64,000 nucleotides of DNA from Aureimonas pseudogalii. Its GTDB lineage: Bacteria; Pseudomonadota; Alphaproteobacteria; Rhizobiales; Rhizobiaceae. Shown piece by piece: positions 1 through 64,000 of this stretch (the first letter of the stretch is position 1; every line of letters starts with the position of its first letter). The translations under genes and the position numbers were made by a program. Where the stretch lies: positions 248,001 to 312,000 of the forward strand of contig NZ_JACIEK010000001.1 of NCBI RefSeq assembly GCF_014196835.1, read 5' to 3'. The notes under the pieces are model-generated. The model was not told the DNA's origin and made no database searches. It worked only from the letters and a program-made list of their open reading frames with translations.

Positions 1-1200
1 GGCGCCGGCCTTGGCCCAGTCCTTGGTGATCGCCTCGGCCTCGTTGTGCGAGAGGCCGCCCTCGCAGGGGCAGAAGATCATGGCGGTGGGCGCGACGCGG
101 TTGATCCAGCAGGCGTCGTGGCCGGCGCCCGAGACGATGTCACGGTGCGAATAGCCCAAGCGCTCGGCGGCGCCCCGCACGGCCGAGACGCAGGTCTCGT
201 CGAACGCGACGGGATCGAAATGGCCGACGACCTCGATCGCCGCCTCCAGCCCCGTGGCATGGGCGATCTCGGTGACGCCGGTCTCGATGCGCGCCTTCAT
301 CCGGTCGAGCACCGCCTTGTCGGGCGAGCGGATGTCGATCGTGAAGACCACGCGGCCCGCGATGATGTTGCGCGAGTTCGGGGAGACCTCGACATGGCCG
401 ATCGTGCCGACCGCGTTCGGCTGGTAGCCCATCGCGACCGTATGCACGAGCTCGGCGATGCGCCCGAGGCCGAGCACGCCGTCGCGGCGGCCCGGCATCG
501 GCGTCGAGCCGGTGTGGCTCTCGCGGCCGGTCAGCGTCACCTCAAGCCAGTAGAGCCCTTGCCCGTGCGTGACGACACCGATCGTGGCCCCCTCGTTCTC
601 GAGGATCGGCCCCTGCTCGATATGGAGCTCGAAAAAGGCCTTCATCGGCCGTCCGCCGACCGGCTCCTCGCCCTCCCAGCCGATGCGCTTCAGCTCGTCG
701 CCGAACCGAAGCCCCTTCATGTCGAGCCGATCCTTCGCCCAGGCCTCGTCGAGGATGCCGGCGAAGACGCCGGAGGCGAGCATCGCCGGGGCGAAGCGGG
801 CGCCCTCCTCGTTGGTCCAGTTGACGACGACGATCGGATGCTTCGTGTGAATCGCGAGATCGTTTAGCGTGCGCACCACCTCCAGCGCGCCGAGGACGCC
901 GAGGACGCCGTCGTACTTGCCGCCCGTCGGCTGCGTGTCGAGATGCGAACCCATGTAGACCGGCGGCAAGTCCGGCTCGGTGCCCTCGCGCCGGAAGAAC
1001 ATCGTGCCCATCGTGTCGACCGACATCGTTGTGCCCGCTTCCTCCGCCCAGCGACGGAAGAGGTGACGTCCCTCCCCGTCGGCGTCGGTCAGGGTCTGCC
1101 GGTTGTTGCCGCCCGCGATGCCGGGGCCGATCTTCGCCATCTCCTCCAGCGCCTCCCAGAGCCGGTCGCCGTCGATCTGGAGATTGGACGAGAGGCTCAT
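1..1200 (-). CDS. Zn-dependent amidase/hydrolase, beta-ureidopropionase (N-carbamoyl-beta-alanine amidohydrolase) type; 3' end off window
   Basis: M20-family amidohydrolase of the HyuC/AmaB/allantoate amidohydrolase type, expected to release ammonia and CO2 from N-carbamoyl-beta-alanine in the cytosol. I translated 400 codons from the ATG at 1198-1200 to the left edge. The family is about 410-415 residues, so only the extreme C-terminus is missing. Metal-binding signatures are visible: GSHLDTQPTGGKYDG, the NEEGARF acidic pair, HIEQGPILE, and the late GAGHDACW histidine. It lies 49 nt behind the aminotransferase on the same strand, with pyrimidine reductase genes further upstream, which favours beta-ureidopropionase over allantoate or hydantoin substrates. 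A dihydropyrimidinase is missing from the set and may lie beyond the left edge; that is inference. Confidence 0.85.
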   Translation of the reverse strand, partial: MSLSSNLQIDGDRLWEALEEMAKIGPGIAGGNNRQTLTDADGEGRHLFRRWAEEAGTTMSVDTMGTMFFRREGTEPDLPPVYMGSHLDTQPTGGKYDGVLGVLGALEVVRTLNDLAIHTKHPIVVVNWTNEEGARFAPAMLASGVFAGILDEAWAKDRLDMKGLRFGDELKRIGWEGEEPVGGRPMKAFFELHIEQGPILENEGATIGVVTHGQGLYWLEVTLTGRESHTGSTPMPGRRDGVLGLGRIAELVHTVAMGYQPNAVGTIGHVEVSPNSRNIIAGRVVFTIDIRSPDKAVLDRMKARIETGVTEIAHATGLEAAIEVVGHFDPVAFDETCVSAVRGAAERLGYSHRDIVSGAGHDACWINRVAPTAMIFCPCEGGLSHNEAEAITKDWAKAGA

Positions 1201-1249
1201 GCGATGCGGACCTTCGGCAGGAAGCGGTGAGTGGAGGCGGGAACGAACC

Positions 1250-2578
1250 TCAGGCGAGCCGGCGGATCACCGCCCGAAGCCCGTCGACGATCTCGCCGAT
1301 CTGGCTTTCGGAGACGATGAGCGGCGGCGACAGGGCGATGATGTCGCCGGTGGTGCGGATGAGCAGGTTGTGGTCGAAGGCGTCGAGGAAGGCGGCGAAG
1401 GCGCGCGCCGCCGGCTTGCCCGCGATCGGCTCCAGTTCCACCGCGCCGATCAGGCCGATGGTGCGGATGTCGATGACGTGCGGCTCGCCCTTCAGCGAAT
1501 GGAGCGCATCGGCGAAGACCGGCTCCAACGCCTTGGCGCGCTCGAACAGGCCCTCCTCCTTGTAGGTCTCCAGCGTCGCGAGGCCGGCGGCCGCGGCGAT
1601 CGGATTTCCCGAATAGGTGTAGCCGTGGGCGAACTCGATGAGGTTCTCGCCGCCGCCCATGAAGGCCTCGTAGATGGTGTCGCGCACGTAGACCGCGCCC
1701 ATCGGGATGACGCCGTTGGTCAGGCCCTTGGCGGTCACCATGATGTCGGGCGTCACGCCGAAATAGTCGGCGCCGAAGGCGGTGCCCATGCGCCCGTATC
1801 CGGTGATCACCTCGTCGAAGATGAGGAGGATGCCGTGCTGGTCGCAGATCTCGCGCAGCCGCTGCAGATAGCCCACCGGCGGCGGCAGCACGCCCGTCGA
1901 GCCCGACACCGGCTCGACGATCACGGCGGCGATCGTGGAAGGATCGTGCAGCGTGGCGATGCGCAGGAGATCGTCGGCGAGATCCGCGCCGTGCTCGATC
2001 GGCCCGCGTGTGTAGCTGTTCTTCGCGAGATCGTGCGTGTGGCGCATGTGGTCGACGCCGGTGAGCAGCGTTCCGAACATCTTGCGGTTGCCGACGATGC
2101 CGCCGACCGAGATGCCGCCGAAGTTGACGCCGTGATAGCCGCGCTCGCGGCCGATCAGCCGGAAGCGCGAGCCCTCGCCCTTGGCGCGGTGATAGGCGAG
2201 CGCGATCTTCAGCGCGGTGTCGACCGATTCCGACCCGGAATTGGTGAAGAACACGTGGTCGAGCCCGGTCGGCGCGATCGCCGCGAGCTTGGCTGCCAGT
2301 TCGAACGCCTTCGGGTGGCCCATCTGGAAGGCCGGCGCATAGTCGAGTTCGCCGGCCTGGGTGGCGATCGCCTCGGTGATCTTCGGCCGGCAGTGCCCGG
2401 CGTTCACGCACCACAGCCCGGCAGTGGCGTCGAGCACCTGCCGGCCGTCGTCGGTGGTGTAGTGCATGTCCTTCGCCCGCACGAACATGCGCGGCGCCTT
2501 CTTGAACTGCCGGTTGGCCGTGAAGGGCATCCAGAAGGCTTCGAGGTTGTTGGTCTGGATCGGGGCGTGCTCGTTCAT
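1250..2578 (-). CDS. class-III aminotransferase, beta-alanine:pyruvate (omega-amino acid) type
   Basis: PLP-dependent class-III aminotransferase of 442 residues, the usual length. It has the N-terminal MPFTANRQFK stretch typical of omega-amino acid:pyruvate aminotransferases, the NSGSESVDTALK cofactor-phosphate loop, FDEVITGYGR carrying the cofactor-binding Asp, and the Schiff-base lysine in TAKGLTNG. In this context it would convert beta-alanine (from uracil) or 3-aminoisobutyrate (from thymine) and pyruvate to the semialdehyde and alanine. It is divergent from the TetR gene at 2750, and the shared intergenic DNA holds a RutR-like palindrome at 2635-2650. Taurine or GABA are alternative substrates. 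Confidence 0.85.
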   Translation of the reverse strand: MNEHAPIQTNNLEAFWMPFTANRQFKKAPRMFVRAKDMHYTTDDGRQVLDATAGLWCVNAGHCRPKITEAIATQAGELDYAPAFQMGHPKAFELAAKLAAIAPTGLDHVFFTNSGSESVDTALKIALAYHRAKGEGSRFRLIGRERGYHGVNFGGISVGGIVGNRKMFGTLLTGVDHMRHTHDLAKNSYTRGPIEHGADLADDLLRIATLHDPSTIAAVIVEPVSGSTGVLPPPVGYLQRLREICDQHGILLIFDEVITGYGRMGTAFGADYFGVTPDIMVTAKGLTNGVIPMGAVYVRDTIYEAFMGGGENLIEFAHGYTYSGNPIAAAAGLATLETYKEEGLFERAKALEPVFADALHSLKGEPHVIDIRTIGLIGAVELEPIAGKPAARAFAAFLDAFDHNLLIRTTGDIIALSPPLIVSESQIGEIVDGLRAVIRRLA

Positions 2579-2634
2579 CTCGGGTATCCCTGGTGCGGCC
2601 CGGTTTCACTGGGGCGGCGCACGCCCTGCAATTC

Positions 2635-2650
2635 TTGACTGTGCGGTCAA
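2635..2650. promoter_or_regulatory. RutR-like operator palindrome
   Basis: TTGACTGTGCGGTCAA matches the E. coli RutR consensus TTGACCANNTGGTCAA at 11 of 14 defined positions. It lies between the divergent aminotransferase and TetR genes, 57 nt upstream of the aminotransferase start, so it could control both. A second copy lies upstream of preT at 8995-9010. The assignment rests on motif similarity and context. Confidence 0.6.
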
Positions 2651-2749
2651 AAGCGACGCTAAAAGGTCGCCGTGAACCGGTCAAGCCGCATTGCACGGTT
2701 CCAAAGCAGCATGCTGCAACGCAAGAAAATCGGGCAGGAGCCGCCGCCG

Positions 2750-3400
2750 ATGGATGCGAAGGTCCGCGCAGATCACCCGCCGTCGCGTCCGCCGACGCGG
2801 ATCCAGACCGCGAACCGGGAGATCATCCTGGAAGCCGCCCTGCCGGTGTTTTCCGCGTTCGGCTTTCGCGGCTCGACGATCGACCAGATCGCGCGCGGAG
2901 CCGGCATGTCGAAGCCGAACCTCCTCTATTACTTCCGGCGCAAGGAGGACATCTACGCCGCCGTGCTCGAGCGCACGCTCGCCGAATGGCTGGCGCCGCT
3001 GGAAGCACTGGATGCAGCCGGCGACCCGGTGGAGGAACTGCGCCGCTACATCACGCTCAAGCTGCAGATGTCCCGCGACCATCCCGACGCGTCGCGTCTC
3101 TTCGCCAACGAGATCCTGAACGGGGCGCCGGTGGTGCGGCCCTTCCTCGAGACGCGGCTGCGCACGCTGGTGCTCGAAAAAGCGGCGGTGATCCGCGACT
3201 GGGTCACCGAGGGGAAGCTGGCGCCGGTCGATCCCGTGCACCTCGTCTTCGTGATCTGGGCGACCACGCAGCACTACGCCGACTTCGCCCTCCAGATCCG
3301 CGCCATTCTCGGCGATCAGGTCGATCGACCGGGCTTCGGCGAGCAGACGGCCCAGGCCGTGCTGACGATCGTCCTCAACGGCATCCGCCCGCGCGACTGA
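2750..3400 (+). CDS. rutR: TetR/AcrR repressor, RutR-like
   Basis: 216-residue TetR-family regulator. The helix-turn-helix spans roughly residues 30-75 (GFRGSTIDQIARGAGMSKPNLLYYFRRKEDIY), followed by a C-terminal domain of the RutR type (LFANEILNGAPVVRPFL, FVIWATTQHYADF). RutR binds uracil and controls pyrimidine use. Being divergent from a pyrimidine-catabolic aminotransferase, with a RutR-like palindrome between them, fits that role. I chose the ATG at 2750 because AGGAG lies 9 nt upstream. ATGs at 2672 and 2711 would add an unusual basic tail. Confidence 0.8.
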   Translation: MDAKVRADHPPSRPPTRIQTANREIILEAALPVFSAFGFRGSTIDQIARGAGMSKPNLLYYFRRKEDIYAAVLERTLAEWLAPLEALDAAGDPVEELRRYITLKLQMSRDHPDASRLFANEILNGAPVVRPFLETRLRTLVLEKAAVIRDWVTEGKLAPVDPVHLVFVIWATTQHYADFALQIRAILGDQVDRPGFGEQTAQAVLTIVLNGIRPRD

Positions 3401-3430
3401 GCGGGGTCGGATGTAAAGCACCGACGTCGA

Positions 3431-5899
3431 TCAGGCCGGCTCGCCGGCCGCGACCGCGACCTGCGGCGAAGAGACCGCGTAGGCGCCGGAGGCGAAGCCG
3501 TTGCGCACCTCCACGAGCATCTTGGCGAGATCGCTGGCCGGGCGCGGGCGCGAGAACAGGAAGCCCTGCATGTCGGTGCAGCCTTCGGCTTCGAGCATTG
3601 CCAGCTGCTCGGCGGTCTCGACGCCCTCGGCCACCACGGTCATGCCCATCGCGGCGCCGAGCCCCTGCACCGCGCGCACGATGGCGATGTTCTCGGAGCG
3701 GCTCATGTCGCGCACGAAGGACTGGTCGATCTTGATCCGGTCGAACGGGAAGCGGCTGAGATAGCCGAGCGAGGAGTAGCCGGTGCCGAAATCGTCCATC
3801 GACACGAGAAGGCCGAGGCGACGAAGCTGAACGAGCGTTTCGAGGATCGCGTCGGCCTCGTCGAGGAACAGCGATTCCGTCACCTCCAGCTGCAGGCGGC
3901 GGGGGTCGATGCCCGACGTTTCGATCGACTTGCGAATGTCGCCGACGAGATCGGCGCTCTTGAACTGGGCCGGTGACAGGTTGATCGACAGCGACAGGTT
4001 GGAGGGCCAGCGGGCGGCCTGCCGGCAAGCGTCGCGCATCACGAAGCGACCGAGACGCACGATCAGCCCGTTCGCCTCCATCACCGGGATGAACAGGCCC
4101 GGACTGACCTGCCCGCGCGTCGGGGAGTTCCAGCGCACGAGCGCCTCGAACCCGGAGATCGCGCGCTGCGGCAGGTTCACGATCGGCTGGAAATAGAGCT
4201 CGAACTCGTCGCGATCGAGCGCATCGCGAAGATCGGAGACCAGGCGCTGGCTCTCCTCCATCTCCTCGCGGATGCCGGGGGCGTAGAGCCGCAACTTCGA
4301 GCCGGTGTCGGCCTTGGCCTGATACAGCGCCAGTTCGCAGTCCTGCATCACCGCATGGGCGTCGCGGCCGGCCGCGCGGTCGGCCTTCGCCAGCGGCACC
4401 ATGCCGATCGCCACGCGCACGCCGAGCGGACGGCCCGCCACCGTCACCGGGCGCTTCTGCAGGTCCTCGGCGATCATCCGGCACAGGTGATGCCCGGCAT
4501 CCGGCTGCCCCTTCAGCCGCTGCACGATGCCGAACTCGTCACCGTCTAGGCGGGCCACGAGGTCTCCGGGCCGCACCAGCGCGGCCAGCCGCTCGCCGAC
4601 CTGGCGCAGCAGGTCGTCGCCCGCCATGTGGCCGAGCGTCGTGTTGACGCTGTTGAAGTCGGCGATGTCGATGGCGATCACGGCGATCTCGTCGTCGACG
4701 AGATCCTGGGCCATCATGCCGTTCAGGTGCTCGTAGAACATGCTGCGGTTCGAGAGGCCGGTGAGCGGATCCTGGCGTGAGAGACGCTCCAGCTCGCCCC
4801 GCGCCGCGACCTGTTCGGTGATGTCGTCGAAGATCAGGATGGTGCCGCGCTCGCCGCCGCTGTCGTGCCGCCGCACCTGGAGATGGCGGCCCGATCGCAG
4901 CTGGTGGACCTGCATCTCGGGATCGTCGCTCGCGAGAATCGCGGCGAGATCGGCGTGGCGACGCACCGTTTCCGCCCGGCTGCCCGCCGCGATGCCCGGG
5001 AACATGCGAACGAAGGCATCGTTCGCGGCGAGCACGGTGAGATCGTCGCCGACGAGGCAGAAGGCCTGGGTCATGTTGTCGAGCGCGTTCTCGAAGCGCT
5101 GCCGCTGACTGTGCAGTTCGGATTCGAGCCGGCGATGGGTTTCCTTGCGCAGCCGCGCCGCCACGTTGTCGCGGTCGCTGATCGAGGCTTCCACGAAGCG
5201 GATCGCATTGGCGAGATCGTCCATCGGATCGACGTTCGGGCGCACCGGCGGATCGGCGCTGGGGTCGCCGACGCGCGTCAGGGCGGCGGCGGCATTGCGA
5301 ATGGAGCGGCCGATGCTGCGCCCCAGCGCCATGAAGACGAGGAGGCCGACGAGGCTGCCGATGCCCAGACCCGTCCACACGAGCTGGTCGACCGATTGAC
5401 CGTGATCGACCGAGCGCTGGCGCAGCGCCATGATGTCGGCGCGAAGCGCGTTGGCCGCCGTGTCGAACTCGTCGACGATCGTGGAAAGCTCGCGTCGCAC
5501 GAGCCGGTGCGTCACGTCGCCCTCGGCGACGCGCAGACGGTTGAGCGCGTAGGCGAGTTCCGAGAGGCGACGCGAGGACGGACCTTCGGGCACCTCCAGC
5601 GCGCTCTGGCGAAGCTCGCCGAGGATCTCGGACAGTCCGGCCAGGAGCTCCGCGCCGTCGCTCGCGCCGATCGGTCCGACCACCCCGGCCGGAGTGCTCT
5701 TGGCGAGGAACCGGTTCTCCAGATCGGTCGCCTTCGCCGAGGCGACAGTCAGCCGGTCGAGCGGATCGACCCCGTTCTGGAACACGGCCTCGACGGCCGA
5801 ACGAACGTCCTCGTTGCGCACATGCACCATCACGGCGAAGGTCGTCGCCACGATGGCCAGCAGCACGGCGCTGCAGAGCAGCTTCAGTTTTATCGACAT
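3431..5899 (-). CDS. membrane-bound PAS-GGDEF-EAL cyclic-di-GMP protein
   Basis: 822-residue sensor predicted to turn over cyclic di-GMP. It has an N-terminal membrane helix (about residues 3-25), a periplasmic stretch, a second helix (LVWTGLGIGSLVGLLVFMAL), a HAMP/coiled-coil linker, a PAS domain (FENALDNMTQAFCLV), then GGDEF and EAL domains. The EAL side looks intact: EAL at about 585-587, INLSPAQF, EVTESLF, DDFGTGYSSL and VAEGVET. The GGDEF signature reads DGDEF (about 452-456), so the cyclase half may be degenerate and phosphodiesterase is the likelier output. It sits between the RutR-like gene and preA but shows no link to pyrimidine chemistry. An upstream ATG at 5911 is possible; 5899 gives a cleaner membrane anchor. 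Confidence 0.88.
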   Translation of the reverse strand: MSIKLKLLCSAVLLAIVATTFAVMVHVRNEDVRSAVEAVFQNGVDPLDRLTVASAKATDLENRFLAKSTPAGVVGPIGASDGAELLAGLSEILGELRQSALEVPEGPSSRRLSELAYALNRLRVAEGDVTHRLVRRELSTIVDEFDTAANALRADIMALRQRSVDHGQSVDQLVWTGLGIGSLVGLLVFMALGRSIGRSIRNAAAALTRVGDPSADPPVRPNVDPMDDLANAIRFVEASISDRDNVAARLRKETHRRLESELHSQRQRFENALDNMTQAFCLVGDDLTVLAANDAFVRMFPGIAAGSRAETVRRHADLAAILASDDPEMQVHQLRSGRHLQVRRHDSGGERGTILIFDDITEQVAARGELERLSRQDPLTGLSNRSMFYEHLNGMMAQDLVDDEIAVIAIDIADFNSVNTTLGHMAGDDLLRQVGERLAALVRPGDLVARLDGDEFGIVQRLKGQPDAGHHLCRMIAEDLQKRPVTVAGRPLGVRVAIGMVPLAKADRAAGRDAHAVMQDCELALYQAKADTGSKLRLYAPGIREEMEESQRLVSDLRDALDRDEFELYFQPIVNLPQRAISGFEALVRWNSPTRGQVSPGLFIPVMEANGLIVRLGRFVMRDACRQAARWPSNLSLSINLSPAQFKSADLVGDIRKSIETSGIDPRRLQLEVTESLFLDEADAILETLVQLRRLGLLVSMDDFGTGYSSLGYLSRFPFDRIKIDQSFVRDMSRSENIAIVRAVQGLGAAMGMTVVAEGVETAEQLAMLEAEGCTDMQGFLFSRPRPASDLAKMLVEVRNGFASGAYAVSSPQVAVAAGEPA

Positions 5900-6040
5900 C
5901 GCAGCGACCATGCCCAGACTGGAGAACGAAAGCTGCGTGATCGCAGTTTCGGATCGTCTGGCGGCAACGATGACATCACGCCGTTATGGAAGGGTTACCT
6001 GAACAAGACGATCCGAACGCCGTTTCGTATGGGCGTTGTA

Positions 6041-7384
6041 TTATTCCGCGGCGTCAGGCAGCAGCATCGGCTCCGGCGCGAACTGCATGGTTTCGCGGCG
6101 TTGCGGATTGTTCGGATGCACAGTCCAGTTGGAATAGTCGGCCGGGATCGACTTGCCGGTTCGCGCATCGACACCCTGGACTCGTTCCATGGTGATGCAA
6201 CTCTCGACGGGACAGACGTTGACGCAAAGGTTGCAGCCGACGCACTCCTCGTCGATCACCTCGAACTTGCGGCGCCCGTCGACCATCGCGGTGATCGCCT
6301 GGTGCGAGGTGTCCTCGCAGGCGATGTGGCACCGCCCGCAGGAAATGCAGAGATCCTGGTCGATCCGCGCCTTCGTGACGTAGGACAGGTTGAGATACTG
6401 CCAGTCGGTGACGTTCGGCACGGCTCGGCCGCGAAAATCCTCGATCGTCGCGTAGCCCTTCTCGTCCATCCAGTCCGAGAGGCCGGACGCCATTTCCTTC
6501 ACCACCTTGAAGCCATAGGTCATCGCCGCCGTGCAGACCTGCACCGTGCCGCAGCCGAGCGCGATGAACTCGGCGGCGTCGCGCCAGGTCGTGATGCCGC
6601 CGATGCCCGACATCGGCAGCCCCCGGGTTTCCCGGTCCCGCGCGATGTCGGCCACCATGTTGAGCGCGATCGGCTTCACCGCCGGGCCGCAATAGCCGCC
6701 ATGGCTGCCCTTGCCGTCGATGGTCGGGGTCGGCGCGAAATTGTCGAGGTCGATCGAGACGATCGAGGAGATCGTGTTGATGAGCGACACGGCATCCGCC
6801 CCGCCGCGGCGCGCGGCACGCGCGGGAAAGCGGATGTCGGTGATGTTGGGCGTCAGCTTGACGATGACCGGCAGGCGCGAGTGCTGCTTGCACCAGCGCG
6901 CCACCATCTCGATATACTCGGGCACCTGCCCCACCGCCGAGCCCATGCCGCGCTCGCTCATGCCGTGCGGGCAGCCGAAGTTCAGCTCGACGCCGTCGGC
7001 GCCGGTCTGTTCCACGACCTTCAGGATGTCCTGCCAGCTCTTCTCTTCGCAGGGCACCATCAGCGAGACGATCATCGCCCGGTCCGGCCAGTTGCGCTTG
7101 ACCCGCGCGATCTCCTCCAGATTGACGTCGAGCGAGCGGTCGGTGATCAGCTCGATGTTGTTGAGGCCGAGGAGGCGCCGGTCCGGCCCGTGGATGGCGC
7201 CGTAGCGCGGGCCGTTGACGTTGACCACGGGGTCGCCCTCGCCGAGCGTCTTCCAGACGACGCCGCCCCAGCCCTGCTCGAAGGCACGCTGGACGTTGTA
7301 CTCCTTGTCGGTCGGCGGCGCGGAAGCCAGCCAGAACGGGTTGGGCGAGGAGATCCCGAGAAAGTTCGTCGTGAGGTCGGCCAT
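6041..7384 (-). CDS. preA: NAD-dependent dihydropyrimidine dehydrogenase subunit PreA
   Basis: 447-residue FMN-dependent dihydropyrimidine dehydrogenase subunit that reduces uracil and thymine to the dihydro forms with electrons from PreT. A dihydroorotate-dehydrogenase-like barrel fills the first 330 residues, with the active-site loop in ELNFGCPHGMSERGMGSAVG and the flavin phosphate site in SGIGGITTW. Two ferredoxin-type 4Fe-4S motifs follow (CISCGRCHIAC and CVGCNLCVNVCP). It starts 14 nt after preT ends, so the two are co-transcribed as in other bacteria. Confidence 0.95.
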   Translation of the reverse strand: MADLTTNFLGISSPNPFWLASAPPTDKEYNVQRAFEQGWGGVVWKTLGEGDPVVNVNGPRYGAIHGPDRRLLGLNNIELITDRSLDVNLEEIARVKRNWPDRAMIVSLMVPCEEKSWQDILKVVEQTGADGVELNFGCPHGMSERGMGSAVGQVPEYIEMVARWCKQHSRLPVIVKLTPNITDIRFPARAARRGGADAVSLINTISSIVSIDLDNFAPTPTIDGKGSHGGYCGPAVKPIALNMVADIARDRETRGLPMSGIGGITTWRDAAEFIALGCGTVQVCTAAMTYGFKVVKEMASGLSDWMDEKGYATIEDFRGRAVPNVTDWQYLNLSYVTKARIDQDLCISCGRCHIACEDTSHQAITAMVDGRRKFEVIDEECVGCNLCVNVCPVESCITMERVQGVDARTGKSIPADYSNWTVHPNNPQRRETMQFAPEPMLLPDAAE

Positions 7385-7398
7385 GTCCGTCGTCTCCC

Positions 7399-8826
7399 CT
7401 ATCGAACCCAGGCCGAGGCGGTCTGAGCCGCGTCCGTCGCCGCTTCGCCGATGCGAGCGAGAAGGCCGGGCCGGGCGCTCAGCGCCTCGTGAATGCTCGT
7501 CGCGGCGATCTTGCCGTCCTCCACCGCCACCACCGTGAGGTCGGATCCGTCGGCGATGCAGTCGCCGCCGGCCCAGACGCCTCCTAGGCTCGTGCGGCGC
7601 TCGGCATCGACGCGGATGCGGCCCTTTTCCATCGCGATGTCGGCGCCCTCCCTCGTCATGCCGTCTGGGAGGAAGGTCTGGCCGATCGCCTTGAACACCT
7701 GATCGGCCTCGATCGTCACGGTCTCGCCGGTCAGTTCGAGCCGCCCGTCGCGCGATCGCGTGCGCTCCAGCTCGATGCCGCTGACATGGCCGTTCTCGGC
7801 GAGAATGCGCTTCGGCGTGAGGTTGCAGCGGATGTGGACGCCGCGGGTCTGCGCGATCTCCTGCTCGTAGCGCGAGGCGTTCATCGCCTCGCGGCCGCGC
7901 CGGTAGACGAGCGTCACCTCCTCGGCGCCGAGCGCCTTGGCCTGCACCGCCGCATCCACCGCCGTCATGCCGCCGCCGACGACGACGACGCGCCGCCCGA
8001 CCGGCAGGTCCGAGAGATCGCGGGTCTGGCGCAGGTCCGCGATCCAGGCGACCGCATCGTGCGAGCCGCCGCTGGCTTCCCCGTCCGCGCCCAGCGCGTT
8101 GACGCCGGAGAGGCCGAGACCGAGAAACACCGCGTCGTAGTCGGCCCGCAGGTCTTCGAGATGAATGTCGCGGCCGAGCGCCTTACCGGTCTCGACTGTG
8201 ATGCCGCCGATCGACAGCACGAAATCCACCTCGGCCTGCGCGAAGCCGTTCGTCGCCTTGTAGGCGGCGATGCCGTATTCGTTGAGGCCGCCCGCCTTCG
8301 GCCGCGCATCGAAGAGCGTCACGTCGTGGCCGAGCATCGCAAGGCGATGAGCACAGGAGAGGCCCGCCGGTCCTGCGCCGACCACGGCGACCGTCTTGCC
8401 GGTGGACGCGGCGCGCTCGAACGGATGGTCGCCGCGCTCGATCAGCCGGTCGGTCGCGAAACGCTGCAGCAGCCCGATCTTGACCGGCTTGCCCTCGGCG
8501 GTCTCGCGCACGCAGACCTCCTCGCACAAGGTCTCGGTGGGGCAGACGCGGGCGCACATGCCGCCGAGAATGTTGGCCGAAAGGATGGTCTTGGCGGCGC
8601 CGATCGGGTTGCCGGCCTGGATCTCGCGAATGAACAGCGGAATGTCGATCGAGGTCGGGCAGGCCTGCATGCAGGGCGCGTCGTAGCAGAAGTAGCAGCG
8701 GTCGGACTCGACCAGCGCCTCGTGCACCTTGAGCGGGGGATGGATGTCCGAGAAGCCCCTTGCCAGCGCCTCCGGCTCCAGCCGTGCCGGCGCGACGTCG
8801 CCGCGAATGGGTCGAAACTCGTTCAT
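7399..8826 (-). CDS. preT: NAD(P)H-dependent dihydropyrimidine dehydrogenase subunit PreT
   Basis: 475-residue GltD-like flavoprotein that passes electrons from NAD(P)H to PreA. The N-terminal iron-sulfur domain carries CYFCYDAPCMQACPT and CARVCPTETLCEEVC. The FAD site is VVGAGPAGLSCAHRLAMLGHDV and the NAD site VVVGGGMTAVDAAVQAKALG, followed by GGDCIADGSDLTVVAVEDGKIAA. The ATG at 8826 is preceded by a G-rich stretch. An in-frame ATG at 8868 would add 14 residues. It is the first gene of the preT-preA unit, and a RutR-like palindrome lies about 170 nt upstream. Confidence 0.94.
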   Translation of the reverse strand: MNEFRPIRGDVAPARLEPEALARGFSDIHPPLKVHEALVESDRCYFCYDAPCMQACPTSIDIPLFIREIQAGNPIGAAKTILSANILGGMCARVCPTETLCEEVCVRETAEGKPVKIGLLQRFATDRLIERGDHPFERAASTGKTVAVVGAGPAGLSCAHRLAMLGHDVTLFDARPKAGGLNEYGIAAYKATNGFAQAEVDFVLSIGGITVETGKALGRDIHLEDLRADYDAVFLGLGLSGVNALGADGEASGGSHDAVAWIADLRQTRDLSDLPVGRRVVVVGGGMTAVDAAVQAKALGAEEVTLVYRRGREAMNASRYEQEIAQTRGVHIRCNLTPKRILAENGHVSGIELERTRSRDGRLELTGETVTIEADQVFKAIGQTFLPDGMTREGADIAMEKGRIRVDAERRTSLGGVWAGGDCIADGSDLTVVAVEDGKIAATSIHEALSARPGLLARIGEAATDAAQTASAWVR

Positions 8827-8994
8827 CGCAAGGCCCCCGGATCGTTCGGGCCGCGTGCCTGCCGACATCTGCCGGACACGCCTCGCCTACCCCTTTGTTG
8901 CAGCCGTCCGGCCCGGCTGCGCCGGCGCGTCGCGCCCGCAGTTTTGAACCGTTCCAGACGAGAATGATCCGAGATTTTCGGGCCGTCAAATATT

Positions 8995-9010
8995 TTTATC
9001 GTTTGGTCAA
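8995..9010. promoter_or_regulatory. second RutR-like operator, upstream of preT
   Basis: TTTATCGTTTGGTCAA matches TTGACCANNTGGTCAA at 11 of 14 defined positions. The right half is perfect and the left half degraded. A further half-site-like GTCAAA lies at 8985-8990. It sits in the 306-nt gap between preT (leftward) and the membrane-protein gene at 9133 (rightward). The rest of that gap holds only AT-rich DNA and the promoter-like elements listed separately. Confidence 0.5.
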
Positions 9011-9099
9011 AAACGGTCGCGTTGCCTGAAATCGAGGCGGTGATTGCACTTCTTATGCGCGCAACTCAGCGGTTTCAATCTCACACCACCCGCCCAGTC

Positions 9100-9127
9100 T
9101 TGCAATTGGTTTCCGATGCAGTATGCT
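9100..9127 (+). promoter_or_regulatory. putative sigma-70-type promoter for the 9133 gene
   Basis: TTGCAA (9100-9105), a 16-nt spacer, then TATGCT (9122-9127). Transcription would begin close to the ATG at 9133, which would make a nearly leaderless message; no Shine-Dalgarno sequence is visible there. The palindrome at 9126-9140 overlaps the -10 element and start site, where a repressor would block initiation. Confidence 0.35.
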
Positions 9128-9140
9128 TTGTGATGCAAAG
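9126..9140. promoter_or_regulatory. operator-like palindrome A, centred on a start codon
   Basis: CTTTGTGATGCAAAG: CTTTG/CAAAG arms around TGATG, with the ATG at 9133 in its second half. A near-identical perfect palindrome lies at 10137-10151, positioned the same way over the start codon of the cis-prenyltransferase gene. The winged-helix gene between them (9747) is the obvious candidate to bind both. Confidence 0.55.
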
Positions 9141-9747
9141 TCGGGATGGTGTGATGAGAGACGTTCAAAAGGCGCTGGCCGAGATCGAGGCGATTCGCAG
9201 CGGCATGGCGGCGGGCACGGTGTTCCGCGGGTTCGGCCCGACGACGCTGGCCGCGACCGGCGGCCTGGCGCTCGTCGCCGCCGGCCTTCAGACCCTTTAT
9301 CCGCCGACCGTTCTCGTCTTCTTCGTCCAGTGGATCGCTGTCGCCCTCGTCTCGGTGGCTGCCGTCGGGGTCGAGGTGGTGCTGCGCTCGCGCCGCCAGC
9401 ATGGCGGCCTCGCCGACGCGATGATTCATCAGGCGATCCAGCAGTTCCTGCCTGCCGGCATGGCCGGTGCGGGGTTCGCCGCCGTGGTCGCCCGCTGCGC
9501 GCCGGACACGGCCTGGATGCTGCCGGGCACCTGGGCAGTCCTCGTCGGGCTCGGCCTGTTCGCGGCCCAGCGCTCGTTGCCGCGCGCCGCCGTGCTTGTC
9601 GCCGCCTGGTACTTCGTCGCCGGCTTCGCCGCGTTGCTTCTCTCGGCCGGCGTCTCGACGCCCTCGCCCTTCGCGATGGGCGTGCCCTTCGCGGTGGGCC
9701 AGGGACTGCTCGCCATCGTGTTCCTCCGATCGCCGGAGGTTCGCTGA
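9133..9747 (+). CDS. multi-span inner-membrane protein, unknown function, paired with a winged-helix regulator
   Basis: 204 residues. A short soluble N-terminus (MRDVQKALAEIEAIRSG, possibly amphipathic) precedes about six hydrophobic segments, roughly TLAATGGLALVAAGLQTLY, TVLVFFVQWIAVALVSVAAVG, GMAGAGFAAVVA, TWAVLVGLGLFAA, AVLVAAWYFVAGFAALLL and PFAVGQGLLAIVFL. I do not recognise the family. The stop codon overlaps the ATG of the next gene (TGATG at 9745-9749), so the two are translationally coupled, and a membrane modulator or sensor for that regulator is plausible. I chose the ATG at 9133 because its context matches the other palindrome-centred start. The ATG at 9154 would give 197 residues. 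Confidence 0.7.
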   Translation: MQSRDGVMRDVQKALAEIEAIRSGMAAGTVFRGFGPTTLAATGGLALVAAGLQTLYPPTVLVFFVQWIAVALVSVAAVGVEVVLRSRRQHGGLADAMIHQAIQQFLPAGMAGAGFAAVVARCAPDTAWMLPGTWAVLVGLGLFAAQRSLPRAAVLVAAWYFVAGFAALLLSAGVSTPSPFAMGVPFAVGQGLLAIVFLRSPEVR

Positions 9748-10115
9748 TGGTGGGCGCGGGTTCCACCTCCCCCTTCGCCTACGAGGGGCTCGACCGCGTC
9801 ATCCATGAAAAGGCGCGTCTCGGCGTCATGACCTCGCTCGCCGGCCAGCCGCGCGGCCTCGGCTTCGCCGACCTCAAGCGCCTCTGCGGCCTCACGGACG
9901 GCAATCTCAGCCGGCACCTGCAGGTTCTCGAAGAGGCCGGGTTCGTGCGCATCGAAAAGGCCTTCGCCGGCAAGCGCCCGGTCACGACCTGCTTTCTCAC
10001 CGAGGCCGGGCGCGAGAGCTTCCTCGACTATCTCGCCACCCTCGAACAGGTGCTCAAGGACGCCGTGGCGGCGTCGAAGGCACCCTTGCGCGATCCCAAG
10101 CCCTCCCCCGCCTGA
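9747..10115 (+). CDS. winged-helix transcriptional regulator (MarR/ArsR-like)
   Basis: 122-residue single-domain winged helix-turn-helix protein. The core reads [25 protein letters not shown], then [23 protein letters not shown] (recognition helix), then the wing [17 protein letters not shown]. This is the small winged-helix type often annotated as MarR-like or transcriptional regulator. A perfect GGAGGT lies 6 nt before the ATG, and the gene overlaps the upstream membrane-protein stop. The prenyltransferase gene begins 28 nt downstream. Palindromes at 9126 and 10137 flank the gene and suggest autoregulation plus control of the prenyl genes. The ligand is unknown. Confidence 0.82.
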
Positions 10116-10136
10116 CACCCTTTTTTTGACAGGAAA

Positions 10137-10151
10137 CTTTGCAATGCAAAG
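10137..10151. promoter_or_regulatory. operator-like palindrome B, over the cis-prenyltransferase start codon
   Basis: CTTTGCAATGCAAAG is a perfect 7+1+7 inverted repeat whose second half contains the ATG at 10144. It differs from palindrome A (9126-9140) at two bases. It lies just after the Shine-Dalgarno-like AGGAAA at 10131-10136. In RNA a 6-bp stem with an AAU loop could also form over the start codon, so translational control cannot be excluded. A DNA operator for the adjacent winged-helix protein is the simpler reading. Confidence 0.6.
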
Positions 10152-10845
10152 CACTCTGCGTCCAAAGACTCACCTCGCCGTCATCATGGACGGAAACGGC
10201 CGTTGGGCGACGAACCGCGGCCTGCCGCGCAGCCGCGGGCACGAGGCCGGCGCCCGCGCCGTCCGTCCCGTGGTCGAAGCCGCAACGGAGGCCGGCATCG
10301 GCACGCTGACGCTCTACGCCTTCTCCTCCGACAACTGGCGGCGTCCGGGCCCTGAGGTCGCCGTGCTCATGGGCCTGCTGCACCGCTTCCTGGCGAAGGA
10401 GATCGAGGCCCTCGCCGACTCCGGCGTGCGCCTCAACGTGATCGGTCGGCGCGATCGCCTGCCGTCCGGGCTGGCCGCGCGCATCGCGGCGGCCGAAGCT
10501 ATGAGCGCCGGCGCCGCGCGACTGCATCTGCGCATCGCCGTCGACTATTCCTCGCGCGACGCGCTCCTCGAGGCGGCCCGCCGCGCCGAAGCCTCGGTGA
10601 CGCGCGAAACCTTCGGCGCCCTCGTCGCGGGGGCCGGCGTGCCCGACGTCGATCTCCTCGTGCGCACCGGCGGCGAGCGCCGCCTCAGCGATTTCCTGCT
10701 CTGGGAATGCGCCTACGCGGAACTGCGCTTCGTCGATCGCCTGTGGCCCGATTTCGGACGCGACGACCTGACGGAGGCGCTCGCCGACCTTCGAAGCCGC
10801 CAGCGCCGCTTCGGCGGCCTGCCCGCCGCCGCCGAAGCGGCGTGA
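10144..10845 (+). CDS. cis-prenyltransferase (UppS/Z-polyprenyl diphosphate synthase family), divergent paralogue
   Basis: 233-residue Z-isoprenyl diphosphate synthase that adds isopentenyl units in cis to an allylic diphosphate. Clear family motifs: [22 protein letters not shown] (catalytic Asp at about 16), [20 protein letters not shown], and the C-terminal [23 protein letters not shown]...LWPDF. Two hallmarks differ from housekeeping UppS: NYGGR is DYSSR (about 134-138) and RTSGE is RTGGE (about 174-178). Housekeeping uppS normally lies with frr, cdsA and dxr. Here the gene heads a run with a LinD-like protein and a prenol-kinase type DgkA, so I take it as a specialised paralogue, perhaps making a shorter product. 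AGGAAA lies 7 nt before the ATG. Confidence 0.88.
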
Positions 10846-10853
10846 ATTCGCCG

Positions 10854-12845
10854 ATGCCCGCGCGAACGTCTCTTCCGACGAACGAGCCCCCGATGACGGA
10901 ACCGAGCCTGCTCCCGGCCGCCAAGCGCGGCAGCGTCGGCCGAAGCCGCTTCGGCCCGCCCGGTCCGGTCGCGCAGCGACAGGTCGGCCGCAGCTTGCTA
11001 GGTCTCGCCGCCCTCGTCGCCATCGGGGCGGCACTGACGCTCGTCGCCGAGCCTGCGCCGCTGCGCGCGCTGGGGTTCAGCCTCGCGCTGCCCGGATCGG
11101 GGTTCGTCCTCTGCCATGGATCGGCGGGGGCGCCGGAGGTCGCGCCTTGGCTCGGCTTCGCCGCGACGTGGCTGATGCTGCCGGGTGCCGTCTTCCTGTG
11201 GTTCGCGACGGGCAACGCCGCGGCGCCCCCGGCCGTCTGGCTTCTCGCGGCGCTGGGGTCGGCCGTCCACGCCGCCGGTCGCGGCTGTCTCGGGTCCGCT
11301 CCCGAGGTCGCCGGCTTTGCGCTGCTGCCGCTTGCGGGCCTCCTCGCCGGAGCGGGACTTGTGCTTCTGCGGCGGTCCAGCCCGTCGCTCGACGCCGCAC
11401 CGGCGCGGCCGGCACCCGAGACGAGCATCGCGACGCCTCCCACGCCCCGAGCGGAAGATCCCGGCGAACTCGGCCCGCAGGATCTCGCCCGCCTGCGCTT
11501 CCTGCTCGACCGGGCGCTGCAGCCGCTCGACGCGTTCGAGGGGTTCGAGCGGCTCGATCCGTTCCAGTCGGGCGCGCTGCGCTACCAGCTCCAGTTCCCC
11601 GGCTTCGCGCTGGCGATGGTGCAGCGCTCCAAGCTTCCGGCGCTCCAGGCCTATCTCACGCAGGCGCAGGTCAACCTCGTGGAGAAGACGCGCCGGCACG
11701 AGGTCTGGCGATACTGGGCGCTGGAGAACCTCTGGGGCCGTGGGCGTCTCGATCCCGACCCGCTCGCCGTCGACAACGTCATGTATTCCGGCTTCTGCGC
11801 CGCGCAGATCGCGCTGTTCCAGGCCGCCTCCGGCGATTACCGCTTCTCACGTCCCGGCGCCTTCACGCTGCACCATCCCTCCGGCCGATGCTTCGAGGCG
11901 GACTTTTCCTCGCTGGTCGCCGGCATTTCGGAGCAGCATCGGCGCTCGCGGTTCGGGCTCGTCGCCTGCGAGCCCAACTGGCTCTTCCCCGTGTGCAACA
12001 GCATCTCCTATCTCGCCATCGCCGCCCACGAGGCTCAGTTCGGCGGCACCAGCTGGCAGGACATGGCCGAGCGCCAGCGCGCCCTCCTCGAAACCGAGTT
12101 CACCGACCGGCACGGGCGTTTCGTCACCTGCCGCTCCAGCCGCACCGGGCTCGCGATGCCGCCGATCGGCGGCGCGCTGACGCGGCTGCTGCCGTGCTTC
12201 TTCCTCGATGCGGCGCTGCCCGATCTGGCGCAGGCGCATTGGCAGCGCCTCCGCCCCGCCCTGCTGACGTCGGTGGAGGGATCGTCGCGGGCGAAGGTGC
12301 GGGCGTTCTGGCCGATCGACGTCGGCAACTATCGCCTCACGCGCATCGCCGGTCTCGCGGGCGCGGCGGCGGCGGCCACCGAGATGGGCGACCGCGAGGT
12401 CGCGAGCGCCATGATCGAGGCGCTCGACCGGCTGCATCCGCTCGTCACGACCGGGGGAATCGGGCACCGGCCGAACGCCTCGATCTGGGCGCACGCCTTC
12501 GAACTGATCGCGCAGAGCGGACGCGCGGGCAGCCTGCGCGATCTCGTCCGCCACCCCTCGCCGCCGCTCGGCGAGGCGCCGACCCCGCACGTGAGCGACT
12601 GCCCCTATCCTCAAGCTCTGGTCACCCGCGCGGTCTGGCGGGACGGGCGGCTCGAACTCGTGCTGGTTCCCGGCTCCGGCGGCGGCCGGATCACCCTCGG
12701 CCTCGCCGGCCTGAAACCGAACAGTCGATACCGCAGGATCGAGGACGGAGCGCCCGTCGCCAGCGGCCGGGATGGAACCGCCGCGCTGTCGCTCGACCTG
12801 CGCGGCCGCACCGTCGTGACGATGATCGAAACGGAGACTAACTGA
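10854..12845 (+). CDS. membrane-anchored linalool dehydratase/isomerase (LinD)-like protein
   Basis: About 663 residues. The first 45 are proline/arginine-rich. Four or five membrane helices follow (about 47-65, 72-88, 99-118, 123-138 and 152-168), then a large soluble domain (about 200-550) and a beta-rich tail. The soluble domain resembles linalool dehydratase/isomerase: DNVMYSG (Asp307-Gly313) and CEPNWLFPVCNSISYL, whose two cysteines (372 and 381) have the same nine-residue spacing as LinD Cys171/Cys180. LinD interconverts myrcene, linalool and geraniol. The positions I would align with LinD His129 and Tyr45 look like Phe and Gln, so the substrate or chemistry probably differs. The start is uncertain: GTG 10842 (overlapping the upstream stop), ATG 10854 and ATG 10893 all lack a good ribosome site. 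The stop overlaps the next ATG. Confidence 0.75.
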   Translation: MPARTSLPTNEPPMTEPSLLPAAKRGSVGRSRFGPPGPVAQRQVGRSLLGLAALVAIGAALTLVAEPAPLRALGFSLALPGSGFVLCHGSAGAPEVAPWLGFAATWLMLPGAVFLWFATGNAAAPPAVWLLAALGSAVHAAGRGCLGSAPEVAGFALLPLAGLLAGAGLVLLRRSSPSLDAAPARPAPETSIATPPTPRAEDPGELGPQDLARLRFLLDRALQPLDAFEGFERLDPFQSGALRYQLQFPGFALAMVQRSKLPALQAYLTQAQVNLVEKTRRHEVWRYWALENLWGRGRLDPDPLAVDNVMYSGFCAAQIALFQAASGDYRFSRPGAFTLHHPSGRCFEADFSSLVAGISEQHRRSRFGLVACEPNWLFPVCNSISYLAIAAHEAQFGGTSWQDMAERQRALLETEFTDRHGRFVTCRSSRTGLAMPPIGGALTRLLPCFFLDAALPDLAQAHWQRLRPALLTSVEGSSRAKVRAFWPIDVGNYRLTRIAGLAGAAAAATEMGDREVASAMIEALDRLHPLVTTGGIGHRPNASIWAHAFELIAQSGRAGSLRDLVRHPSPPLGEAPTPHVSDCPYPQALVTRAVWRDGRLELVLVPGSGGGRITLGLAGLKPNSRYRRIEDGAPVASGRDGTAALSLDLRGRTVVTMIETETN

Positions 12846-12973
12846 TGGCCTGCTGCATTCTCGCCGGACTGGCGTTCGGACTGATCCTCGCGGCTGCACG
12901 AAAACTCGCCGCGCTGACCGGACGCGGAACCGATCCACTGGAATGGCGCACCGGTGCGGGAGACGCGCCATGA
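12845..12973 (+). CDS. 42-residue single-span membrane peptide
   Basis: Begins MACCILAGLAFGLILAAARK, a hydrophobic helix with two adjacent cysteines near the N-terminus, followed by a basic and polar tail. The ATG overlaps the stop of the LinD-like gene (TGATG at 12843-12847), and its own stop overlaps the DgkA start (ATGA at 12970-12973). Coupling at both ends argues that it is translated. The family is unknown; a small subunit or anchor for the neighbouring membrane enzymes is a guess. Confidence 0.6.
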   Translation: MACCILAGLAFGLILAAARKLAALTGRGTDPLEWRTGAGDAP

Positions 12974-13368
12974 CCGCCTCGGCCCATTCCGCCGCGGCGG
13001 GGCGCGGGCTTCGCGCAATTCTGCGGCGTCGGATCGCCAGCTTCGGTCATGCGGGCGTGGGGATCGCCCATATGGTGACGACGCAGCCCCATGCCCGCAT
13101 CCATCTCGCGGCCGTGGCCGTGGTCGTCGGCGCCGGATGCTGGCTCGCCATCCCGATCGAGGACTGGATCGCCGTGACGCTCGCCTGCGCCCTCGTGCTG
13201 GCCGCCGAAGCGATCAACACCGCCTTCGAACATCTTTGCGACGTGGTCAGCCCGCAATGGAGCGAGGACGTGCGCCGCGCCAAGGACGTGGCAGCCGGCG
13301 CCGTGCTGCTCGCCGCCGTCGCTGCGGCGATCGTCGGAGGTCTGATCGTCGCGAAGGCGCTGAGCTGA
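12970..13368 (+). CDS. DgkA-family kinase, undecaprenol-kinase (UdpK) type
   Basis: 132-residue integral membrane kinase. Family motifs: FGHAGVGIAHMV, ARIHLAAVAVVV, EAINTAFEHLCD and RRAKDVAAGAVLL, with three hydrophobic helices. This spacing is that of the Gram-positive DgkA/UdpK branch, which phosphorylates undecaprenol rather than diacylglycerol; the branch assignment is from memory of the motifs. As the last gene of a run starting with a cis-prenyltransferase, it probably phosphorylates a prenol. ATGA overlap with the preceding small gene. The 70-nt gap to convergent glyQ shows no obvious terminator. Confidence 0.8.
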   Translation: MTASAHSAAAGRGLRAILRRRIASFGHAGVGIAHMVTTQPHARIHLAAVAVVVGAGCWLAIPIEDWIAVTLACALVLAAEAINTAFEHLCDVVSPQWSEDVRRAKDVAAGAVLLAAVAAAIVGGLIVAKALS

Positions 13369-13438
13369 CGCCGGACACGAAAAGACCGAACGTTTCCGCC
13401 CGGCCCTCTCGCAGGATCGTTCGCTTGGGCCCGTCCGC

Positions 13439-14389
13439 TCAGGCCGCGCGGGCCTGCATGCCGGCGCCGCCGGCCTCCGTCTGGAGAAAGGCCTCGCCGC
13501 AGGCCTTGGCGAGCGTACGCACCCGCAGGATGTAGCTCTGGCGCTCGGTGACGGAGATCACGCCGCGCGCATCGAGAAGATTGAACGCGTGGCTGGCCTT
13601 GATCGCCTGGTCGTAGGCCGGCAGCACGCAGCGATGCAGCGCCTGCGCCTCGGTCGGCGCGCCCGCCGCGAGGATCGCCGCGCATTCCCGCTCGGCATCG
13701 TCGAAATGCTGCAGCAACATCTTCGTATCGGCGATCTCGAAGTTGAAGCGCGAATATTCCCGCTCGGCCTGCAGGAAGACGTCGCCATAGGTGACCTTCT
13801 CCTCGCCCTCGCGGCCGTTGAAGTTGAGGTCGTAGACGTTGTCGACGTTCTGGACGTACATGGCCAGCCGCTCGAGCCCGTAGGTGAGTTCCCCCGCCAC
13901 CGGCGCGCATTCGATGCCGCAGACCTGCTGGAAATAGGTGAACTGCGAGACTTCCATGCCGTCGCACCAGCACTCCCAGCCGAGGCCCCAGGCGCCGAGC
14001 GTCGGCGATTCCCAGTCGTCCTCGACGAAGCGGATGTCGTGTAGCGCCATGTCGATGCCGATCGCCTTCAGCGAGCCGAGATAGAGCTCCTGCAGGTTGG
14101 GCGGGTTGGGCTTCAGGATCACCTGATACTGGTAGTAGTGCTGCAGCCGGTTGGGGTTCTCGCCGTAGCGCCCGTCCTTGGGCCGACGCGAGGGCTGCAC
14201 GTAGGCGGCGTTCCAGGGTTTGGGGCCGAGCGCGCGCAGCGTCGTCGCGGGGTGGAACGTGCCGGCGCCCACCTCCATGTCGTAGGGCTGCAGCACCACG
14301 CAGCCATAATCGGCCCAGTAGCGGTGCAGCGCGAGGATGAGGCCCTGGAACGAGCGTTCGGGCCGCATGTGCGGGGCGAGATCGGACAT
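13439..14389 (-). CDS. glyQ: glycyl-tRNA synthetase alpha subunit
   Basis: 316-residue catalytic subunit of the heterotetrameric bacterial glycyl-tRNA synthetase. Nearly the whole family signature is readable: [15 protein letters not shown] (motif-2-like region), [31 protein letters not shown] and [18 protein letters not shown], with the usual AATP-binding fold implied. The beta-subunit gene glyS, normally directly downstream, is not there. The next gene in that direction is the convergent kinase ending at 13368, and no glyS occurs anywhere in the window. Confidence 0.96.
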
Positions 14390-14506
14390 GGGTCGGGAGC
14401 CTTCGTCAGCAGCGGCGGCACCGGCGGGGCCGGTCGAGGCCCGGGAGTTGCCATGCGCGCTGCGCCGGGGTCAAGCCGAGGCGAGAGCGCGACGGCCGCG
14501 CGACGG

Positions 14507-14698
14507 TCAGTCCTTCGGCAGGCGATAGACCCCGTCGTCGCCGCGCACGAGCGTGCCCTGCGCGCCCGAGCGCATCTCCTGCTCGGAGCGGCGGTTTCGC
14601 TCCACGACGCGCGCGGTCTCGCGGCGCATCTGCTGGTAGCCGAAATAGGCGGCGGCGCCGACGAGTCCGAAAAGCACGAGAGGCATGAGATCGACCAT
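14507..14698 (-). CDS. small single-span membrane protein, unknown function
   Basis: 63 residues: one N-terminal helix (LMPLVLFGLVGAAAYFGYQQM), then a basic, charged region and a C-terminus of GTLVRGDDGVYRLPKD. It lies between the S49 peptidase and glyQ on the same strand, a position where small membrane proteins are common in Rhizobiales. No function can be assigned. Confidence 0.7.
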   Translation of the reverse strand: MVDLMPLVLFGLVGAAAYFGYQQMRRETARVVERNRRSEQEMRSGAQGTLVRGDDGVYRLPKD

Positions 14699-14770
14699 GG
14701 GTTCAGATCCCCGAGGGATCGCGGCGAAGCACGGCGATCCTATGGCAGAGACCGCCGCGCGCCAAGCCGC

Positions 14771-15637
14771 TCACAGCCCGTAGCGCGCCCAGAGCGCGCG
14801 CTCCTGCACCGCGTCCAGAAGCCCCCCGCCCAGCGCCGAGGCGAGGCTCGCGGCATCGAGCCCGGCCGCCGCCCCCGCCGCCCGCCGGCCGAACAGCCCG
14901 CGCCGGCCCTGCACCACGGCGAGCTTCGCGCCAGGGCCGTAGCGCTCGCGCACGACGCCGCGCAGGTCGCCCAGCCGATCCACCAGCCCGAGGTCGAGGC
15001 CCCGCACGCCCGACCAGAAGAGGCCGGTGAAGAGATCGGGATGATCGGCGAGCTTCGCGCCGCGGCGCGACTGGACGAGGTCGATGAAGGTCTTGTGGAC
15101 GTCGAGCTGCAGCGCCTTCAGGTGCTCGACGTCCTCAGGCCGCTCGGGGCGGAACGGGTCGAGCGTCGCCTTGTTCTGGCCGGCCGTGTGGACGCGGCGC
15201 TCGACGCCGAGCTTGGCGATGAGATCGACGAAGCCGAAGCCGCCCGACACGACGCCGATCGAGCCGACGACGGTGGAGGGATCGGCGATGATCTCGTCGC
15301 CGGCGCAGGCGATCATGTAGCCGCCCGACGCCGCGAGATCCTCGCAGGCGACGATGACGTGCTTGCCCTTCTCCTCGGCGAGATCGCGGATGCGCTGGAA
15401 GACGAGGCGCGACTGCACCGGCGAGCCGCCGGGCGAGTTGATCGAGATCGCCACGGCCGGCGCGTCCTTCATCGCGAAGGCCTTGTCCAGGAGCGGCGCC
15501 GCAGAGGCGAGCGAGATCGAGGAGCGGAACGGCCCGCCGCCGCCTGCCATGATCACGCCGCTCAACCGCACCACGGGCACGACGACCTCTGTCTTGCGGA
15601 AGCGCTTGGGCAGGAACTGGCGGAGGGGACGGACCAC
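14771..15637 (-). CDS. S49-family signal peptide peptidase (SppA/SohB-like)
   Basis: 288-residue serine protease of the SppA/SohB family. Visible core: VVPVVRLSGVI, AVAISINSPGGSPVQS, and the nucleophile region CEDLAASGGYMIACAGDEIIADPSTVVGSIGVVSG, followed by FVDLIAKLGVERRVHTAGQNKATLDPF containing the general-base lysine segment. The short single-domain form acts at the inner membrane on signal-peptide remnants. The start is taken as GTG at 15635-15637 because the reading frame upstream loses family similarity. The distance to the methyltransferase gene upstream is 91 nt. Confidence 0.88.
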   Translation of the reverse strand: MVRPLRQFLPKRFRKTEVVVPVVRLSGVIMAGGGGPFRSSISLASAAPLLDKAFAMKDAPAVAISINSPGGSPVQSRLVFQRIRDLAEEKGKHVIVACEDLAASGGYMIACAGDEIIADPSTVVGSIGVVSGGFGFVDLIAKLGVERRVHTAGQNKATLDPFRPERPEDVEHLKALQLDVHKTFIDLVQSRRGAKLADHPDLFTGLFWSGVRGLDLGLVDRLGDLRGVVRERYGPGAKLAVVQGRRGLFGRRAAGAAAGLDAASLASALGGGLLDAVQERALWARYGL

Positions 15638-15728
15638 GGGGCGGCACTTTCTGGCGGGGACGGATGGGCTGCCTCGATGTAGGCAGCCGCAGCCCCCGCG
15701 CCAATGCGCCGACGCGACGCGGACCCGA

Positions 15729-16532
15729 TCAATCGCCGAGGATGCCGCCGGTGTGATGGAGCCCGTCCGAAACGGCGGCGCGCAGCATGGCATCGAGCAC
15801 CAGCGGCGGCAGCAGACGCAGCGGCTGGCGCGAGCCGCGGATCGCGCCGAGGAGGATGCGGTTCGCCGGAGCTTCCGGTGAAGGGTGCACGGCGCGAACG
15901 CGCAGGGCCCCGAGGCGCCCCTCGGCGGCGGCGAGGAGATCGCCGAGATTGTCGGGCCGGGCGATGAGCGCCAGACGCCCCCCATGGCGCAGCAGCGCGG
16001 CGGCCACCGCCAGCCAGCGGCCGAGAAAGGCCGCGTCGGGAATGGCGCGCGCCTCGTCGCGCAGCGCGTCCGGCGAGCCGCGCTGCCCGGCGGGATGAAA
16101 GGGCGGGTTCGTCAGCACGAGATCGTAGGCGCCGTCCAGGAGGCCAGCCGCCTCGCGCGTGCCGCGCGGCGCCAGACAGTCGAGCCGGAGAACCCGCAGG
16201 CGCGGCGCGAACCCACGATTGGCCGGGAGCATGAGGGCGCCTTCGGCGAGCGCCGCGATCTCGCCGTTGCGCTCGGCGAGGTCGATGCGAAGGTCAGGCG
16301 ACCGCATGGCCGCCGCGAAGGCGACCGCGCCGTTCCCGGCGCCCATGTCGAGCACCCGGCCCGTTGCCCCGAGCCCGACGCAGGAGGCCAGCAGCAGCGC
16401 GTCGTGCCCGGCGCGAAAACCCCGCCCGGCCGGCTGCAGCAGCTCGAAGGCGCCGCGCTGGAAGGCATCGCGCGAGACGGCGGGCGTGCCTTCCAGGCTC
16501 GCAGCCGGCTCAGAGCGGGTCGGAGAGTTCAT
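15729..16532 (-). CDS. SAM-dependent methyltransferase, TrmN6-like (tRNA adenine-N6)
   Basis: 267-residue class-I methyltransferase. The SAM-binding loop is VLDMGAGNGAVAFAA and the N6-adenine motif is NPPF (in YDLVLTNPPFHPAG), which places it with tRNA1(Val) A37-N6 methyltransferase TrmN6/YfiC and relatives. The start overlaps the end of the DUF2007 gene by 23 nt, so the two are co-expressed, with the S49 peptidase downstream. The RNA target is inferred from family only. Confidence 0.8.
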   Translation of the reverse strand: MNSPTRSEPAASLEGTPAVSRDAFQRGAFELLQPAGRGFRAGHDALLLASCVGLGATGRVLDMGAGNGAVAFAAAMRSPDLRIDLAERNGEIAALAEGALMLPANRGFAPRLRVLRLDCLAPRGTREAAGLLDGAYDLVLTNPPFHPAGQRGSPDALRDEARAIPDAAFLGRWLAVAAALLRHGGRLALIARPDNLGDLLAAAEGRLGALRVRAVHPSPEAPANRILLGAIRGSRQPLRLLPPLVLDAMLRAAVSDGLHHTGGILGD

Positions 16533-16737
16533 GGCCGAGCTCGGCGTCGCGCAGGAGGCGGCGGGCCTCGTCGGCGCGTTCGGCCTCCACCAGCATGCGG
16601 CGCGGAATGGCGCCGATCGAGCCGTCGAGAATGCTCATGTAACCGTCCGCCAGAAAATGCTCGATGCCGCTGTCCTTGAGGAGCGCGGCCACGAAGGACA
16701 GGAGCACGGGGTCGTTGGAGCGGACGAGTTCGATCAT
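16510..16737 (-). CDS. DUF2007-type small protein
   Basis: 75 residues beginning MIELVRSNDPVLLSFVAALLKDSG, with ADGYMSILDGSIGAIPRRMLVEAERADEARRLL. This is the compact alpha/beta domain of DUF2007 (putative signal-transducing) proteins, related to the metal-resistance CutA-like fold. It overlaps the methyltransferase start and is divergent from ispB with a 153-nt gap. The molecular role is unknown. Confidence 0.75.
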   Translation of the reverse strand: MIELVRSNDPVLLSFVAALLKDSGIEHFLADGYMSILDGSIGAIPRRMLVEAERADEARRLLRDAELGHELSDPL

Positions 16738-16890
16738 GGCTCGTGACTTGGCGCGAAACGCTCCCACATCGCAAGGAGGAACGCCGAAACCGCCGCCGTC
16801 CCGGCCGGCCGAGGAACGGCGCGGCGCTTTTCCGCCCTTGCCGCTGCGCACGCGCCCGGCTATGCCGCGCGCAACCAACGGAGAAGTTTC

Positions 16891-17904
16891 GTGAGCCTAG
16901 CCAATGCCGTGGGTCAGAACCGACCGGTCGCCTCGATCGATCCGATCCTCGGATTGACCCGGGCCGACATGGACCGCGTCAACGCGCTGATCCTGTCGAT
17001 GGCCGGCTCCAACGTCGAGCTGATCCCCGAGATCGCCGACCACCTGATCTCGTCGGGCGGCAAGCGGCTGCGGCCAATGCTGACGCTCGCCTCGGCGCAG
17101 GCCTTCGGCTACCGGGGCGAGGGCCACGTGAAGCTCGCCGCCAGCGTCGAGTTCCTCCACACCGCCACGCTCCTGCACGACGACGTGGTGGACGAGAGCG
17201 ATCTGCGGCGCGGGCGCCAGACCGCGCGCACCATCTGGGGCAACCAGGCGAGCGTCCTCGTCGGCGACTACCTGCTCGGCCAAGCCTTCAAGATGATGGT
17301 CGAGGTCGGCTCGATGCGGGCGCTGGCGATTCTCTCCAACGCGTCCGCGGTGATCGCCGAGGGCGAGGTCTGGCAGCTTTCGGCGGCCAAGCAGATGAGC
17401 ACCACCGAGGCCGACTACCTCGCCGTGATCGAGGCCAAGACCGCCGCGCTCTTCGCGGCCGCGGCCGAGGTCGGCCCGGTGATCGCCGAAGCCGGCGACG
17501 AGGCGGCGCGCGCGATGGCGGCCTACGGCCTGAACCTCGGCCTCGCCTTCCAGCTCGTCGACGACGTGCTCGACTACGACGGATCGGCCGCCGCGCTCGG
17601 CAAGAACGTCGGCGACGACTTCCGCGAGGGCAAGATCACGCTGCCGGTGATCCTCGCCTATGCCGCCGGCGCCGAGAACGAGCGCGCCTTCTGGCGCGGC
17701 GCGCTGGAAGACGGCGGCAACGACGACGCCGCTCTCGTACGGGCGCGCCAACTCTTGGAGCAACACGGCGCCTTGGACGCGACGAAGGCGCGCGCGCGAC
17801 ATTATGGCCATGCCGCCGCCGAGGCGCTGCGCGCGATCCCGCCGAGCGAGAGCCGCGAGGCGCTTCATGCCGTGGTGGAATTCTGCATCGAGCGGATCAA
17901 CTGA
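16891..17904 (+). CDS. ispB: all-trans polyprenyl (octaprenyl/decaprenyl) diphosphate synthase
   Basis: 337-residue trans-prenyltransferase making the quinone side chain. First aspartate-rich motif DDVVDESDLRRG and second motif QLVDDVLDYDG are intact, with GGKRLRP and the GEVWQLSAAKQM helix. It starts with GTG, 4 nt after a GAGAAG ribosome-site-like sequence. Small residues upstream of the first motif (SVEFLHTATLLHDD) are those of long-chain synthases. Chain length (C40 or C50) cannot be read from sequence; C50 is usual in Rhizobiales. Confidence 0.93.
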   Translation: MSLANAVGQNRPVASIDPILGLTRADMDRVNALILSMAGSNVELIPEIADHLISSGGKRLRPMLTLASAQAFGYRGEGHVKLAASVEFLHTATLLHDDVVDESDLRRGRQTARTIWGNQASVLVGDYLLGQAFKMMVEVGSMRALAILSNASAVIAEGEVWQLSAAKQMSTTEADYLAVIEAKTAALFAAAAEVGPVIAEAGDEAARAMAAYGLNLGLAFQLVDDVLDYDGSAAALGKNVGDDFREGKITLPVILAYAAGAENERAFWRGALEDGGNDDAALVRARQLLEQHGALDATKARARHYGHAAAEALRAIPPSESREALHAVVEFCIERIN

Positions 17905-18067
17905 CGATCGCGCCCTTGCGGGCCTCGCTCGTCGGCGCCTGCGTCGCAAAATAAACATCGTGCGACGGAAAGGATGCGGCGCATGGCTTTGCACCCTCGC
18001 GCGAAGCTCCTACAGGACGTCCGTGGGACGGCTCGCGGCCGGTTTGCCTGGCGAAAGGGAATTCGAC

Positions 18068-19927
18068 GTGGATAGAACGCTGACCTCGCGGATCGCACTG
18101 GCCGCCGCCTTCGCCGCCGCTCTCCTGGCCGGCGAGACGGCCCGCGCGCAGACGACCGAGGCGCAGACCACCGGAGAGAAGACGGAAGCGTCGGCCCTCG
18201 CCTCGCCGCCCCCGGTCGACGTCGAGTCCCTGTCGGGCGCCTATCTCGCCGCCAAGCAGGCGCGCGAGAACCGGCAGCCCGGCATTGCAGCCGACTATTA
18301 CGACAAGGCGCTCTCGCTCGACGCGACCTCCGAAACGCTGCAGCAGGAGGCGATGTTCGCCTATCTCGCAGACGGCCGGTTCGAGGCGGGCGTCGATCTC
18401 GCGGGCAAGCTCGCCGACAACGAGGACGTCGGCAAGGTCGCCCATATCGCGCTGGCGCTCGACGCGCTGCGGAGCGGCCGGTTCGACGCGGCGATCGGGC
18501 AGCTGAAGCTCGAGGACACGAGCGATCTCGACACGCTGCTCGTCGGCCATCTCTCGGCCTGGGCGGATGCCGGCGCCGACCGCACGAAGGACGCGCTGGC
18601 GCGCATCGACGCACTGAACGGCGCGCCGTGGTTCACCGTCTTCAACCAGTACCAGTCCGGGCTCGTCGCGGCGCTCGGCGGCGATCTCGATCGTGCGCGC
18701 CTGTCGCTCGGCGCGCTCGTCGCCGACGACACGGCGGCGCAGACCTCGATCGACGCCTATCTCGCGGGGTGCGAGGCGCTCGCCCGAACCGAGGCGCGCG
18801 CCGGGCGCAAGAGCGAGGCGCTCGCCGCCGCGCAGAAGGGGCTGGATCTCGCGCCCGCCTTCGAGCCGCTGACCCAGTTGAAGACCGAGATCGAGGCAGG
18901 CCGCGACATCGCGCCCGCCGTCGCATCGGCACAGGCCGGCGCCGCCGAAACGCTCTACATTCTCGGTCAGGCGATCAATCGCGGCGACGGGCAGGACGTG
19001 GCGCTCCTCTACTTCCAGTTCGCGCGCGCCGTCTCCCAGCCGGCCGACGACAAGCTGCTGACGGCGCTGGCGGGCCTTGCCGATCGCGGCGAGCAGATCG
19101 ACCTCGCTCTCTCCTACTATCGCGAGATCCCCGAGACCTCGCCCTACCGGCGCACGGCCGAGCTGCAGATGGGCCTCGACCTCTGGCAGGCCGAACGCAA
19201 GGCCGAGGCCAAGGAGCACCTGCGCAAGGCCGTCGCCAACTATCCCGACGACCTGCAGGCGCATCTGGCCTTCGCCGACGTGCTGTCGGCCGACAAGGAA
19301 TATGGCGAGGCGGTGGGCCTTCTCGACCGCGCGATTACTCTGGCGCCCGAGAAGGGCCCGAACAACTGGAACATCCACTACCAGCGCGGCATCGCCTTCG
19401 AGCGGCTGAAGCAGTGGGACAAGGCCGAGCCGGATTTCCTGAAGGCGCTGGAGCTCTCGCCCAACCAGCCGCAGGTGTTGAACTATCTCGGCTATTCCTG
19501 GGTCGACATGAACCGCAATCTCGACCGGGGGCTGGAGATGATCCGCACCGCCGTCGATCTCAGGCCGAACGACGGCTATATCATCGACTCGCTCGGCTGG
19601 GCCTACTACCGGCTCGGCAAGTACGACGACGCGGTGACGCAGTTGGAGCGCGCCGTGCTCATCACCCCGGCCGATCCGACGATCAACGACCATCTCGGCG
19701 ACGCCTACTGGCGCGTCGGGCGCGAGCGCGAGGCCCGTTTCCAGTGGAACCGGGCGCTGGTGGGCGAGCCCAAGCCCGAGGCGGCCGACGTCGAGCGCAT
19801 CAAGGGCAAGCTGGCGAACGGTCTCGAAGCGGCGACGCCGGTTCGCGGCGAGGCACCGGGCGCGCCGCCTTCGGCGGACCGTGCGGCGAACGAGACGCAG
19901 TCGCAGGCGCCCAGCCAGTCGAACTGA
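18068..19927 (+). CDS. exported tetratricopeptide-repeat protein
   Basis: 619 residues with a signal peptide (TSRIALAAAFAAALLAGETARAQ) and a low-complexity Thr/Gln/Glu linker. TPR units are spread over the rest, clearest near the C-terminus (RGIAFERLKQWDKAEPDFLKALELSPNQPQ, DSLGWAYYRLGKYDDAVTQLERAV, DHLGDAYWRVGREREARFQW). The GTG start is preceded by AAAGGGA. This TPR protein between a polyprenyl synthase and ispE is a conserved Rhizobiales arrangement. A periplasmic scaffold for envelope biogenesis is likely; partners are unknown. Confidence 0.85.
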   Translation: MDRTLTSRIALAAAFAAALLAGETARAQTTEAQTTGEKTEASALASPPPVDVESLSGAYLAAKQARENRQPGIAADYYDKALSLDATSETLQQEAMFAYLADGRFEAGVDLAGKLADNEDVGKVAHIALALDALRSGRFDAAIGQLKLEDTSDLDTLLVGHLSAWADAGADRTKDALARIDALNGAPWFTVFNQYQSGLVAALGGDLDRARLSLGALVADDTAAQTSIDAYLAGCEALARTEARAGRKSEALAAAQKGLDLAPAFEPLTQLKTEIEAGRDIAPAVASAQAGAAETLYILGQAINRGDGQDVALLYFQFARAVSQPADDKLLTALAGLADRGEQIDLALSYYREIPETSPYRRTAELQMGLDLWQAERKAEAKEHLRKAVANYPDDLQAHLAFADVLSADKEYGEAVGLLDRAITLAPEKGPNNWNIHYQRGIAFERLKQWDKAEPDFLKALELSPNQPQVLNYLGYSWVDMNRNLDRGLEMIRTAVDLRPNDGYIIDSLGWAYYRLGKYDDAVTQLERAVLITPADPTINDHLGDAYWRVGREREARFQWNRALVGEPKPEAADVERIKGKLANGLEAATPVRGEAPGAPPSADRAANETQSQAPSQSN

Positions 19928-19932
19928 CCCCT

Positions 19933-20853
19933 GTGGATTCGCTCGCGGCGCCCGGCGCCGACCTTCGGGCCGGCCTCGACGAACCCGCCCCGGCCAAGAT
20001 CAACCTCGCGCTGCACGTCGTCGGGCGCCGGCCCGACGGCTACCACGCGCTCGAAAGCCTCGTGGTCTTCGCCGCGCATGGCGACCGGCTGCGCATCGCC
20101 GCGTCCACCGAAGATCGCCTCGTGCTGTCCGGCCCCTTCGCGCGGCAGATCCCCGGCGGGCCGGACAATCTGGTGATGCAGGCGCTCGATCTCGCGCGCA
20201 CGGTCGCGACAGATTTCGGCTCGCACGTCCCCCCGCTTCGCATCGAACTGGAGAAGAGCCTGCCACCGGCGTCCGGCATCGGCGGCGGCTCGGCCGACGC
20301 CGCGGCGCTGCTGCGCGCGCTCTCGCGGCGCTGGCCGGCCGAGCGACGCGCGGGTCTGCGGGCGGCGTCGCTGCGCCTCGGAGCAGACGTGCCCATGTGC
20401 TTCGACGGCTGCGCGGCGCGCGTCTCGGGCATCGGCGAGATCGCCGAGCCGGCGGCGTGCATGCCGGCCCTGCCGATGCTGCTCGTCAATCCCGGCGTGC
20501 CCGTCTCGACGCCGGCGGTGTTCGGCGCGCTGGGGCGGCGCGACAACCCGCCGCTCGGCCGACTGCCGGCCGACGGGTTCGCCAATGCCGGCACGCTTCT
20601 CGCCGCGCTCGCCGCCAGCCGCAACGATCTCGAAGTGCCGGCGATGGCGCTCGCGCCCGCGATCGGCGAGGCGCTCGCGCAACTCCGCGAGCGGGGCGCC
20701 CTCTTCGCCCGCATGTCGGGATCGGGCGCCACCGCCTTCGCCATCTTTTCCGACGATGCCGCCTGCCGTGCCGCCGCGGCGTCGCTCGCCGCCGATCGCC
20801 CTAGCTGGTGGGTGCTTCCCACCGTCGTTCCCGCCACCGGAGAACCCGCATGA
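19933..20853 (+). CDS. ispE: 4-diphosphocytidyl-2-C-methyl-D-erythritol kinase
   Basis: 306-residue GHMP kinase of the MEP isoprenoid pathway; phosphorylates CDP-methylerythritol. Motifs: PAKINLALHVVGRRPDGYHALESLV, the glycine-rich ATP loop LPPASGIGGGSADAAALLRAL, and MSGSGATAFAIF. It begins with GTG 5 nt after the TPR stop and its TGA overlaps the moaB ATG. It supplies precursors for both ispB and the cis-prenyltransferase in this window. Confidence 0.95.
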   Translation: MDSLAAPGADLRAGLDEPAPAKINLALHVVGRRPDGYHALESLVVFAAHGDRLRIAASTEDRLVLSGPFARQIPGGPDNLVMQALDLARTVATDFGSHVPPLRIELEKSLPPASGIGGGSADAAALLRALSRRWPAERRAGLRAASLRLGADVPMCFDGCAARVSGIGEIAEPAACMPALPMLLVNPGVPVSTPAVFGALGRRDNPPLGRLPADGFANAGTLLAALAASRNDLEVPAMALAPAIGEALAQLRERGALFARMSGSGATAFAIFSDDAACRAAAASLAADRPSWWVLPTVVPATGEPA

Positions 20854-21392
20854 GCGCAGCCGAGCGCAGCTTCATCCCGCTGGGCATCGCGGTGCTCACC
20901 GTCTCCGACACGCGCCGGCGGGAGGACGACCGCTCGGGCGACACTTTGGTGGAGCGGCTGGAGGCGGCGGGCCATCGCCTCGCGGAGCGCCGGATCGTGC
21001 CGGACGAGATCGAGGCCATCCGCGAGATCGTGCTCGCCTGGTCGCGCGATCCGGCGGTGGACGTGGTCATCACCACGGGCGGCACCGGCTTCACCGGCCG
21101 CGACGTGACGCCGGAGGCGCTGGAGCCGCTGTTCGAGAAGCGGATGGACGGGTTCTCGGCGGTCTTTCACCGCATCTCGTTCGATAAGATCGGCGTCTCC
21201 ACGATCCAGTCGCGCGCTACGGGCGGCGTCGTCAACGCCACCTTCGTCTTCGCGCTGCCGGGCTCGCCGGGCGCCTGCCGCGACGGCTGGGACCACATCC
21301 TCGCCGCGCAGCTCGACTACCGGCACAAGCCCTGCAACTTCGTGGAGATCATGCCGCGGCTGGACGAGCACCTGCGCCGCGGCGGCGCCTGA
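20850..21392 (+). CDS. moaB: molybdenum cofactor biosynthesis protein MoaB
   Basis: 180-residue MPT adenylyltransferase-fold protein (MoaB/Mog). Signatures: GIAVLTVSDTRRREDDRSGD, TTGGTGFTGRDVTPEAL, RISFDKIGVSTIQSRATGG and FALPGSPGACRDGWD. It is coupled to ispE by an ATGA overlap. Molybdenum cofactor is needed by the PaoABC-like enzyme at 27189-30942, but the genes are not linked in one operon. It converges with the next gene with a 4-nt gap. Confidence 0.92.
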   Translation: MSAAERSFIPLGIAVLTVSDTRRREDDRSGDTLVERLEAAGHRLAERRIVPDEIEAIREIVLAWSRDPAVDVVITTGGTGFTGRDVTPEALEPLFEKRMDGFSAVFHRISFDKIGVSTIQSRATGGVVNATFVFALPGSPGACRDGWDHILAAQLDYRHKPCNFVEIMPRLDEHLRRGGA

Positions 21393-21396
21393 CTCT

Positions 21397-21867
21397 TTAG
21401 CGCTCGCGAAGGGCGCGGGTGCGAAGGCCCCGCCCGAGCCCGTCGAGCGACCTGCGCGCGCGAAGATGCGCCGCGAGATGGGCCTTCGGAACGAGAAGCG
21501 CCCCCTCGGCCCGGCCGAACCAGCGACGCCACCCGGCGCGGGGCTGCGTTCCCGGAAAGCGCCCGGCCTCGGTCGGCGCCAGCGCGACATGCCCGGCCGC
21601 GAGATCGACCCAGCCGGCGCCAAGTCGCTCGCCCGCCGGCACCACCAGCACCCAGTCGCCCTTGAGCGCCGCGGCCGAGTCCGCGAGCGCAATGAGAGTC
21701 TCTACCCGGCATCCCGCGTGATCGGCGACGCGGCGCACCTCCGCCGAGATCTCGCCGGCCACCACGACCTCGCGCAGCGCACCCTCCACCGCCCCGGCGA
21801 CGAGCGTCGCGAGGGTGGCGGCCAGCGGCATGGGCTCCTCGGCCCGGATGACGATCGCGCTCAACAT
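21397..21867 (-). CDS. glycosyltransferase family 2-like short protein
   Basis: About 156 residues beginning MLSAIVIRAEEPMPLAATLATLVAGAVEGALREVVV, which resembles the first beta-strand and nucleotide-binding half of a GT-A (family 2) glycosyltransferase, with GDWVLVVPAGERL in the place of the DxD region. It is much shorter than a full enzyme and lacks a clear DxD, so it may be a non-catalytic or reduced member. It is divergent from the radical SAM gene, with an SOS-type box between them. Confidence 0.55.
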   Translation of the reverse strand: MLSAIVIRAEEPMPLAATLATLVAGAVEGALREVVVAGEISAEVRRVADHAGCRVETLIALADSAAALKGDWVLVVPAGERLGAGWVDLAAGHVALAPTEAGRFPGTQPRAGWRRWFGRAEGALLVPKAHLAAHLRARRSLDGLGRGLRTRALRER

Positions 21868-21928
21868 GATGGTCCGCTTTATCGCGAACAGACGGCCCAG
21901 CGCCAGCGCCGTCGCGCTTTGCATTTTT

Positions 21929-21943
21929 GTTCTTGTATTGTTC
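21929..21943. promoter_or_regulatory. LexA (SOS) box, alphaproteobacterial type
   Basis: GTTCTTGTATTGTTC is an exact GTTC-N7-GTTC, the direct-repeat LexA operator of Alphaproteobacteria. It lies 57 nt upstream of the radical SAM gene at 22001 and 61 nt from the start of the leftward glycosyltransferase-like gene. Confidence 0.65.
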
Positions 21944-22000
21944 TCGCCATCTCGTTAGGACTTTGGTCACAGACGCCTTTGTCCGCAGGGAAGTTGTCTC

Positions 22001-23158
22001 ATGCAGGAGATCCAGACCGCCGATCGCGCCGCCTTCGCCCATCCGGGCGGCGTCGACATGGCCGACCACGTGATCGCCCAGTCCGGCCTTCGCATCGGCT
22101 TCGACCGGCGGCGTGGGCGCGGGGCCGGGCTCAACCCGTCCGGCCGCTTCGAGCCCTTCGCGCGCAGCGCCTTCGACGACGGCTGGGCGACGCTCGACGA
22201 CCTGCCGCCGTTCCGCACCGAGGTGCAGAACGAGACGGCGAAGACGATCATCACCGCCAACAATTCGCCCGACATCTCCTTCGACCGCTCGATCAACCCC
22301 TATCGCGGCTGCGAGCATGGCTGTGTCTACTGCTTCGCCCGGCCGACCCATGCCTATATGGGCCTGTCGCCGGGCCTCGACTTCGAGTCGCGGCTCTTCG
22401 CCAAGCCCAATGCCGCCGAGCTGCTGGAAACCGAGATCTCGAAGCGCGGCTACGAGCCGAAGTCGATCGCGATCGGTACCAACACCGACCCCTACCAGCC
22501 GATCGAGAAGACCCGGCGCATCATGCGCGAGATCCTCGAAGTGCTGGAGGCCGCCAACCATCCCGTCGGCATCGTCACCAAGTCGGCGCTGGTGACGCGC
22601 GACATCGACATTCTCTCGCGCATGGCGGCCAAGGGTCTGGCGAAGGTGGCGCTGTCGGTGACGACGCTCGACGGGCGGCTCGCCCGCACGATGGAGCCTC
22701 GCGCGGCGACGCCCGCCAAGCGGCTGGACGCAGTGCGCCAGCTCTCGGAGGCCGGCATCCCCACCATGGTGATGACGGCGCCGATCATTCCCGGCCTCAC
22801 CGACAGCGAGATCGAGCGCCTGCTGGCGGCGGCGAAGGAGGCCGGCGCGCGCGAGGTCGGCTACGTGCTGCTGCGCCTGCCGCTGGAGGTCTCGCCGCTC
22901 TTCAAGGACTGGCTGCTGCAGCACTATCCCGACCGCTACCGCCACGTCCTGGCGCTCCTGCGCTCGATGCGCGACGGCAAGGACTACGACGCCGAGTGGG
23001 GCAAGCGGATGTCCGGCAAGGGCCCCTACGCCCAGCAGATCCGCCGCCGGTTCGAACTGGCCGCCAAGCGGCTGGAGCTCAATCTGGAGCGCACGAAGCT
23101 GCGCACCGACCTGTTCCGCGCGCCCCGCGGCGCGGGCGTCCAGCTCTCGCTTCTCTAG
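22001..23158 (+). CDS. PA0069-family radical SAM protein (spore photoproduct lyase-related)
   Basis: 385-residue radical S-adenosylmethionine protein. The 4Fe-4S motif is CEHGCVYCFARP (CxxxCxxC in NPYRGCEHGCVYC), then YMGLSPGLDFESRLFAKPNAAELL and IGTNTDPYQPIEK, features of the SplB-like PA0069/Rv2578c family. Members are often linked with DNA metabolism but the reaction is not established. An exact LexA-type box lies upstream, which supports a DNA-damage role. rnhB follows 93 nt downstream. Confidence 0.88.
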   Translation: MQEIQTADRAAFAHPGGVDMADHVIAQSGLRIGFDRRRGRGAGLNPSGRFEPFARSAFDDGWATLDDLPPFRTEVQNETAKTIITANNSPDISFDRSINPYRGCEHGCVYCFARPTHAYMGLSPGLDFESRLFAKPNAAELLETEISKRGYEPKSIAIGTNTDPYQPIEKTRRIMREILEVLEAANHPVGIVTKSALVTRDIDILSRMAAKGLAKVALSVTTLDGRLARTMEPRAATPAKRLDAVRQLSEAGIPTMVMTAPIIPGLTDSEIERLLAAAKEAGAREVGYVLLRLPLEVSPLFKDWLLQHYPDRYRHVLALLRSMRDGKDYDAEWGKRMSGKGPYAQQIRRRFELAAKRLELNLERTKLRTDLFRAPRGAGVQLSLL

Positions 23159-23251
23159 GAACGCACTGAATTCGCCGGTCGTTCCCCGCGGCCGGCGATG
23201 GGGCTCGCCGCTCCGCCCATACAAGCGGCGAGCCTTGTGGAGGATCGGAGA

Positions 23252-23989
23252 ATGCGCGAGTCTCGCCGCAACATGGCTCGCCGTTCCTCCGATTCTCCCG
23301 CCCCTTCCCGGCCGCCGGCTCGCCCGGCCGCCGCCGGCCCCGTCGCCCGCGCCAAGACCCCGGCGAAGCCGGGGCCGGACTTCGCGTTGGAGACGGCGCT
23401 GCTCGGGACCGGGCTGCACTTCGTCGTCGGCATCGACGAAGCCGGCCGCGGACCGCTGGCCGGGCCGGTGGTGGCCAGCGCCGTGCTGCTCGATCCCGCC
23501 GCCATTCCCGATGGTCTCGACGACTCCAAGGCGTTGAGCGCGGCGGATCGCGAGCGGCTCTTCGCGGAGATCCTGCGCACCGCCACCGTCTCGATCGCTT
23601 CGGCGAGCGCCGGCGAAATCGATCGCATCAACATCCGCCAGGCGACGCTTGCCGCCATGCGCCGGGCGCTCGCAGGGCTGCCCGACCGTCCCTGCCATGC
23701 CCTGATCGACGGGCGCGACGTGCCCTCGCTTCTGGGCTGCGCGGCCACGGCCGTGATCGGCGGCGACGCCCGCTCGCTCTCGGTGGCGGCCGCTTCGATC
23801 GTCGCCAAGGTCACGCGCGACCGGATGATGAAGCGTCTCTGCCAGGCCTTCCCCGTCTACGGCTTCGGGCAGCACATGGGCTATGGCACGCCCTTCCATC
23901 TGGAAGCGCTGGCGCGCCACGGCCCCTGCCGGCATCACCGCACCAGCTTTTCGCCCGTCCGCCAGCACCCGCTGCCCTTCGCGTCCTGA
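23252..23989 (+). CDS. rnhB: ribonuclease HII
   Basis: 245 residues; removes RNA, including single ribonucleotides, from DNA. Catalytic residues are in [24 protein letters not shown] (Asp-Glu) and LIDGRDVP, with [17 protein letters not shown] and the C-terminal [24 protein letters not shown]. An N-terminal extension of about 45 residues rich in Ser, Pro, Arg and Ala is common in Rhizobiales. ATG at 23252 has GGAG 2 nt upstream; 23273 is the alternative. Confidence 0.95.
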
Positions 23990-24027
23990 GCTGCGAGCCC
24001 TCGTCGACGGCCTGTCCGCGCGAGGCG

Positions 24028-24963
24028 TCAGGACGACGGAAGCGAATCCAGAAACCGCGTCAGCACGGCGTCGAACCGAACGGGATCATCGAGCGGAGCA
24101 ACGTGGCCGGCGCGCATTCTCACCCGCCAGGCTCGCGGCGCTTGGCTTGCGAACTCCGCCGATTGATCGTGGATGAGATCGACGTCGTCGGTTCCTTCCA
24201 CCACGAGGCAGGTGCAACGCACGCGCCGGGGATCCACCGGCTCGCTTTCCACGATCGCGCGATAGGTGGCGACGATCGCGCGCGTCGGCATACGCGCGAA
24301 CCCGTCGAGGAAGTGGGCGCGTGCCGTCCGGCCGACCCAATGCGGACCGACCGCCCAGCGGGCAATGGCCAGCCCGAGCCGCCCCGTGCGCCGCCGGCCT
24401 GCCAGCGCAAAGAGGGGAACCAGCAGGCGCTGCGGCCGCAGGCTCGCCACCCCGCGCCGCAGCCAACGGTTGACGACGAGCGCCCGCGGCGTGTTCGACA
24501 GAACGATCGCCTCGACGCGCGCGGGATGGCGCCGGGCGAGTTCCAGCGCCACCATGCCGCCGAGCGAGACGCCGACCACGACGACCCGGCGGATGCCGAG
24601 CGCGTCGAGAAGCGCGGCGCAATCGTCGGCCATCGAGCCGACCGACAGTTGCCCGCTCCCCAGCGGCGTCGCCCCGTGGCCCCGCAGGTCCGGCACCACC
24701 AGACGGCGGCGCCCGGACAGGCGCTCGACCTGCGCATCCCAGATCGCGCGCGACTGCACGGCGCCGTGAACGAGCAGCAGCGGCACGGCGCCCGAATCGA
24801 CGCCCAAGCGATGGTCGTCATGGCAGAGGATCGTCCTCGGCACGGGCGGGCGGGCGCCCGCGTCGATCGCCTGTCGCAGCAGCGAGGGTCGAGGGTCTGA
24901 CGGCCGAGGCGCGATCACGGCGATCTCCGGTTCGGGGAGTGCCGGGCATCGGACATGGGGCAT
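24028..24963 (-). CDS. alpha/beta-fold hydrolase
   Basis: About 311 residues. Nucleophile elbow GVSLGG (in VVVVGVSLGGMVALELARRHP), oxyanion strand LLLVHGAVQSRAIWD, acid in VVEGTDDVDLIH and catalytic His in RAGHVAPLD. Resembles 3-oxoadipate enol-lactonase/BioH-like hydrolases. The start is uncertain: about 45 N-terminal residues precede the domain. It is divergent from the FAH-family enzyme at 25139. Substrate unknown. Confidence 0.78.
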   Translation of the reverse strand: MPHVRCPALPEPEIAVIAPRPSDPRPSLLRQAIDAGARPPVPRTILCHDDHRLGVDSGAVPLLLVHGAVQSRAIWDAQVERLSGRRRLVVPDLRGHGATPLGSGQLSVGSMADDCAALLDALGIRRVVVVGVSLGGMVALELARRHPARVEAIVLSNTPRALVVNRWLRRGVASLRPQRLLVPLFALAGRRRTGRLGLAIARWAVGPHWVGRTARAHFLDGFARMPTRAIVATYRAIVESEPVDPRRVRCTCLVVEGTDDVDLIHDQSAEFASQAPRAWRVRMRAGHVAPLDDPVRFDAVLTRFLDSLPSS

Positions 24964-25138
24964 CGGCAGGCGCTTATGGAGGCGAGCGCGCCCGCGACGC
25001 AAGGGGCGGCGCAGCCCTGCGCTGCGGCGCAGCAAGCGGGAGACTTGCAGTCGGCGACGATCCGCGGTTTGGCTGGGCTCGATCCCGCCCGAGGCCGATG
25101 CCGGCACGGGCCTTGCCGCCGACGAACGGATTTGCCGC

Positions 25139-26314
25139 ATGACCGACTTCTCCCCCCTGCCCCAGGATGCCACGGACGCGACGCTGGTCGGGCGCCTGTT
25201 CGACCCCGAGGTCGGCGGCCCCTGCGTGGTGCATCTGCGCGGCGACCGGCTCGTCTGCGTCACCGCCGCCGCGCCCACCGTCTCGACGCTCCTGGAGGCG
25301 GCCGATCCCGTGGCGCTCCTACACGGCGCGCCGGAGGGTCGCTCCTGGCCGCTCGCCGAGGTGCTGGCCAACGGCGCGACCGCCGGGCCGGCGCGCGAGG
25401 GCAAGCCGGTGCTGCTGGCGCCCTGCGATCTGCAGGCGGTGAAGGCCTGCGGCGTCACCTTCGCGCGCTCTATGATCGAGCGGGTGATCGAGGAGCGCGC
25501 CAAGGGCGACCTCGCCAAGGCCGCCGAGATCCGCGACGAGATCGGGCAGGTGATCGGCGGCGCGCTGACCGACGTCGTGGCGGGCTCGCAGAAGGCCGCC
25601 GAGGTCAAGAGGATCCTGCAGGACAAGGGCTACTGGTCGCAATATCTCGAAGTCGGCATCGGGCCGGACGCCGAGGTCTTCACCAAGGCACCGGTGCTGG
25701 CGAGCGTCGGCCATGGCGCGCAGATCGGCATCCTGCCCTCCTCGGAGTGGAACAACCCGGAGCCCGAGGTGGTCCTCGCCGTCAACTCGCGCGGCGAGAT
25801 CGTCGGCGCGACGCTCGGCAACGACGTCAACCTTCGCGACGTCGAGGGCCGCTCGGCGCTGCTTCTCGGCAAGGCCAAGGACAACAACGCCTCCTCGGCG
25901 ATCGGGCCATTCATCCGCCTGTTCGACGCCGGCTTCACGCTCGACGACGTCCGGAAGGCCGAGCTGACGCTGACGGTCGAGGGCACCGACGGCTACAGGC
26001 TGGAGGGCCATTCCTCGATGAAGGAGATCAGCCGCGACCCCGCCGAGCTGGTGCGCCAGGCCGCCAATCGCAGCCACCAGTATCCCGACGGGTTCGTGCT
26101 CTTCCTCGGCACGCTCTTCGCCCCGGTGGAGGATCGCGACGCGCCGGGCAAGGGCTTCACCCACAAGCTCGGCGACGTCGTCACCGTCGCCTCGCCGCAA
26201 CTCGGCGCCTTGCAGAACGTCGTGACGCATACCGACAAGGCCGAGCCCTGGACCTTCGGCATCGCGGCGCTGATGAGGAACCTCGCGGGCCGCGATCTCC
26301 TCCGGGCGATCTGA
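25139..26314 (+). CDS. fumarylacetoacetate hydrolase (FAH)-family protein
   Basis: 391 residues, longer than simple FAH domains. Core signatures: EVFTKAPVLASVGHGAQIGI, NPEPEVVLAVNSRGEIVGATLGNDVNLRDVEGRSALLLGKAKDNNASSAIGPF, where the acidic residues bind the metal. The family includes hydrolases, decarboxylases and dehydratases acting on 2-keto acids. The substrate cannot be told; sugar-acid catabolism is common for this long form. The convergent TetR gene begins 3 nt beyond its stop. Confidence 0.8.
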   Translation: MTDFSPLPQDATDATLVGRLFDPEVGGPCVVHLRGDRLVCVTAAAPTVSTLLEAADPVALLHGAPEGRSWPLAEVLANGATAGPAREGKPVLLAPCDLQAVKACGVTFARSMIERVIEERAKGDLAKAAEIRDEIGQVIGGALTDVVAGSQKAAEVKRILQDKGYWSQYLEVGIGPDAEVFTKAPVLASVGHGAQIGILPSSEWNNPEPEVVLAVNSRGEIVGATLGNDVNLRDVEGRSALLLGKAKDNNASSAIGPFIRLFDAGFTLDDVRKAELTLTVEGTDGYRLEGHSSMKEISRDPAELVRQAANRSHQYPDGFVLFLGTLFAPVEDRDAPGKGFTHKLGDVVTVASPQLGALQNVVTHTDKAEPWTFGIAALMRNLAGRDLLRAI

Positions 26315-26317
26315 CCC

Positions 26318-26974
26318 TCAGGCGGTGGGAGCGGACGGGCCCGGCGCGCCGTAGCGCAGCCCGTCCATCAGAAGCTGCACCAGACGGCGCGAGCGATCGC
26401 GCCAGTCCGGCCCGGACGATGCCGCGTAGATGCTCGACAGGGCGTGCAACACGTCGCCGCTGTCGGCATCGGGCCGGATCGCCCCCGCCTCGGCCGCCCG
26501 CTCGACGAGGCTTTTCAGCGCCGAGGGAATCAGGCCGCCGACCTCGGCGAAGAGCGGCGACTTCGATTCGAACAGGATCTTCAGGCTGTCGCCCATGCCG
26601 CGCTTGGCGGCGATGTAGTCGACGAAGCGCTGCATCCACTGCGCCAGCGCCTCGTCCGCGGGCAGGTCTCGCGCCAGCTCCTGCGCCGCCACGACGAGCG
26701 TCTCGACCTCGCGGCGGTAGACGATCTCGATCAGCGCCTCGCGCGTCGGAAAATGGCGATAGAGCGTGCCGATCCCGACGCCGGCCGCGCGCGCGATGGC
26801 CTCGAGCGAAGTATCGACGCCCTCGCTCTGGAATGCCAGAGCGGCCGCCGCGACGAGGCGCTCGCGGTTGCGGCGCGCGTCGGCGCGCATCCGCTTGGCT
26901 GCTCCCTGTGCCGACCCGGCGGGGTTCGGCGTGTCGCTCTTCGCCTCGGTCACTTCGCCCTCTCGCTCGCTCAC
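26318..26974 (-). CDS. TetR/AcrR-family regulator
   Basis: 218 residues with helix-turn-helix VDTSLEAIARAAGVGIGTLYRHFPTREALI and a ligand-binding C-terminal domain (QWMQRFVDYIAAKRGMGDSLKILFES) of the SbtR-like type. GTG start at 26972-26974; an internal ATG at 26890 is an alternative. It is divergent from the PaoABC-like genes, and a palindrome at 27037-27049 lies between them, so it probably represses that operon and itself. Confidence 0.85.
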   Translation of the reverse strand: MSEREGEVTEAKSDTPNPAGSAQGAAKRMRADARRNRERLVAAAALAFQSEGVDTSLEAIARAAGVGIGTLYRHFPTREALIEIVYRREVETLVVAAQELARDLPADEALAQWMQRFVDYIAAKRGMGDSLKILFESKSPLFAEVGGLIPSALKSLVERAAEAGAIRPDADSGDVLHALSSIYAASSGPDWRDRSRRLVQLLMDGLRYGAPGPSAPTA

Positions 26975-27036
26975 ACTGGAATCATTGCAAACCGGACTTG
27001 ATCGCCGAGCGGCGAAGGCCTAGCTTACTAATAATC

Positions 27037-27049
27037 GGAGGCTGCCTCC
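27037..27049. promoter_or_regulatory. putative TetR operator
   Basis: GGAGGCTGCCTCC is a perfect 6+1+6 palindrome in the 214-nt gap between the divergent TetR and molybdenum hydroxylase genes, flanked by AT-rich TAATAAT and ATTTAAT. Size and position fit a TetR-type operator; the binding partner is inferred. Confidence 0.45.
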
Positions 27050-27188
27050 ATTTAATACCCGGCGGCTCGCTCGGCCTATCGCATTCCGGCCTGCCTCTGT
27101 CACGTCGCCCTGCGCGTGCCGGCAGATCAAACCATTCGTCCGACGACCACCCGAGCGGCGCACGGCGCCACGAGAGGGAGCATCCACG

Positions 27189-27668
27189 ATGTCGAACACC
27201 CGACGATCCCTTCAGTTGCAGGTCAATGGGCAGACGCATGCCTTGCAGGTCGAGCCGCGCGTGACGCTGCTCGACGCGCTGCGCGAAAGCCTGCATCTCA
27301 CGGGCACCAAGAAGGGCTGCGACCAGGGCCAGTGCGGCGCCTGCACGGTGCATGTCGATGGCCGACGCGTGCTCTCCTGCCTGATGCTGGCCGCGCAGGC
27401 GGAGGGGCGTGCCGTCACGACGATCGAGGGGCTGGAGGGCGAGGACGGCGCGCTGCATGCGGTGCAGGCGGCCTTTCTCGAAGCCGATGCCTTCCAGTGC
27501 GGCTACTGCACGCCAGGGCAGATCATGTCGGCCGTCAGCGTGATCCACGAGGGCCGCACGGGCTCGGACGCGGAGATCCGCGAGGCGATGGCCGGCAATC
27601 TCTGCCGCTGCGGCGCCTATCCCAACATTGTGACGGCGGTGCGCCGCGCCGCGGAGGCGCTGGCATGA
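27189..27668 (+). CDS. 2Fe-2S subunit of a xanthine oxidase-family aldehyde oxidoreductase (PaoA-like)
   Basis: 159 residues carrying two 2Fe-2S clusters: CDQGQCGACTVHVDGRRVLSC (plant-type) and QCGYCTPGQIMS...NLCRCGAYPNI. It passes electrons from the molybdenum subunit to the FAD subunit. E. coli PaoA is longer and has a Tat leader; this protein starts MSNTRRSLQLQVNGQ with no leader, so the enzyme is probably cytoplasmic. It overlaps the next gene (ATGA at 27665). Confidence 0.92.
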   Translation: MSNTRRSLQLQVNGQTHALQVEPRVTLLDALRESLHLTGTKKGCDQGQCGACTVHVDGRRVLSCLMLAAQAEGRAVTTIEGLEGEDGALHAVQAAFLEADAFQCGYCTPGQIMSAVSVIHEGRTGSDAEIREAMAGNLCRCGAYPNIVTAVRRAAEALA

Positions 27669-28648
27669 GGGACTTCTCCTATTCGCGGGCCGAAACGCTC
27701 GACGCCGCACGCGCCGCCGCCGCCCGTTCCGGCGCGATGCTGATCGCCGGCGGCACCACGCTGCTCGACCTCGCCAAATGCGGCGTCGCCGCACCCGAGA
27801 CGGTGATCGACATCACCCGCCTTCCCGGCCTCGCCGACATTTCGGTGGGGGCTGACGGCGCGCGCATCGGTGCGCTCGCCACGATGGCCGACGCCGCCGG
27901 GCATGCCTCCCTGCGCGCCGCGTTCCCGGCCGCCGTCGAGGCGCTCGACCTCGCAGCGTCCGCGCAGATCCGCAACATGGCGAGCGTCGGTGGCAACCTC
28001 CTGCAGCGCACCCGCTGCGCCTATTTCCGTGATCCCGCCGCCTACCCCGCCTGCAACAAGCGCCGGCCGGGTTCGGGCTGCGCGGCGATCGGCGGCGTCA
28101 CGCGCAACCACGCGGTGCTCGGCGTGAGCGACCATTGCATCGCGCTCTATCCCGGCGACTTCGCCGTGGCGCTCGTGGCGCTGGGCGCGACGGTCCATCT
28201 CGGCGACCGCTCGGTCCCGGTCGAGGACTTCTTCCTCGAACCCGGCCCGACGCCGGATCGCGAGACCGTGCTCGCCCCAGGCGAACTGATCACTGCCATC
28301 TCCCTTCCCGCCTCGAAGGCCGCCGCGCACTCGACCTACCTGAAGGTGCGCGACCGCCAGTCCTACGAGTTCGCCAGCGCCAGCGCGGCGGTGGCGCTCG
28401 ACCTGCACGAGGACGGACGCACGGTCCGCGAGATCCGCGTCGCGCTCGGCGGCGTCGCGACCAAGCCGTGGCGGGCCCGCGAGGTCGAGGACGCGTTGCG
28501 CGGGCGACCGCTCACCGAGGCGGTCGTGCGCGCGGCCGCCGAACTCGCGATGATCGGCGCGCTCGCGCAGGGCGGCAACGCCTACAAGATCGATCTGGCG
28601 CCGCGCGTCGTCGCCCGCGCCATTCTCAAGGTCGGAGGTCTCGCATGA
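27665..28648 (+). CDS. FAD and 4Fe-4S subunit, PaoB-like
   Basis: 327 residues. The FAD-binding site is LIAGGTTLLDLAKCGV and RNMASVGGNLLQRTRC. The loop CAYFRDPAAYPACNKRRPGSGCAAI supplies the extra cysteines that bind a 4Fe-4S cluster in PaoB-type subunits. The length matches PaoB, and the C-terminus has the CO dehydrogenase flavoprotein-like domain (REIRVALGGVATKPWRAREVE). It is coupled to both neighbours by 4-nt ATGA overlaps. Confidence 0.9.
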   Translation: MRDFSYSRAETLDAARAAAARSGAMLIAGGTTLLDLAKCGVAAPETVIDITRLPGLADISVGADGARIGALATMADAAGHASLRAAFPAAVEALDLAASAQIRNMASVGGNLLQRTRCAYFRDPAAYPACNKRRPGSGCAAIGGVTRNHAVLGVSDHCIALYPGDFAVALVALGATVHLGDRSVPVEDFFLEPGPTPDRETVLAPGELITAISLPASKAAAHSTYLKVRDRQSYEFASASAAVALDLHEDGRTVREIRVALGGVATKPWRAREVEDALRGRPLTEAVVRAAAELAMIGALAQGGNAYKIDLAPRVVARAILKVGGLA

Positions 28649-30942
28649 CGATCCACGAACCCCGCACCCGGCACGGCGACGCCTCGGACGGCGCCGGCCC
28701 GCTCGGCCGCGCGACGAGCCGCCTCGACGGCCCCGCCAAGATCACGGGCCGGGCGACCTATGCGCTGGAGAACCATCCGGCAGGGCTCGTCCATGCCGTG
28801 ATGATCCAGGCGACGGTGGGTGCCGGCCGCGTCCTCTCGATCGAGGTGGAGACGGCGAAGGCCAGCCCTGGCGTTCTCCTCGTGCTGACGCCCGAGACGG
28901 CGATCGAGCTGCGCGAGGCCGCCAACCCGTTCGGCGCGCCGGCGCGCGATCGCGCCTATTGCCCCTTCGCCACCGAGGTGACCTACAACGGCCAGCAGGT
29001 GGCGGCCGTGGTCGCCGAGACCTTCGAGCAGGCGACCGCGGCGGCGGCGCTCGTCGTCGTGCATTACGACGAAGGGCCGGTGGTGCCCGATTTCCACGCC
29101 GAGAATGCCGGCGCCGGTCATCCGATGGACCGCGCCAGCGTCGAGTGGGGCGAGGCCGAGACGGCGCTGGCCGAGGCGCCGGTGCAGATCGAGGCGACCT
29201 ATCTCACCCCGCGCGAATACAACGTGCCGATCGAGCCGCACGGCCTCGTCGCCGAATGGGAGGGCGACCGCCTGACCGTTCACGAGCCGAGCCAGTGGGT
29301 CGACGGCATGGCGCGCACCTATGCCGAATGGTTCGCCATCCCCTTCGAGAACGTGCGGATCGTCTCGCCCTTCATCGGCGGCGGCTTCGGCTCGAAGGCG
29401 CTGAGCCTGCCGCATGGCGCGATCGCCGCAATGGCGGCGAAGATGCTGGGACGGCCGGTGAAGCTTGCCGTCACCCGGCCGCAGACCTTCACGGCCTATG
29501 GCGGCCGCCCGGCGACCCGCCAGACCTTGAAGATCGGCGCCACGAAGGAGGGCAAGCTCCTCTCGATCGTCCAGACCGGCGCCAACGAAACCTCGATCGG
29601 TGCGGCCAAGCTGGAGCCGCTCGGCTCGGTGACGACGCTGATGTACGCGGTGCCCCACCTCTCGACGCGCCAGACCGTCGTTCCCGTCAACACGGTGGAG
29701 CCCGGCGCGCTGCGGGCGCCCGGCGAGAACCCCAGCGCCTACGGTCTCGAATGCGCGATGGACGAGCTCGCCTATGCCGTCGGCGTCGATCCTCTGGCGC
29801 TGCGGCTGCTCAACTACGCCGAGGAAGACCCGCAGGCCCGCAAGCCCTGGTCGACGCGCCGCCTGCGCGAGGCCTTCGCGGCGGGCGGCGAGGCCTTCGG
29901 CTGGGCGCGGCGCACGATGGCGCCGCGCTCGATGCGCGAGGGGCGCGATCTCGTCGGCTGGGGTCTGGCCGCCGGCACCTATCCGGTGCGGCGCACGCCC
30001 GGCGAGGCGATGGTGCGGCTTCTCGCCGACGGCACGGCCGAGGTCTTGTCGAGCGCCATCGACATGGGCACAGGCACCTACACGATCCTCGCGCAGACCG
30101 CCGCCGACGCGCTCGGCCTTCCCGTGGAGCGCGTCGCCGTGACGCTCGGCGACAGCCGCCTGCCCCGCGCGCCCGTGGCCGGCGGCTCGCAGCTCGCCAA
30201 CCTGATGACGGCCGCCGTGCAAAAGGCCGCGCTCGCCGTGCGCGAGGAACTGGTGGGGCTCGCCATCAACGCGCCGGCCTCGCCGCTGGCAGGTGCACAG
30301 GCCAACGATCTGGAGATCGAGAACGGCGAACTACGCCTGCCCCGCGCCACCGGCGACGGCCTGCCGATCGCCGCGCTGATGCGGGCGATCGGGCGCGACA
30401 GCATCGAGGCGCTGCGCGACAATCTGAAGGACGGCGCCACCGCGAAGGACCGGTTCGACAACTTCACCTCCGTCTCGGGCATGCGCTCGCCGACCGACGG
30501 CGACCACTCGCTCCACTCCTGGTGCGCGCATTTCGTCGAGGTGCGGGTGGACGAGGATTTCGGCACGGTGCGGGTGTCGCGCGTCGTCTCGGGGCTGGAT
30601 TCCGGCCGGCTCTACAACCCGAAGCTCGCCGAGAGCCAGTGGAACGGCGGCATCGTCATGGGCATCGGTCAGGCGCTTCTGGAAGAGGGCGTCGTCGATC
30701 CGCGCGACGGGCGCATCCTCAACGCCAACCTCGCCGACTACATGATCCCCACCAACGCCGACATCCCGGAGATCCGAACGATCTCGGTCGGCGTGCCCGA
30801 CTTCGAGGCTTCGGCGCTCGGCGGCAAGGCGGTGGGCGAACTGGCGATCGTGGGGGTGGCGCCTGCCATCGCCAATGCCGTCTTCCACGCCACGGGCAAG
30901 CGCATCCGGCACCTGCCGATCACGCTGGAGACGCTGCTCTGA
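28645..30942 (+). CDS. molybdopterin-binding catalytic subunit, PaoC-like aldehyde oxidoreductase
   Basis: 765 residues. Motifs: GRATYALENH, IEPHGLVAEW, FIGGGFGSKALSLPHGAIAA, PGALRAPGENPSAYGLECAMDELA, and the catalytic glutamate in GGKAVGELAIVG. It hydroxylates aromatic or aliphatic aldehydes (or N-heterocycles) at a molybdenum centre, probably bearing the cytosine dinucleotide cofactor as in PaoC. No XdhC/PaoD maturation gene or MocA follows in this window. The substrate class is inferred from similarity to PaoC. Confidence 0.9.
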   Translation: MTIHEPRTRHGDASDGAGPLGRATSRLDGPAKITGRATYALENHPAGLVHAVMIQATVGAGRVLSIEVETAKASPGVLLVLTPETAIELREAANPFGAPARDRAYCPFATEVTYNGQQVAAVVAETFEQATAAAALVVVHYDEGPVVPDFHAENAGAGHPMDRASVEWGEAETALAEAPVQIEATYLTPREYNVPIEPHGLVAEWEGDRLTVHEPSQWVDGMARTYAEWFAIPFENVRIVSPFIGGGFGSKALSLPHGAIAAMAAKMLGRPVKLAVTRPQTFTAYGGRPATRQTLKIGATKEGKLLSIVQTGANETSIGAAKLEPLGSVTTLMYAVPHLSTRQTVVPVNTVEPGALRAPGENPSAYGLECAMDELAYAVGVDPLALRLLNYAEEDPQARKPWSTRRLREAFAAGGEAFGWARRTMAPRSMREGRDLVGWGLAAGTYPVRRTPGEAMVRLLADGTAEVLSSAIDMGTGTYTILAQTAADALGLPVERVAVTLGDSRLPRAPVAGGSQLANLMTAAVQKAALAVREELVGLAINAPASPLAGAQANDLEIENGELRLPRATGDGLPIAALMRAIGRDSIEALRDNLKDGATAKDRFDNFTSVSGMRSPTDGDHSLHSWCAHFVEVRVDEDFGTVRVSRVVSGLDSGRLYNPKLAESQWNGGIVMGIGQALLEEGVVDPRDGRILNANLADYMIPTNADIPEIRTISVGVPDFEASALGGKAVGELAIVGVAPAIANAVFHATGKRIRHLPITLETLL

Positions 30943-30979
30943 CAGGCACTTAAAGAGACGCGGGAGGATTTTTTAGTCG

Positions 30980-31002
30980 CAGGCATGCCTTGCGAATGCC
31001 TG
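30980..31002. repeat. inverted repeat upstream of the hybrid kinase gene
   Basis: CAGGCAT (30980-30986) and ATGCCTG (30996-31002) form a 7-bp inverted repeat with a 9-nt loop in the 115-nt gap between the molybdenum subunit and the kinase. It could be a hairpin terminator without a T-run or a regulator site. Confidence 0.35.
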
Positions 31003-31057
31003 GATTTGCGGGCATCCCTCGTGCAGGGACCGAAGTCGTCGCGGGGGAAGCAGGATC

Positions 31058-33685
31058 ATGTCGCAGTCGGTCGAGGCGGGCGTTTTCGTCGGCGCCGGTG
31101 AGACGCGGGCGCTGCTGGCGTCCGTCGACTGGGCGAGCACGCCGCTCGGGTCCCGCGAGAGCTGGCCGGCGGGGCTTCGCATCGTCGTGGATTCGGTGAT
31201 CGACTCGCCCGTTCCCAAGGTGCTGATGTGGGGGCGCGACCCCGTCATGCTCTACAACGACGGCTATATCGACATTGCCGGCGGCAACCATCCCCGCGCC
31301 TTCGGAGCCTCCGTGCGCGAGATCTGGCCCGAGATCTGGGACTGGAACCGCCGCATCGTCGAAGCCGGGCTCGAGGGCCAGACCCAGGCCTTCCGCAACC
31401 AGCAGATGGTTCTCCACCGCAACGGTGCGGCCGAGACGGTATTCTTCGATCTCTTCTACACCCCGATCCACGACGAGGGCGGCGCGGTCGGCGGCGTGCT
31501 CTGCACCGTCATCGAGAACACCGAGCAGGTGCTCGCCGAGCAGCAGCTGTTCCGTGCCAACGAGCGCTTCCGCGCCGCGGTCGAGATCGTCCACGCCACG
31601 ATCTGGACCAACGGCGCGGACGGGCGCATGGGACCGGACCAGCCGGGCTGGGGCCGCCTCACCGGCCAGTCGCCGGCCGAATATGAGGGTTTCGGCTGGG
31701 CGGACGCGGTGCATCCCGACGACGCCCCCGGCACGGTGACGGCATGGAACGAGGCGGTCGCCGACCGCCGCCTCTTCGTGCACGAGCATCGCCTGCGCCG
31801 GGCCGACGGTAGCTGGGGCTGGTTCGCCATCCGCGCCACCCCGACGCTGGACGAGAACGGCGCCATCCGCGAGTGGGTCGGCGTCCACACCGACATCACC
31901 GAAACGCGCCTTCACGAGGAGCGCCTGCGCGAGCACGCGGCGATGCTGGAGCGGCAGGTTCGCCACCGCGAGCGCGCCGAGGAGCAGCTTCGCCAGCTGA
32001 ACGAGACGCTGGAAAACCGCGTCGTCGCCGCGATCGAGGAGCGCCGCCGCGCCGAGGCGGCGCTCGCGCAGTCGCAGAAGCTCGAGACCGTCGGCAAGCT
32101 GACCGGGGGCGTCGCGCACGACTTCAACAACCTGCTGCAGGTCGTCTCCGGCAACCTGCAGCTTCTCGCCAAGGACATCGCCGGCAACGAGCGGGCCGAA
32201 CGACGCGTGCAGAACGCGATGGCCGGCGTCTCGCGCGGCTCCAAGCTCGCCGCCCAGTTGCTGGCCTTCGGTCGCCGGCAGGCGCTGGAGCCCAAGGTCG
32301 TCAACGTCACGCGCTTCGTGCGCGGCATGGACGACATGCTGCGCCGGGCGATCGGCGAGCGCGTCGAGATCGAGACCGTGGTCTCCGGCGGCTTGTGGAA
32401 CACGTTCATCGACCCCGGCCAGATCGAGAACGCGCTCCTCAACCTCGCGATCAACGCGCGCGACGCGATGGACGGCCAGGGCAAGCTGACGATCGAACTC
32501 GGCAACGCCTCGCTCGACGACGACTACGCCCGCACCCATGCCGAGGTGACGCCCGGCCAGTACGTGATGCTGGCGGTGAGCGACACCGGCTCGGGCATGT
32601 CGCCGGCGATCATCGAGCGCGTGTTCGAGCCCTTCTTCTCGACCAAGGCCGAGGGCAAGGGCTCGGGCCTCGGCCTCTCCATGGTCTACGGCTTCGTGAA
32701 GCAGTCGGGCGGCCACGTGAAGATCTATTCCGAGGTCGGCCACGGCACCACGATCAAGCTCTACCTGCCGCGCGCGGTGGAGGCCGAGGACGTCGAGGTC
32801 GCCGTCGACACCGGCCCGATCTCCGGAGGCACCGAGACGGTGCTCGTGGTCGAGGACGACCACGAGGTGCGGGCGACGGTGGTGGAGATGCTCTCCGATC
32901 TCGGCTACCGCGTGCTCAAGGCGGTGGACGCGCAGTCGGCGCTGAACGTCGTCGAGAGCGGCATCGCGATCGACCTTCTGTTTACCGACGTGGTGATGCC
33001 GGGCACGCTGAAGAGCCCGGAACTGGCCCGCAAGACCCGCGAGCGCCTGCCTCAGGTCGCGGTGCTCTTCACCTCCGGCTACACCGAGAATTCGATCGTG
33101 CACGGCGGGCGCCTCGACGCCGGCGTGCAGCTTCTCTCCAAGCCCTACACGCGCGAGGCGCTGGCACGGAAAGTGCGCCACGTCCTCGCCAACCAGGCAC
33201 AGGCCAACCGCAGCCAACGCGGGCACGGCGCGCCGTCGCTGGTGCCGGCCGACCCGCAAGGGCTCGTCGCGGCCCCGGCCGGCGCTGCGATGCCGGAGCG
33301 CCCCGCGCCGCGCAATGCTACGGTGCTGCTCGTCGAGGACGACGCCCTGATCCGCTTCAACACATCGGACATGCTCAAGGATCTCGGTCATGTGGTGGTC
33401 GAGGCCGGTCGCGCGGAAGATGCACTCATGGCGATCCAGACCGTGCCGTTCGACGTGCTGGTGACCGACGTCAACCTGCCCGGCATGTCCGGCCCGGAAC
33501 TCGCGCGGCAGGCGCTCGAATTGAAGCCCGGCGTCGGCGTGGTCTTCGCCACCGGCGATCGTCACGTCGAAGGCTTCGACACCGCTGCCGGTGCCAACGT
33601 CGCGCTGCTGCCCAAGCCCTACGGCCCGGACGAGCTGGACGCGGCGATCAAGTCGGTGCTGGCACGCGCCAAGGTCGACGCCTGA
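31058..33685 (+). CDS. hybrid sensor histidine kinase with PAS input and two receiver domains
   Basis: 875-residue soluble kinase. Order: PAS/GAF-like input (about 40-160, TPLGSRESWPAGLR...YTPIHDEGGAVGGVLCTV), second PAS_3 domain (about 165-285), coiled coil, HisKA with His354 in GGVAHDFNNLLQ, HATPase with DTGSGM and GSGLGLSMVYGF, then two receivers with phospho-acceptors Asp644 (LLFTDVVMPG) and Asp804 (VLVTDVNLPG). It has no transmembrane helix or DNA-binding output. Ribosome site AGGA lies 3 nt before the ATG. The signal is unknown. Confidence 0.92.
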   Translation: MSQSVEAGVFVGAGETRALLASVDWASTPLGSRESWPAGLRIVVDSVIDSPVPKVLMWGRDPVMLYNDGYIDIAGGNHPRAFGASVREIWPEIWDWNRRIVEAGLEGQTQAFRNQQMVLHRNGAAETVFFDLFYTPIHDEGGAVGGVLCTVIENTEQVLAEQQLFRANERFRAAVEIVHATIWTNGADGRMGPDQPGWGRLTGQSPAEYEGFGWADAVHPDDAPGTVTAWNEAVADRRLFVHEHRLRRADGSWGWFAIRATPTLDENGAIREWVGVHTDITETRLHEERLREHAAMLERQVRHRERAEEQLRQLNETLENRVVAAIEERRRAEAALAQSQKLETVGKLTGGVAHDFNNLLQVVSGNLQLLAKDIAGNERAERRVQNAMAGVSRGSKLAAQLLAFGRRQALEPKVVNVTRFVRGMDDMLRRAIGERVEIETVVSGGLWNTFIDPGQIENALLNLAINARDAMDGQGKLTIELGNASLDDDYARTHAEVTPGQYVMLAVSDTGSGMSPAIIERVFEPFFSTKAEGKGSGLGLSMVYGFVKQSGGHVKIYSEVGHGTTIKLYLPRAVEAEDVEVAVDTGPISGGTETVLVVEDDHEVRATVVEMLSDLGYRVLKAVDAQSALNVVESGIAIDLLFTDVVMPGTLKSPELARKTRERLPQVAVLFTSGYTENSIVHGGRLDAGVQLLSKPYTREALARKVRHVLANQAQANRSQRGHGAPSLVPADPQGLVAAPAGAAMPERPAPRNATVLLVEDDALIRFNTSDMLKDLGHVVVEAGRAEDALMAIQTVPFDVLVTDVNLPGMSGPELARQALELKPGVGVVFATGDRHVEGFDTAAGANVALLPKPYGPDELDAAIKSVLARAKVDA

Positions 33686-33711
33686 GCGGGGTTCTGGGCG
33701 CCGCGCGCGCC

Positions 33712-34533
33712 TCAGAACTTGAACCAGAGCGCCGACAGGAGCCCGTCCTCGCGCAGCGCGTTTCGCCCGGCCACCGTGGTGAAGCCGCCGAGCTGGACCG
33801 AGATGCGCGGCGTCACGTCGTAGACGCCGCTCAGCTGCACCTTGTGATAGTCGTAAGGGGCCAGGCTCTCGGCTGAGCCTGCGGACACCACGCTGAAGAC
33901 CTGCGCCAGCGCCAGAAGCCGCGGGGTCGCGCGGATGCCGAGCGTCGTGTCGACGCGGATCTCGTCCGGCCGGTCGCCGGCCCGCGCCCGGTAGGCCAGC
34001 TCGACATTGGCGAAGCTCGGACGCTCGCGCAGCGTGAAGCCGTATCCCCCGAGCAGCCGCGCCTCGTACTCGGCCTCCAGCAAACCGGCCTGCACGGGAT
34101 CGACGAGATCCTGAACCTCGGCCAGCCGCAGATTGGCTTCTGCCGACGCCACGAACCCGCCGCGCTGCAAGAACCGGTATCGCCCGCCGATCTCGGAGAA
34201 GCCGAGGCCGGTGCGGCGCTCGGGATCGCCGCCCTCCTGGCGCACGTCCCGCACCTCGGTTCGCACGCGCGCGGTGAAGCGGTCGGAGATCCCGTACTCC
34301 GCGAGGCCCTGGATCTCGACCTTGCGAAACCCGGCGACGGCTTGCGTCTTGCGCTCGGCCGCGAAGCCCTTGTCGGCGCGCGACGCGAACCCGGTGACGA
34401 TCACCAGGCCCTTGCCCTTCTCCAGCGTCCAGGCGCCCGCCAGGGCCTGCGACGGCGCGGCGGCCGAGAGGGCGATGAGCGCCAACGACGCGGACAAGCC
34501 CGCGACCCGGGTTCGACCTTTCCTGATCCGCAT
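33712..34533 (-). CDS. predicted outer-membrane/periplasmic beta-rich protein, unknown
   Basis: 273 residues with a signal peptide (VAGLSASLALIALSAAAPSQALA), then alternating polar/aromatic beta-strand segments, ending in LLSALWFKF, a terminal aromatic residue typical of outer-membrane barrels. Segments such as GLAEYGISDRFTARVRTEVRDV and YRFLQRGGFVASAEANLRL look like barrel hairpins. I do not recognise the family. It converges on the kinase gene and is divergent from argB. Confidence 0.65.
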   Translation of the reverse strand: MRIRKGRTRVAGLSASLALIALSAAAPSQALAGAWTLEKGKGLVIVTGFASRADKGFAAERKTQAVAGFRKVEIQGLAEYGISDRFTARVRTEVRDVRQEGGDPERRTGLGFSEIGGRYRFLQRGGFVASAEANLRLAEVQDLVDPVQAGLLEAEYEARLLGGYGFTLRERPSFANVELAYRARAGDRPDEIRVDTTLGIRATPRLLALAQVFSVVSAGSAESLAPYDYHKVQLSGVYDVTPRISVQLGGFTTVAGRNALREDGLLSALWFKF

Positions 34534-34731
34534 CGACGTCACCGCTTCCCTTCCCGCCGGTGCGGACATCGCACCTGACGTAGCGTCACACGCAGCACGT
34601 AAAATTTGAGCTAAACCTCCGCCTCTGGCGTGTGGTGCGGACGGTCGGCGATCTTTCTCACGGGCAGATGCTTCTTTCTGCCGGGCGCTCGCGCTAAACC
34701 GCGCGCACTCTCCTTCACGCCGGGATGCGCC

Positions 34732-35616
34732 ATGAACGACAACGCGGAAATGCAGGCGAGCCTTCTCGCCGAGGCCCTGCCCTTCATGCAGGCCTACGAG
34801 CACAAGACGGTGGTCGTGAAATATGGCGGCCATGCCATGGGCGACCCGGCGCTCGGAAAGGCCTTCGCGCGCGACATCGCGCTGCTCAAGCAGTCGGGCA
34901 TCAACCCGATCGTGGTGCATGGCGGCGGCCCGCAGATCGGCCGCATGCTCGAGAAGATGGGCATCGAGAGCCGCTTCGAACACGGGCTTCGCGTCACCGA
35001 CCAGCGCACGGTCGAGATCGTCGAGATGGTTCTGGCCGGTTCCATCAACAAGGAGATCGTCGCCCTCATCAACGCCGAGGGCGAATGGGCGATCGGCCTC
35101 TGCGGCAAGGACGGCAACATGGTCTTCGCCGAGAAGGCGACGAAGACCGTGATCGATCCCGACAGCAACATCGAGCGCGTGCTCGATCTCGGCTTCGTCG
35201 GCGAGCCCGTCGAGGTCGATCGCACGCTGCTCGACCTCCTCGCCCGCTCGGAAATGATCCCGGTGATCGCCCCCGTCGCGCCCGGCCGCGACGGCGCGAC
35301 CTACAACATCAACGCCGACACGTTCGCCGGCGCCATCGCCGGCGCCGTGCAGGCGGCGCGGCTTCTTTTCCTCACCGACGTGCCCGGCGTTCTCGATGCC
35401 AATGGCCAGCTCATCAAGGAGCTGTCGGTGGCGCAGGCCCGCGCCCTCATCGCCGACGGCACGATCTCGGGCGGCATGATCCCGAAGGTCGAAACCTGCA
35501 TCGAGGCGCTCGACCGGGGCGTCGCAGGCGTCGTGATCCTCAACGGCAAGGTGTTGCATGCCGTGCTGCTCGAACTCCTGACCGAGCACGGCGCGGGCAC
35601 GCTTCTCGTTCCCTGA
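34732..35616 (+). CDS. argB: acetylglutamate kinase
   Basis: 294-residue amino-acid kinase for the second step of arginine synthesis. Motifs: [72 protein letters not shown] and [11 protein letters not shown]. The N-terminal extension and FEHGLRVTD loop resemble arginine-sensitive hexameric enzymes; feedback inhibition is inferred. The 198-nt upstream gap carries TGACG-TAG-CGTCA (34576-34588), a short palindrome of unknown role. Confidence 0.95.
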
Positions 35617-35666
35617 CGGAGCAAGCGGCATCGCACGGGTTGATCGACAGTGTACCTTGCGTTACT

Positions 35667-35700
35667 GCGCATGGGCGTACCCCAGGGTACGCTCATGCGC
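35667..35700. repeat. 34-nt near-perfect hairpin between argB and the MHS transporter
   Basis: The arms GCGCATGGGCGTACCC (35667-35682) and GGGTACGCTCATGCGC (35685-35700) pair over 16 positions with one G-T (G-U in RNA) pair and a 2-nt core. Flanking CTG/CAG could extend it past a one-base bulge. No T-run follows, so it is not a standard terminator. It ends 14 nt before the GTG of the transporter, next to the ribosome site. Confidence 0.6.
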
Positions 35701-35714
35701 CAGAAGGGTTTCCC

Positions 35715-37007
35715 GTGTCCATCGCCTCCTCGCCTCCCGCCGCCGCCGTCAACTCGAAGGGCCGCGTCCTCTTTGCCAGCCTCATCGGCACGACGATCGA
35801 GTTCTTCGACTTCTACATCTACGCGACGGCCGCGGTTCTGGTGTTTCCGCACCTGTTCTTTCCCAGCGCCGAGCCGACGACGGCGATGCTGCAGTCCTTC
35901 GCGACCTTCGCCATCGCCTTCTTCGCCCGGCCGATCGGCGCGGCGATCTTCGGCCATTACGGCGACCGGATCGGGCGCAAGGCGACGCTCGTCGCGGCCC
36001 TGATGACGATGGGCCTCTCCACCGTCGCCATCGGCCTGCTGCCGACCTATGAGAGCGCAGGCGTCGTCGCGCCGATGCTGCTGGCGCTCTGCCGGCTCGG
36101 CCAGGGCCTCGGGCTCGGCGGCGAGTGGGGCGGTGCGGTGCTGCTCGCCACCGAAAACGCCCCGCCCGGCAAGCGCGCCTGGTACGGCATGTTTCCGCAG
36201 CTCGGCGCGCCCATCGGCTTCATCTGCGCCACCGGCTCCTTCCTCATCCTCTCCGACGTCCTGACCGACGAGCAGTTCTTCGCCTTCGGCTGGCGCCTGC
36301 CCTTCGTCGCCTCGGCGCTCCTCGTCTTCGTCGGCCTCTACGTGCGGCTGAAGATCCACGAAACGCCCGCCTTCCAGAAGGCGATCGAGCGCCACGAGCG
36401 CGTCGAGGTGCCGATCGTCGAGATCTTCGCGCGGCACAAGGCCCACCTTCTCGCCGGCACGTTCGGCGCGATGGCGACCTTCGTGCTGTTCTACCTGATG
36501 ACGACCTTCGTCCTCTCCTGGGGCACCGGCCCGCTCGGCTTCGCGCGCTCGACCTTCCTGCCCATCCAGATGCTCGGCGTCGTGTTCTTCGGCCTCGCCA
36601 TCCCCGTCTCGGCTGTCCTGGCCGACCGCTATGGCTCGCGCGCCATGCTGCTGGCCGCGACGCTCGGCATCGCGCTCTTCGGCTTCCTCTTCCACCCGCT
36701 CTTCGGTGCGGGCACGACGGGCAGCGTCGTCGCCTTCCAGATCGTCGGCTTCGCGCTGATGGGCCTGACCTACGGCCCGCTCGGCACGGCGCTCTCGGAG
36801 CTGTTTCCGACGAAGGTGCGCTACACCGGCGCCTCGCTCACCTTCAATCTCGGCGGCATCGTGGGCGCTTCGCTCGCGCCCTACATCGCGACGCGCCTCG
36901 CCACCGACCATGGCCTCGCGGCGGTCGGATACTACCTGTCGGCCGCCGCATTGATCACACTCGTGGCCTTGGCGCTGTCGCCGCGCTCGAAGGCCGGCGC
37001 CGACTAG
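35715..37007 (+). CDS. MFS transporter, metabolite:H+ symporter (MHS) family
   Basis: 430 residues with 12 predicted membrane helices. MHS signatures: GTTIEFFDFYIYATAAVLVFPHLFFP in helix 1, ARPIGAAIFGHYGDRIGRKATLVAAL (loop 2-3 motif), GLGLGGEWGGAVLLATE in helix 4, and LGTALSELFPTKVRYTGASLTFNLGG. Relatives carry dicarboxylates, proline/betaine or shikimate with protons; the substrate is open. I chose the GTG at 35715 because AAGG lies 8 nt upstream and the family starts here. Confidence 0.9.
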   Translation: MSIASSPPAAAVNSKGRVLFASLIGTTIEFFDFYIYATAAVLVFPHLFFPSAEPTTAMLQSFATFAIAFFARPIGAAIFGHYGDRIGRKATLVAALMTMGLSTVAIGLLPTYESAGVVAPMLLALCRLGQGLGLGGEWGGAVLLATENAPPGKRAWYGMFPQLGAPIGFICATGSFLILSDVLTDEQFFAFGWRLPFVASALLVFVGLYVRLKIHETPAFQKAIERHERVEVPIVEIFARHKAHLLAGTFGAMATFVLFYLMTTFVLSWGTGPLGFARSTFLPIQMLGVVFFGLAIPVSAVLADRYGSRAMLLAATLGIALFGFLFHPLFGAGTTGSVVAFQIVGFALMGLTYGPLGTALSELFPTKVRYTGASLTFNLGGIVGASLAPYIATRLATDHGLAAVGYYLSAAALITLVALALSPRSKAGAD

Positions 37008-37120
37008 GCGAGAGCCACGCGGCACCGCCGAAAGGCGCGGCGGGTGTGGCGGCCGCGCACTGGCATGTGACGGGCGCGGATGGGACGAACCGGCCACCGC
37101 TCATGGACAGGAGGTTCCCC

Positions 37121-38311
37121 GTGACCCGCACCGCCCTCGCGATCTCGGCTCTCGTCGTCGGCTTCCTGCCTGGCATGGCTAGGGCGCAGGTTGCATCCGA
37201 CACATCGCTTGCCGAGCGCCTGGAGACCGCACCTGAGATCGGCGACGACGCGCGCTTCGTGCGCTTCTCGCCCTTCGTGCAGTTCGACGGCGGCTGGGCC
37301 TCCTCCTCGCCGGACGATCTCGTCGCGCAGGCCGACCGGCGCAACGGCGAGGTGCGGCGGGGCCGGCTCTACGTCGATTTCGGCTTCGATCAGATCGGCG
37401 GCCGGCTGACCGTCGACTTCGCCAATCTCGAGACGGACCCGGTCACCTACGCCTATCTGAACTATGAAGTCGGCGATGCGCTGACGGTGCAGGCGGGCTA
37501 CCAGGACGTCACCTTCTCGATGCAGCAGCTGATGGGCAGCCGGTCCGCCACCTTCGCCGAGGACGGGCAGAACGCCGGGCTGCAGCTGACCGACGCCGTG
37601 GGCGTTGCGGCGCTCGCCGGCGGCGAACGCTGGAGCTTCAACGGCGGCGTCTTCGGCGGCGACATCAATCGCCAGCCCTTCGACGACGGCGTGACGGTGG
37701 CCGGGCGCGGAACCTATGCCCCCTATCTCGACGGTGACGACGCCGTGCATCTCGGCCTCGGCCTTGCCGGCGGCTTCGACCGGCAGGAGACACTCTCCTT
37801 CTCCGGCGACGCGGGCACCAGTCTCGTCGCCGCCTCGCCGGTCTCGACCGGCGATTTCGAGGGCCCAGGCAAGCTCCTCTCGGTCAATCTCGAGGCCGCC
37901 GCGACGCTCGGGCGTCTCACGCTGCAGAGCGAATACACCGTGAGCCGCGTCGAATCGCGCGCCGGCGGCGAGGCGACGCTCGGGGGCGGCTACCTCTCCG
38001 CGCTCGTGTTCCTCACCGACGATCATCGACAATACGAGGCGAAGTCCGGCCAGTTCGAGCGGGTGAAGCCGGCGCAGTCGGTGACGAAGGGCGGCATCGG
38101 CGCCTTCGAGATCGGCGCCCGTCTCGACCATCTCGACCTCTCCGACGCCGAGGACGGCGGCACGCAGCTTTCCGGCACGGCGATCCTCAACTGGTATCCG
38201 ACCGACGTCCTGCGCTTCACCACGAGCCACACGTATACGCAAGTGACCGAGGGCCCGGACGACGGCGACGAGGTGAACGCGACGCTGCTGCGGGCGGCGA
38301 TCATCTACTGA
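37121..38311 (+). CDS. outer-membrane porin of the OprP/OprO type
   Basis: 396 residues with signal peptide (RTALAISALVVGFLPGMARAQ) and a barrel domain with repeated strands such as RRGRLYVDFGFDQIGGRLTVDFAN, TYAYLNYEVGDALTVQAGYQDVTFSMQQLMGSRSATFAEDG and NWYPTDVLRFTTSHTYTQVTE, ending in an aromatic residue. This is the pattern of phosphate-selective porin O/P. The GTG at 37121 is the start because AGGAGG lies 6 nt upstream; the ATG at 37103 lacks such a site. No Pho box is seen upstream. Confidence 0.8.
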   Translation: MTRTALAISALVVGFLPGMARAQVASDTSLAERLETAPEIGDDARFVRFSPFVQFDGGWASSSPDDLVAQADRRNGEVRRGRLYVDFGFDQIGGRLTVDFANLETDPVTYAYLNYEVGDALTVQAGYQDVTFSMQQLMGSRSATFAEDGQNAGLQLTDAVGVAALAGGERWSFNGGVFGGDINRQPFDDGVTVAGRGTYAPYLDGDDAVHLGLGLAGGFDRQETLSFSGDAGTSLVAASPVSTGDFEGPGKLLSVNLEAAATLGRLTLQSEYTVSRVESRAGGEATLGGGYLSALVFLTDDHRQYEAKSGQFERVKPAQSVTKGGIGAFEIGARLDHLDLSDAEDGGTQLSGTAILNWYPTDVLRFTTSHTYTQVTEGPDDGDEVNATLLRAAIIY

Positions 38312-38366
38312 GCGCCGAAGCCGCACGCCGTCGCAGCGATTGGCGATTGACGGGACGCGTTGCGCC

Positions 38367-39107
38367 ATGTCGAAAGGAGCGATGAACGACAGCACCACCA
38401 TCCTTCGGACCGTCGAGGCCGACCCGACGCATTTCGCCGACGTGCGGACCTGGGTCTTCGACCTCGACAACACGCTCTACCCGCGCAAGACCGATCTCTT
38501 CTCGCAGATCGACGGGCGGATGACCGCCTTCGTCTCGGAGCTGCTCCAAGTGCCGCGCGAGGAGGCGAAGACCCTCCAGAAGGACCTCTATCGCCAGTAC
38601 GGCACGACGCTGCGCGGGCTGATGGAAGTGCATCGGATCGAGCCCGACGCCTTCCTCTCCTACGTCCACGACATCGACTATTCGTGGCTGGCGCCCGACC
38701 CCGCGCTCGGTGAGGAGATCGCGGCGCTGCCGGGGCGCAAGTTCATCTTCACCAACGGCGATCGCGGCCATGCCGAGCGGACCGCGCGCCAGCTCGGCAT
38801 CTTCGAGCATTTCGAGGACGTGTTCGACATCGTCGCCGCCGGCCTCGTGCCCAAGCCCGCCGCCGAGACCTACGACAAGTTCATGGGCCTCCACCGGATC
38901 GACACGGCCCATGCCGTGATGTTCGAGGATCTCGCGCGCAATCTCGAAGTGCCGAAAGCGCTGGGGATGAAGACCGTGCTCGTGGTGCCCGAAAACTTCG
39001 AGACGACGCTCGGCGACGTCTGGGAGCACGAGGGCCGCGACGCCGCCCATATCGACTTCATCACCGACGACCTGACACGCTTCCTCAAGAGCATCCGCGC
39101 CGTCTGA
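38367..39107 (+). CDS. pyrimidine 5'-nucleotidase, HAD superfamily
   Basis: 246 residues. HAD motif I WVFDLDNTLYPR, motif II FTNGDRGHAERTA, motif III in VAAGLVPKPAAETYDK and motif IV FEDLARNLEVPKALGM match the SDT1/PynN-like pyrimidine 5'-nucleotidases that act on UMP and CMP. The start is uncertain among ATGs at 38340, 38367 and 38382; the last has AAAGGAG only 2 nt away. It lies next to LOG and dapD as in other Rhizobiales. Confidence 0.87.
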   Translation: MSKGAMNDSTTILRTVEADPTHFADVRTWVFDLDNTLYPRKTDLFSQIDGRMTAFVSELLQVPREEAKTLQKDLYRQYGTTLRGLMEVHRIEPDAFLSYVHDIDYSWLAPDPALGEEIAALPGRKFIFTNGDRGHAERTARQLGIFEHFEDVFDIVAAGLVPKPAAETYDKFMGLHRIDTAHAVMFEDLARNLEVPKALGMKTVLVVPENFETTLGDVWEHEGRDAAHIDFITDDLTRFLKSIRAV

Positions 39108-39118
39108 GGCTGCGAACC

Positions 39119-39439
39119 TCAGGACCCGAGACGCGAGCGGCCCGGCTGCGCCAGAGACTGGCGTTCGGCCTCGCGGCGGTCCTCCGGCGTGCGAGCAGTC
39201 CTCGCATCGCTCTCGTCCGACGAGACGGCGCGCCGGTTGGCTTCGAACACGACGTCCATCTGATCGCGCCCGTCCGCGACGTTCCCTGCCTTGGCGCGCT
39301 CGCGCTCGGTCTGGCTCACAGCGTCGACATCGTTCGGTCGAAGCGCTGCCTTCGCCGTCTCGTCCGTTTCGATCGTTTCCGGCGCGTCCTCGTTCTGCTG
39401 CGTACGCATCATCTTCGGATCGGTGTCGAGGTCGCCCAT
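39119..39439 (-). CDS. acidic/charged hypothetical protein
   Basis: 106 residues, low in hydrophobics, with many Asp, Glu, Arg and Thr (DTDPKMMRTQQNEDAPETIETDETAK, QTERERAKAGNVADGRDQMD), so probably disordered. The ATG at 39439 has AGGAG 5 nt upstream, which beats the upstream start at 39478. I do not recognise the family. Confidence 0.6.
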   Translation of the reverse strand: MGDLDTDPKMMRTQQNEDAPETIETDETAKAALRPNDVDAVSQTERERAKAGNVADGRDQMDVVFEANRRAVSSDESDARTARTPEDRREAERQSLAQPGRSRLGS

Positions 39440-39505
39440 CGCGTTCTCCTTCGCCTTCTTCATTGCCACCCGTGCCAACGAGCCGCAGACGAGCCCGTTC
39501 CCGGT

Positions 39506-40399
39506 CTAAAAGCCGTAGAAGCCGCGGATGATCGCCCAGCCCTCTTCCGCCGTGTCGGCGAAGCGGAAGAGCTGGAGGTCGTCCGGTGCGATCGTGCCCT
39601 CCTGCGCCAGGAACTCGAAATCGACGACCCGGCGCCAGAAGGCCTCGCCGAACAGCACCACGGGCATGCGCGCCATGCGCCCCGTCTGCATCAGCGTCAG
39701 CGCCTCGAACAGCTCGTCCAGCGTGCCGAAGCCGCCGGGAAAAGCCACCATCGCCTTGGCGCGCATCAGGAAATGCATCTTGCGCATGGCGAAGTAGTGG
39801 AAGTTGAAGCAGAGCTCGGGCGTCACGTAGGGGTTGGGCGCCTGCTCGTGCGGCAGGGTGATGTTGAGCGCGATCGAGACGCCGCCGACATCCGCCGCGC
39901 CGCGGTTTCCCGCCTCCATCACACCGGGCCCGCCGCCGGTGACGATCACGAACTCCTTGCCGCCCGAACTGTTGGCCGAGTGCTGCGAGGCGAGCGCGGC
40001 GAAACGGCGGGCCTCCTCGTAGTAGCGGCTGTTGGCAACGAGGCGCTCCGCCTGCCCCTCGTTGCGCGCCGCCCAGGCCGGCTTGCCGGGCTCGGGGATG
40101 CGCGCGCCGCCGAACAGCACCACGGTCGAGAGGATGCCGGCCTCGCGCAGCGCCATGTCGGTCTTCAGGAGTTCCAGCTGCAGCCGCACGCCGCGCAGCG
40201 GCTCGGAGGCGAGGAAGTCCTCGTCGTCGTAGGCGAGCCGATAGGTCGGCGAGAGCGTCTGCGGGGTCTGGGGCTTGGCCTTCTGCTGCGCGCGGTCGGT
40301 GCCGGAATCGGGGAATGGCGTGAAGCCGCCGCCTTCGGTTTCGCGGCCCGTCGCGGGCAGGTCGTCGGCCATGTCGTCGGCCATGTCGTCGTCGGTCAT
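39506..40399 (-). CDS. LOG-family (TIGR00730) nucleotide phosphoribohydrolase
   Basis: 297 residues. The LOG motifs are GGGPGVMEAGNRGAADVG and PGGFGTLDELFEALTLMQTG, the phosphate-binding and catalytic Glu segments. LOG proteins cleave the ribose-5'-phosphate from cytokinin-type or other nucleoside monophosphates. The N-terminal 80 residues are an extra acidic region. It is divergent from dapD with an 85-nt gap. Confidence 0.85.
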   Translation of the reverse strand: MTDDDMADDMADDLPATGRETEGGGFTPFPDSGTDRAQQKAKPQTPQTLSPTYRLAYDDEDFLASEPLRGVRLQLELLKTDMALREAGILSTVVLFGGARIPEPGKPAWAARNEGQAERLVANSRYYEEARRFAALASQHSANSSGGKEFVIVTGGGPGVMEAGNRGAADVGGVSIALNITLPHEQAPNPYVTPELCFNFHYFAMRKMHFLMRAKAMVAFPGGFGTLDELFEALTLMQTGRMARMPVVLFGEAFWRRVVDFEFLAQEGTIAPDDLQLFRFADTAEEGWAIIRGFYGF

Positions 40400-40484
40400 C
40401 GCCGGGTTTCCTTCGATTGATTGTTGGAGGGCCTTCTACTAGGAGAACGAACCACTTCCAAACCCCTTCCGGAGATCCCGACCG

Positions 40485-41339
40485 ATGACCGATGGCACGC
40501 ATGCCGGCCTCGAACGCACCATCGAAGCCGCCTTCGAGGCCCGTGACGGCATCGACGCTTCGACGAAGGGCGAGGTGCGCGAGGCCGTGGACGCCGCGCT
40601 CGAGCTTCTCGACGCCGGCGAGGCCAAGGTCGCGACGCGCGGCGAAGACGGCGCCTGGACGGTGCACCAGTGGCTGAAGAAGGCGGTGCTCCTGTCGTTC
40701 CGGCTCAACGACATGGAGATCGTCGAGGGCGGACCCGGCGGCGCGGTGTGGTGGGACAAGGTGCCCTCGAAATTCGCGGGCTGGGGCGAGAACCGTTTCC
40801 GCGACGCGGGCTTCCGGGCCGTGCCCGGCGCAATCGTGCGCCGCTCTGCCCATATCGGCCGCAACGCCATCCTGATGCCCTCCTTCGTCAATCTCGGCGC
40901 CTCCGTCGGCGAGGGCACGATGGTGGACACCTGGGCGACGGTGGGATCCTGCGCACAGATCGGCCGCAACGTGCATCTGTCCGGGGGCGTCGGCATCGGC
41001 GGCGTGCTGGAGCCGCTGCAGGCCGGCCCGACCATCATCGAGGACAACTGCTTCATCGGCGCCCGATCGGAGGTCGTGGAAGGCTGCATCGTGCGCGAGG
41101 GCGCGGTGCTCGGCATGGGCGTCTTCATCGGCCAGTCCACCAAGATCGTCGACCGCGAGACCGGATCGATCACCTATGGCGAGGTGCCGCCCTATTCCGT
41201 GGTGGTCGCGGGCTCGCTTCCGGCCAAGCCGATGGGCAACGGCGAACCCGGCCCCGCCCTCTACTGCGCGGTGATCGTCAAGCGCGTGGACGAGCGCACG
41301 CGCTCCAAGACGAGCATCAACGAGCTGCTGCGCGCCTGA
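40485..41339 (+). CDS. dapD: 2,3,4,5-tetrahydropyridine-2,6-dicarboxylate N-succinyltransferase
   Basis: 284-residue left-handed beta-helix acyltransferase, step in diaminopimelate/lysine synthesis. Signatures: [61 protein letters not shown] and [16 protein letters not shown] (hexapeptide repeats). Length is normal. dapE, which removes the succinyl group later in the pathway, is 2.3 kb downstream. Confidence 0.96.
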
Positions 41340-41439
41340 TACCGGCAGAGGAGCCGCCACGCCCGGCACACAACCTGGGCATCGTTGTGCAAACCCGTAT
41401 CAGTCGTACGCTGCAGGGAATGCACGACGGGCGCCCCTC

Positions 41440-41928
41440 ATGTCGAACGTATCGATCCGCGAGCTTTTCTTTTCCTGGCACGGCACGATCGGACGCGGGT
41501 CCTGGTGGCTCGGCGTCTGTGCCCTCGTCGGCGGCACCATCGTCGGTCTGATCGCGCTCGGCGTCCTTCTTCTCTGGATCGCTCCGATTGGTCCCGTGGC
41601 GGTGAAGACGTTCACCACGGCAAACGGCCTCCAAGCAGAGAACCGCACATCCGTTGCGATGAACGTGGCGGGCGCGATCTGGCTTCTTGCGGCGGTCGTC
41701 TGCTTCATGATGCTGTCGGCCAAGCGGCTTCGGGATGCTCGCATTTCGCCGGCCCTTCTGGCTCTCGTGCCGTTGCCGATCCTGCTGGTCGTCGGGCTGC
41801 CTCTGATCCGCGAGCCGTCGCCCGGAGGAGACGCGCTGGCGATCCTTCTGGTCGCGCTGGCATGCTATGGGCCGCTGTGGGTCGTTCTCGGCTTCAAGCC
41901 GAGCGCAGCACGCGATCCCCTGATCTGA
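41440..41928 (+). CDS. DUF805 membrane protein
   Basis: 162 residues with four hydrophobic helices. The N-terminus IRELFFSWHGTIGRGSWWLG and LSAKRLRDARISP are DUF805 hallmarks (family named for YhaH/YiaW). Function unknown. It sits between dapD and the convergent lytic transglycosylase, with a hairpin terminator between. Confidence 0.8.
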   Translation: MSNVSIRELFFSWHGTIGRGSWWLGVCALVGGTIVGLIALGVLLLWIAPIGPVAVKTFTTANGLQAENRTSVAMNVAGAIWLLAAVVCFMMLSAKRLRDARISPALLALVPLPILLVVGLPLIREPSPGGDALAILLVALACYGPLWVVLGFKPSAARDPLI

Positions 41929-41945
41929 TCGACGTTGCCGGCACG

Positions 41946-41974
41946 AAAAAGCCGGGACGAAGCCCGGCCTTTTC
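41946..41974. terminator. bidirectional intrinsic terminator
   Basis: GCCGGG (41951-41956), a 6-nt loop, then CCCGGC (41963-41968), with an A-run on the left and CTTTT on the right. It separates the convergent DUF805 and transglycosylase genes. Confidence 0.75.
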
Positions 41975-41998
41975 CAAACTCGATCCGCTTTAACGCCG

Positions 41999-43411
41999 TC
42001 AGTTGAAGCCGAGACCACCGGCCGGCGCAGTGGTCGCCGGCGTCGAGGCGTCGAAAGCGCCGCCGAACCGGTCGATGTCGGGCTGCGGCACGGCGGCCGC
42101 CGACGGGCGCACCACCCGGCCGCCGACCATGCGGCCGACGGGGATGCCGCCGTTCGCGGCGGCAGCCGGCCGCGAGCTGTTGTCGGCGACGCGCACCGGG
42201 TTCACGGCCGGAACCGGCACGGTCTTGGGAAGCCCGACCGCGGCGGCCGCGCCCGAAGCGGGCGCCTGCGAGGTCATCGCCGTCGCGGCAGGCGATGCCG
42301 ACTGGGGTGCCGCGGCCACGGCATTCGTCGCGGCGACGCGCGCGAGCACGGGCTTGGCGGCGACGGTGCGCTCGATGATCCCCGCGCGTACGGTCGGCTC
42401 GACCGCGGCGATGAGCGTCGAATCCGACGACATGGCCGGGCTCTTGCGCGAGCGGATCGCCGCCATGTGGCGCTTGACGTTGGAGCAGTAGACGCTGGCC
42501 GACTTCGACATCGTGGTCGTGCGGTGGCCGCCCTTGTACTTCATGGCGGTCTGGCAGACGTCGCCGCCGCCCTGCTCCCAGGCGCCCTTCAGGTAGCGCA
42601 TGCCGTAGCGAAGGTTGGTCTCGGGGTCGAGCAGCGCCTCGGTGGGCCCGGAGAAGCCGAGCCCACGCGCGGTGGCCGGCTTGATCTGCGAGAGGCCGTA
42701 GACGCCGGAGCCGCGCGCGCGCGGATTGTAGTGGCTCTCGACGCGCACCACGGCATAGGCCAGTTCGCGCGGGATCTCGTTGTCGTCGGCGGCCTGGGCG
42801 ATCAGGCGGTCGATCTTCGGGTCGCCCGTGATCGTGTCGCCAACGGCCTGCGCGACGGTCTTCACGGTCTGCACGGAGACGTTGGCCACCGCCACCGCGC
42901 CGGCGCCGACACGCGAGGCGCCGGCGACGACGCTGTCCTTCGCGGCGACCGCGCCGTCCTTCGCCGCGGAGACCGTGTTCGTCGCCACGGTCTTGGCGGC
43001 CGCCGCACCGGCGACGGCGCGGGTCGTCAGGGTGGCGGACGAAGCGTCGCGAGCGGTCTCGGCGGACGAGGCCTTGGCGGCGGCGACGACGACGCGTCCA
43101 CCACGAGCGGTCTCTGCTCCACTCGTCGTCGCGGCGGCGACGGGACGACCCGAAGGAACCGTGACGCGGGAGGGGCCGTTGTCGGCCAGCGAAATCTTCG
43201 TGATCTCGGGCCGGGCGGTGCTGGTGGACGAAGCGGAACTCGAGGCGGTCTCGGCGGCCGGCGCAAGGTTGGCCGTTCCCGTGAGTTTGTCCCCGTCGGA
43301 GACGCAGGCCGACAATGTCAGCGGAGCAAGAAGGGCGAAAGCCGCCACCGAAGCCAGACGGCTGGAACGCTTGAAGACGCTCCGATCTCCCTCAGCCCGC
43401 TGTATCGTCAT
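41999..43411 (-). CDS. lytic transglycosylase lipoprotein
   Basis: About 470 residues. Signal peptide with lipobox LSAC (ASVAAFALLAPLTLSAC), a long Ala/Thr/Val-rich disordered region, then a Slt-type domain: AYAVVRVESHYNPRARGSGVYGLSQIKPATARGLGF, with the catalytic Glu in RVESHYN, and NLRYGMRYLKGAWEQGGGD. A Pro/Ala-rich tail follows. It cleaves peptidoglycan at the outer membrane. The ATG at 43411 is used rather than 43468. Confidence 0.88.
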   Translation of the reverse strand: MTIQRAEGDRSVFKRSSRLASVAAFALLAPLTLSACVSDGDKLTGTANLAPAAETASSSASSTSTARPEITKISLADNGPSRVTVPSGRPVAAATTSGAETARGGRVVVAAAKASSAETARDASSATLTTRAVAGAAAAKTVATNTVSAAKDGAVAAKDSVVAGASRVGAGAVAVANVSVQTVKTVAQAVGDTITGDPKIDRLIAQAADDNEIPRELAYAVVRVESHYNPRARGSGVYGLSQIKPATARGLGFSGPTEALLDPETNLRYGMRYLKGAWEQGGGDVCQTAMKYKGGHRTTTMSKSASVYCSNVKRHMAAIRSRKSPAMSSDSTLIAAVEPTVRAGIIERTVAAKPVLARVAATNAVAAAPQSASPAATAMTSQAPASGAAAAVGLPKTVPVPAVNPVRVADNSSRPAAAANGGIPVGRMVGGRVVRPSAAAVPQPDIDRFGGAFDASTPATTAPAGGLGFN

Positions 43412-43621
43412 GCAGAGTCCCCAAGGCCGTTTCCCATGCAGAACGAACTTGGCCTCGAAACCGGCCAAAACGTGGCGGCCCTCGGGCAGAAGTTACGATC
43501 CGTTCACGAAGGTTAGCGCAATGTTGCCAAAAGACACCACCCCCATCCCGTCAGAAAGTCGGCTCGGAGCCAGTTTCACCGCCGCGTGACGGCCTCTGCC
43601 GCATCGGATATGCAGGCCGGC

Positions 43622-44803
43622 ATGACCGCGCTCGCCCTCGACCCCGTCGCCAATCTCGTCGCGCTTCTGCGCTGTCCGTCCGTGACGCCGCAGGAGGCCG
43701 GCGCCCTCGACGCCCTGCAGGCGCTGGTCGAACCGCTCGGCTTTTCGGTCGAGCGCCCGGTGTTCCGCGAGCCGGGAACTGCGGATGTGGAAAACCTCCT
43801 CGCCAGCTTTGGAAGCGGCCCTGCGCACCTGTGTTTCGCCGGCCACACCGACGTCGTGCCGCCGGGGCGCGACGCCGACTGGACGCACGGTCCCTTCGAC
43901 GGTGTGATCGACGGGGGCGAGATCCACGGCCGCGGTGCCGTGGACATGAAGGGCGGCATCGCCTGCTTCGTCGCGGCGGTGGCGCGGCTCGTCGCGCGCG
44001 GGGCCATGCCGGCCGGCCGCATCTCGCTGCTGATCACCGGCGACGAGGAAGGACCGGCGGTCAACGGCACCGTCAAGCTGCTGGCCCATGCCGAGGCGCG
44101 GGGCGAGCGCTTCGACGCCTGCCTCGTCGGCGAGCCGACCAATCCCGAGCGGCTCGGTGACATGATCAAGATCGGGCGCCGCGGCTCGCTCTCGGGCATC
44201 CTCACGCTCAACGGCCGGCAGGGCCACGTCGCCTATCCCCACCTCGCCGACAATCCTCTCCGCCGGCTCCCGGCGGTGCTCGAGGCGCTGCAAGCGACGC
44301 CGCTCGACGCGGGCACGCCGGACTTCCAGCCCTCGAACCTCGAGATCACCTCGGTCGATGTCGGCAATGGCGCGACGAACGTCATCCCGGCGCGGGTGTC
44401 GGTGGCCTTCAACGTGCGCTTCAACGACCGCTGGACGGCAGCCGCGCTGCGCGCCGAGCTGCTGCGGCGGATCGAAGCGGCGCTCGCCTCGGCGGGCGCG
44501 CCGGGAAGCGCCGAGATCGCGTGGCGCGAGCCGGTGTCCGACGTCTTCCGCACCGCGCCGGGCCCGCTGACGGCCGAATTGGCGGGCGCGGTCGAGGCGG
44601 TGACGGGGCGAGTTCCCGAACTCTCCACCTCCGGCGGCACGTCCGACGCCCGTTTCATCAAGAACCATTGTCCGGTCGTCGAATTCGGGCTTGTCGGCAA
44701 GACCATGCATATGGCCAATGAGCGGGTCGCCCTGTCCGACCTCGAAACGCTGACGGCCATCTATGAAACCTTCATTGCCCGCTGGTTCGCCGCCCAGTCC
44801 TGA
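43622..44803 (+). CDS. dapE: succinyl-diaminopimelate desuccinylase
   Basis: 393-residue M20 metallopeptidase; releases LL-diaminopimelate from its N-succinyl form. Zinc ligands are in [29 protein letters not shown] and VGEPT, with the late His in [15 protein letters not shown]. Starts at 43586 (GTG) and 43610 are in frame, but the conserved N-terminus begins at 43622. The substrate precursor comes from DapD/DapC. Confidence 0.94.
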
Positions 44804-44807
44804 CTTC

Positions 44808-45398
44808 ATGCCCTCGCTGCCCGAGATCGCCCGCTACTTCACAGGCGCGGCGCGGCTGATGAGGGGGCACCGCGACGGTCTCGACCGGCTCGACCTTTCG
44901 GCCGATGGATTCTGGCGCTCGTTTGCCGCCCTCGTGGTGGCGCTGCCGCCGACGATGCTCTCCTGGCTCGAGTTCGAGCGGGTCGAGCGCGCCGGGCTTC
45001 ACGCCGGCCGGAGCGAGATGGCGACCTATTCGGCCCACGCCCTCGCCGACCTGACGGCGTGGCTGCTGCCGATCCTCGTCATGACCGTGGCGGCGCGCCG
45101 TCTCGGCCTGTCGAAGAAGATCGTCGCCTTCGTGGTGGCGACGAACTGGGGCGGCGCCCTGCTGACCTGGCTCTTCGCGCCCTATTTCCTGCTTCTCATG
45201 GCGGTCGGCCCGAGCGAGGCGATGCAGCTCGTTGGGCTGCTGATCTCGATCGCCTCGATCGTGCTGACGGTCCGTCTGATCGCCGCCGCCACGGCGATCG
45301 ACATCCCTCTGTCCATCGCGATCACCACGATGATGGTGATGGCGACGCTCCTCTCCTATGCAGCGGTGTCGGATCTCTTCCAGGTGCCGCTGGCCTGA
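44808..45398 (+). CDS. multi-span inner-membrane protein (Yip1-like)
   Basis: 196 residues with about five membrane helices (AALVVALPPTMLSWL, LADLTAWLLPILVMTVAARRL, KIVAFVVATNWGGALLTWLFAPYFLLLMAVG, LVGLLISIASIVLTVRLIAAA and IAITTMMVMATLLSYAAVSDLF). Organisation is like the bacterial Yip1/DUF1282 proteins. The ATG lies 4 nt past dapE, so it is the same transcript. Function unknown. Confidence 0.72.
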   Translation: MPSLPEIARYFTGAARLMRGHRDGLDRLDLSADGFWRSFAALVVALPPTMLSWLEFERVERAGLHAGRSEMATYSAHALADLTAWLLPILVMTVAARRLGLSKKIVAFVVATNWGGALLTWLFAPYFLLLMAVGPSEAMQLVGLLISIASIVLTVRLIAAATAIDIPLSIAITTMMVMATLLSYAAVSDLFQVPLA

Positions 45399-45404
45399 CG
45401 GGCG

Positions 45405-46157
45405 TCACGCCGCGTCGTAGTCGATCCGCGCGAGGTAGAGCCCGTCCGGCGGCGCCACCGGGCCGCAGCGCTTGCGATCGCCCGATGCCAAGGCCGCCGC
45501 GAGGTCGTCGGCGCTCCAGCGCCCCTCGCCCACCAGCTTCAACGAGCCCGCGAAGGAGCGGATCTGGTTGTGCAGGAAGGATCGCGCGGAGGCGTGGATG
45601 TGGATCTCGTCGCCGGGCCCCCTGATCACGTCGAGCCGCTCCAGCGTGCGGATCGAGCTTTTCGCCTGACAGTTGACCGAGCGAAAGGCGTTGAAGTCGT
45701 GCGTGCCGAGGAGGCGCTTGGCGGCCCGATCCATCGCCTCGACGTCGAGCCCCTTCCAGACCCACCAGACATGGCCCTTCAGGACGGTGGGCGGCGGCCG
45801 GCGGTTGAGGATGCGGTAGAGATAGTGCCGCTGGCGGGCCGAGAAGCGAGCATCGAAGCTGTCGGGCACGATCTCGGCGGCGAGCACGGCGACGCCGCCT
45901 TCCTCGCGCAGATAGGCGTTGAGCGCGTCGCGCACCGTATCGGTCGGCCACGCCTTGGCGATGTCGACATGCGCCACCTGGCCGGTGGCATGGACGCCCG
46001 CGTCTGTGCGCCCTGCCCCGAAGAGGGTCACGTCGTCGCCGCAGAAGGATTTCAGCGCGGTCTCGACGGTCTCCTGCACGGAGATGCCGTTCTTCTGGCG
46101 CTGCCAGCCGACATAGGCGGCGCCGTCGTATTCGAGCGTGAGGCGGTAGCGCGGCAT
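45405..46157 (-). CDS. truA: tRNA pseudouridine(38-40) synthase
   Basis: 250 residues. The catalytic Asp lies in [40 protein letters not shown] at the N-terminus and [21 protein letters not shown] near the C-terminus complete the TruA pattern. It is third in the def-fmt-truA unit, 4 nt after fmt. Confidence 0.95.
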
Positions 46158-46161
46158 GCGC

Positions 46162-47103
46162 TCAGCCGAGCCGCGTGCCGGCCGGCACGCTCGTGCCGCG
46201 CAGGAACTCCGCCGCCTCGGCCGGCCGGCCGCCGGCCTTCTGAACGCTCAGGAGCCGCACCGCCCCCTCGCCGGCGGCAACAAGGAGCGAGCCGTCGAGT
46301 GCGGTGCCCGGCTCGCCGTCGCCCGGCTCCGCCACCGCCCGCAGCAGCTTCAGCCGCTCGCCCGCAAGGCTCGTCCAGCCGCCGGGAAAGGGCGAGAAGG
46401 CGTTGATGCGGCGTGCGATCTCGCCCGCCGTCCGGGTCCAGTCCACCGCGGCCTCGCCCTTCTCGATCTTGCGGGCATAGGCGAGCTCGCGCCCGGTGCG
46501 CGCGGCGATCGCGTCCTGCGGCTCGAAGGCGAGCGTTCCCGCTTCCAGCTGTGCGAGCGCCTCCACCATCAGCTCGGCCGAGGCGAGCGACAGCCGGTCG
46601 TGGAGTTCGCCCGCGGTCTCGGACGGGCCGATGCCCAGTTCGCACGTCAGCGCCACCGGCCCCGTGTCGAGCCCGGCTTCCATGCGCATCACCATCATGC
46701 CGGTGACGGCGTCGCCTGCCTCGATCGCGCGCTGGATGGGCGCGGCCCCGCGCCAGCGCGGCAGCAGCGAGCCATGGCCGTTGAGCGCACCGAGGCGCGG
46801 CGCGGCCAGAATGTCGGGCGGCAGCAGGAGCCCGTAGGCGACGACCACCGCGACGTCGGCACCCAGCGCGGCGAAGGCCGCCTGCTCGGCCTCGCCCTTC
46901 AGCGAGACGGGCGTGCGCACCGGGATGCCCAGCCGCTCGGCCTCCCCCGCCACCGGCGACGGCACGGCGTTCAGCCCGCGGCGCCCGGCGGGCCGGGGAG
47001 GCTGCGAATAGACGGCGGCGATGCGATGGCCGGCCTCTGACAGCGCGCGCAGCGTCGGCACCGAGAAGTCCGGCGTTCCCATGAAGACGAGGGTCAGCGG
47101 CAT
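46162..47103 (-). CDS. fmt: methionyl-tRNA formyltransferase
   Basis: 313 residues; formylates initiator Met-tRNA. N-terminal [14 protein letters not shown], the folate/catalytic segment [20 protein letters not shown] (Asn and His of the catalytic set), [17 protein letters not shown], and a C-terminal domain. The usual N-V-H-A reads NGHG here, keeping Asn and His. It follows def by 13 nt. Confidence 0.95.
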
Positions 47104-47116
47104 CGGATACGACCGG

Positions 47117-47635
47117 TCAGGACGCCACCCGCTTCGAGGCCTTGGTGAACTTGCGGATCACCATGTCGCGCTTCAGCTTGGAGATGTGGTCGATGAACAG
47201 GACGCCGTTCAGATGGTCGAGCTCGTGCTGCAGGCAGGTGGCGAGAAGCCCGTCGGCCTCGGTCTCGTGGGTCTCTCCGTCGAGGCCCAGATAACGTAAG
47301 GTCACGCTCGCAGGGCGCTCGACCTCGGCGTAATAGTCGGGGATCGACAGGCAACCTTCCTCGTAGACCGAGCGCTCGTCGCTCGCCCGCAGGATCTCGG
47401 GGTTGAGGAAGACCTGCGGCGCCTTGGTCTCGTCGTCTTCCTTCGAGAGGTCGATCACCAGCATGCGCAGGGGCACGCCGACCTGCACGGCGGCAAGGCC
47501 GATGCCGGGCGCGTCGTACATGGTCTCGAGCATGTCGGCGGCGAGACGCTGCACGTCGGCGTCGACCCGCTGGATGGGGGTGGAGACCTGCCGAAGAACG
47601 GGATCGGGAAGGAGAACGAGGGGCTTGACGGTCAT
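47117..47635 (-). CDS. def: peptide deformylase
   Basis: 172 residues; removes the N-formyl group. All three motifs are present: [23 protein letters not shown] (metal Cys) and [15 protein letters not shown] (HExxH). It leads def-fmt-truA, divergent from rmuC with a 100-nt gap. Confidence 0.96.
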
Positions 47636-47684
47636 GGGCTCCCCCTAGATCGAAGGCCGCAAAGGGTCAATCCGGGTGACGAAT

Positions 47685-47699
47685 GTTCTTGCTTTGATC
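47685..47699. promoter_or_regulatory. degenerate LexA-type box upstream of rmuC
   Basis: GTTCTTGCTTTGATC fits GTTC-N7-GTTC with one mismatch (GATC in the second half). It lies 36 nt upstream of the rmuC start. It is weaker than the exact box at 21929-21943. Confidence 0.3.
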
Positions 47700-47735
47700 T
47701 GGTCTCGCCCTTGCGAATCCGCTAGGGTCGCGGGC

Positions 47736-48899
47736 ATGGATTTCGCCGCGCTCGCCCCCGTTCTCGACCATGTGCTCTTCGTCGTCTTCGGACACGGGGT
47801 CACGTTAGGCGAGATCGCGTTCGCGCTGGCGGTGCTGTGGGGGCTGCTGCGCCTCGCGCGGTCGCTGCGGCACGCCGGCGACGACGAGCCGTCGGGTGAG
47901 GAGGAAGCGCGAAGCGAGGCGATCCTGCGCTCGCAGGCCGAACTCGCGGGACGCCTGCAGAGCATGGGCGAAATGCTCGGCGCCAGGCAGGCCGAGCTTG
48001 CCCGCAGCGTCGGCGAGCGTCTCGACGGCATGGGCGTCCGCGTCGGGCGGTCCCTGTCGGAAACGCAGGTCCAGACCGGCGAGACCCTGTCGCGCCTCGC
48101 CGAGCGCCTCGCCGTCATCGACCGGGCGCAGGGCCAGATCCGCGATCTCGCGGGCGAGGTCGTACGCCTGCAGGACATTCTCTCCAACAAGCAGGCGCGC
48201 GGCGCCTTCGGCCAGGGGCGGATGGAGGCGATCGTCATGGACGCCCTGCCCCGTGGCGCCTACTCCTTTCAGGCGACGCTCTCCAACGGCAAGCGGCCGG
48301 ATTGCGTCATTCCCATGCCGAACGGCGCGCCCTCGCTGGTGATCGACGCGAAGTTTCCGCTGGAGGCCTGGACGGCGTTTCGCGAGGCGGCGTCGGACGA
48401 GGCGCGCAGCTTCGCGGCCGGGCGTATGCGGCGCGACATGGAGGTGCACATCCGCGCGATCGCCGAGAAATATCTCCTGCCCGGCGAGACGCAGGACACC
48501 GCCTTTCTCTTCGTGCCCTCCGAGTCCGTCTTCGCCGAGCTGAACGAGCATTTCGAGGACGTGATCCGCCGTGCCCACCGCGCCCGCGTCGTGATCGTTT
48601 CGCCGTCGCTCCTCATGCTGTCGATCGAGGTCGTGCGCGCCCTCTTGAAGGACCAGCGCATGCGGCAGGAAGCCGGACGGATCCAGAAGGAGGTCGCGCT
48701 GCTGGCCGAGGACTTGCAGCGGCTCGACCAGCGGATGGCGTCGCTGAAGACGCATTTCGGCCAGACCGGACGCGACATCGATCAGATCCTCGTCTCCACC
48801 GAGAAGCTGATCCGGCGCGGCGAGCGGATCGCACGGGTGGAGGTGGAAGCCGACGAAGCCGACGCTTCACCGGGCGGCATGACCACGCGACTGGGATGA
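47736..48899 (+). CDS. rmuC: DNA recombination protein RmuC
   Basis: 387 residues. N-terminal membrane helix (VTLGEIAFALAVLWGLLRLARSL), a coiled coil (about 60-140), then the nuclease-like core GQGRMEAIVMDALPRGAYSFQATLSNGKRPDCVI and LVIDAKFPLEAW, the PD-(D/E)xK site. RmuC limits inversions at inverted repeats. The ATG follows a weak ribosome site. Confidence 0.93.
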   Translation: MDFAALAPVLDHVLFVVFGHGVTLGEIAFALAVLWGLLRLARSLRHAGDDEPSGEEEARSEAILRSQAELAGRLQSMGEMLGARQAELARSVGERLDGMGVRVGRSLSETQVQTGETLSRLAERLAVIDRAQGQIRDLAGEVVRLQDILSNKQARGAFGQGRMEAIVMDALPRGAYSFQATLSNGKRPDCVIPMPNGAPSLVIDAKFPLEAWTAFREAASDEARSFAAGRMRRDMEVHIRAIAEKYLLPGETQDTAFLFVPSESVFAELNEHFEDVIRRAHRARVVIVSPSLLMLSIEVVRALLKDQRMRQEAGRIQKEVALLAEDLQRLDQRMASLKTHFGQTGRDIDQILVSTEKLIRRGERIARVEVEADEADASPGGMTTRLG

Positions 48900-49046
48900 T
48901 TCGATAAGATGCAGCAAGTTTTCCACAGCCGACCGCAACCATGCTAAAAGAGACCCGCGTCAAAGCTTGACAAATCCTTAAGACGCCGGGATCGAAACCG
49001 GCGCCGCCGCATTGTTCGAAAGACGAACGGATATCGGGGGCTTTCA

Positions 49047-50537
49047 ATGCGCAGCGTGGCGACGGCAGTTCTGGCAGGATTGATGCTGTGCGCCTCCCCG
49101 GCCGTATTGCCGACCGCCGCGCAGGCGGTGACGACCGATCTGGCCACCGCGTACAACGATAACACGGACGCGGGTTTTCGCGTCGGGTTGCAGACGCGCC
49201 TCGCCTGGACGGGCGACTATTCCGGCAAGTTCGACGGACGCATCGGCGCACAGACGCTGCGGGCCATCCGCGATTTCCAGGCGCGCTTCGGCTTCAAGGC
49301 CGACGGCGTCATGGACGAGGCGTTCCTGAAGGCCGTCATCGCTCGCTCGGACATTGCGCGCGATGCGGTCGGCTATAAGTTGACGAACGACCAGACCACC
49401 GGGGCTCGCCTCGGTCTGCCGCTTTCGCTGGTCGCGAGCGCGGGCGACACGGAAGTCGGGCATATGTGGCGGTCCGCGGATGGAAAGGTCGAGGTCGAGA
49501 CGGTTCGCTTTGCGGAAGACAGCTACTCGCTGGCCGGCGTCTACGAGGTTCTCTCGACACCCGGACCGTCCAAGACCATTATCTCACAGCAATTGACCGA
49601 AACCGGTTTCGACATTCGCGGCGTCGATGCGGGCCGCGAGTTCGTCATCCGCTTCGCGGGCAAGGACAAGGACCTGCGCGGCTTCTCGGTCGCATGGAAC
49701 GACGACGTCGCCGGGCTGGTCGCACCCTACGTCTCCGTCGCGCTCAACAGCTTCGATCCCTTCGCCGGGCGTCCACGTGAGACCGATATCGGGCCGGTCG
49801 CCAAGCTGTTCGAGAGCGGACGCGCCGAAGGCGTGGCATTCGGCGACCATGGCACGGCGGCGCTCGGCAATGGCGCGGACGCCACGTCGCTGACGCCCCC
49901 GGCCGCGCCCGGCTTCGACTCGTCGGGCACCGGGTTCGTGGTGTCGAAGGGTGGCTGGCTGCTGACGAACGCCCATGTCGCGAAGTCCTGCAAGACCGTG
50001 CTCGTCGGCGATCTCGGCGCGGCGTCGGAGGTCGTGGTCGACGAGGATCACGATCTCGCGCTCATCAAGATCGACGCTGCGCTCGGCAGGCCCCTGTCCA
50101 TCGTCGCCGGCAAGCCGCGCCTCGGTGAAGACGTGCTGGCGCTTGGCTTCCCGCTTCGCTCGATCCTCGCCGACAGCCTCAACGTGACGCGCGGCAATGT
50201 CTCGTCGCTGATGGGCCTGCGCAACGACGCGAACTATCTGCAGATTTCCGCCGCCGTGCAGCCCGGCAATTCCGGTGGTCCGCTGGTCGATCTCGCCGGT
50301 CGCGTCGTCGGTGTCGTCACCGCCAAGCTCAACGCGGTGGCCGTCGCCGATCTGACCGGCGATATCCCCCAGTCGATCAACTTCGCCATCCGGCCTGACG
50401 CCGCGGCGAAGTTCCTGACCGATCACGGGATCGACTTCCAGAAGGCGGACGCCTCCGCACCGCTTTCCAGCGTTCCGGATGCCACGGCCTCGGTGCAGGA
50501 GTCGATCTACCCGATCCTCTGCCTCGGACAGAACTGA
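49047..50537 (+). CDS. secreted trypsin-like serine protease with peptidoglycan-binding domain
   Basis: 496 residues. Signal peptide (SVATAVLAGLMLCASPAVLPTAAQA), a peptidoglycan-binding repeat (about 35-90, LQTRLAWTGDYSGKFDGRIGAQTLRAIRDFQARFG), an unassigned middle region, and a C-terminal protease whose triad is His in LLTNAHVAKSC, Asp in DEDHDLALIKID and Ser in QPGNSGGPLVD. No PDZ domain is seen. The upstream 147-nt gap holds TTGACA at 48967-48972 without a clear -10. A wall-anchored periplasmic protease is likely. Confidence 0.85.
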   Translation: MRSVATAVLAGLMLCASPAVLPTAAQAVTTDLATAYNDNTDAGFRVGLQTRLAWTGDYSGKFDGRIGAQTLRAIRDFQARFGFKADGVMDEAFLKAVIARSDIARDAVGYKLTNDQTTGARLGLPLSLVASAGDTEVGHMWRSADGKVEVETVRFAEDSYSLAGVYEVLSTPGPSKTIISQQLTETGFDIRGVDAGREFVIRFAGKDKDLRGFSVAWNDDVAGLVAPYVSVALNSFDPFAGRPRETDIGPVAKLFESGRAEGVAFGDHGTAALGNGADATSLTPPAAPGFDSSGTGFVVSKGGWLLTNAHVAKSCKTVLVGDLGAASEVVVDEDHDLALIKIDAALGRPLSIVAGKPRLGEDVLALGFPLRSILADSLNVTRGNVSSLMGLRNDANYLQISAAVQPGNSGGPLVDLAGRVVGVVTAKLNAVAVADLTGDIPQSINFAIRPDAAAKFLTDHGIDFQKADASAPLSSVPDATASVQESIYPILCLGQN

Positions 50538-50561
50538 GACTTGCAAGACGGTTGAGTGAAA

Positions 50562-50592
50562 AAGGGGTGGCCCGTCGTGCAGGCCACCCCTT
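50562..50592. terminator. strong bidirectional intrinsic terminator
   Basis: AAGGGGTGGCC (50562-50572) and GGCCACCCCTT (50582-50592) pair perfectly over 11 bp with a 9-nt loop. The A-run at 50557-50561 gives a T-run for leftward transcripts. It serves the leftward PRC-barrel gene and the rightward protease gene. Confidence 0.85.
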
Positions 50593-50620
50593 CTGTACGT
50601 CTGGTTCGGACTGCTCGCGC

Positions 50621-50986
50621 TTAACGGCGGACAACGGCCTCGAAGAGCGGGGTTACCGTCACCCTGTCGCCATCGGCGCTCGCGCCGGTCAATGGCACTT
50701 CGAGGCGCCGCCCCTTACGCTCCATTACGAGAATGCCGCCGTCGCTCGTATCCGAGCTGCGCTGAACGGCGACGAGCCGGCCGATCTCGCGTTCGTCCGA
50801 ACTGACGACGGTCTTGCCGATCCAGCCTTGCGTCTCGTCGTTACCGACGCCGGAATCGAGGCTTTCGCTCTCTTCCGTGATGGAGGGCACCGCCGGCTGG
50901 ACGGCTGTCTGGGCCCGTAGGGGACCACCGGTGGCGGCGAGCAAGGCGAAGCTCAAGGCCGCGATGTGAAGACGTTGCGATGTCAT
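50621..50986 (-). CDS. exported PRC-barrel-like protein
   Basis: 121 residues with a signal peptide (LHIAALSFALLAATGGPLRAQ) and a C-terminal domain GWIGKTVVSSDEREIGRLVAVQRSSDTSDGGILVMERKGRRLEVPL, which has the shape of a PRC-barrel. Function unknown; PRC-barrels often bind small ligands or proteins at the envelope. Confidence 0.65.
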   Translation of the reverse strand: MTSQRLHIAALSFALLAATGGPLRAQTAVQPAVPSITEESESLDSGVGNDETQGWIGKTVVSSDEREIGRLVAVQRSSDTSDGGILVMERKGRRLEVPLTGASADGDRVTVTPLFEAVVRR

Positions 50987-51136
50987 GGTCCGTGGACTCC
51001 CGGTTCACGAGATCGGTTCGTCGTGTCCAGCGGATGACGCCGTCGCCGACCACCCCGTTCCGCTGTCACGGAAGTTTCGCAGAGCTGCGCTCGCGCGAGC
51101 GCTGCGTCGCCGCCGCGCCTCGACCGGCGAGCGCGC

Positions 51137-51154
51137 ATGTCATCGCGCTGTGAC
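51137..51154. promoter_or_regulatory. candidate Pho box upstream of phoX
   Basis: ATGTCAT-CGCG-CTGTGAC resembles the PhoB direct repeat CTGTCAT-N4-CTGTCAT (6 of 7 and 5 of 7 matches, correct 11-bp period). It lies 55 nt upstream of the PhoX start. Confidence 0.5.
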
Positions 51155-51209
51155 AAAGCTCTCGTATGCGGGGTTTGGAACCCTTCCAGATCCGCAGAGA
51201 GCGTCCCCG

Positions 51210-53234
51210 ATGACCGAACTCGTCACCGCCCGCCACGTCTTCCCCACCAGCCGTCTCGAAGACGGCGAGGGAGAGGGCCTCAATCCGACCGCGAACCGGA
51301 CGATGGGCGAGATCGTGGCGGCGCGCTTCTCGCGGCGCGACTTCCTGCGCGGCTCGCTGGCCGCCACCGCCATCGCCGCGACGGTGAGCCCGCTGGCGCT
51401 TCTCTCGGCCGACGAGGCGAAGGCCGAGACGAGCGCGTCGCGCTTCGACTTCCGCGAGGTCGAGGCCGGCATCGACGAGCGCCATCACGTGGCGGAGGGC
51501 TACGACGCCGACGTGCTCTTGCGCTGGGGCGACCCGCTCTTCCCGGACAGCCCGGCCTTCGACCCGACGAAGCAGACGCCGGAAGCGCAGGCCCGCCAGT
51601 TCGGCTACAACAACGACTATGTCGGCTTCATTCCGCTCGACGGCTCGTCGGAGCACGGGCTGCTCGTGGTCAACCACGAGTACACGAACGAGCATCTGAT
51701 GTTCCCGGGCATCGTCCAAGTGGTCGAGAAGGCCGACGAGAAGAACCCCGGCAAGACCCTGACGGAGCTGAAGATCGCCGATGCCGACCAAACGCGGGTC
51801 GACATCGAGATGGCCGCCCATGGCGGCACGATCGTCGAGATCCGCAAGGTCGCCGGCAAGTGGCAGGTGGTGCGCGACGGCGCCCTGAACCGGCGCATCA
51901 CGTCCACGACCGAGATGGAGCTGACCGGCTCCGCCGCCGGCGACGCGCGCCTCCAGACCACGGCGGATGCAAGCGGACGCAAGGTCTTCGGCACGATCAA
52001 CAATTGCGCCGGCGGCGTGACGCCCTGGGGCACCTACATCATGGCCGAGGAGAACATCCACGGCTACTTCACCGGCAAGCTGCCGGAGGGCCATCGCGAG
52101 GCCGCCAACTACAAGCGGCTGGGCCTGCCCGAGGGCACCTATGCCTGGGGCCAGTTCCACGATCGTTTCGACGTGTCGAAGGAGCCGAACGAGGCCAATC
52201 GCTTCGGCTGGGTGGTCGAGGTCGACGTGATGGACCCGAACGCGGTGCCGAAGAAGCGCACCGCGCTCGGCCGCTTCAAGCACGAGGGCGCCGACAACAT
52301 CGTCGCCAAGGACGGCCGCGTCGTCTTCTATCTCGGCGACGACGAGCGCTTCGACTACGTCTACAAGTTCGTCACTGCCGGCCGCTACGACCCTGCGAAC
52401 CGCGCCGCCAACATGAACCTTCTCGACGAAGGCACGCTCCATGTCGCGAAGTTCGAGGAGGACGGCACGATGGAATGGCTGCCGCTCGTCTTCGGCGAAG
52501 GCAAGCTCACCGCGGAGAACGGCTTCGCGAGCCAGGCCGACGTCCTGATCGAGACGCGCCGCGCTGCCGACCTCCTCGGCGCGACGCCGATGGACCGGCC
52601 CGAGGATATCGGACCGAACGCCGAGAACGGCCGCGTCTACGTGATGCTGACCAACAATTCCAAGCGCAAGGACGACAAGGTGGACGCGGCCAACCCGCGC
52701 GCCAACAACGCCTTCGGCCACATCATCGAGATCGCCGAGGACGGCGACGACTTCGCGGCAACAAAGGGCCGCTGGGAGATCCTCCTCAAGTGCGGCGACC
52801 CCTCGGTGGCTGCCGTCGGCGCGACCTTCTCGACCGAGACCACCAAGAACGGCTGGTTCGGCATGCCCGACAATTGCGCCGTCGACACCGCCGGCCGCCT
52901 GTGGGTCTCCACCGACGGCAACTCGCCGAAGGCGACGGGGCGCACCGACGGGCTCTTCGCCGTGGATACCGAGGGCGCGGCGCGCGGAACCTCGAAGCTC
53001 TTCTTCCGCGTGCCGGTGGGCGCCGAGATGTGCGGCCCCCTCCTCCTGCCGGACATGCAGACGGCCTTCGTCGCCGTGCAGCATCCCGGCGATGGCGGCG
53101 AGGACTGGGAGGGGTTCGGCCGCCTTTCCTACTACGAGGATCTCTCCACCCGCTGGCCCGACTTCCAGCCGGACATGCCGGTGCGGCCCTCGGTCGTCGT
53201 GATCACCAAGCAGGGCGGCGGTCAGATCGCCTGA
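51210..53234 (+). CDS. phoX: PhoX-family alkaline phosphatase
   Basis: 674 residues. Twin-arginine leader SRRDFLRGSLAATAIAATVSPLALL and then the PhoX domain: GYNNDYVGFIPLDG, LLVVNHEYTNEHLMFPG, NNCAGGVTPWGTYIMAEENIHGYF, FKHEGADNIVAKDGRVVFYLGDDERFDYVYKFV, and NCAVDTAGRLWVSTDG. PhoX is a calcium/iron-dependent periplasmic phosphomonoesterase. It follows a candidate Pho box, so phosphate-starvation control is probable. Confidence 0.92.
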   Translation: MTELVTARHVFPTSRLEDGEGEGLNPTANRTMGEIVAARFSRRDFLRGSLAATAIAATVSPLALLSADEAKAETSASRFDFREVEAGIDERHHVAEGYDADVLLRWGDPLFPDSPAFDPTKQTPEAQARQFGYNNDYVGFIPLDGSSEHGLLVVNHEYTNEHLMFPGIVQVVEKADEKNPGKTLTELKIADADQTRVDIEMAAHGGTIVEIRKVAGKWQVVRDGALNRRITSTTEMELTGSAAGDARLQTTADASGRKVFGTINNCAGGVTPWGTYIMAEENIHGYFTGKLPEGHREAANYKRLGLPEGTYAWGQFHDRFDVSKEPNEANRFGWVVEVDVMDPNAVPKKRTALGRFKHEGADNIVAKDGRVVFYLGDDERFDYVYKFVTAGRYDPANRAANMNLLDEGTLHVAKFEEDGTMEWLPLVFGEGKLTAENGFASQADVLIETRRAADLLGATPMDRPEDIGPNAENGRVYVMLTNNSKRKDDKVDAANPRANNAFGHIIEIAEDGDDFAATKGRWEILLKCGDPSVAAVGATFSTETTKNGWFGMPDNCAVDTAGRLWVSTDGNSPKATGRTDGLFAVDTEGAARGTSKLFFRVPVGAEMCGPLLLPDMQTAFVAVQHPGDGGEDWEGFGRLSYYEDLSTRWPDFQPDMPVRPSVVVITKQGGGQIA

Positions 53235-53292
53235 TCCTGCCCGACCGACGAAAGGCGGCGCCGGGATTTCCCTTCCGGCGCCGCATCGCGTT

Positions 53293-54198
53293 TCACTCCG
53301 CCCATTTGGCATCGCCAGTGAAGGCGATGGTCAGCCAGCGGTCGCGCCCCTCGCCGCCGATCGCGGCGCCGACCTCCTCGCGGACCGCGTCGAGCACGGC
53401 CACGGAGCCGATGGCGAAATCGGGCGGCAGGATGAAGTGGACCTCGACGAGGCGGGAGCGGCCGGCCTTGGCGACATAGGTGCGCGCGTCGCGAAAGCCG
53501 TGTCGGCGGACGGCCGCCGCGGCGACGCCCGCGACATGCCGGTCGAGCTCGGCCGGCGCCACGAGGAAGACGTCCTGCAGGGCGGCCGCCACGGTGCGCA
53601 GCGGTACGGGAATGAGGCAGAGCGTCAGCACGGCGAGAATCGTCGGATCGACATAGGGCATGGCCCAGGCGTAGCGCGTGCCCTCCAGCAGCGAGGCCAC
53701 CACGAAGGCGACGAGCAGCGCAGCGGTGATGGCGCCGGACATGGTCCAGCCCTTGATGTCGAGCGCCACGAACTGCGAGCCGATCGTGCGGTTGGCGCGC
53801 CGCCCGGTGGTGATCATCACCGCGCAGATCGCCAGCACGAGAACCGCGTAGACGATCGCCCAGTCGAACACGAGCTCGCGCCCACCGGCGAGGATCGTCG
53901 CGACGGCGTTGACGAAGGCGTAGAAGGAGAGGAGCGTCAGCAGTGCGCCGTTGAAGGCGAGCACCATCGGCTCGAAATGCCAGAAGCCCATCTGGAAGCG
54001 CCGGCTCGTGTCGCGGGCGATGAGCCGCGCGACGAGGAGCGCCAGCCCCGTCATCGCGGCATCCACCGCCGAGAAGACACCGTCGAAGACGATCGACAGC
54101 GAACCCGACAGGATGCCGAAGGCGACGCCGGACGCCCCGACCAGGACGGTCATGGCGATGGAGCGCTTGAGGACGGTTTCTTCGGCTGAGGTCGTCAT
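53293..54198 (-). CDS. cation diffusion facilitator (CDF) family transporter
   Basis: 301 residues with six membrane helices. CDF features: FDGVFSAVDAAMTGLALLVARL, FQMGFWHFEPMVLAFNGALLTLLSFYAF, and SQFVALDIKGWTMSGAIT, followed by a C-terminal cytoplasmic domain. The metal (Zn, Fe, Mn or Co) is not readable. The convergent phoX gene ends 58 nt away. Confidence 0.87.
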   Translation of the reverse strand: MTTSAEETVLKRSIAMTVLVGASGVAFGILSGSLSIVFDGVFSAVDAAMTGLALLVARLIARDTSRRFQMGFWHFEPMVLAFNGALLTLLSFYAFVNAVATILAGGRELVFDWAIVYAVLVLAICAVMITTGRRANRTIGSQFVALDIKGWTMSGAITAALLVAFVVASLLEGTRYAWAMPYVDPTILAVLTLCLIPVPLRTVAAALQDVFLVAPAELDRHVAGVAAAAVRRHGFRDARTYVAKAGRSRLVEVHFILPPDFAIGSVAVLDAVREEVGAAIGGEGRDRWLTIAFTGDAKWAE

Positions 54199-54255
54199 GC
54201 CTGCCGATGTGGAGGCGTCGCCCCGTACGGCAAGGCAGTGCGCCTTCCCCGGTGA

Positions 54256-55497
54256 CTACTTCAACCGAACTGCGAGCTCGCGGGTCGGCCAGCAGTCGGC
54301 GTTGAGGCCCGCCTTCTCCTCGTAGGCGCCGATCGAGCGGCGGGTCTTGAAGCCCGCGAGCCCGTCGGTGCCGCCGACGTCGTATCCCCCCGCCTGCAGC
54401 CGCTCCTGCAGGCGCGAGACGTCGCCGCGCGTCAGGCCCTTCACCGGCTGCCACGATCCCGCGAAGGGTCCGGCGCCGGCGATGCGGTCGGCGACATGGC
54501 CGATGAAGAGGGCGTAGAGGTCGGAATTGTTGTAGGTCTTGACCACGTAGAAGTTCGGCGTCGCGATGAAGCCGGGGCCGAAGCGGCCGGCCGGCATCAG
54601 GAGATGGCCTGTGGCCTTCGTCTCGGCGGCGGGAAACGCCTTGCCGGAAACGCGCGTCACGCCGGCGCGCACGAAATCGGCGATCGGCCGCCCCATGTCC
54701 GGCCCCTCCAGCGTGCAGGAGACCCCGGCGGGAATCGCCGCCTCGAAGCCCCAGCCGCGGCCCGCCACCCAGCCGGAGAGCTGGAGATAGTGCGCGATCG
54801 AGGCGAGCGTGTCCGGCACCGAATTCCAGATGTCGCGGACCCCGTCTCCGTCTCCGTCCACCGCCAGCTCGCGGAATTTCGAGGGCATGAACTGCGGCTG
54901 GCCGAGGGCGCCGGCCCAGGACGACTTCATCTGCGCCACCGTGAGGTCGCCGTCCTCGACGATCTTCAGCGCGGCCAGCAGCTCGCCTCGGAACATTTCC
55001 TTGCGGCGCGAGAGATAGGCCTTGGTGCCCAGCACCTCGAAGGCGTCGTAGGGGATCTTCGCCGCGCCATAGCCGGATTCGCGCCCCCAGATCGCCAGCA
55101 CGATCTCGCCGGGCACGCCGGTGCGCGCTTCGATCCGCTTCAACACCGGGCCGTAGGTCTTCAGGAGCACGCGCCCCTTGGCGGCGACGCCCGCGACCTT
55201 GGCCTCGTCGAAATAAGCCGACGGGCTCTGGAACTCGGCCTGCCGGTTAATCTCCTCGACCTTCTTCGGCTGGCCGGGCAGTTGCAGGTCGGGCAGCTTG
55301 AGGTTGGGCTTCACGCGGCCGAGCGCGGCGTCGAACGTTTGGCGCGACACGCCCTCGGCCTTGGCTTGCGGCCAGATCTCGTCGTTCAGGAAGCGCCGGA
55401 AGCCGGCCTCGACGCCGCTCGTTTCGGCCCGTGCCGGAGCGGCCACGCCGCCGGCGAGCGTGGTCAGCGCGAGAAGGGCGAGGGTGATGCGTCTCAT
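54256..55497 (-). CDS. lytic murein transglycosylase (MltB/SltB-like) with peptidoglycan-binding domain
   Basis: 413 residues with signal peptide (ITLALLALTTLAGGVAAPARA). The MltB core has IWGRESGYGAAKI with the catalytic Glu, ALGQPQFMPSKFRELAVDGDGDGVRDIWNSVPDTLASIAHYL, and a C-terminal peptidoglycan-binding repeat (SRLQERLQAGGYDVGGTDGLAGFKTRRSIGAYE). Start ATG 55497 has GGAG 8 nt upstream; 55515 is possible. It is the second transglycosylase in the window. Confidence 0.92.
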   Translation of the reverse strand: MRRITLALLALTTLAGGVAAPARAETSGVEAGFRRFLNDEIWPQAKAEGVSRQTFDAALGRVKPNLKLPDLQLPGQPKKVEEINRQAEFQSPSAYFDEAKVAGVAAKGRVLLKTYGPVLKRIEARTGVPGEIVLAIWGRESGYGAAKIPYDAFEVLGTKAYLSRRKEMFRGELLAALKIVEDGDLTVAQMKSSWAGALGQPQFMPSKFRELAVDGDGDGVRDIWNSVPDTLASIAHYLQLSGWVAGRGWGFEAAIPAGVSCTLEGPDMGRPIADFVRAGVTRVSGKAFPAAETKATGHLLMPAGRFGPGFIATPNFYVVKTYNNSDLYALFIGHVADRIAGAGPFAGSWQPVKGLTRGDVSRLQERLQAGGYDVGGTDGLAGFKTRRSIGAYEEKAGLNADCWPTRELAVRLK

Positions 55498-55610
55498 CGT
55501 TAAAGTCTCCGGCATGCGGCTGTCCTGCCGGAAGGCTAGTGACGAAGACTTGCGCCGGCGTGGTGGCGGCTCGCAGGATCGCTCGCGCAACCCTTCGTGA
55601 GGTGTGGACG

Positions 55611-55979
55611 ATGGCGGTTCTGGCGCTCGATCACCTGCAGTTGGCGATCCCGCCCGGCGGGGAAACGCTGGCCCGCACCTTCTACGGCGATCTCCTCGGT
55701 CTCGCTGAGATCGCCAAGCCCGAAAGTCTTGCCGGGCGCGGCGGGTGCTGGTTCGTGCTCGGCGCGGTGCAGTTCCGCCTCGGCGTCGAGAACGAGTTCC
55801 GGCCGGCGCGAAAGGCCCATCCCGCTTTCGAGGTCGGCGACCTCGCCAAAATGGGCGCACGGCTCACGCGAGCGGGCGCCCCGATCGAAGAGGCCGTCGC
55901 GCTGGCGGGCTGGTCGCGGCTCTACACCGCCGACCCCTTCGGCAACCGGATCGAACTGATACAGCGCGTGTCCGGCTGA
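55611..55979 (+). CDS. glyoxalase/VOC-superfamily protein
   Basis: 122 residues. VOC features: VLALDHLQLAIPPGGETLARTFYGDLLGL and RLYTADPFGNRIELIQ, the two metal-side beta-alpha-beta-beta-beta modules. AGGTG lies 6 nt before the ATG. It converges on recR with a 5-nt gap. Reaction unknown. Confidence 0.82.
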   Translation: MAVLALDHLQLAIPPGGETLARTFYGDLLGLAEIAKPESLAGRGGCWFVLGAVQFRLGVENEFRPARKAHPAFEVGDLAKMGARLTRAGAPIEEAVALAGWSRLYTADPFGNRIELIQRVSG

Positions 55980-55984
55980 CGCCC

Positions 55985-56590
55985 TCAGATCTTCGTGCGC
56001 GAGCGCATGGCGGCCGAGAGCGTGCCTTCGTCGAGATAGTCGAGCTCGCCGCCGACGGGCACGCCGTGCGCGAGCCGGGTGATCTTCACCTCGAACCCGT
56101 CCATCTGGTCGATGAGGTAGTGCGCGGTGGTCTGCCCCTCGACGGTGGCGTTGACGGCGACGATGATCTCGTCGATCCCGCCCTCCGCCACGCGCTCCAC
56201 CAGCCGGCGGATGGTGAGATCGTCGGGCCCGACGCCGTCGAGCGGCGAGAGCACGCCGCCGAGCACATGGTAAGCCGCGTTCAGGGCCTTTGCCCGTTCC
56301 AGCGCCCAGAGGTCGGAAACATCCTCCACCACGATGACGGTGGAGCGGTCGCGCGTGGGATCGGTGCAGATCGTGCAGGGGTCGCGCGAATCGATGTTGC
56401 CGCAGTTCGAGCAGATCTTCACGTTCTCGGCCGCCTCGGCCATGGCGTCGCCGAGCGGACGAAGCAGCTGCTCGCGCCGCTTCACGAGATGCAGTGCGGC
56501 TCGGCGGGCCGAGCGGGGCCCGAGGCCCGGAAGCTTGGCGAGCAGCTGGATCAGCCTCTCGATCTCCGGGCCGGCGATGGTCTTGGCCAT
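55985..56590 (-). CDS. recR: recombination protein RecR
   Basis: 201 residues. Helix-hairpin-helix [20 protein letters not shown], zinc motif [16 protein letters not shown] and Toprim domain ([16 protein letters not shown]...[16 protein letters not shown]). It acts with RecF/RecO in loading RecA at gaps. Last of the dnaX-ybaB-recR operon, 82 nt after ybaB. Confidence 0.96.
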
Positions 56591-56672
56591 GTCGTGTCGA
56601 TCTGTCGGGAATGGGCCCTGTCGGCGATGGGCGGGGCCACCCCCAGCCGGCGGCGGCGTTCGAAAGCGGGCC

Positions 56673-56996
56673 CTAGAACGGCAGCTTCATGCCCGGCGGC
56701 AGCTGCAGGCCGGCGGTGAGAGCCTGCGTCTTCTGCTGAACCTCGTCGTCGAGCTTACGCTTGGCGTCGGCATGGGCGGCGACGACGAGGTCTTCGAGAA
56801 TGTCCTTCTCATCGGGCTTGATGAGCGAATCGTCGATGGCGAGCGAGACGAGTTCGCCCGTGCCCTTCAGCGTTACGGACACGACGCCGCCGCCGGCCTG
56901 CCCCGTTGCGGTGGCCTCGGCGATCTCGGCCTGCAGGCTCTGCATCTTCTCCTGCATGGCTTTCGCTTGCTTCATCATGCCCATGATGTCCTTCAT
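56673..56996 (-). CDS. ybaB: nucleoid-associated protein YbaB/EbfC
   Basis: 107 residues: [27 protein letters not shown], then the [24 protein letters not shown] dimer core. Binds DNA as a dimer. It follows dnaX by 28 nt. The length is normal, and I used the ATG at 56996 over upstream in-frame starts. Confidence 0.94.
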
Positions 56997-57024
56997 GCGG
57001 ACGGTTCCTCGCGGTTGGTTTCGG

Positions 57025-59079
57025 TCAGTCGTCGTCGTCGGCAGTGTCGTCGGTATCGGCGTCGGGATCGAAGAGCACGCCGTCGTTCCCCTCCGGGCCC
57101 ATGTCGTCATCCCCGTCGGGAATGCCAAGGGTGGCGGGGTCGATGTCGTAGCGCTCCGGCAGATCCTCGTCGGCGACTGTCTCGATGGCGCGCGGCGCCG
57201 AGATTTCGGGCTCGGGCATCTCCGGCTCGGGCGTCGGCTGGCCGCGAAGGCGCACCTCGCGCACGCTCGCGCCGGGCATCAGCGCCAGGATCGCGGCGAC
57301 GTCCGGATCGGCCTCGGCCTCGGCGATGAGCTGCGCGCGCCGGGCGGCATCCTCCGCCTCCAGCGTGAGGCCGCCCCCCTCCACCACCGTGACGACCCAG
57401 CGGAGCCCCGTCCAGTCGTGCAGGCGCTTGGCGAGATCGCCGGCGAAGGTGACGGGGGCGCCGTCCGCCGGCTGCATCTCGAGCCGGCCCGGCTCGATGC
57501 GGGCAAGGCGCAGATAGCGGCGGATCCAGGCCTTCATGCGCGAGTCGCGCTTCTCCGCGGCGAGCGCCTCGAGATCGCGCAGCGAGGTCGGCAGTTTCGC
57601 GGTCGCCGCCGCATCGGGTGCGGCCGGACGCGCCGGCGCGGGCTGCACGGACGCGGCCTGCATGCGCGCGCCGAGCGACAGGCCGCCGCCGGTGCCCGCC
57701 ACCGTGCGCAGCTGCATCGTGGCGCCCGGGCCGGCGGGCGGCGCGGCGGGGCCGGGTGCGGCGCGGGCGTCGACATCACCGTGCGCAGGACCGGCGCCAT
57801 GGCCGCTGCCGGACGACGGAAGCGACGGCGACGCGCCGCGAACGGGCTCGCCATTCGGCGCGGAGCCAGGAGGCGCGGCGGGCAAGGCCGGCAGGGTGCC
57901 CGCCTGCAGAAGGCGCAGGAGATCGTCGGGCGCCGGCAGATCCGCGGCGTAGGCGATGCGGATCAGCGCCATCTCGGTGGCCTGCTTGGGCGAGGCCGCA
58001 ACGCGCGCCTCCTCGATCGCCTTCAGCAGCATCTGCCAGACTTCCGAGAGCGTGCGCACCGAGAGCCGCGCGGCGAAGTCGCGTCCGCGCTCCACCTCGT
58101 CGGGCGAGAGCGAGGCGTCGCCGGCCGTTTCCGGCACGAAGCGCAGCGAGGTCACGAGATGGGCGAAGTCGGCGAGATCGGTGAGCACCACCACCGGATC
58201 GGCGCCCGCCTGATACTGCGCGTTCAACTCGCGCAGCGCCCCGGCCCCATCGCCGCGCATCAGGAGCTCGAAGAGATCGACGACGCGCGCCCGGTCGGCG
58301 AGGCCCAGCATGTCGCGCACGGTCTGCGTGGAGACGGCGCCCGCCCCGTGCGCGATCGCCTGGTCGGTGAGCGACAGCGCGTCGCGCACCGAGCCCTCGG
58401 AGGCGCGCGCGATGATGCGCAGCGCGTCGTCCTCGGCTTCCACCGCCTCGGCCGAGAGCACCCGGCGCAGATGCGCGATCATCACGGCCGGATCGACCCG
58501 GCGCAGGTCGAAGCGCTGGCAGCGCGACAGGACGGTGATGGGAACCTTGCGGATCTCGGTGGTGGCGAACACGAACTTCACGTGCTCGGGCGGCTCCTCC
58601 AGCGTCTTCAGCAGGCCGTTGAAGGCCTGCGTCGACAGCATGTGGACCTCGTCGATGATGTAGACCTTATAGCGCGCCGACACAGGCCGGTAGCGCACCT
58701 GCGCGATGATCTCGCGAATGTCGTCGATGCCGGTGTGCGAAGCCGCGTCCATCTCGACCACGTCGACATGACGCCCCTCCATGATCGCGACGTCGTGGAC
58801 GCCGGGCTCGATCATGTGGATGCGCGGCTGGTGGATCGTCGCCGTCTCGTAGTTCAGCGCCCGCGCCAAAATGCGCGCCGTGGTGGTCTTGCCGACGCCC
58901 CGCACGCCCGTCAGCATCCAGGCCTGGGCGATGCGGCCGGATTCGAAGGCGTTGGTCAACGTGCGCACCATCGGCTCCTGGCCGATCAGGTCGTCGAAGG
59001 AGCGGGGCCGGTACTTTCGTGCCAGCACCCGATAGGGCGTCGTGGGCGCGGCGGAGCGGGTGGGCACGTCGTCGGCCAT
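57025..59079 (-). CDS. dnaX: DNA polymerase III subunits gamma/tau
   Basis: 684-residue clamp-loader ATPase. Walker A GVRGVGKTTTARILARALN, Walker B KVYIIDEVHMLS, sensor ATTEIRKVP and SRC finger VLSRCQRFDLR. Behind the Walker A site the zinc-module cysteines are absent: NYETATIHQPRIHMIEPGVHDVAIMEGRHVD. The C-terminal third is Pro/Ala/Gly-rich and carries the tau-specific part, ending in an acidic tail. No programmed frameshift slippery run stands out. Confidence 0.94.
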   Translation of the reverse strand: MADDVPTRSAAPTTPYRVLARKYRPRSFDDLIGQEPMVRTLTNAFESGRIAQAWMLTGVRGVGKTTTARILARALNYETATIHQPRIHMIEPGVHDVAIMEGRHVDVVEMDAASHTGIDDIREIIAQVRYRPVSARYKVYIIDEVHMLSTQAFNGLLKTLEEPPEHVKFVFATTEIRKVPITVLSRCQRFDLRRVDPAVMIAHLRRVLSAEAVEAEDDALRIIARASEGSVRDALSLTDQAIAHGAGAVSTQTVRDMLGLADRARVVDLFELLMRGDGAGALRELNAQYQAGADPVVVLTDLADFAHLVTSLRFVPETAGDASLSPDEVERGRDFAARLSVRTLSEVWQMLLKAIEEARVAASPKQATEMALIRIAYAADLPAPDDLLRLLQAGTLPALPAAPPGSAPNGEPVRGASPSLPSSGSGHGAGPAHGDVDARAAPGPAAPPAGPGATMQLRTVAGTGGGLSLGARMQAASVQPAPARPAAPDAAATAKLPTSLRDLEALAAEKRDSRMKAWIRRYLRLARIEPGRLEMQPADGAPVTFAGDLAKRLHDWTGLRWVVTVVEGGGLTLEAEDAARRAQLIAEAEADPDVAAILALMPGASVREVRLRGQPTPEPEMPEPEISAPRAIETVADEDLPERYDIDPATLGIPDGDDDMGPEGNDGVLFDPDADTDDTADDDD

Positions 59080-59308
59080 GAGGGGCGAGCGGGTCCTAAG
59101 GTCAGGTTCGCGATACGGGCGTCGATCATCGTCGCGCGAACGCGCCCGTCGTCGGCGCGACCCTAGAGCATGCCGGCTTGAGGGGGAACAGCCTGGATGC
59201 AGCGGCAGCCGAGCGGCAAGCGCCCGCCATTGCGGCAACGCAATTGCGCGTCATCTCCCGAAGGGTTCCGCCCGCCGCCGGGCGACCCCGCTTTGCAGAG
59301 GATGCCTC

Positions 59309-59917
59309 ATGTCGATGTCGCTCAGCCGCTACCAGTCGCGGCGACGCCTCGTGCTGGCCGTCTCGATCGCCATCGCGCTGGCCGCCCTCCTCACCGTCCG
59401 CTCGGCCTGGGCCGACGAAGGCCACGAATCGATCGAGGCCATCGGGCTGGGTCTGATCTGCCTCGGCATTCTCGGGCGCATGTGGTGCACCCTCTATATC
59501 GGCGGGCGCAAGTCGAAGGAGCTGGTGGATCGCGGTCCCTATTCGATGACCCGCAACCCGCTCTACGTCTTCTCCTCGGTCGCGGCCGCCGGCGTCGGCG
59601 CGCAGACCGGCAGCCTCGTCGTGGCGCTTCTCGGCGGCGTCGCGTCGGTCGTCGCCTTCACGATCGTGGCGCGCCGCGAGGAGGCGCATCTCACGGCCGT
59701 CTTCGGCACGCCCTACCGCGACTATCTGGCGCGTGTGCCCCGGTTCTGGCCCGCCGTCCGGCTCTATCGCGACCGAGAGCATCTCGACGTTTCGACCGGG
59801 CGCCTCTATCGCACGCTCGGCGACGGGCTGGTCTTCCTGCTGGCGATTCCCGTTCTCGAAGGCATCGAGAGCCTTCAGATCGCCGAACACCTGCCGGCGA
59901 TTATCCGCCTCTACTAG
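59309..59917 (+). CDS. isoprenylcysteine carboxylmethyltransferase (ICMT)-family protein
   Basis: 202-residue membrane methyltransferase-like protein. It has an N-terminal helix, then GLGLICLGILGRMWCTLYIGGRKSKELVDRGPYSMTRNPLYVFSSVAAAGVGA and EEAHLTAVFGTPYRDYLARVPRFWP, the ICMT/phospholipid methyltransferase signature (GPYxxxRNP, then E and YxxY). The substrate in bacteria is generally unknown. It has its own AGAGGA ribosome site. It lies opposite dnaX, with a 229-nt gap that shows no obvious element. Confidence 0.84.
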   Translation: MSMSLSRYQSRRRLVLAVSIAIALAALLTVRSAWADEGHESIEAIGLGLICLGILGRMWCTLYIGGRKSKELVDRGPYSMTRNPLYVFSSVAAAGVGAQTGSLVVALLGGVASVVAFTIVARREEAHLTAVFGTPYRDYLARVPRFWPAVRLYRDREHLDVSTGRLYRTLGDGLVFLLAIPVLEGIESLQIAEHLPAIIRLY

Positions 59918-59964
59918 AGAGGCACGATGCCCGGCAGGGCGGCAAGACGAATGAAAAGGGGAAA

Positions 59965-60066
59965 GGTGGGAGGCTGGCACGATGACCCGTGCCGGATTCG
60001 TTGGGGCTGCTTCCTTCCGGACCTGACCCGATTGGCGAGCGGCTCGTCCACCACCAACCTCCCGCC
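59965..60066 (-). ncRNA. ffs: small signal recognition particle RNA (4.5S-type)
   Basis: The minus strand carries GGTCAGGTCCGGAAGGAAGC, continuing AGCC (complement of about 60004-60028), the near-invariant Ffh-binding domain with its GGAA tetraloop and asymmetric loop. The 5' end GGGAGGTTGG pairs with the 3' CCAGCCTCCC to close a single long hairpin of about 100 nt. A T-rich stretch follows the 3' end (CCTTTCCCCTTTTC). Its neighbourhood near dnaX is typical of Alphaproteobacteria. Confidence 0.93.
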
Positions 60067-60069
60067 TTC

Positions 60070-60098
60070 CATATCGTGGAGAAGCGAACCGAATGCAA
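60070..60098 (-). promoter_or_regulatory. putative ffs promoter
   Basis: On the minus strand TTGCAT (60093-60098), a 17-nt spacer and GATATG (60070-60075) would start transcription near 60066, the predicted 5' end. The -35 element overlaps the HIT gene start codon on the other strand. Confidence 0.5.
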
Positions 60099-60521
60099 GA
60101 CATCTCGAACCCGGACGCGGCCTTCACACTCGATCCGCGCCTCCAGGCCGACACGTTTCCCGTCGCCGATCTCGGCCTCTGCCGCGTTCTCCTGATGAAC
60201 GACGCGCGCTGGCCCTGGCTGATCCTGGTGCCGCGCCGCCCTGGCATCGTCGAGATCTTCGATCTCGGCGCGGACGATCGCCACCGCCTCGCCGACGAGT
60301 CCGCGCGGGTCGCCGCCACGCTGAAATCGCTCGTCTCGGCCGAAAAGACCAACGTCGCGACCCTCGGCAACGTCGTTCGCGCGTTCCATCTTCATGTCGT
60401 CGCGCGCTCCGCGGGCGATCCCGGCTGGCCCGGCCCCGTCTGGGGCTTCGGCGCTCGCCTCCCCTACGACGAACCCGCCGCGGAGGCGCGTCTCCGCAGC
60501 TTGCGCGAAAGCCTTCGATGA
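60093..60521 (+). CDS. HIT-domain protein
   Basis: 142 residues. The triad region is NVVRAFHLHVVARSAGDPGWPGPVWGFG, so His-x-His is present but the third His is Val-Ala, as in this Rhizobiales subfamily. It is coupled to nudC by an ATGA overlap (60518-60521), which suggests nucleotide clean-up. Substrate unknown. Confidence 0.85.
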   Translation: MQDISNPDAAFTLDPRLQADTFPVADLGLCRVLLMNDARWPWLILVPRRPGIVEIFDLGADDRHRLADESARVAATLKSLVSAEKTNVATLGNVVRAFHLHVVARSAGDPGWPGPVWGFGARLPYDEPAAEARLRSLRESLR

Positions 60522-61513
60522 CCGCTCCCGATCTCCTGCGCCTCGGCTATGCCCACAATCGCCTGCGGCGCGACGGCGAAACCCGCACCGACGAATCGCT
60601 CGCCGAGGCGCTGGCCGAACCGCGGGCGCGCGTCGCCCTGCAGGCCGGTGGCCTCTGGCTCTGCAGGGGGTCGGCGGATGCGCCCGAGCCCTATTTCACA
60701 GTCGGCGAAGCGCAGGCGCTTCTCGGATCGGGCGCGGTCGAGCTGCTGCTCGGCCACACCGAAGCGGGCGAGCCGCGTCTTGCCGCCGCACTGCCCAGTG
60801 ACCGGGCGGAGAGCGGCTCGGAGCCGGACTGGCCGGGCGCCCCGCGCAGCATCGCGGGACACAACGCCTTCGATCTGCGCACCCTCGGTATGCGCGAGCT
60901 GCTGGATCCAAGCGTCGAGGGCGAGTTGGCGCAGGCCGCACATCTCCTCAACTGGCACGCCCAGACGCGCTTCTGCGGGCGCTGCGGCGGCGAAACGCGG
61001 ATCGAGGCCGCCGGCTTCCGTCGCAAGTGCACGCGCTGCGACCATCTCGTCTTCCCGCGCACCGATCCGGTGTCGATCATGCTCGTGCACGACGGCGAGG
61101 GCCGCGCCCTCATGGGGCGCCAGCCCCGCTTTCCCGCGCAGCTCTGGTCGTGCCTCGCCGGCTTCATCGAGGCGGGCGAGACACTGGAGGATGCCGTGCG
61201 CCGCGAGACGGCGGAAGAGGCGGGCATCGAGGTCGGGGCTGTGCGCTACCATTCCTCGCAGCCCTGGCCGTTTCCGGGCTCGCTAATGATCGGCTGCACC
61301 GCACGGGCCTTGACGCGCGAGATCCGGTTCGACGCGACGGAACTGGAGGATTGCCGCTGGTTCGAACGGGCGGAGCTCGCAGACATGCTGGCGGGAACCC
61401 ATCCGGACGAGCTCGCCGTGCCGCCGCGCTACGCGATTGCCCACCATCTCATCCGAGCCTTCGTGATGCACGAAATAGAGGCAGACAACGCAGAGAAATC
61501 AGAGAATGCTTAA
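60518..61513 (+). CDS. nudC: NAD+ diphosphatase (NUDIX)
   Basis: 331 residues. Zinc ribbon CGRCGG...CTRC (FCGRCGGETRIEAAGFRRKCTRCDH), NUDIX box GFIEAGETLEDAVRRETAEEAGIEVG and the downstream SQPWPFPGSLM, which is the NudC signature. It hydrolyses NAD(H) and decaps NAD-RNA in relatives. Confidence 0.95.
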   Translation: MTAPDLLRLGYAHNRLRRDGETRTDESLAEALAEPRARVALQAGGLWLCRGSADAPEPYFTVGEAQALLGSGAVELLLGHTEAGEPRLAAALPSDRAESGSEPDWPGAPRSIAGHNAFDLRTLGMRELLDPSVEGELAQAAHLLNWHAQTRFCGRCGGETRIEAAGFRRKCTRCDHLVFPRTDPVSIMLVHDGEGRALMGRQPRFPAQLWSCLAGFIEAGETLEDAVRRETAEEAGIEVGAVRYHSSQPWPFPGSLMIGCTARALTREIRFDATELEDCRWFERAELADMLAGTHPDELAVPPRYAIAHHLIRAFVMHEIEADNAEKSENA

Positions 61514-61643
61514 CGGTGTCTGAACTTCGTCTGCACGGGTCATGCGCAGGCTGCACAACAGACGTGCAGAACTTGCTCTCCTTGTGGGCAGGTCCAAGGC
61601 GTATATCCCGGTCACGAAATTCGTTTGAACCGGACACTCCGTC

Positions 61644-61790
61644 ATGATCAATTCCTTCACCAAGCGCCTGCAGTCCTTCCGCAGCCACCGCCGCACGATC
61701 CTCGAGCTCACCCGCATGGACGACCGCATGCTCAGCGATATCGGCGTCATTCGCGGCGACATCGAGCGCATGGTCCGCGTCGGCCGCTAA
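61644..61790 (+). CDS. DUF1127 small protein
   Basis: 48 residues, MINSFTKRLQSFRSHRRTI..., with the DUF1127 core LELTRMDDRMLSDIGVIRGDIE. These small arginine-rich proteins occur in multiple copies in Rhizobiales and affect RNA turnover or metabolism. It has its own 130-nt upstream gap and a terminator directly after it, so it is a single-gene unit. Confidence 0.85.
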   Translation: MINSFTKRLQSFRSHRRTILELTRMDDRMLSDIGVIRGDIERMVRVGR

Positions 61791-61818
61791 GCGTCGATCC
61801 ACCGATCCTGCATGAACG

Positions 61819-61845
61819 AAAAAGCCCCGCATCGCGGGGCTTTTT
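61819..61845. terminator. bidirectional intrinsic terminator
   Basis: AAAAAGCCCCGC (61819-61830), loop ATC, GCGGGGCTTTTT (61834-61845): a perfect 12-bp stem with T-runs in both directions. It ends the DUF1127 gene and the opposing kdsB-pheA fusion. Confidence 0.92.
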
Positions 61846-61878
61846 GCTGTCCCGCTCTTCGCGGCGGGACGCCGCGCC

Positions 61879-63486
61879 TCACTCGCCGAGAACGGGCGGC
61901 ACCGGCTCCGGCCGGTCCTGCGAGGCCGGGTAGACGCCGAGGATCGAGACGCGCTTGGAGAAGAAGCGCAGTTCTTCCAGCGCATGGGCGACGCCGACGT
62001 CGTCGGGATGGCCCTCGATGTCGGCGTAGAACTGCGTCGCCACGAACTTGCCTTCGAGCTGGTAGCTTTCGAGCTTGGTCATGTTGATGCCGTTGGTGGC
62101 GAAGCCCCCCAGCGCCTTGTAGAGCGCCGCCGGCAGGTTGCGGACCTCGAAGATGAAGGTGGTGACGACGCGCCCGCCCTCGTTCGGCGCCCAAAGCGCG
62201 CGCTCCTCGCGGCCGCGCCGCGCCAGCACCACGAAGCGCGTGGTGTTGTGCTCGAAATCCTCGACGTTCTCGGCGAGGATCTCCAGCCCATAGAGCTCGG
62301 CCGCAAGGCGCGGCGCGAGCGCCGCCACGGCGCGCTCGGGCATCTCGGACACGATGCGCGCGGCGCCCGCCGTATCGCCCGAGATCACCGGCTTCCAGCC
62401 GTGACGGCGCAGGATCTCGCGGCACTGGCCGAGCGCATGGATGTGGCTGTGCACCTCGCGGATGTCGGCGAGCGCCGTGCCGGGCTTGGCCATCAGCTGG
62501 AAGCGGATGGGCAGAAAGAACTCGCCGACGATCTTGAGGCCGGACACCGGCAGGAGATGGTGGATGTCGGCGACGCGGCCGGCGATCGTGTTCTCGATCG
62601 GGATCATCGCCAGATCCGCCTCGCCGCGCGTCATCGCCGCGAAGGCGTCCTCGAAGGTGGCGCAGGGCAGCGGCTCGAGATCGGGATACATGCGCCGGCA
62701 CGCGGTGTCGGAATTGGCGCCGGCCTCGCCCTGGAAGGCGATGCGCCCGGTGGCGCGAGCGGGCGCCAGGAGATCGCGCGCCTCCTGCAGCTGGTAGGCG
62801 GTGTCGACGCCGAGCGGCACGGCCTCCACCAGGGCGGCGTCGATGCGCATCCCGTCTTCGAGCGCGCGCAGCTGCTCCAGCCTCTCGCGCCGCTCCAGCG
62901 GCGAGGGCGGCAGCGCCACGAAGCGCTCCAGCGCCGAGCGGCGATAGGCGTAGATGCCGACATGGTGATAGAGCGGCCCCTCGCCGCTCGGCGCGCCCGC
63001 CCGGGTGAAGTAGAGCGCCTGCAGGCGCCCCTCGCCCGCCGGCGTTCCCACGAGCTTGACGACGTTGGGATCGGTGCGGTCGGCCTCGTTGGAGATTTTC
63101 ACGGCCACGGTGGCGATGTCCACCGCAGGGTCTTCGAGCGGGCGCAGCACGGCGCGCACGGTCTCGGGCTCGATCGTCGGCAGGTCGCCCTGGAGGTTGA
63201 CGATCACCGTCACCTCGCCGTCGGGATCCACGGCCCGAAGCGCCTCGAAGATCCGGTCGGAGCCCGATTCGTGGGTGCCCGCCGTCATCACCGCTTCGAA
63301 GCCGGCGGCCACCACGGCGTCGAGGATTTCCTGGGCGTCGGTGGCCACCACGACGCGGCCGATCATCGCGGCCCGCGCGCGCTCGGCCACCCGCACGATC
63401 ATCGGCGCGCCGTGGATGTCGGCGAGCGGCTTGCGCGGCAGACGCGTGGAGGCCAGCCGCGCGGGAATCAGGACGAGTGTGGACAT
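61879..63486 (-). CDS. fused CMP-KDO synthetase and prephenate dehydratase (KdsB-PheA)
   Basis: 535 residues joining two normally separate enzymes. Residues 1 to about 243 are 3-deoxy-manno-octulosonate cytidylyltransferase (KdsB): [36 protein letters not shown], and a complete C-terminus [18 protein letters not shown]. Residues 248-535 are prephenate dehydratase (PheA): [40 protein letters not shown] (catalytic TRF), then an ACT regulatory domain with [17 protein letters not shown]. The linker is only about 5 residues (APARATG) and has no start codon or stop. KdsB activates KDO for lipopolysaccharide; PheA makes phenylpyruvate. The two genes are adjacent in Rhizobiales. Confidence 0.92.
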
Positions 63487-63693
63487 GACGGGCGGCCTCG
63501 ATGCGACGGTGGGCGATTTCAGCGATTCTGTGGCCGCGGGACGCTTGATCCATCCCGGCCGGAATGTCAGAACGCTTCCAGATTTGCGGGCTTATAGGCG
63601 TTGCCACGTTCTGGCGAAAGACCGAAGCGCCCGCACCGTTTTCAGGCGTTCGCCGGCCACTCGTGCCGTCGGCAGAGGGAGCCGCCCTTCATC

Positions 63694-64000
63694 ATGAACT
63701 CGTTCGAGGCCAACAAGATCTTCGGCGCCCTTCTCGGCACCGTCTTCGTTCTGTTCGGCGGCAGCCTGCTCGCGGAAGGCATCTTCCATTCCGAAGCCCC
63801 CGAGAAGCCCGGCTTCGCGATCGCCGCCGCCGAGCCGACCGAGGGTGGCGCCGCCGCGCCGGCCGCCGCCGGCGTGACGCCGGTCGGCCAGATCATGCAG
63901 ACGGCCAGCGCCGAGGCGGGCGCCGCGATCTTCAAGCGTTGCCAGGCCTGCCATTCCGGCGAGAAGGGCGGACCGAACAAGGTCGGCCCCGATCTCTGGG
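63694..64000 (+). CDS. cycM: membrane-anchored cytochrome c (CycM-like), 3' end off window
   Basis: The first 102 residues are visible. N-terminal signal-anchor helix ([24 protein letters not shown]), an Ala/Glu-rich linker and the haem motif CQACH in [26 protein letters not shown]. This is a class-I cytochrome c of the CycM/c552 type that carries electrons to the terminal oxidase. It is divergent from kdsB-pheA with a 207-nt gap that shows no clear motif. Confidence 0.88.
   Translation, partial: [102 protein letters not shown]

Follow-up and report, generated by a model that had tools for sequence, protein, structure and literature searches.

A LinD-family protein linked to a second cis-prenyltransferase and a putative prenol-type kinase in Aureimonas pseudogalii

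Gene arrangement at the locus

In the window analysed here, a stretch of 64,000 nucleotides from A. pseudogalii, six abutting genes occupy positions 9154-13368 on the + strand. The first one encodes a 197-aa membrane protein (MP, 9154..9747), most likely starting at 9154 because 10 aligned homologues can start there. It overlaps by 1 nt (at 9747) with the gene of an HTH_34 winged-helix regulator (HTH, 9747..10115, 122 aa; PF13601, 2.6e-22). After a gap of 28 nt follows a second cis-prenyltransferase of the UppS family (CPT, 10144..10845, 233 aa), sharing 4 nt (GTGA, 10842-10845) with the gene of a LinD-like protein (LDI, 10842..12845, 667 aa). LDI overlaps by 1 nt (at 12845) with MICRO (12845..12973), which encodes a 42-aa peptide, and MICRO by 4 nt (ATGA, 12970-12973) with DGK (12970..13368, 132 aa), encoding a lipid kinase of the DgkA family. 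The six-gene run described in a sequence-only reading of this DNA was thereby recovered with all six open reading frames, and with overlaps of 1-4 nt from CPT to DGK. The start codon of LDI is most likely the GTG at 10842, since this gene is annotated in Aureimonas sp. AU20 with GTG and the identical 4-nt overlap; A. jatrophae has an ATG at this place.

Two operator-like palindromes without strand assignment were detected, CTTTGTGATGCAAAG just 5' of MP (9126..9140) and CTTTGCAATGCAAAG (10137..10151), which overlies the start codon of CPT and extends into the gap behind HTH. A sigma-70 scan gave no promoter over the threshold. Pairs resembling -35 and -10 elements, judged by eye only, are present upstream of MP.

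The predicted model of MP (pLDDT 80.4) contains 7 helices, and the protein has 6 hydrophobic segments. A Foldseek search with this model gave no match at E <= 0.001, and neither MP nor MICRO matched a Pfam family over the cut-off in the profile search. The NCBIfam search likewise assigned no family over the cut-off to MP and gave no match for LDI, MICRO and DGK. MICRO has an MxCC start, one transmembrane (TM) segment and a WR motif. Homologues are found in all 10 loci carrying LDI and DGK, 6 of them as separate genes and 4 fused to DGK, where MICRO forms the N-terminus of the kinase (L054, L073, L074, L075). Among three Aureimonas strains pS was 0.56-0.69 and pN 0.17-0.32. Judged by this conservation MICRO behaves as a real gene, and we rejected the explanation of a chance open reading frame because pS exceeds pN and because of the homologues fused to DGK.

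Family assignment of CPT, LDI and DGK

CPT matched the Prenyltransf family (PF01255, 5.5e-70) and passed the NCBIfam model NF011412/PRK14839 (352 bits, cut-off 334). Like UppS it keeps the motif MDGNGRWA, and the stretch RTGGEHRISNFLLW is nearly kept in a 14-residue version, so that profile match and active-site motifs both agree with the assignment as cis-prenyltransferase. Unlike UppS, it has its own regulator, and the CPTs linked to MP and HTH form their own clade (100/98), set apart from 24 other UppS proteins in the tree. Behind the motif that reads NYGGR in E. coli UppS and DYSSR in CPT, the latter has about 10 residues fewer. Another UppS is encoded elsewhere in the host genome (C6:78465).

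LDI consists of an N-terminal TM part with 4 long helices in the predicted model (pLDDT 81.6, pTM 0.82), a LinD-type (alpha,alpha)6 barrel and a C-terminal beta domain. The proposed similarity to LinD was confirmed by the match to the Ldi family (PF18566, 7.7e-71, 239.6 bits, cut-off 26.1) and by the fold: in a structure search the first 27 matches were all LinD (best E 8.6e-11, TM score 0.79 normalised to the target), and the next two were far weaker (5.5e-4 and 7.4e-4). LDI shares this fold with LinD of Castellaniella defragrans (5g1u, 7ad2) at 18-19% identity; the TM part and the C-terminal beta part of LDI lie outside the region covered by these chains. Cys376 and Cys385 correspond to the LinD residues Cys170 and Cys179, for which catalytic roles are described (PMC6600392), and are invariant in 12 of 12 proteins. 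The position of LinD Tyr65 is nearly invariant among the LDIs as well. In contrast, His128, listed among the active-site residues of LinD (PMC12455561), is replaced by Phe (Phe318) in 10/10 DGK-linked LDIs, and the activity of LDI may therefore differ. LinD Asp38 and Tyr44 precede the range aligned by sequence with LDI, and the invariant Asp223 of LDI is a candidate only. LinD is described as a periplasmic protein with a capping disulfide Cys48-Cys101 (PMC6600392); Cys101 aligns to an Arg in LDI.

In its overall plan, LDI resembles the linalool isomerase Lis of Thauera linaloolentis 47Lol, for which four predicted N-terminal TM helices and a LinD-type cytosolic domain are reported. The two proteins are also similar in size (644 aa for Lis, 667 aa for LDI). 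The lis gene is described as isolated from its neighbours and catabolic (PMC4791888), whereas LDI lies in an apparent operon together with CPT and a kinase. The ten DGK-linked LDIs form one clade (98/99), in which DGK accompanies LDI in 10/10 loci.

DGK matched the DAGK_prokar family (PF01219, 3.1e-29), as expected from the earlier assignment to DgkA. With residue numbers counted by hand along an E. coli DgkA fragment, the positions of Glu69, Asn72, Glu76, Lys94 and Asp95 are kept in 10/10 cluster DGKs, the metal ligand Glu28 is Gln in 7/10, and the glycerolipid-contact residues Ser17 and Ser98 are both replaced by Ala in 10/10. The other DgkA of the host keeps both serines. Their loss may mark an undecaprenol kinase (UdpK), and DGK is likely a putative kinase of this type. 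It probably resembles the Gram-positive undecaprenol kinase (DgkA/UdpK) in sequence. Like UdpK, DGK is a small DgkA-family kinase beside prenyl metabolism; it differs by its occurrence in a Gram-negative bacterium and by the extra MxCC TM segment, either separate or fused.

Two modules and a common palindrome

Counting the host, 6 genomes from 3 families contain all parts in the same order. The five further genomes are AU20 and A. jatrophae, with six open reading frames, and G188, G596 and G481, with the fusion of MICRO and DGK; these co-occurrence counts come in part from related genomes (G481 and G596, the three Aureimonas). The neighbourhood is thus conserved in relatives, as the earlier reading demanded, and its recurrence in other genomes led us to reject the view of an Aureimonas oddity. 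The complete set is rare within the genus (3/21 genomes). When DGK and MP were searched against plasmids with the low-complexity filter on, only AU20 matched.

The locus is composed of two separable modules, MP-HTH-CPT and LDI-MICRO-DGK. Neither needs the other, because MP-HTH-CPT was detected without an adjoining LDI at 27 loci (4 in the first set of genomes and 23 in the second, with the order kept in 23/23), and because 3 of the 10 genomes with LDI-MICRO-DGK lack both MP and this CPT (G032, G801, G802). We therefore rejected one obligate six-gene pathway. From the single coupled unit suggested before, the linked genes recurring in order remain, but not one fixed six-gene unit.

Both modules appear to be connected by the 15-bp palindrome CTTTGYNNYRYAAAG. 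It was present at the starts of MP and CPT in 10/10 loci first compared, and all 10 first-set genomes with MP-HTH-CPT have matches there that are exact on at least one of the two strands. The two sites of the locus are its only exact matches in the 5.0-Mb host genome, and six of the ten first-set genomes (G000, G009, G012, G323, G271, G304) have no further exact match. In the second set, allowing at most 1 mismatch, the palindrome was detected at MP in 22/23 and at CPT in 19/23 loci. In G715 the MP-HTH-CPT and LDI modules are located on separate contigs, and the palindrome is present in each of them, with two copies around the start of LDI, a single copy at CPT and another at MP (1 mismatch). 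As the unlinked LDI of this single genome also carries the palindrome, one regulon seems to join both modules. The putative regulator itself contains a 13-residue stretch invariant across 10 loci.

As a control, the pattern read backwards gave chance matches in 8/14 genomes, up to 7 in G801 and none in the host. Extra single palindromes were seen in G596 (2), G481 (3), G401, G032 and G801; in the last two genomes they lie on contigs other than those of LDI. An extra palindrome in G188 (C113:155816) lies inside a 754-aa open reading frame and was set aside.

A possible cis-prenol pathway

The linkage of the genes is well supported, and LDI represents a distinct LinD subfamily, which gene order, the shared palindrome and co-occurrence tie to a cis-prenyltransferase and to a kinase of the prenol type. 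For the function, we tentatively favour, at somewhat below even chances, a repressor-controlled cis-prenol module, in which the prenol derived from CPT is interconverted by LDI and phosphorylated by DGK. HTH would bind the palindromes and keep the operon off, and MP would sense a membrane or lipid cue. Alongside the housekeeping UppS, CPT would synthesize a cis-polyprenyl diphosphate. The locus itself contains no phosphatase gene, and a phosphatase encoded elsewhere would free the prenol from this diphosphate. LDI would be membrane-anchored, with the catalytic domain facing the reducing cytosol. In the manner of the Thauera linalool isomerase it might shift the prenol's allylic hydroxyl from C1 to C3 or back, and might thereby return neutral or tertiary prenols to the primary form. 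DGK, to which MICRO would contribute a further TM helix, would then phosphorylate the primary prenol with ATP to yield a prenyl phosphate carrier. A sequence of making, isomerising or dehydrating, and phosphorylating a prenol had been suggested from the sequence alone. A shared role of both modules is supported by the palindrome present at both when unlinked, the MICRO-DGK fusions and the loss of the DGK serines, while the action of LDI on the product of CPT is our inference, as is the direction of the chemistry.

Alternatively, it might be that the locus boosts the carrier under envelope stress, an extra UppS and an undecaprenol kinase under a membrane sensor raising the limiting undecaprenyl phosphate, with LDI minor or unrelated. 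CPT is indeed a UppS-family paralogue, an undecaprenol kinase is reported to add to the carrier pool of B. subtilis (PMC5723303), and the bcr bacitracin operons are described to join a membrane-bound sensor with a putative undecaprenol kinase gene. The kinase in question, BcrD, is however also 60-75% identical to undecaprenol pyrophosphate phosphatases (PMC3435297). This explanation is unlikely, for it accounts neither for the constant company of LDI and DGK in the LDI clade nor for the genomes with both but without this CPT. The latter genomes would fit a salvage of short plant terpenols, where LDI would make primary alcohols from tertiary ones (linalool, nerolidol), which could enter prenyl metabolism once phosphorylated by DGK; the characterised LDI relatives are reported to use linalool and geraniol (PMC4791888). 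The locus contains no second kinase leading to the diphosphate. It also has no gene for an alcohol or aldehyde dehydrogenase, in which it differs from the neighbourhood of the Rhodococcus LDI, and the palindrome is common to LDI and a CPT, which makes salvage rather improbable. We consider least probable the synthesis of acyclic cis-polyprenyl diene hydrocarbons, with LDI dehydrating the CPT-derived prenol and DGK returning the excess. LinD dehydrates linalool, and aliphatic alpha-methyl allyl alcohols are also among its substrates, the reported yields rising to C13 and falling at C16 (PMC12455561). Yet Lis, the relative with four TM helices, is described as differing from Ldi in dehydratase activity (PMC4791888), and the His128 of LinD is not conserved in the DGK-linked LDIs.

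A more specific form of the cis-prenol module, which we regard as doubtful, comprises a membrane LinD-family isomerase interconverting primary and tertiary cis-polyprenols and a prenol kinase dedicated to this pathway and extended by a TM helix, all under one repressor. Carrier lipid would thereby be parked in neutral form, as a reservoir in a Gram-negative bacterium. Among the open-licence PMC papers listed by our searches we found no description of a combination of linalool dehydratase, cis-prenyltransferase and diacylglycerol kinase; Ldi and Lis, the characterised LinD-family members found in print, are both described as acting in monoterpene breakdown. Within this literature, the locus points to an undescribed handling of membrane carrier lipids. 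The six genes and the predicted 15-bp operator make the pathway directly testable and, if the cis-prenol reading is true, some Alphaproteobacteria would hold a regulated pool of free polyprenol.

Gene layout and the palindrome

The locus comprises six plus-strand genes (9154-13368) encoding a membrane protein (MP), an HTH_34 regulator (HTH), a second, special cis-prenyltransferase (CPT), a LinD-family membrane protein (LDI), a 42-residue membrane peptide (MICRO) and a DgkA-family kinase (DGK). Neighbouring genes overlap by 1-4 nt except at HTH-CPT, where a 28-nt gap meets a palindrome. Pfam scores of HTH_34, CPT, LDI and DGK were far above cut-off. For MP, no family exceeded the cut-off in Pfam or NCBIfam, and the PDB contains no significant match to the 7-helix model predicted for it (pLDDT 80.4). 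The flanks, by reading, carry PreA/PreT-like dihydropyrimidine dehydrogenase genes (6041-8868) and glyQ (13439-14389) on the opposite strand, which are house genes unrelated to the locus.

Two palindromic sites were found by eye, CTTTGTGATGCAAAG upstream of MP (9126-9140) and CTTTGCAATGCAAAG across the CPT start (10137-10151). A window scan allowing up to 2 mismatches returned just these two places (3 matches over both strands, chance mean 0.30). The MP site lies at the position expected for the transcription start, as it would for a repressor; a promoter scan upstream of MP gave nothing above threshold. In the upstream regions of 10 loci, a palindrome of this kind was present at both MP and CPT throughout. 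The pattern CTTTGYNNYRYAAAG, searched without mismatches in 14 genomes, recovered the MP and CPT sites in 10/10, with no further match in 6 of these, including the host. The same pattern reversed, used as a control, gave no match in the host and 5 others and 1-7 matches in 8/14 genomes, so that single stray matches mean little. Of 23 further MP-HTH-CPT loci, 22 have the site at MP and 19 have it at CPT (up to 1 mismatch). L164, whose sequence begins 57 bp upstream of MP, lacks both sites, and the CPT site is absent from L151 and L159; in L163 the palindrome lies about 100 bp upstream of the matched part.

Genome G715 carries MP-HTH-CPT on contig 7, with an exact palindrome at CPT and one with 1 mismatch at MP, and LDI-MICRO-DGK on contig 2, with two palindromes, 74 bp upstream of and just within the likely LDI start. 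That the same palindrome marks both gene groups when unlinked argues, from this single genome, that both serve one function.

Distribution and phylogeny of the two modules

LDI is rare. Its family PF18566 was detected, host counted, in 3/21 genomes of the genus, 7/385 of the class and 9/397 of the order, and an LDI-subfamily profile matched 3/378 genomes of the phylum (host 903 bits, the other two 82 and 21 bits). Within Aureimonas all six ORFs keep their order in the host, A. jatrophae and plasmid pAU20b of strain AU20. G188 (another family of the same class) and G596 and G481 (another family of the same order) also keep parts and order, there with MICRO and DGK as one fused gene. LDI-MICRO-DGK occurs without adjoining MP, HTH and CPT at L007, L008 (G032) and L009 and in G715, and MP-HTH-CPT without adjoining LDI in G401, G323, G271 and G304, none of which is among the class genomes with PF18566. 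The special CPT exceeds its NCBIfam cut-off in 6/385 class genomes, and MP and HTH precede it at all six loci. MP is present in 30/337 order genomes, of which six had been read earlier, G545 was excluded (only 25 residues match, at a contig end) and 23 were newly read; MP, HTH and CPT were consecutive in all 23, with no LDI or DGK match within the 3.8-8.0 kb read. Since each half is found without the other, the locus consists of two joined modules.

MP and the special CPT are present in 7/10 LDI-DGK genomes and absent from G032, G801 and G802, whose LDI operons have no palindrome. The seven are not independent, because three are Aureimonas and two belong to one other genus. All seven encode a second, ordinary UppS (236-267 bits, versus 313-359 bits for the special CPT). 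The MP/HTH-linked CPTs (n=11) form a single clade (100/98) separate from 24 other UppS proteins, and the DGK-adjoining LDIs (n=10) likewise (98/99), leaving outside the LDIs of Novosphingobium and the Rhodococcus plasmid and three shorter ones. LDI-linked loci are not grouped together in the CPT tree, which suggests repeated gain or loss of the linkage between the modules; several forks of this tree are weak and its bootstrap is not fully settled. Its placement suggests that the locus is mobile: in AU20 (L079) the carrier is the 436-kb plasmid pAU20b, in the host a 1.38-Mb contig and in A. jatrophae one of 0.94 Mb.

At L009 (Kiloniellales), a divergent gene reading like an ArsR-type regulator (4898-5332) precedes LDI; the palindrome search in its genome, G802, gave no match. 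Perhaps the same LDI module is under different control there.

Other genes were observed after CPT. A BchE-like B12-binding radical SAM gene follows at eight loci (L051, L106, L147 in part, L149, L150, L152, L153, L164), those of L051 and L106 exceeding the NCBIfam BchE cut-off. PufL/M are present in G323 (L051); a search of G715 (L106; genome 90% complete) gave no PufL/M match, and the gene there may therefore not serve bacteriochlorophyll. Its product may act on the prenyl product. L053 has another kind of B12-binding radical SAM protein (10429-12354), and L052 (5506-6993) and L163 (2536-4041, 31% identity) have DUF4153 membrane proteins.

Features of LDI, MICRO and DGK

Residues 232-547 of LDI align with LinD (phmmer, 7.3e-10), Cys376 and Cys385 falling on the LinD catalytic cysteine pair, whose roles are described in PMC6600392. 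The predicted LDI model (pLDDT 81.6, pTM 0.82, from 10 sequences) retrieved LinD as its first 27 structural matches (best TM 0.79-0.80 to target, 17-19% identity). Four long helices precede the barrel in the model (43-68, 101-123, 128-147, 154-177) and a beta domain follows it (583-663); by a simple hydropathy count the window protein has 3 strong segments and the LDIs of L008, L009 and L074 have 4 each. Thauera Lis shares this plan, its cytosolic domain being preceded by four predicted TM helices (PMC4791888). Unlike in LinD, Cys101, half of the capping disulfide, is replaced by Arg, which fits a cytosolic LDI, and His128 by Phe, so the activity may differ. On a Rhodococcus opacus plasmid (L081, 7116-9320) a 734-aa Ldi-family protein, annotated hypothetical, lies amid alcohol/aldehyde dehydrogenases and a P450 and is perhaps a catabolic linalool isomerase.

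MICRO, which has an MxCC start, a WR motif and a single TM segment, is encoded by its own ORF at six loci. At four others (L054, L073, L074, L075) it forms the N-terminal part of DGK in the same frame, and these fusions identify it as a component of the kinase. No gene is listed at its AU20 position in the PLSDB gene table, which is incomplete by design. Downstream of LDI in Novosphingobium resinovorum pSA1 (L080, 9732-10121), a 130-aa protein has a similar MSCC-TM start. No DGK match was found in 17.7 kb of sequence at this locus; perhaps the CC-TM element also exists where the kinase is absent.

DGK retains the positions of E. coli DgkA Glu69, Asn72, Glu76, Lys94 and Asp95. At the positions of Ser17 and Ser98, two lipid-contacting residues of the ternary structure (PMC4703834), all 10 cluster DGKs have Ala; the host's second DgkA keeps both Ser and is closer to E. 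coli DgkA (3ze3; 50 versus 26.7 bits). We infer that the substrate is probably a non-glycerolipid, a prenol. Counter to this, the Glu28 position is Gln in 7/10.

A candidate prenol pathway

With the gene order, common palindrome, families and residues observed here, HTH would repress the locus and MP would act as sensor, while a prenol would be the substrate common to the enzymes, LDI acting as a C1/C3 allylic isomerase and DGK as a prenol kinase in the direction of a prenyl phosphate. By topology reading the catalytic parts all face the cytosol, so the three enzymes could share a membrane substrate. The strongest rival to this prenol pathway is that the locus supplies carrier under envelope stress. 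The enzyme families are already known; their combination was not found in the titles and abstract openings searched, and there is a real chance that the locus encodes a new pathway.
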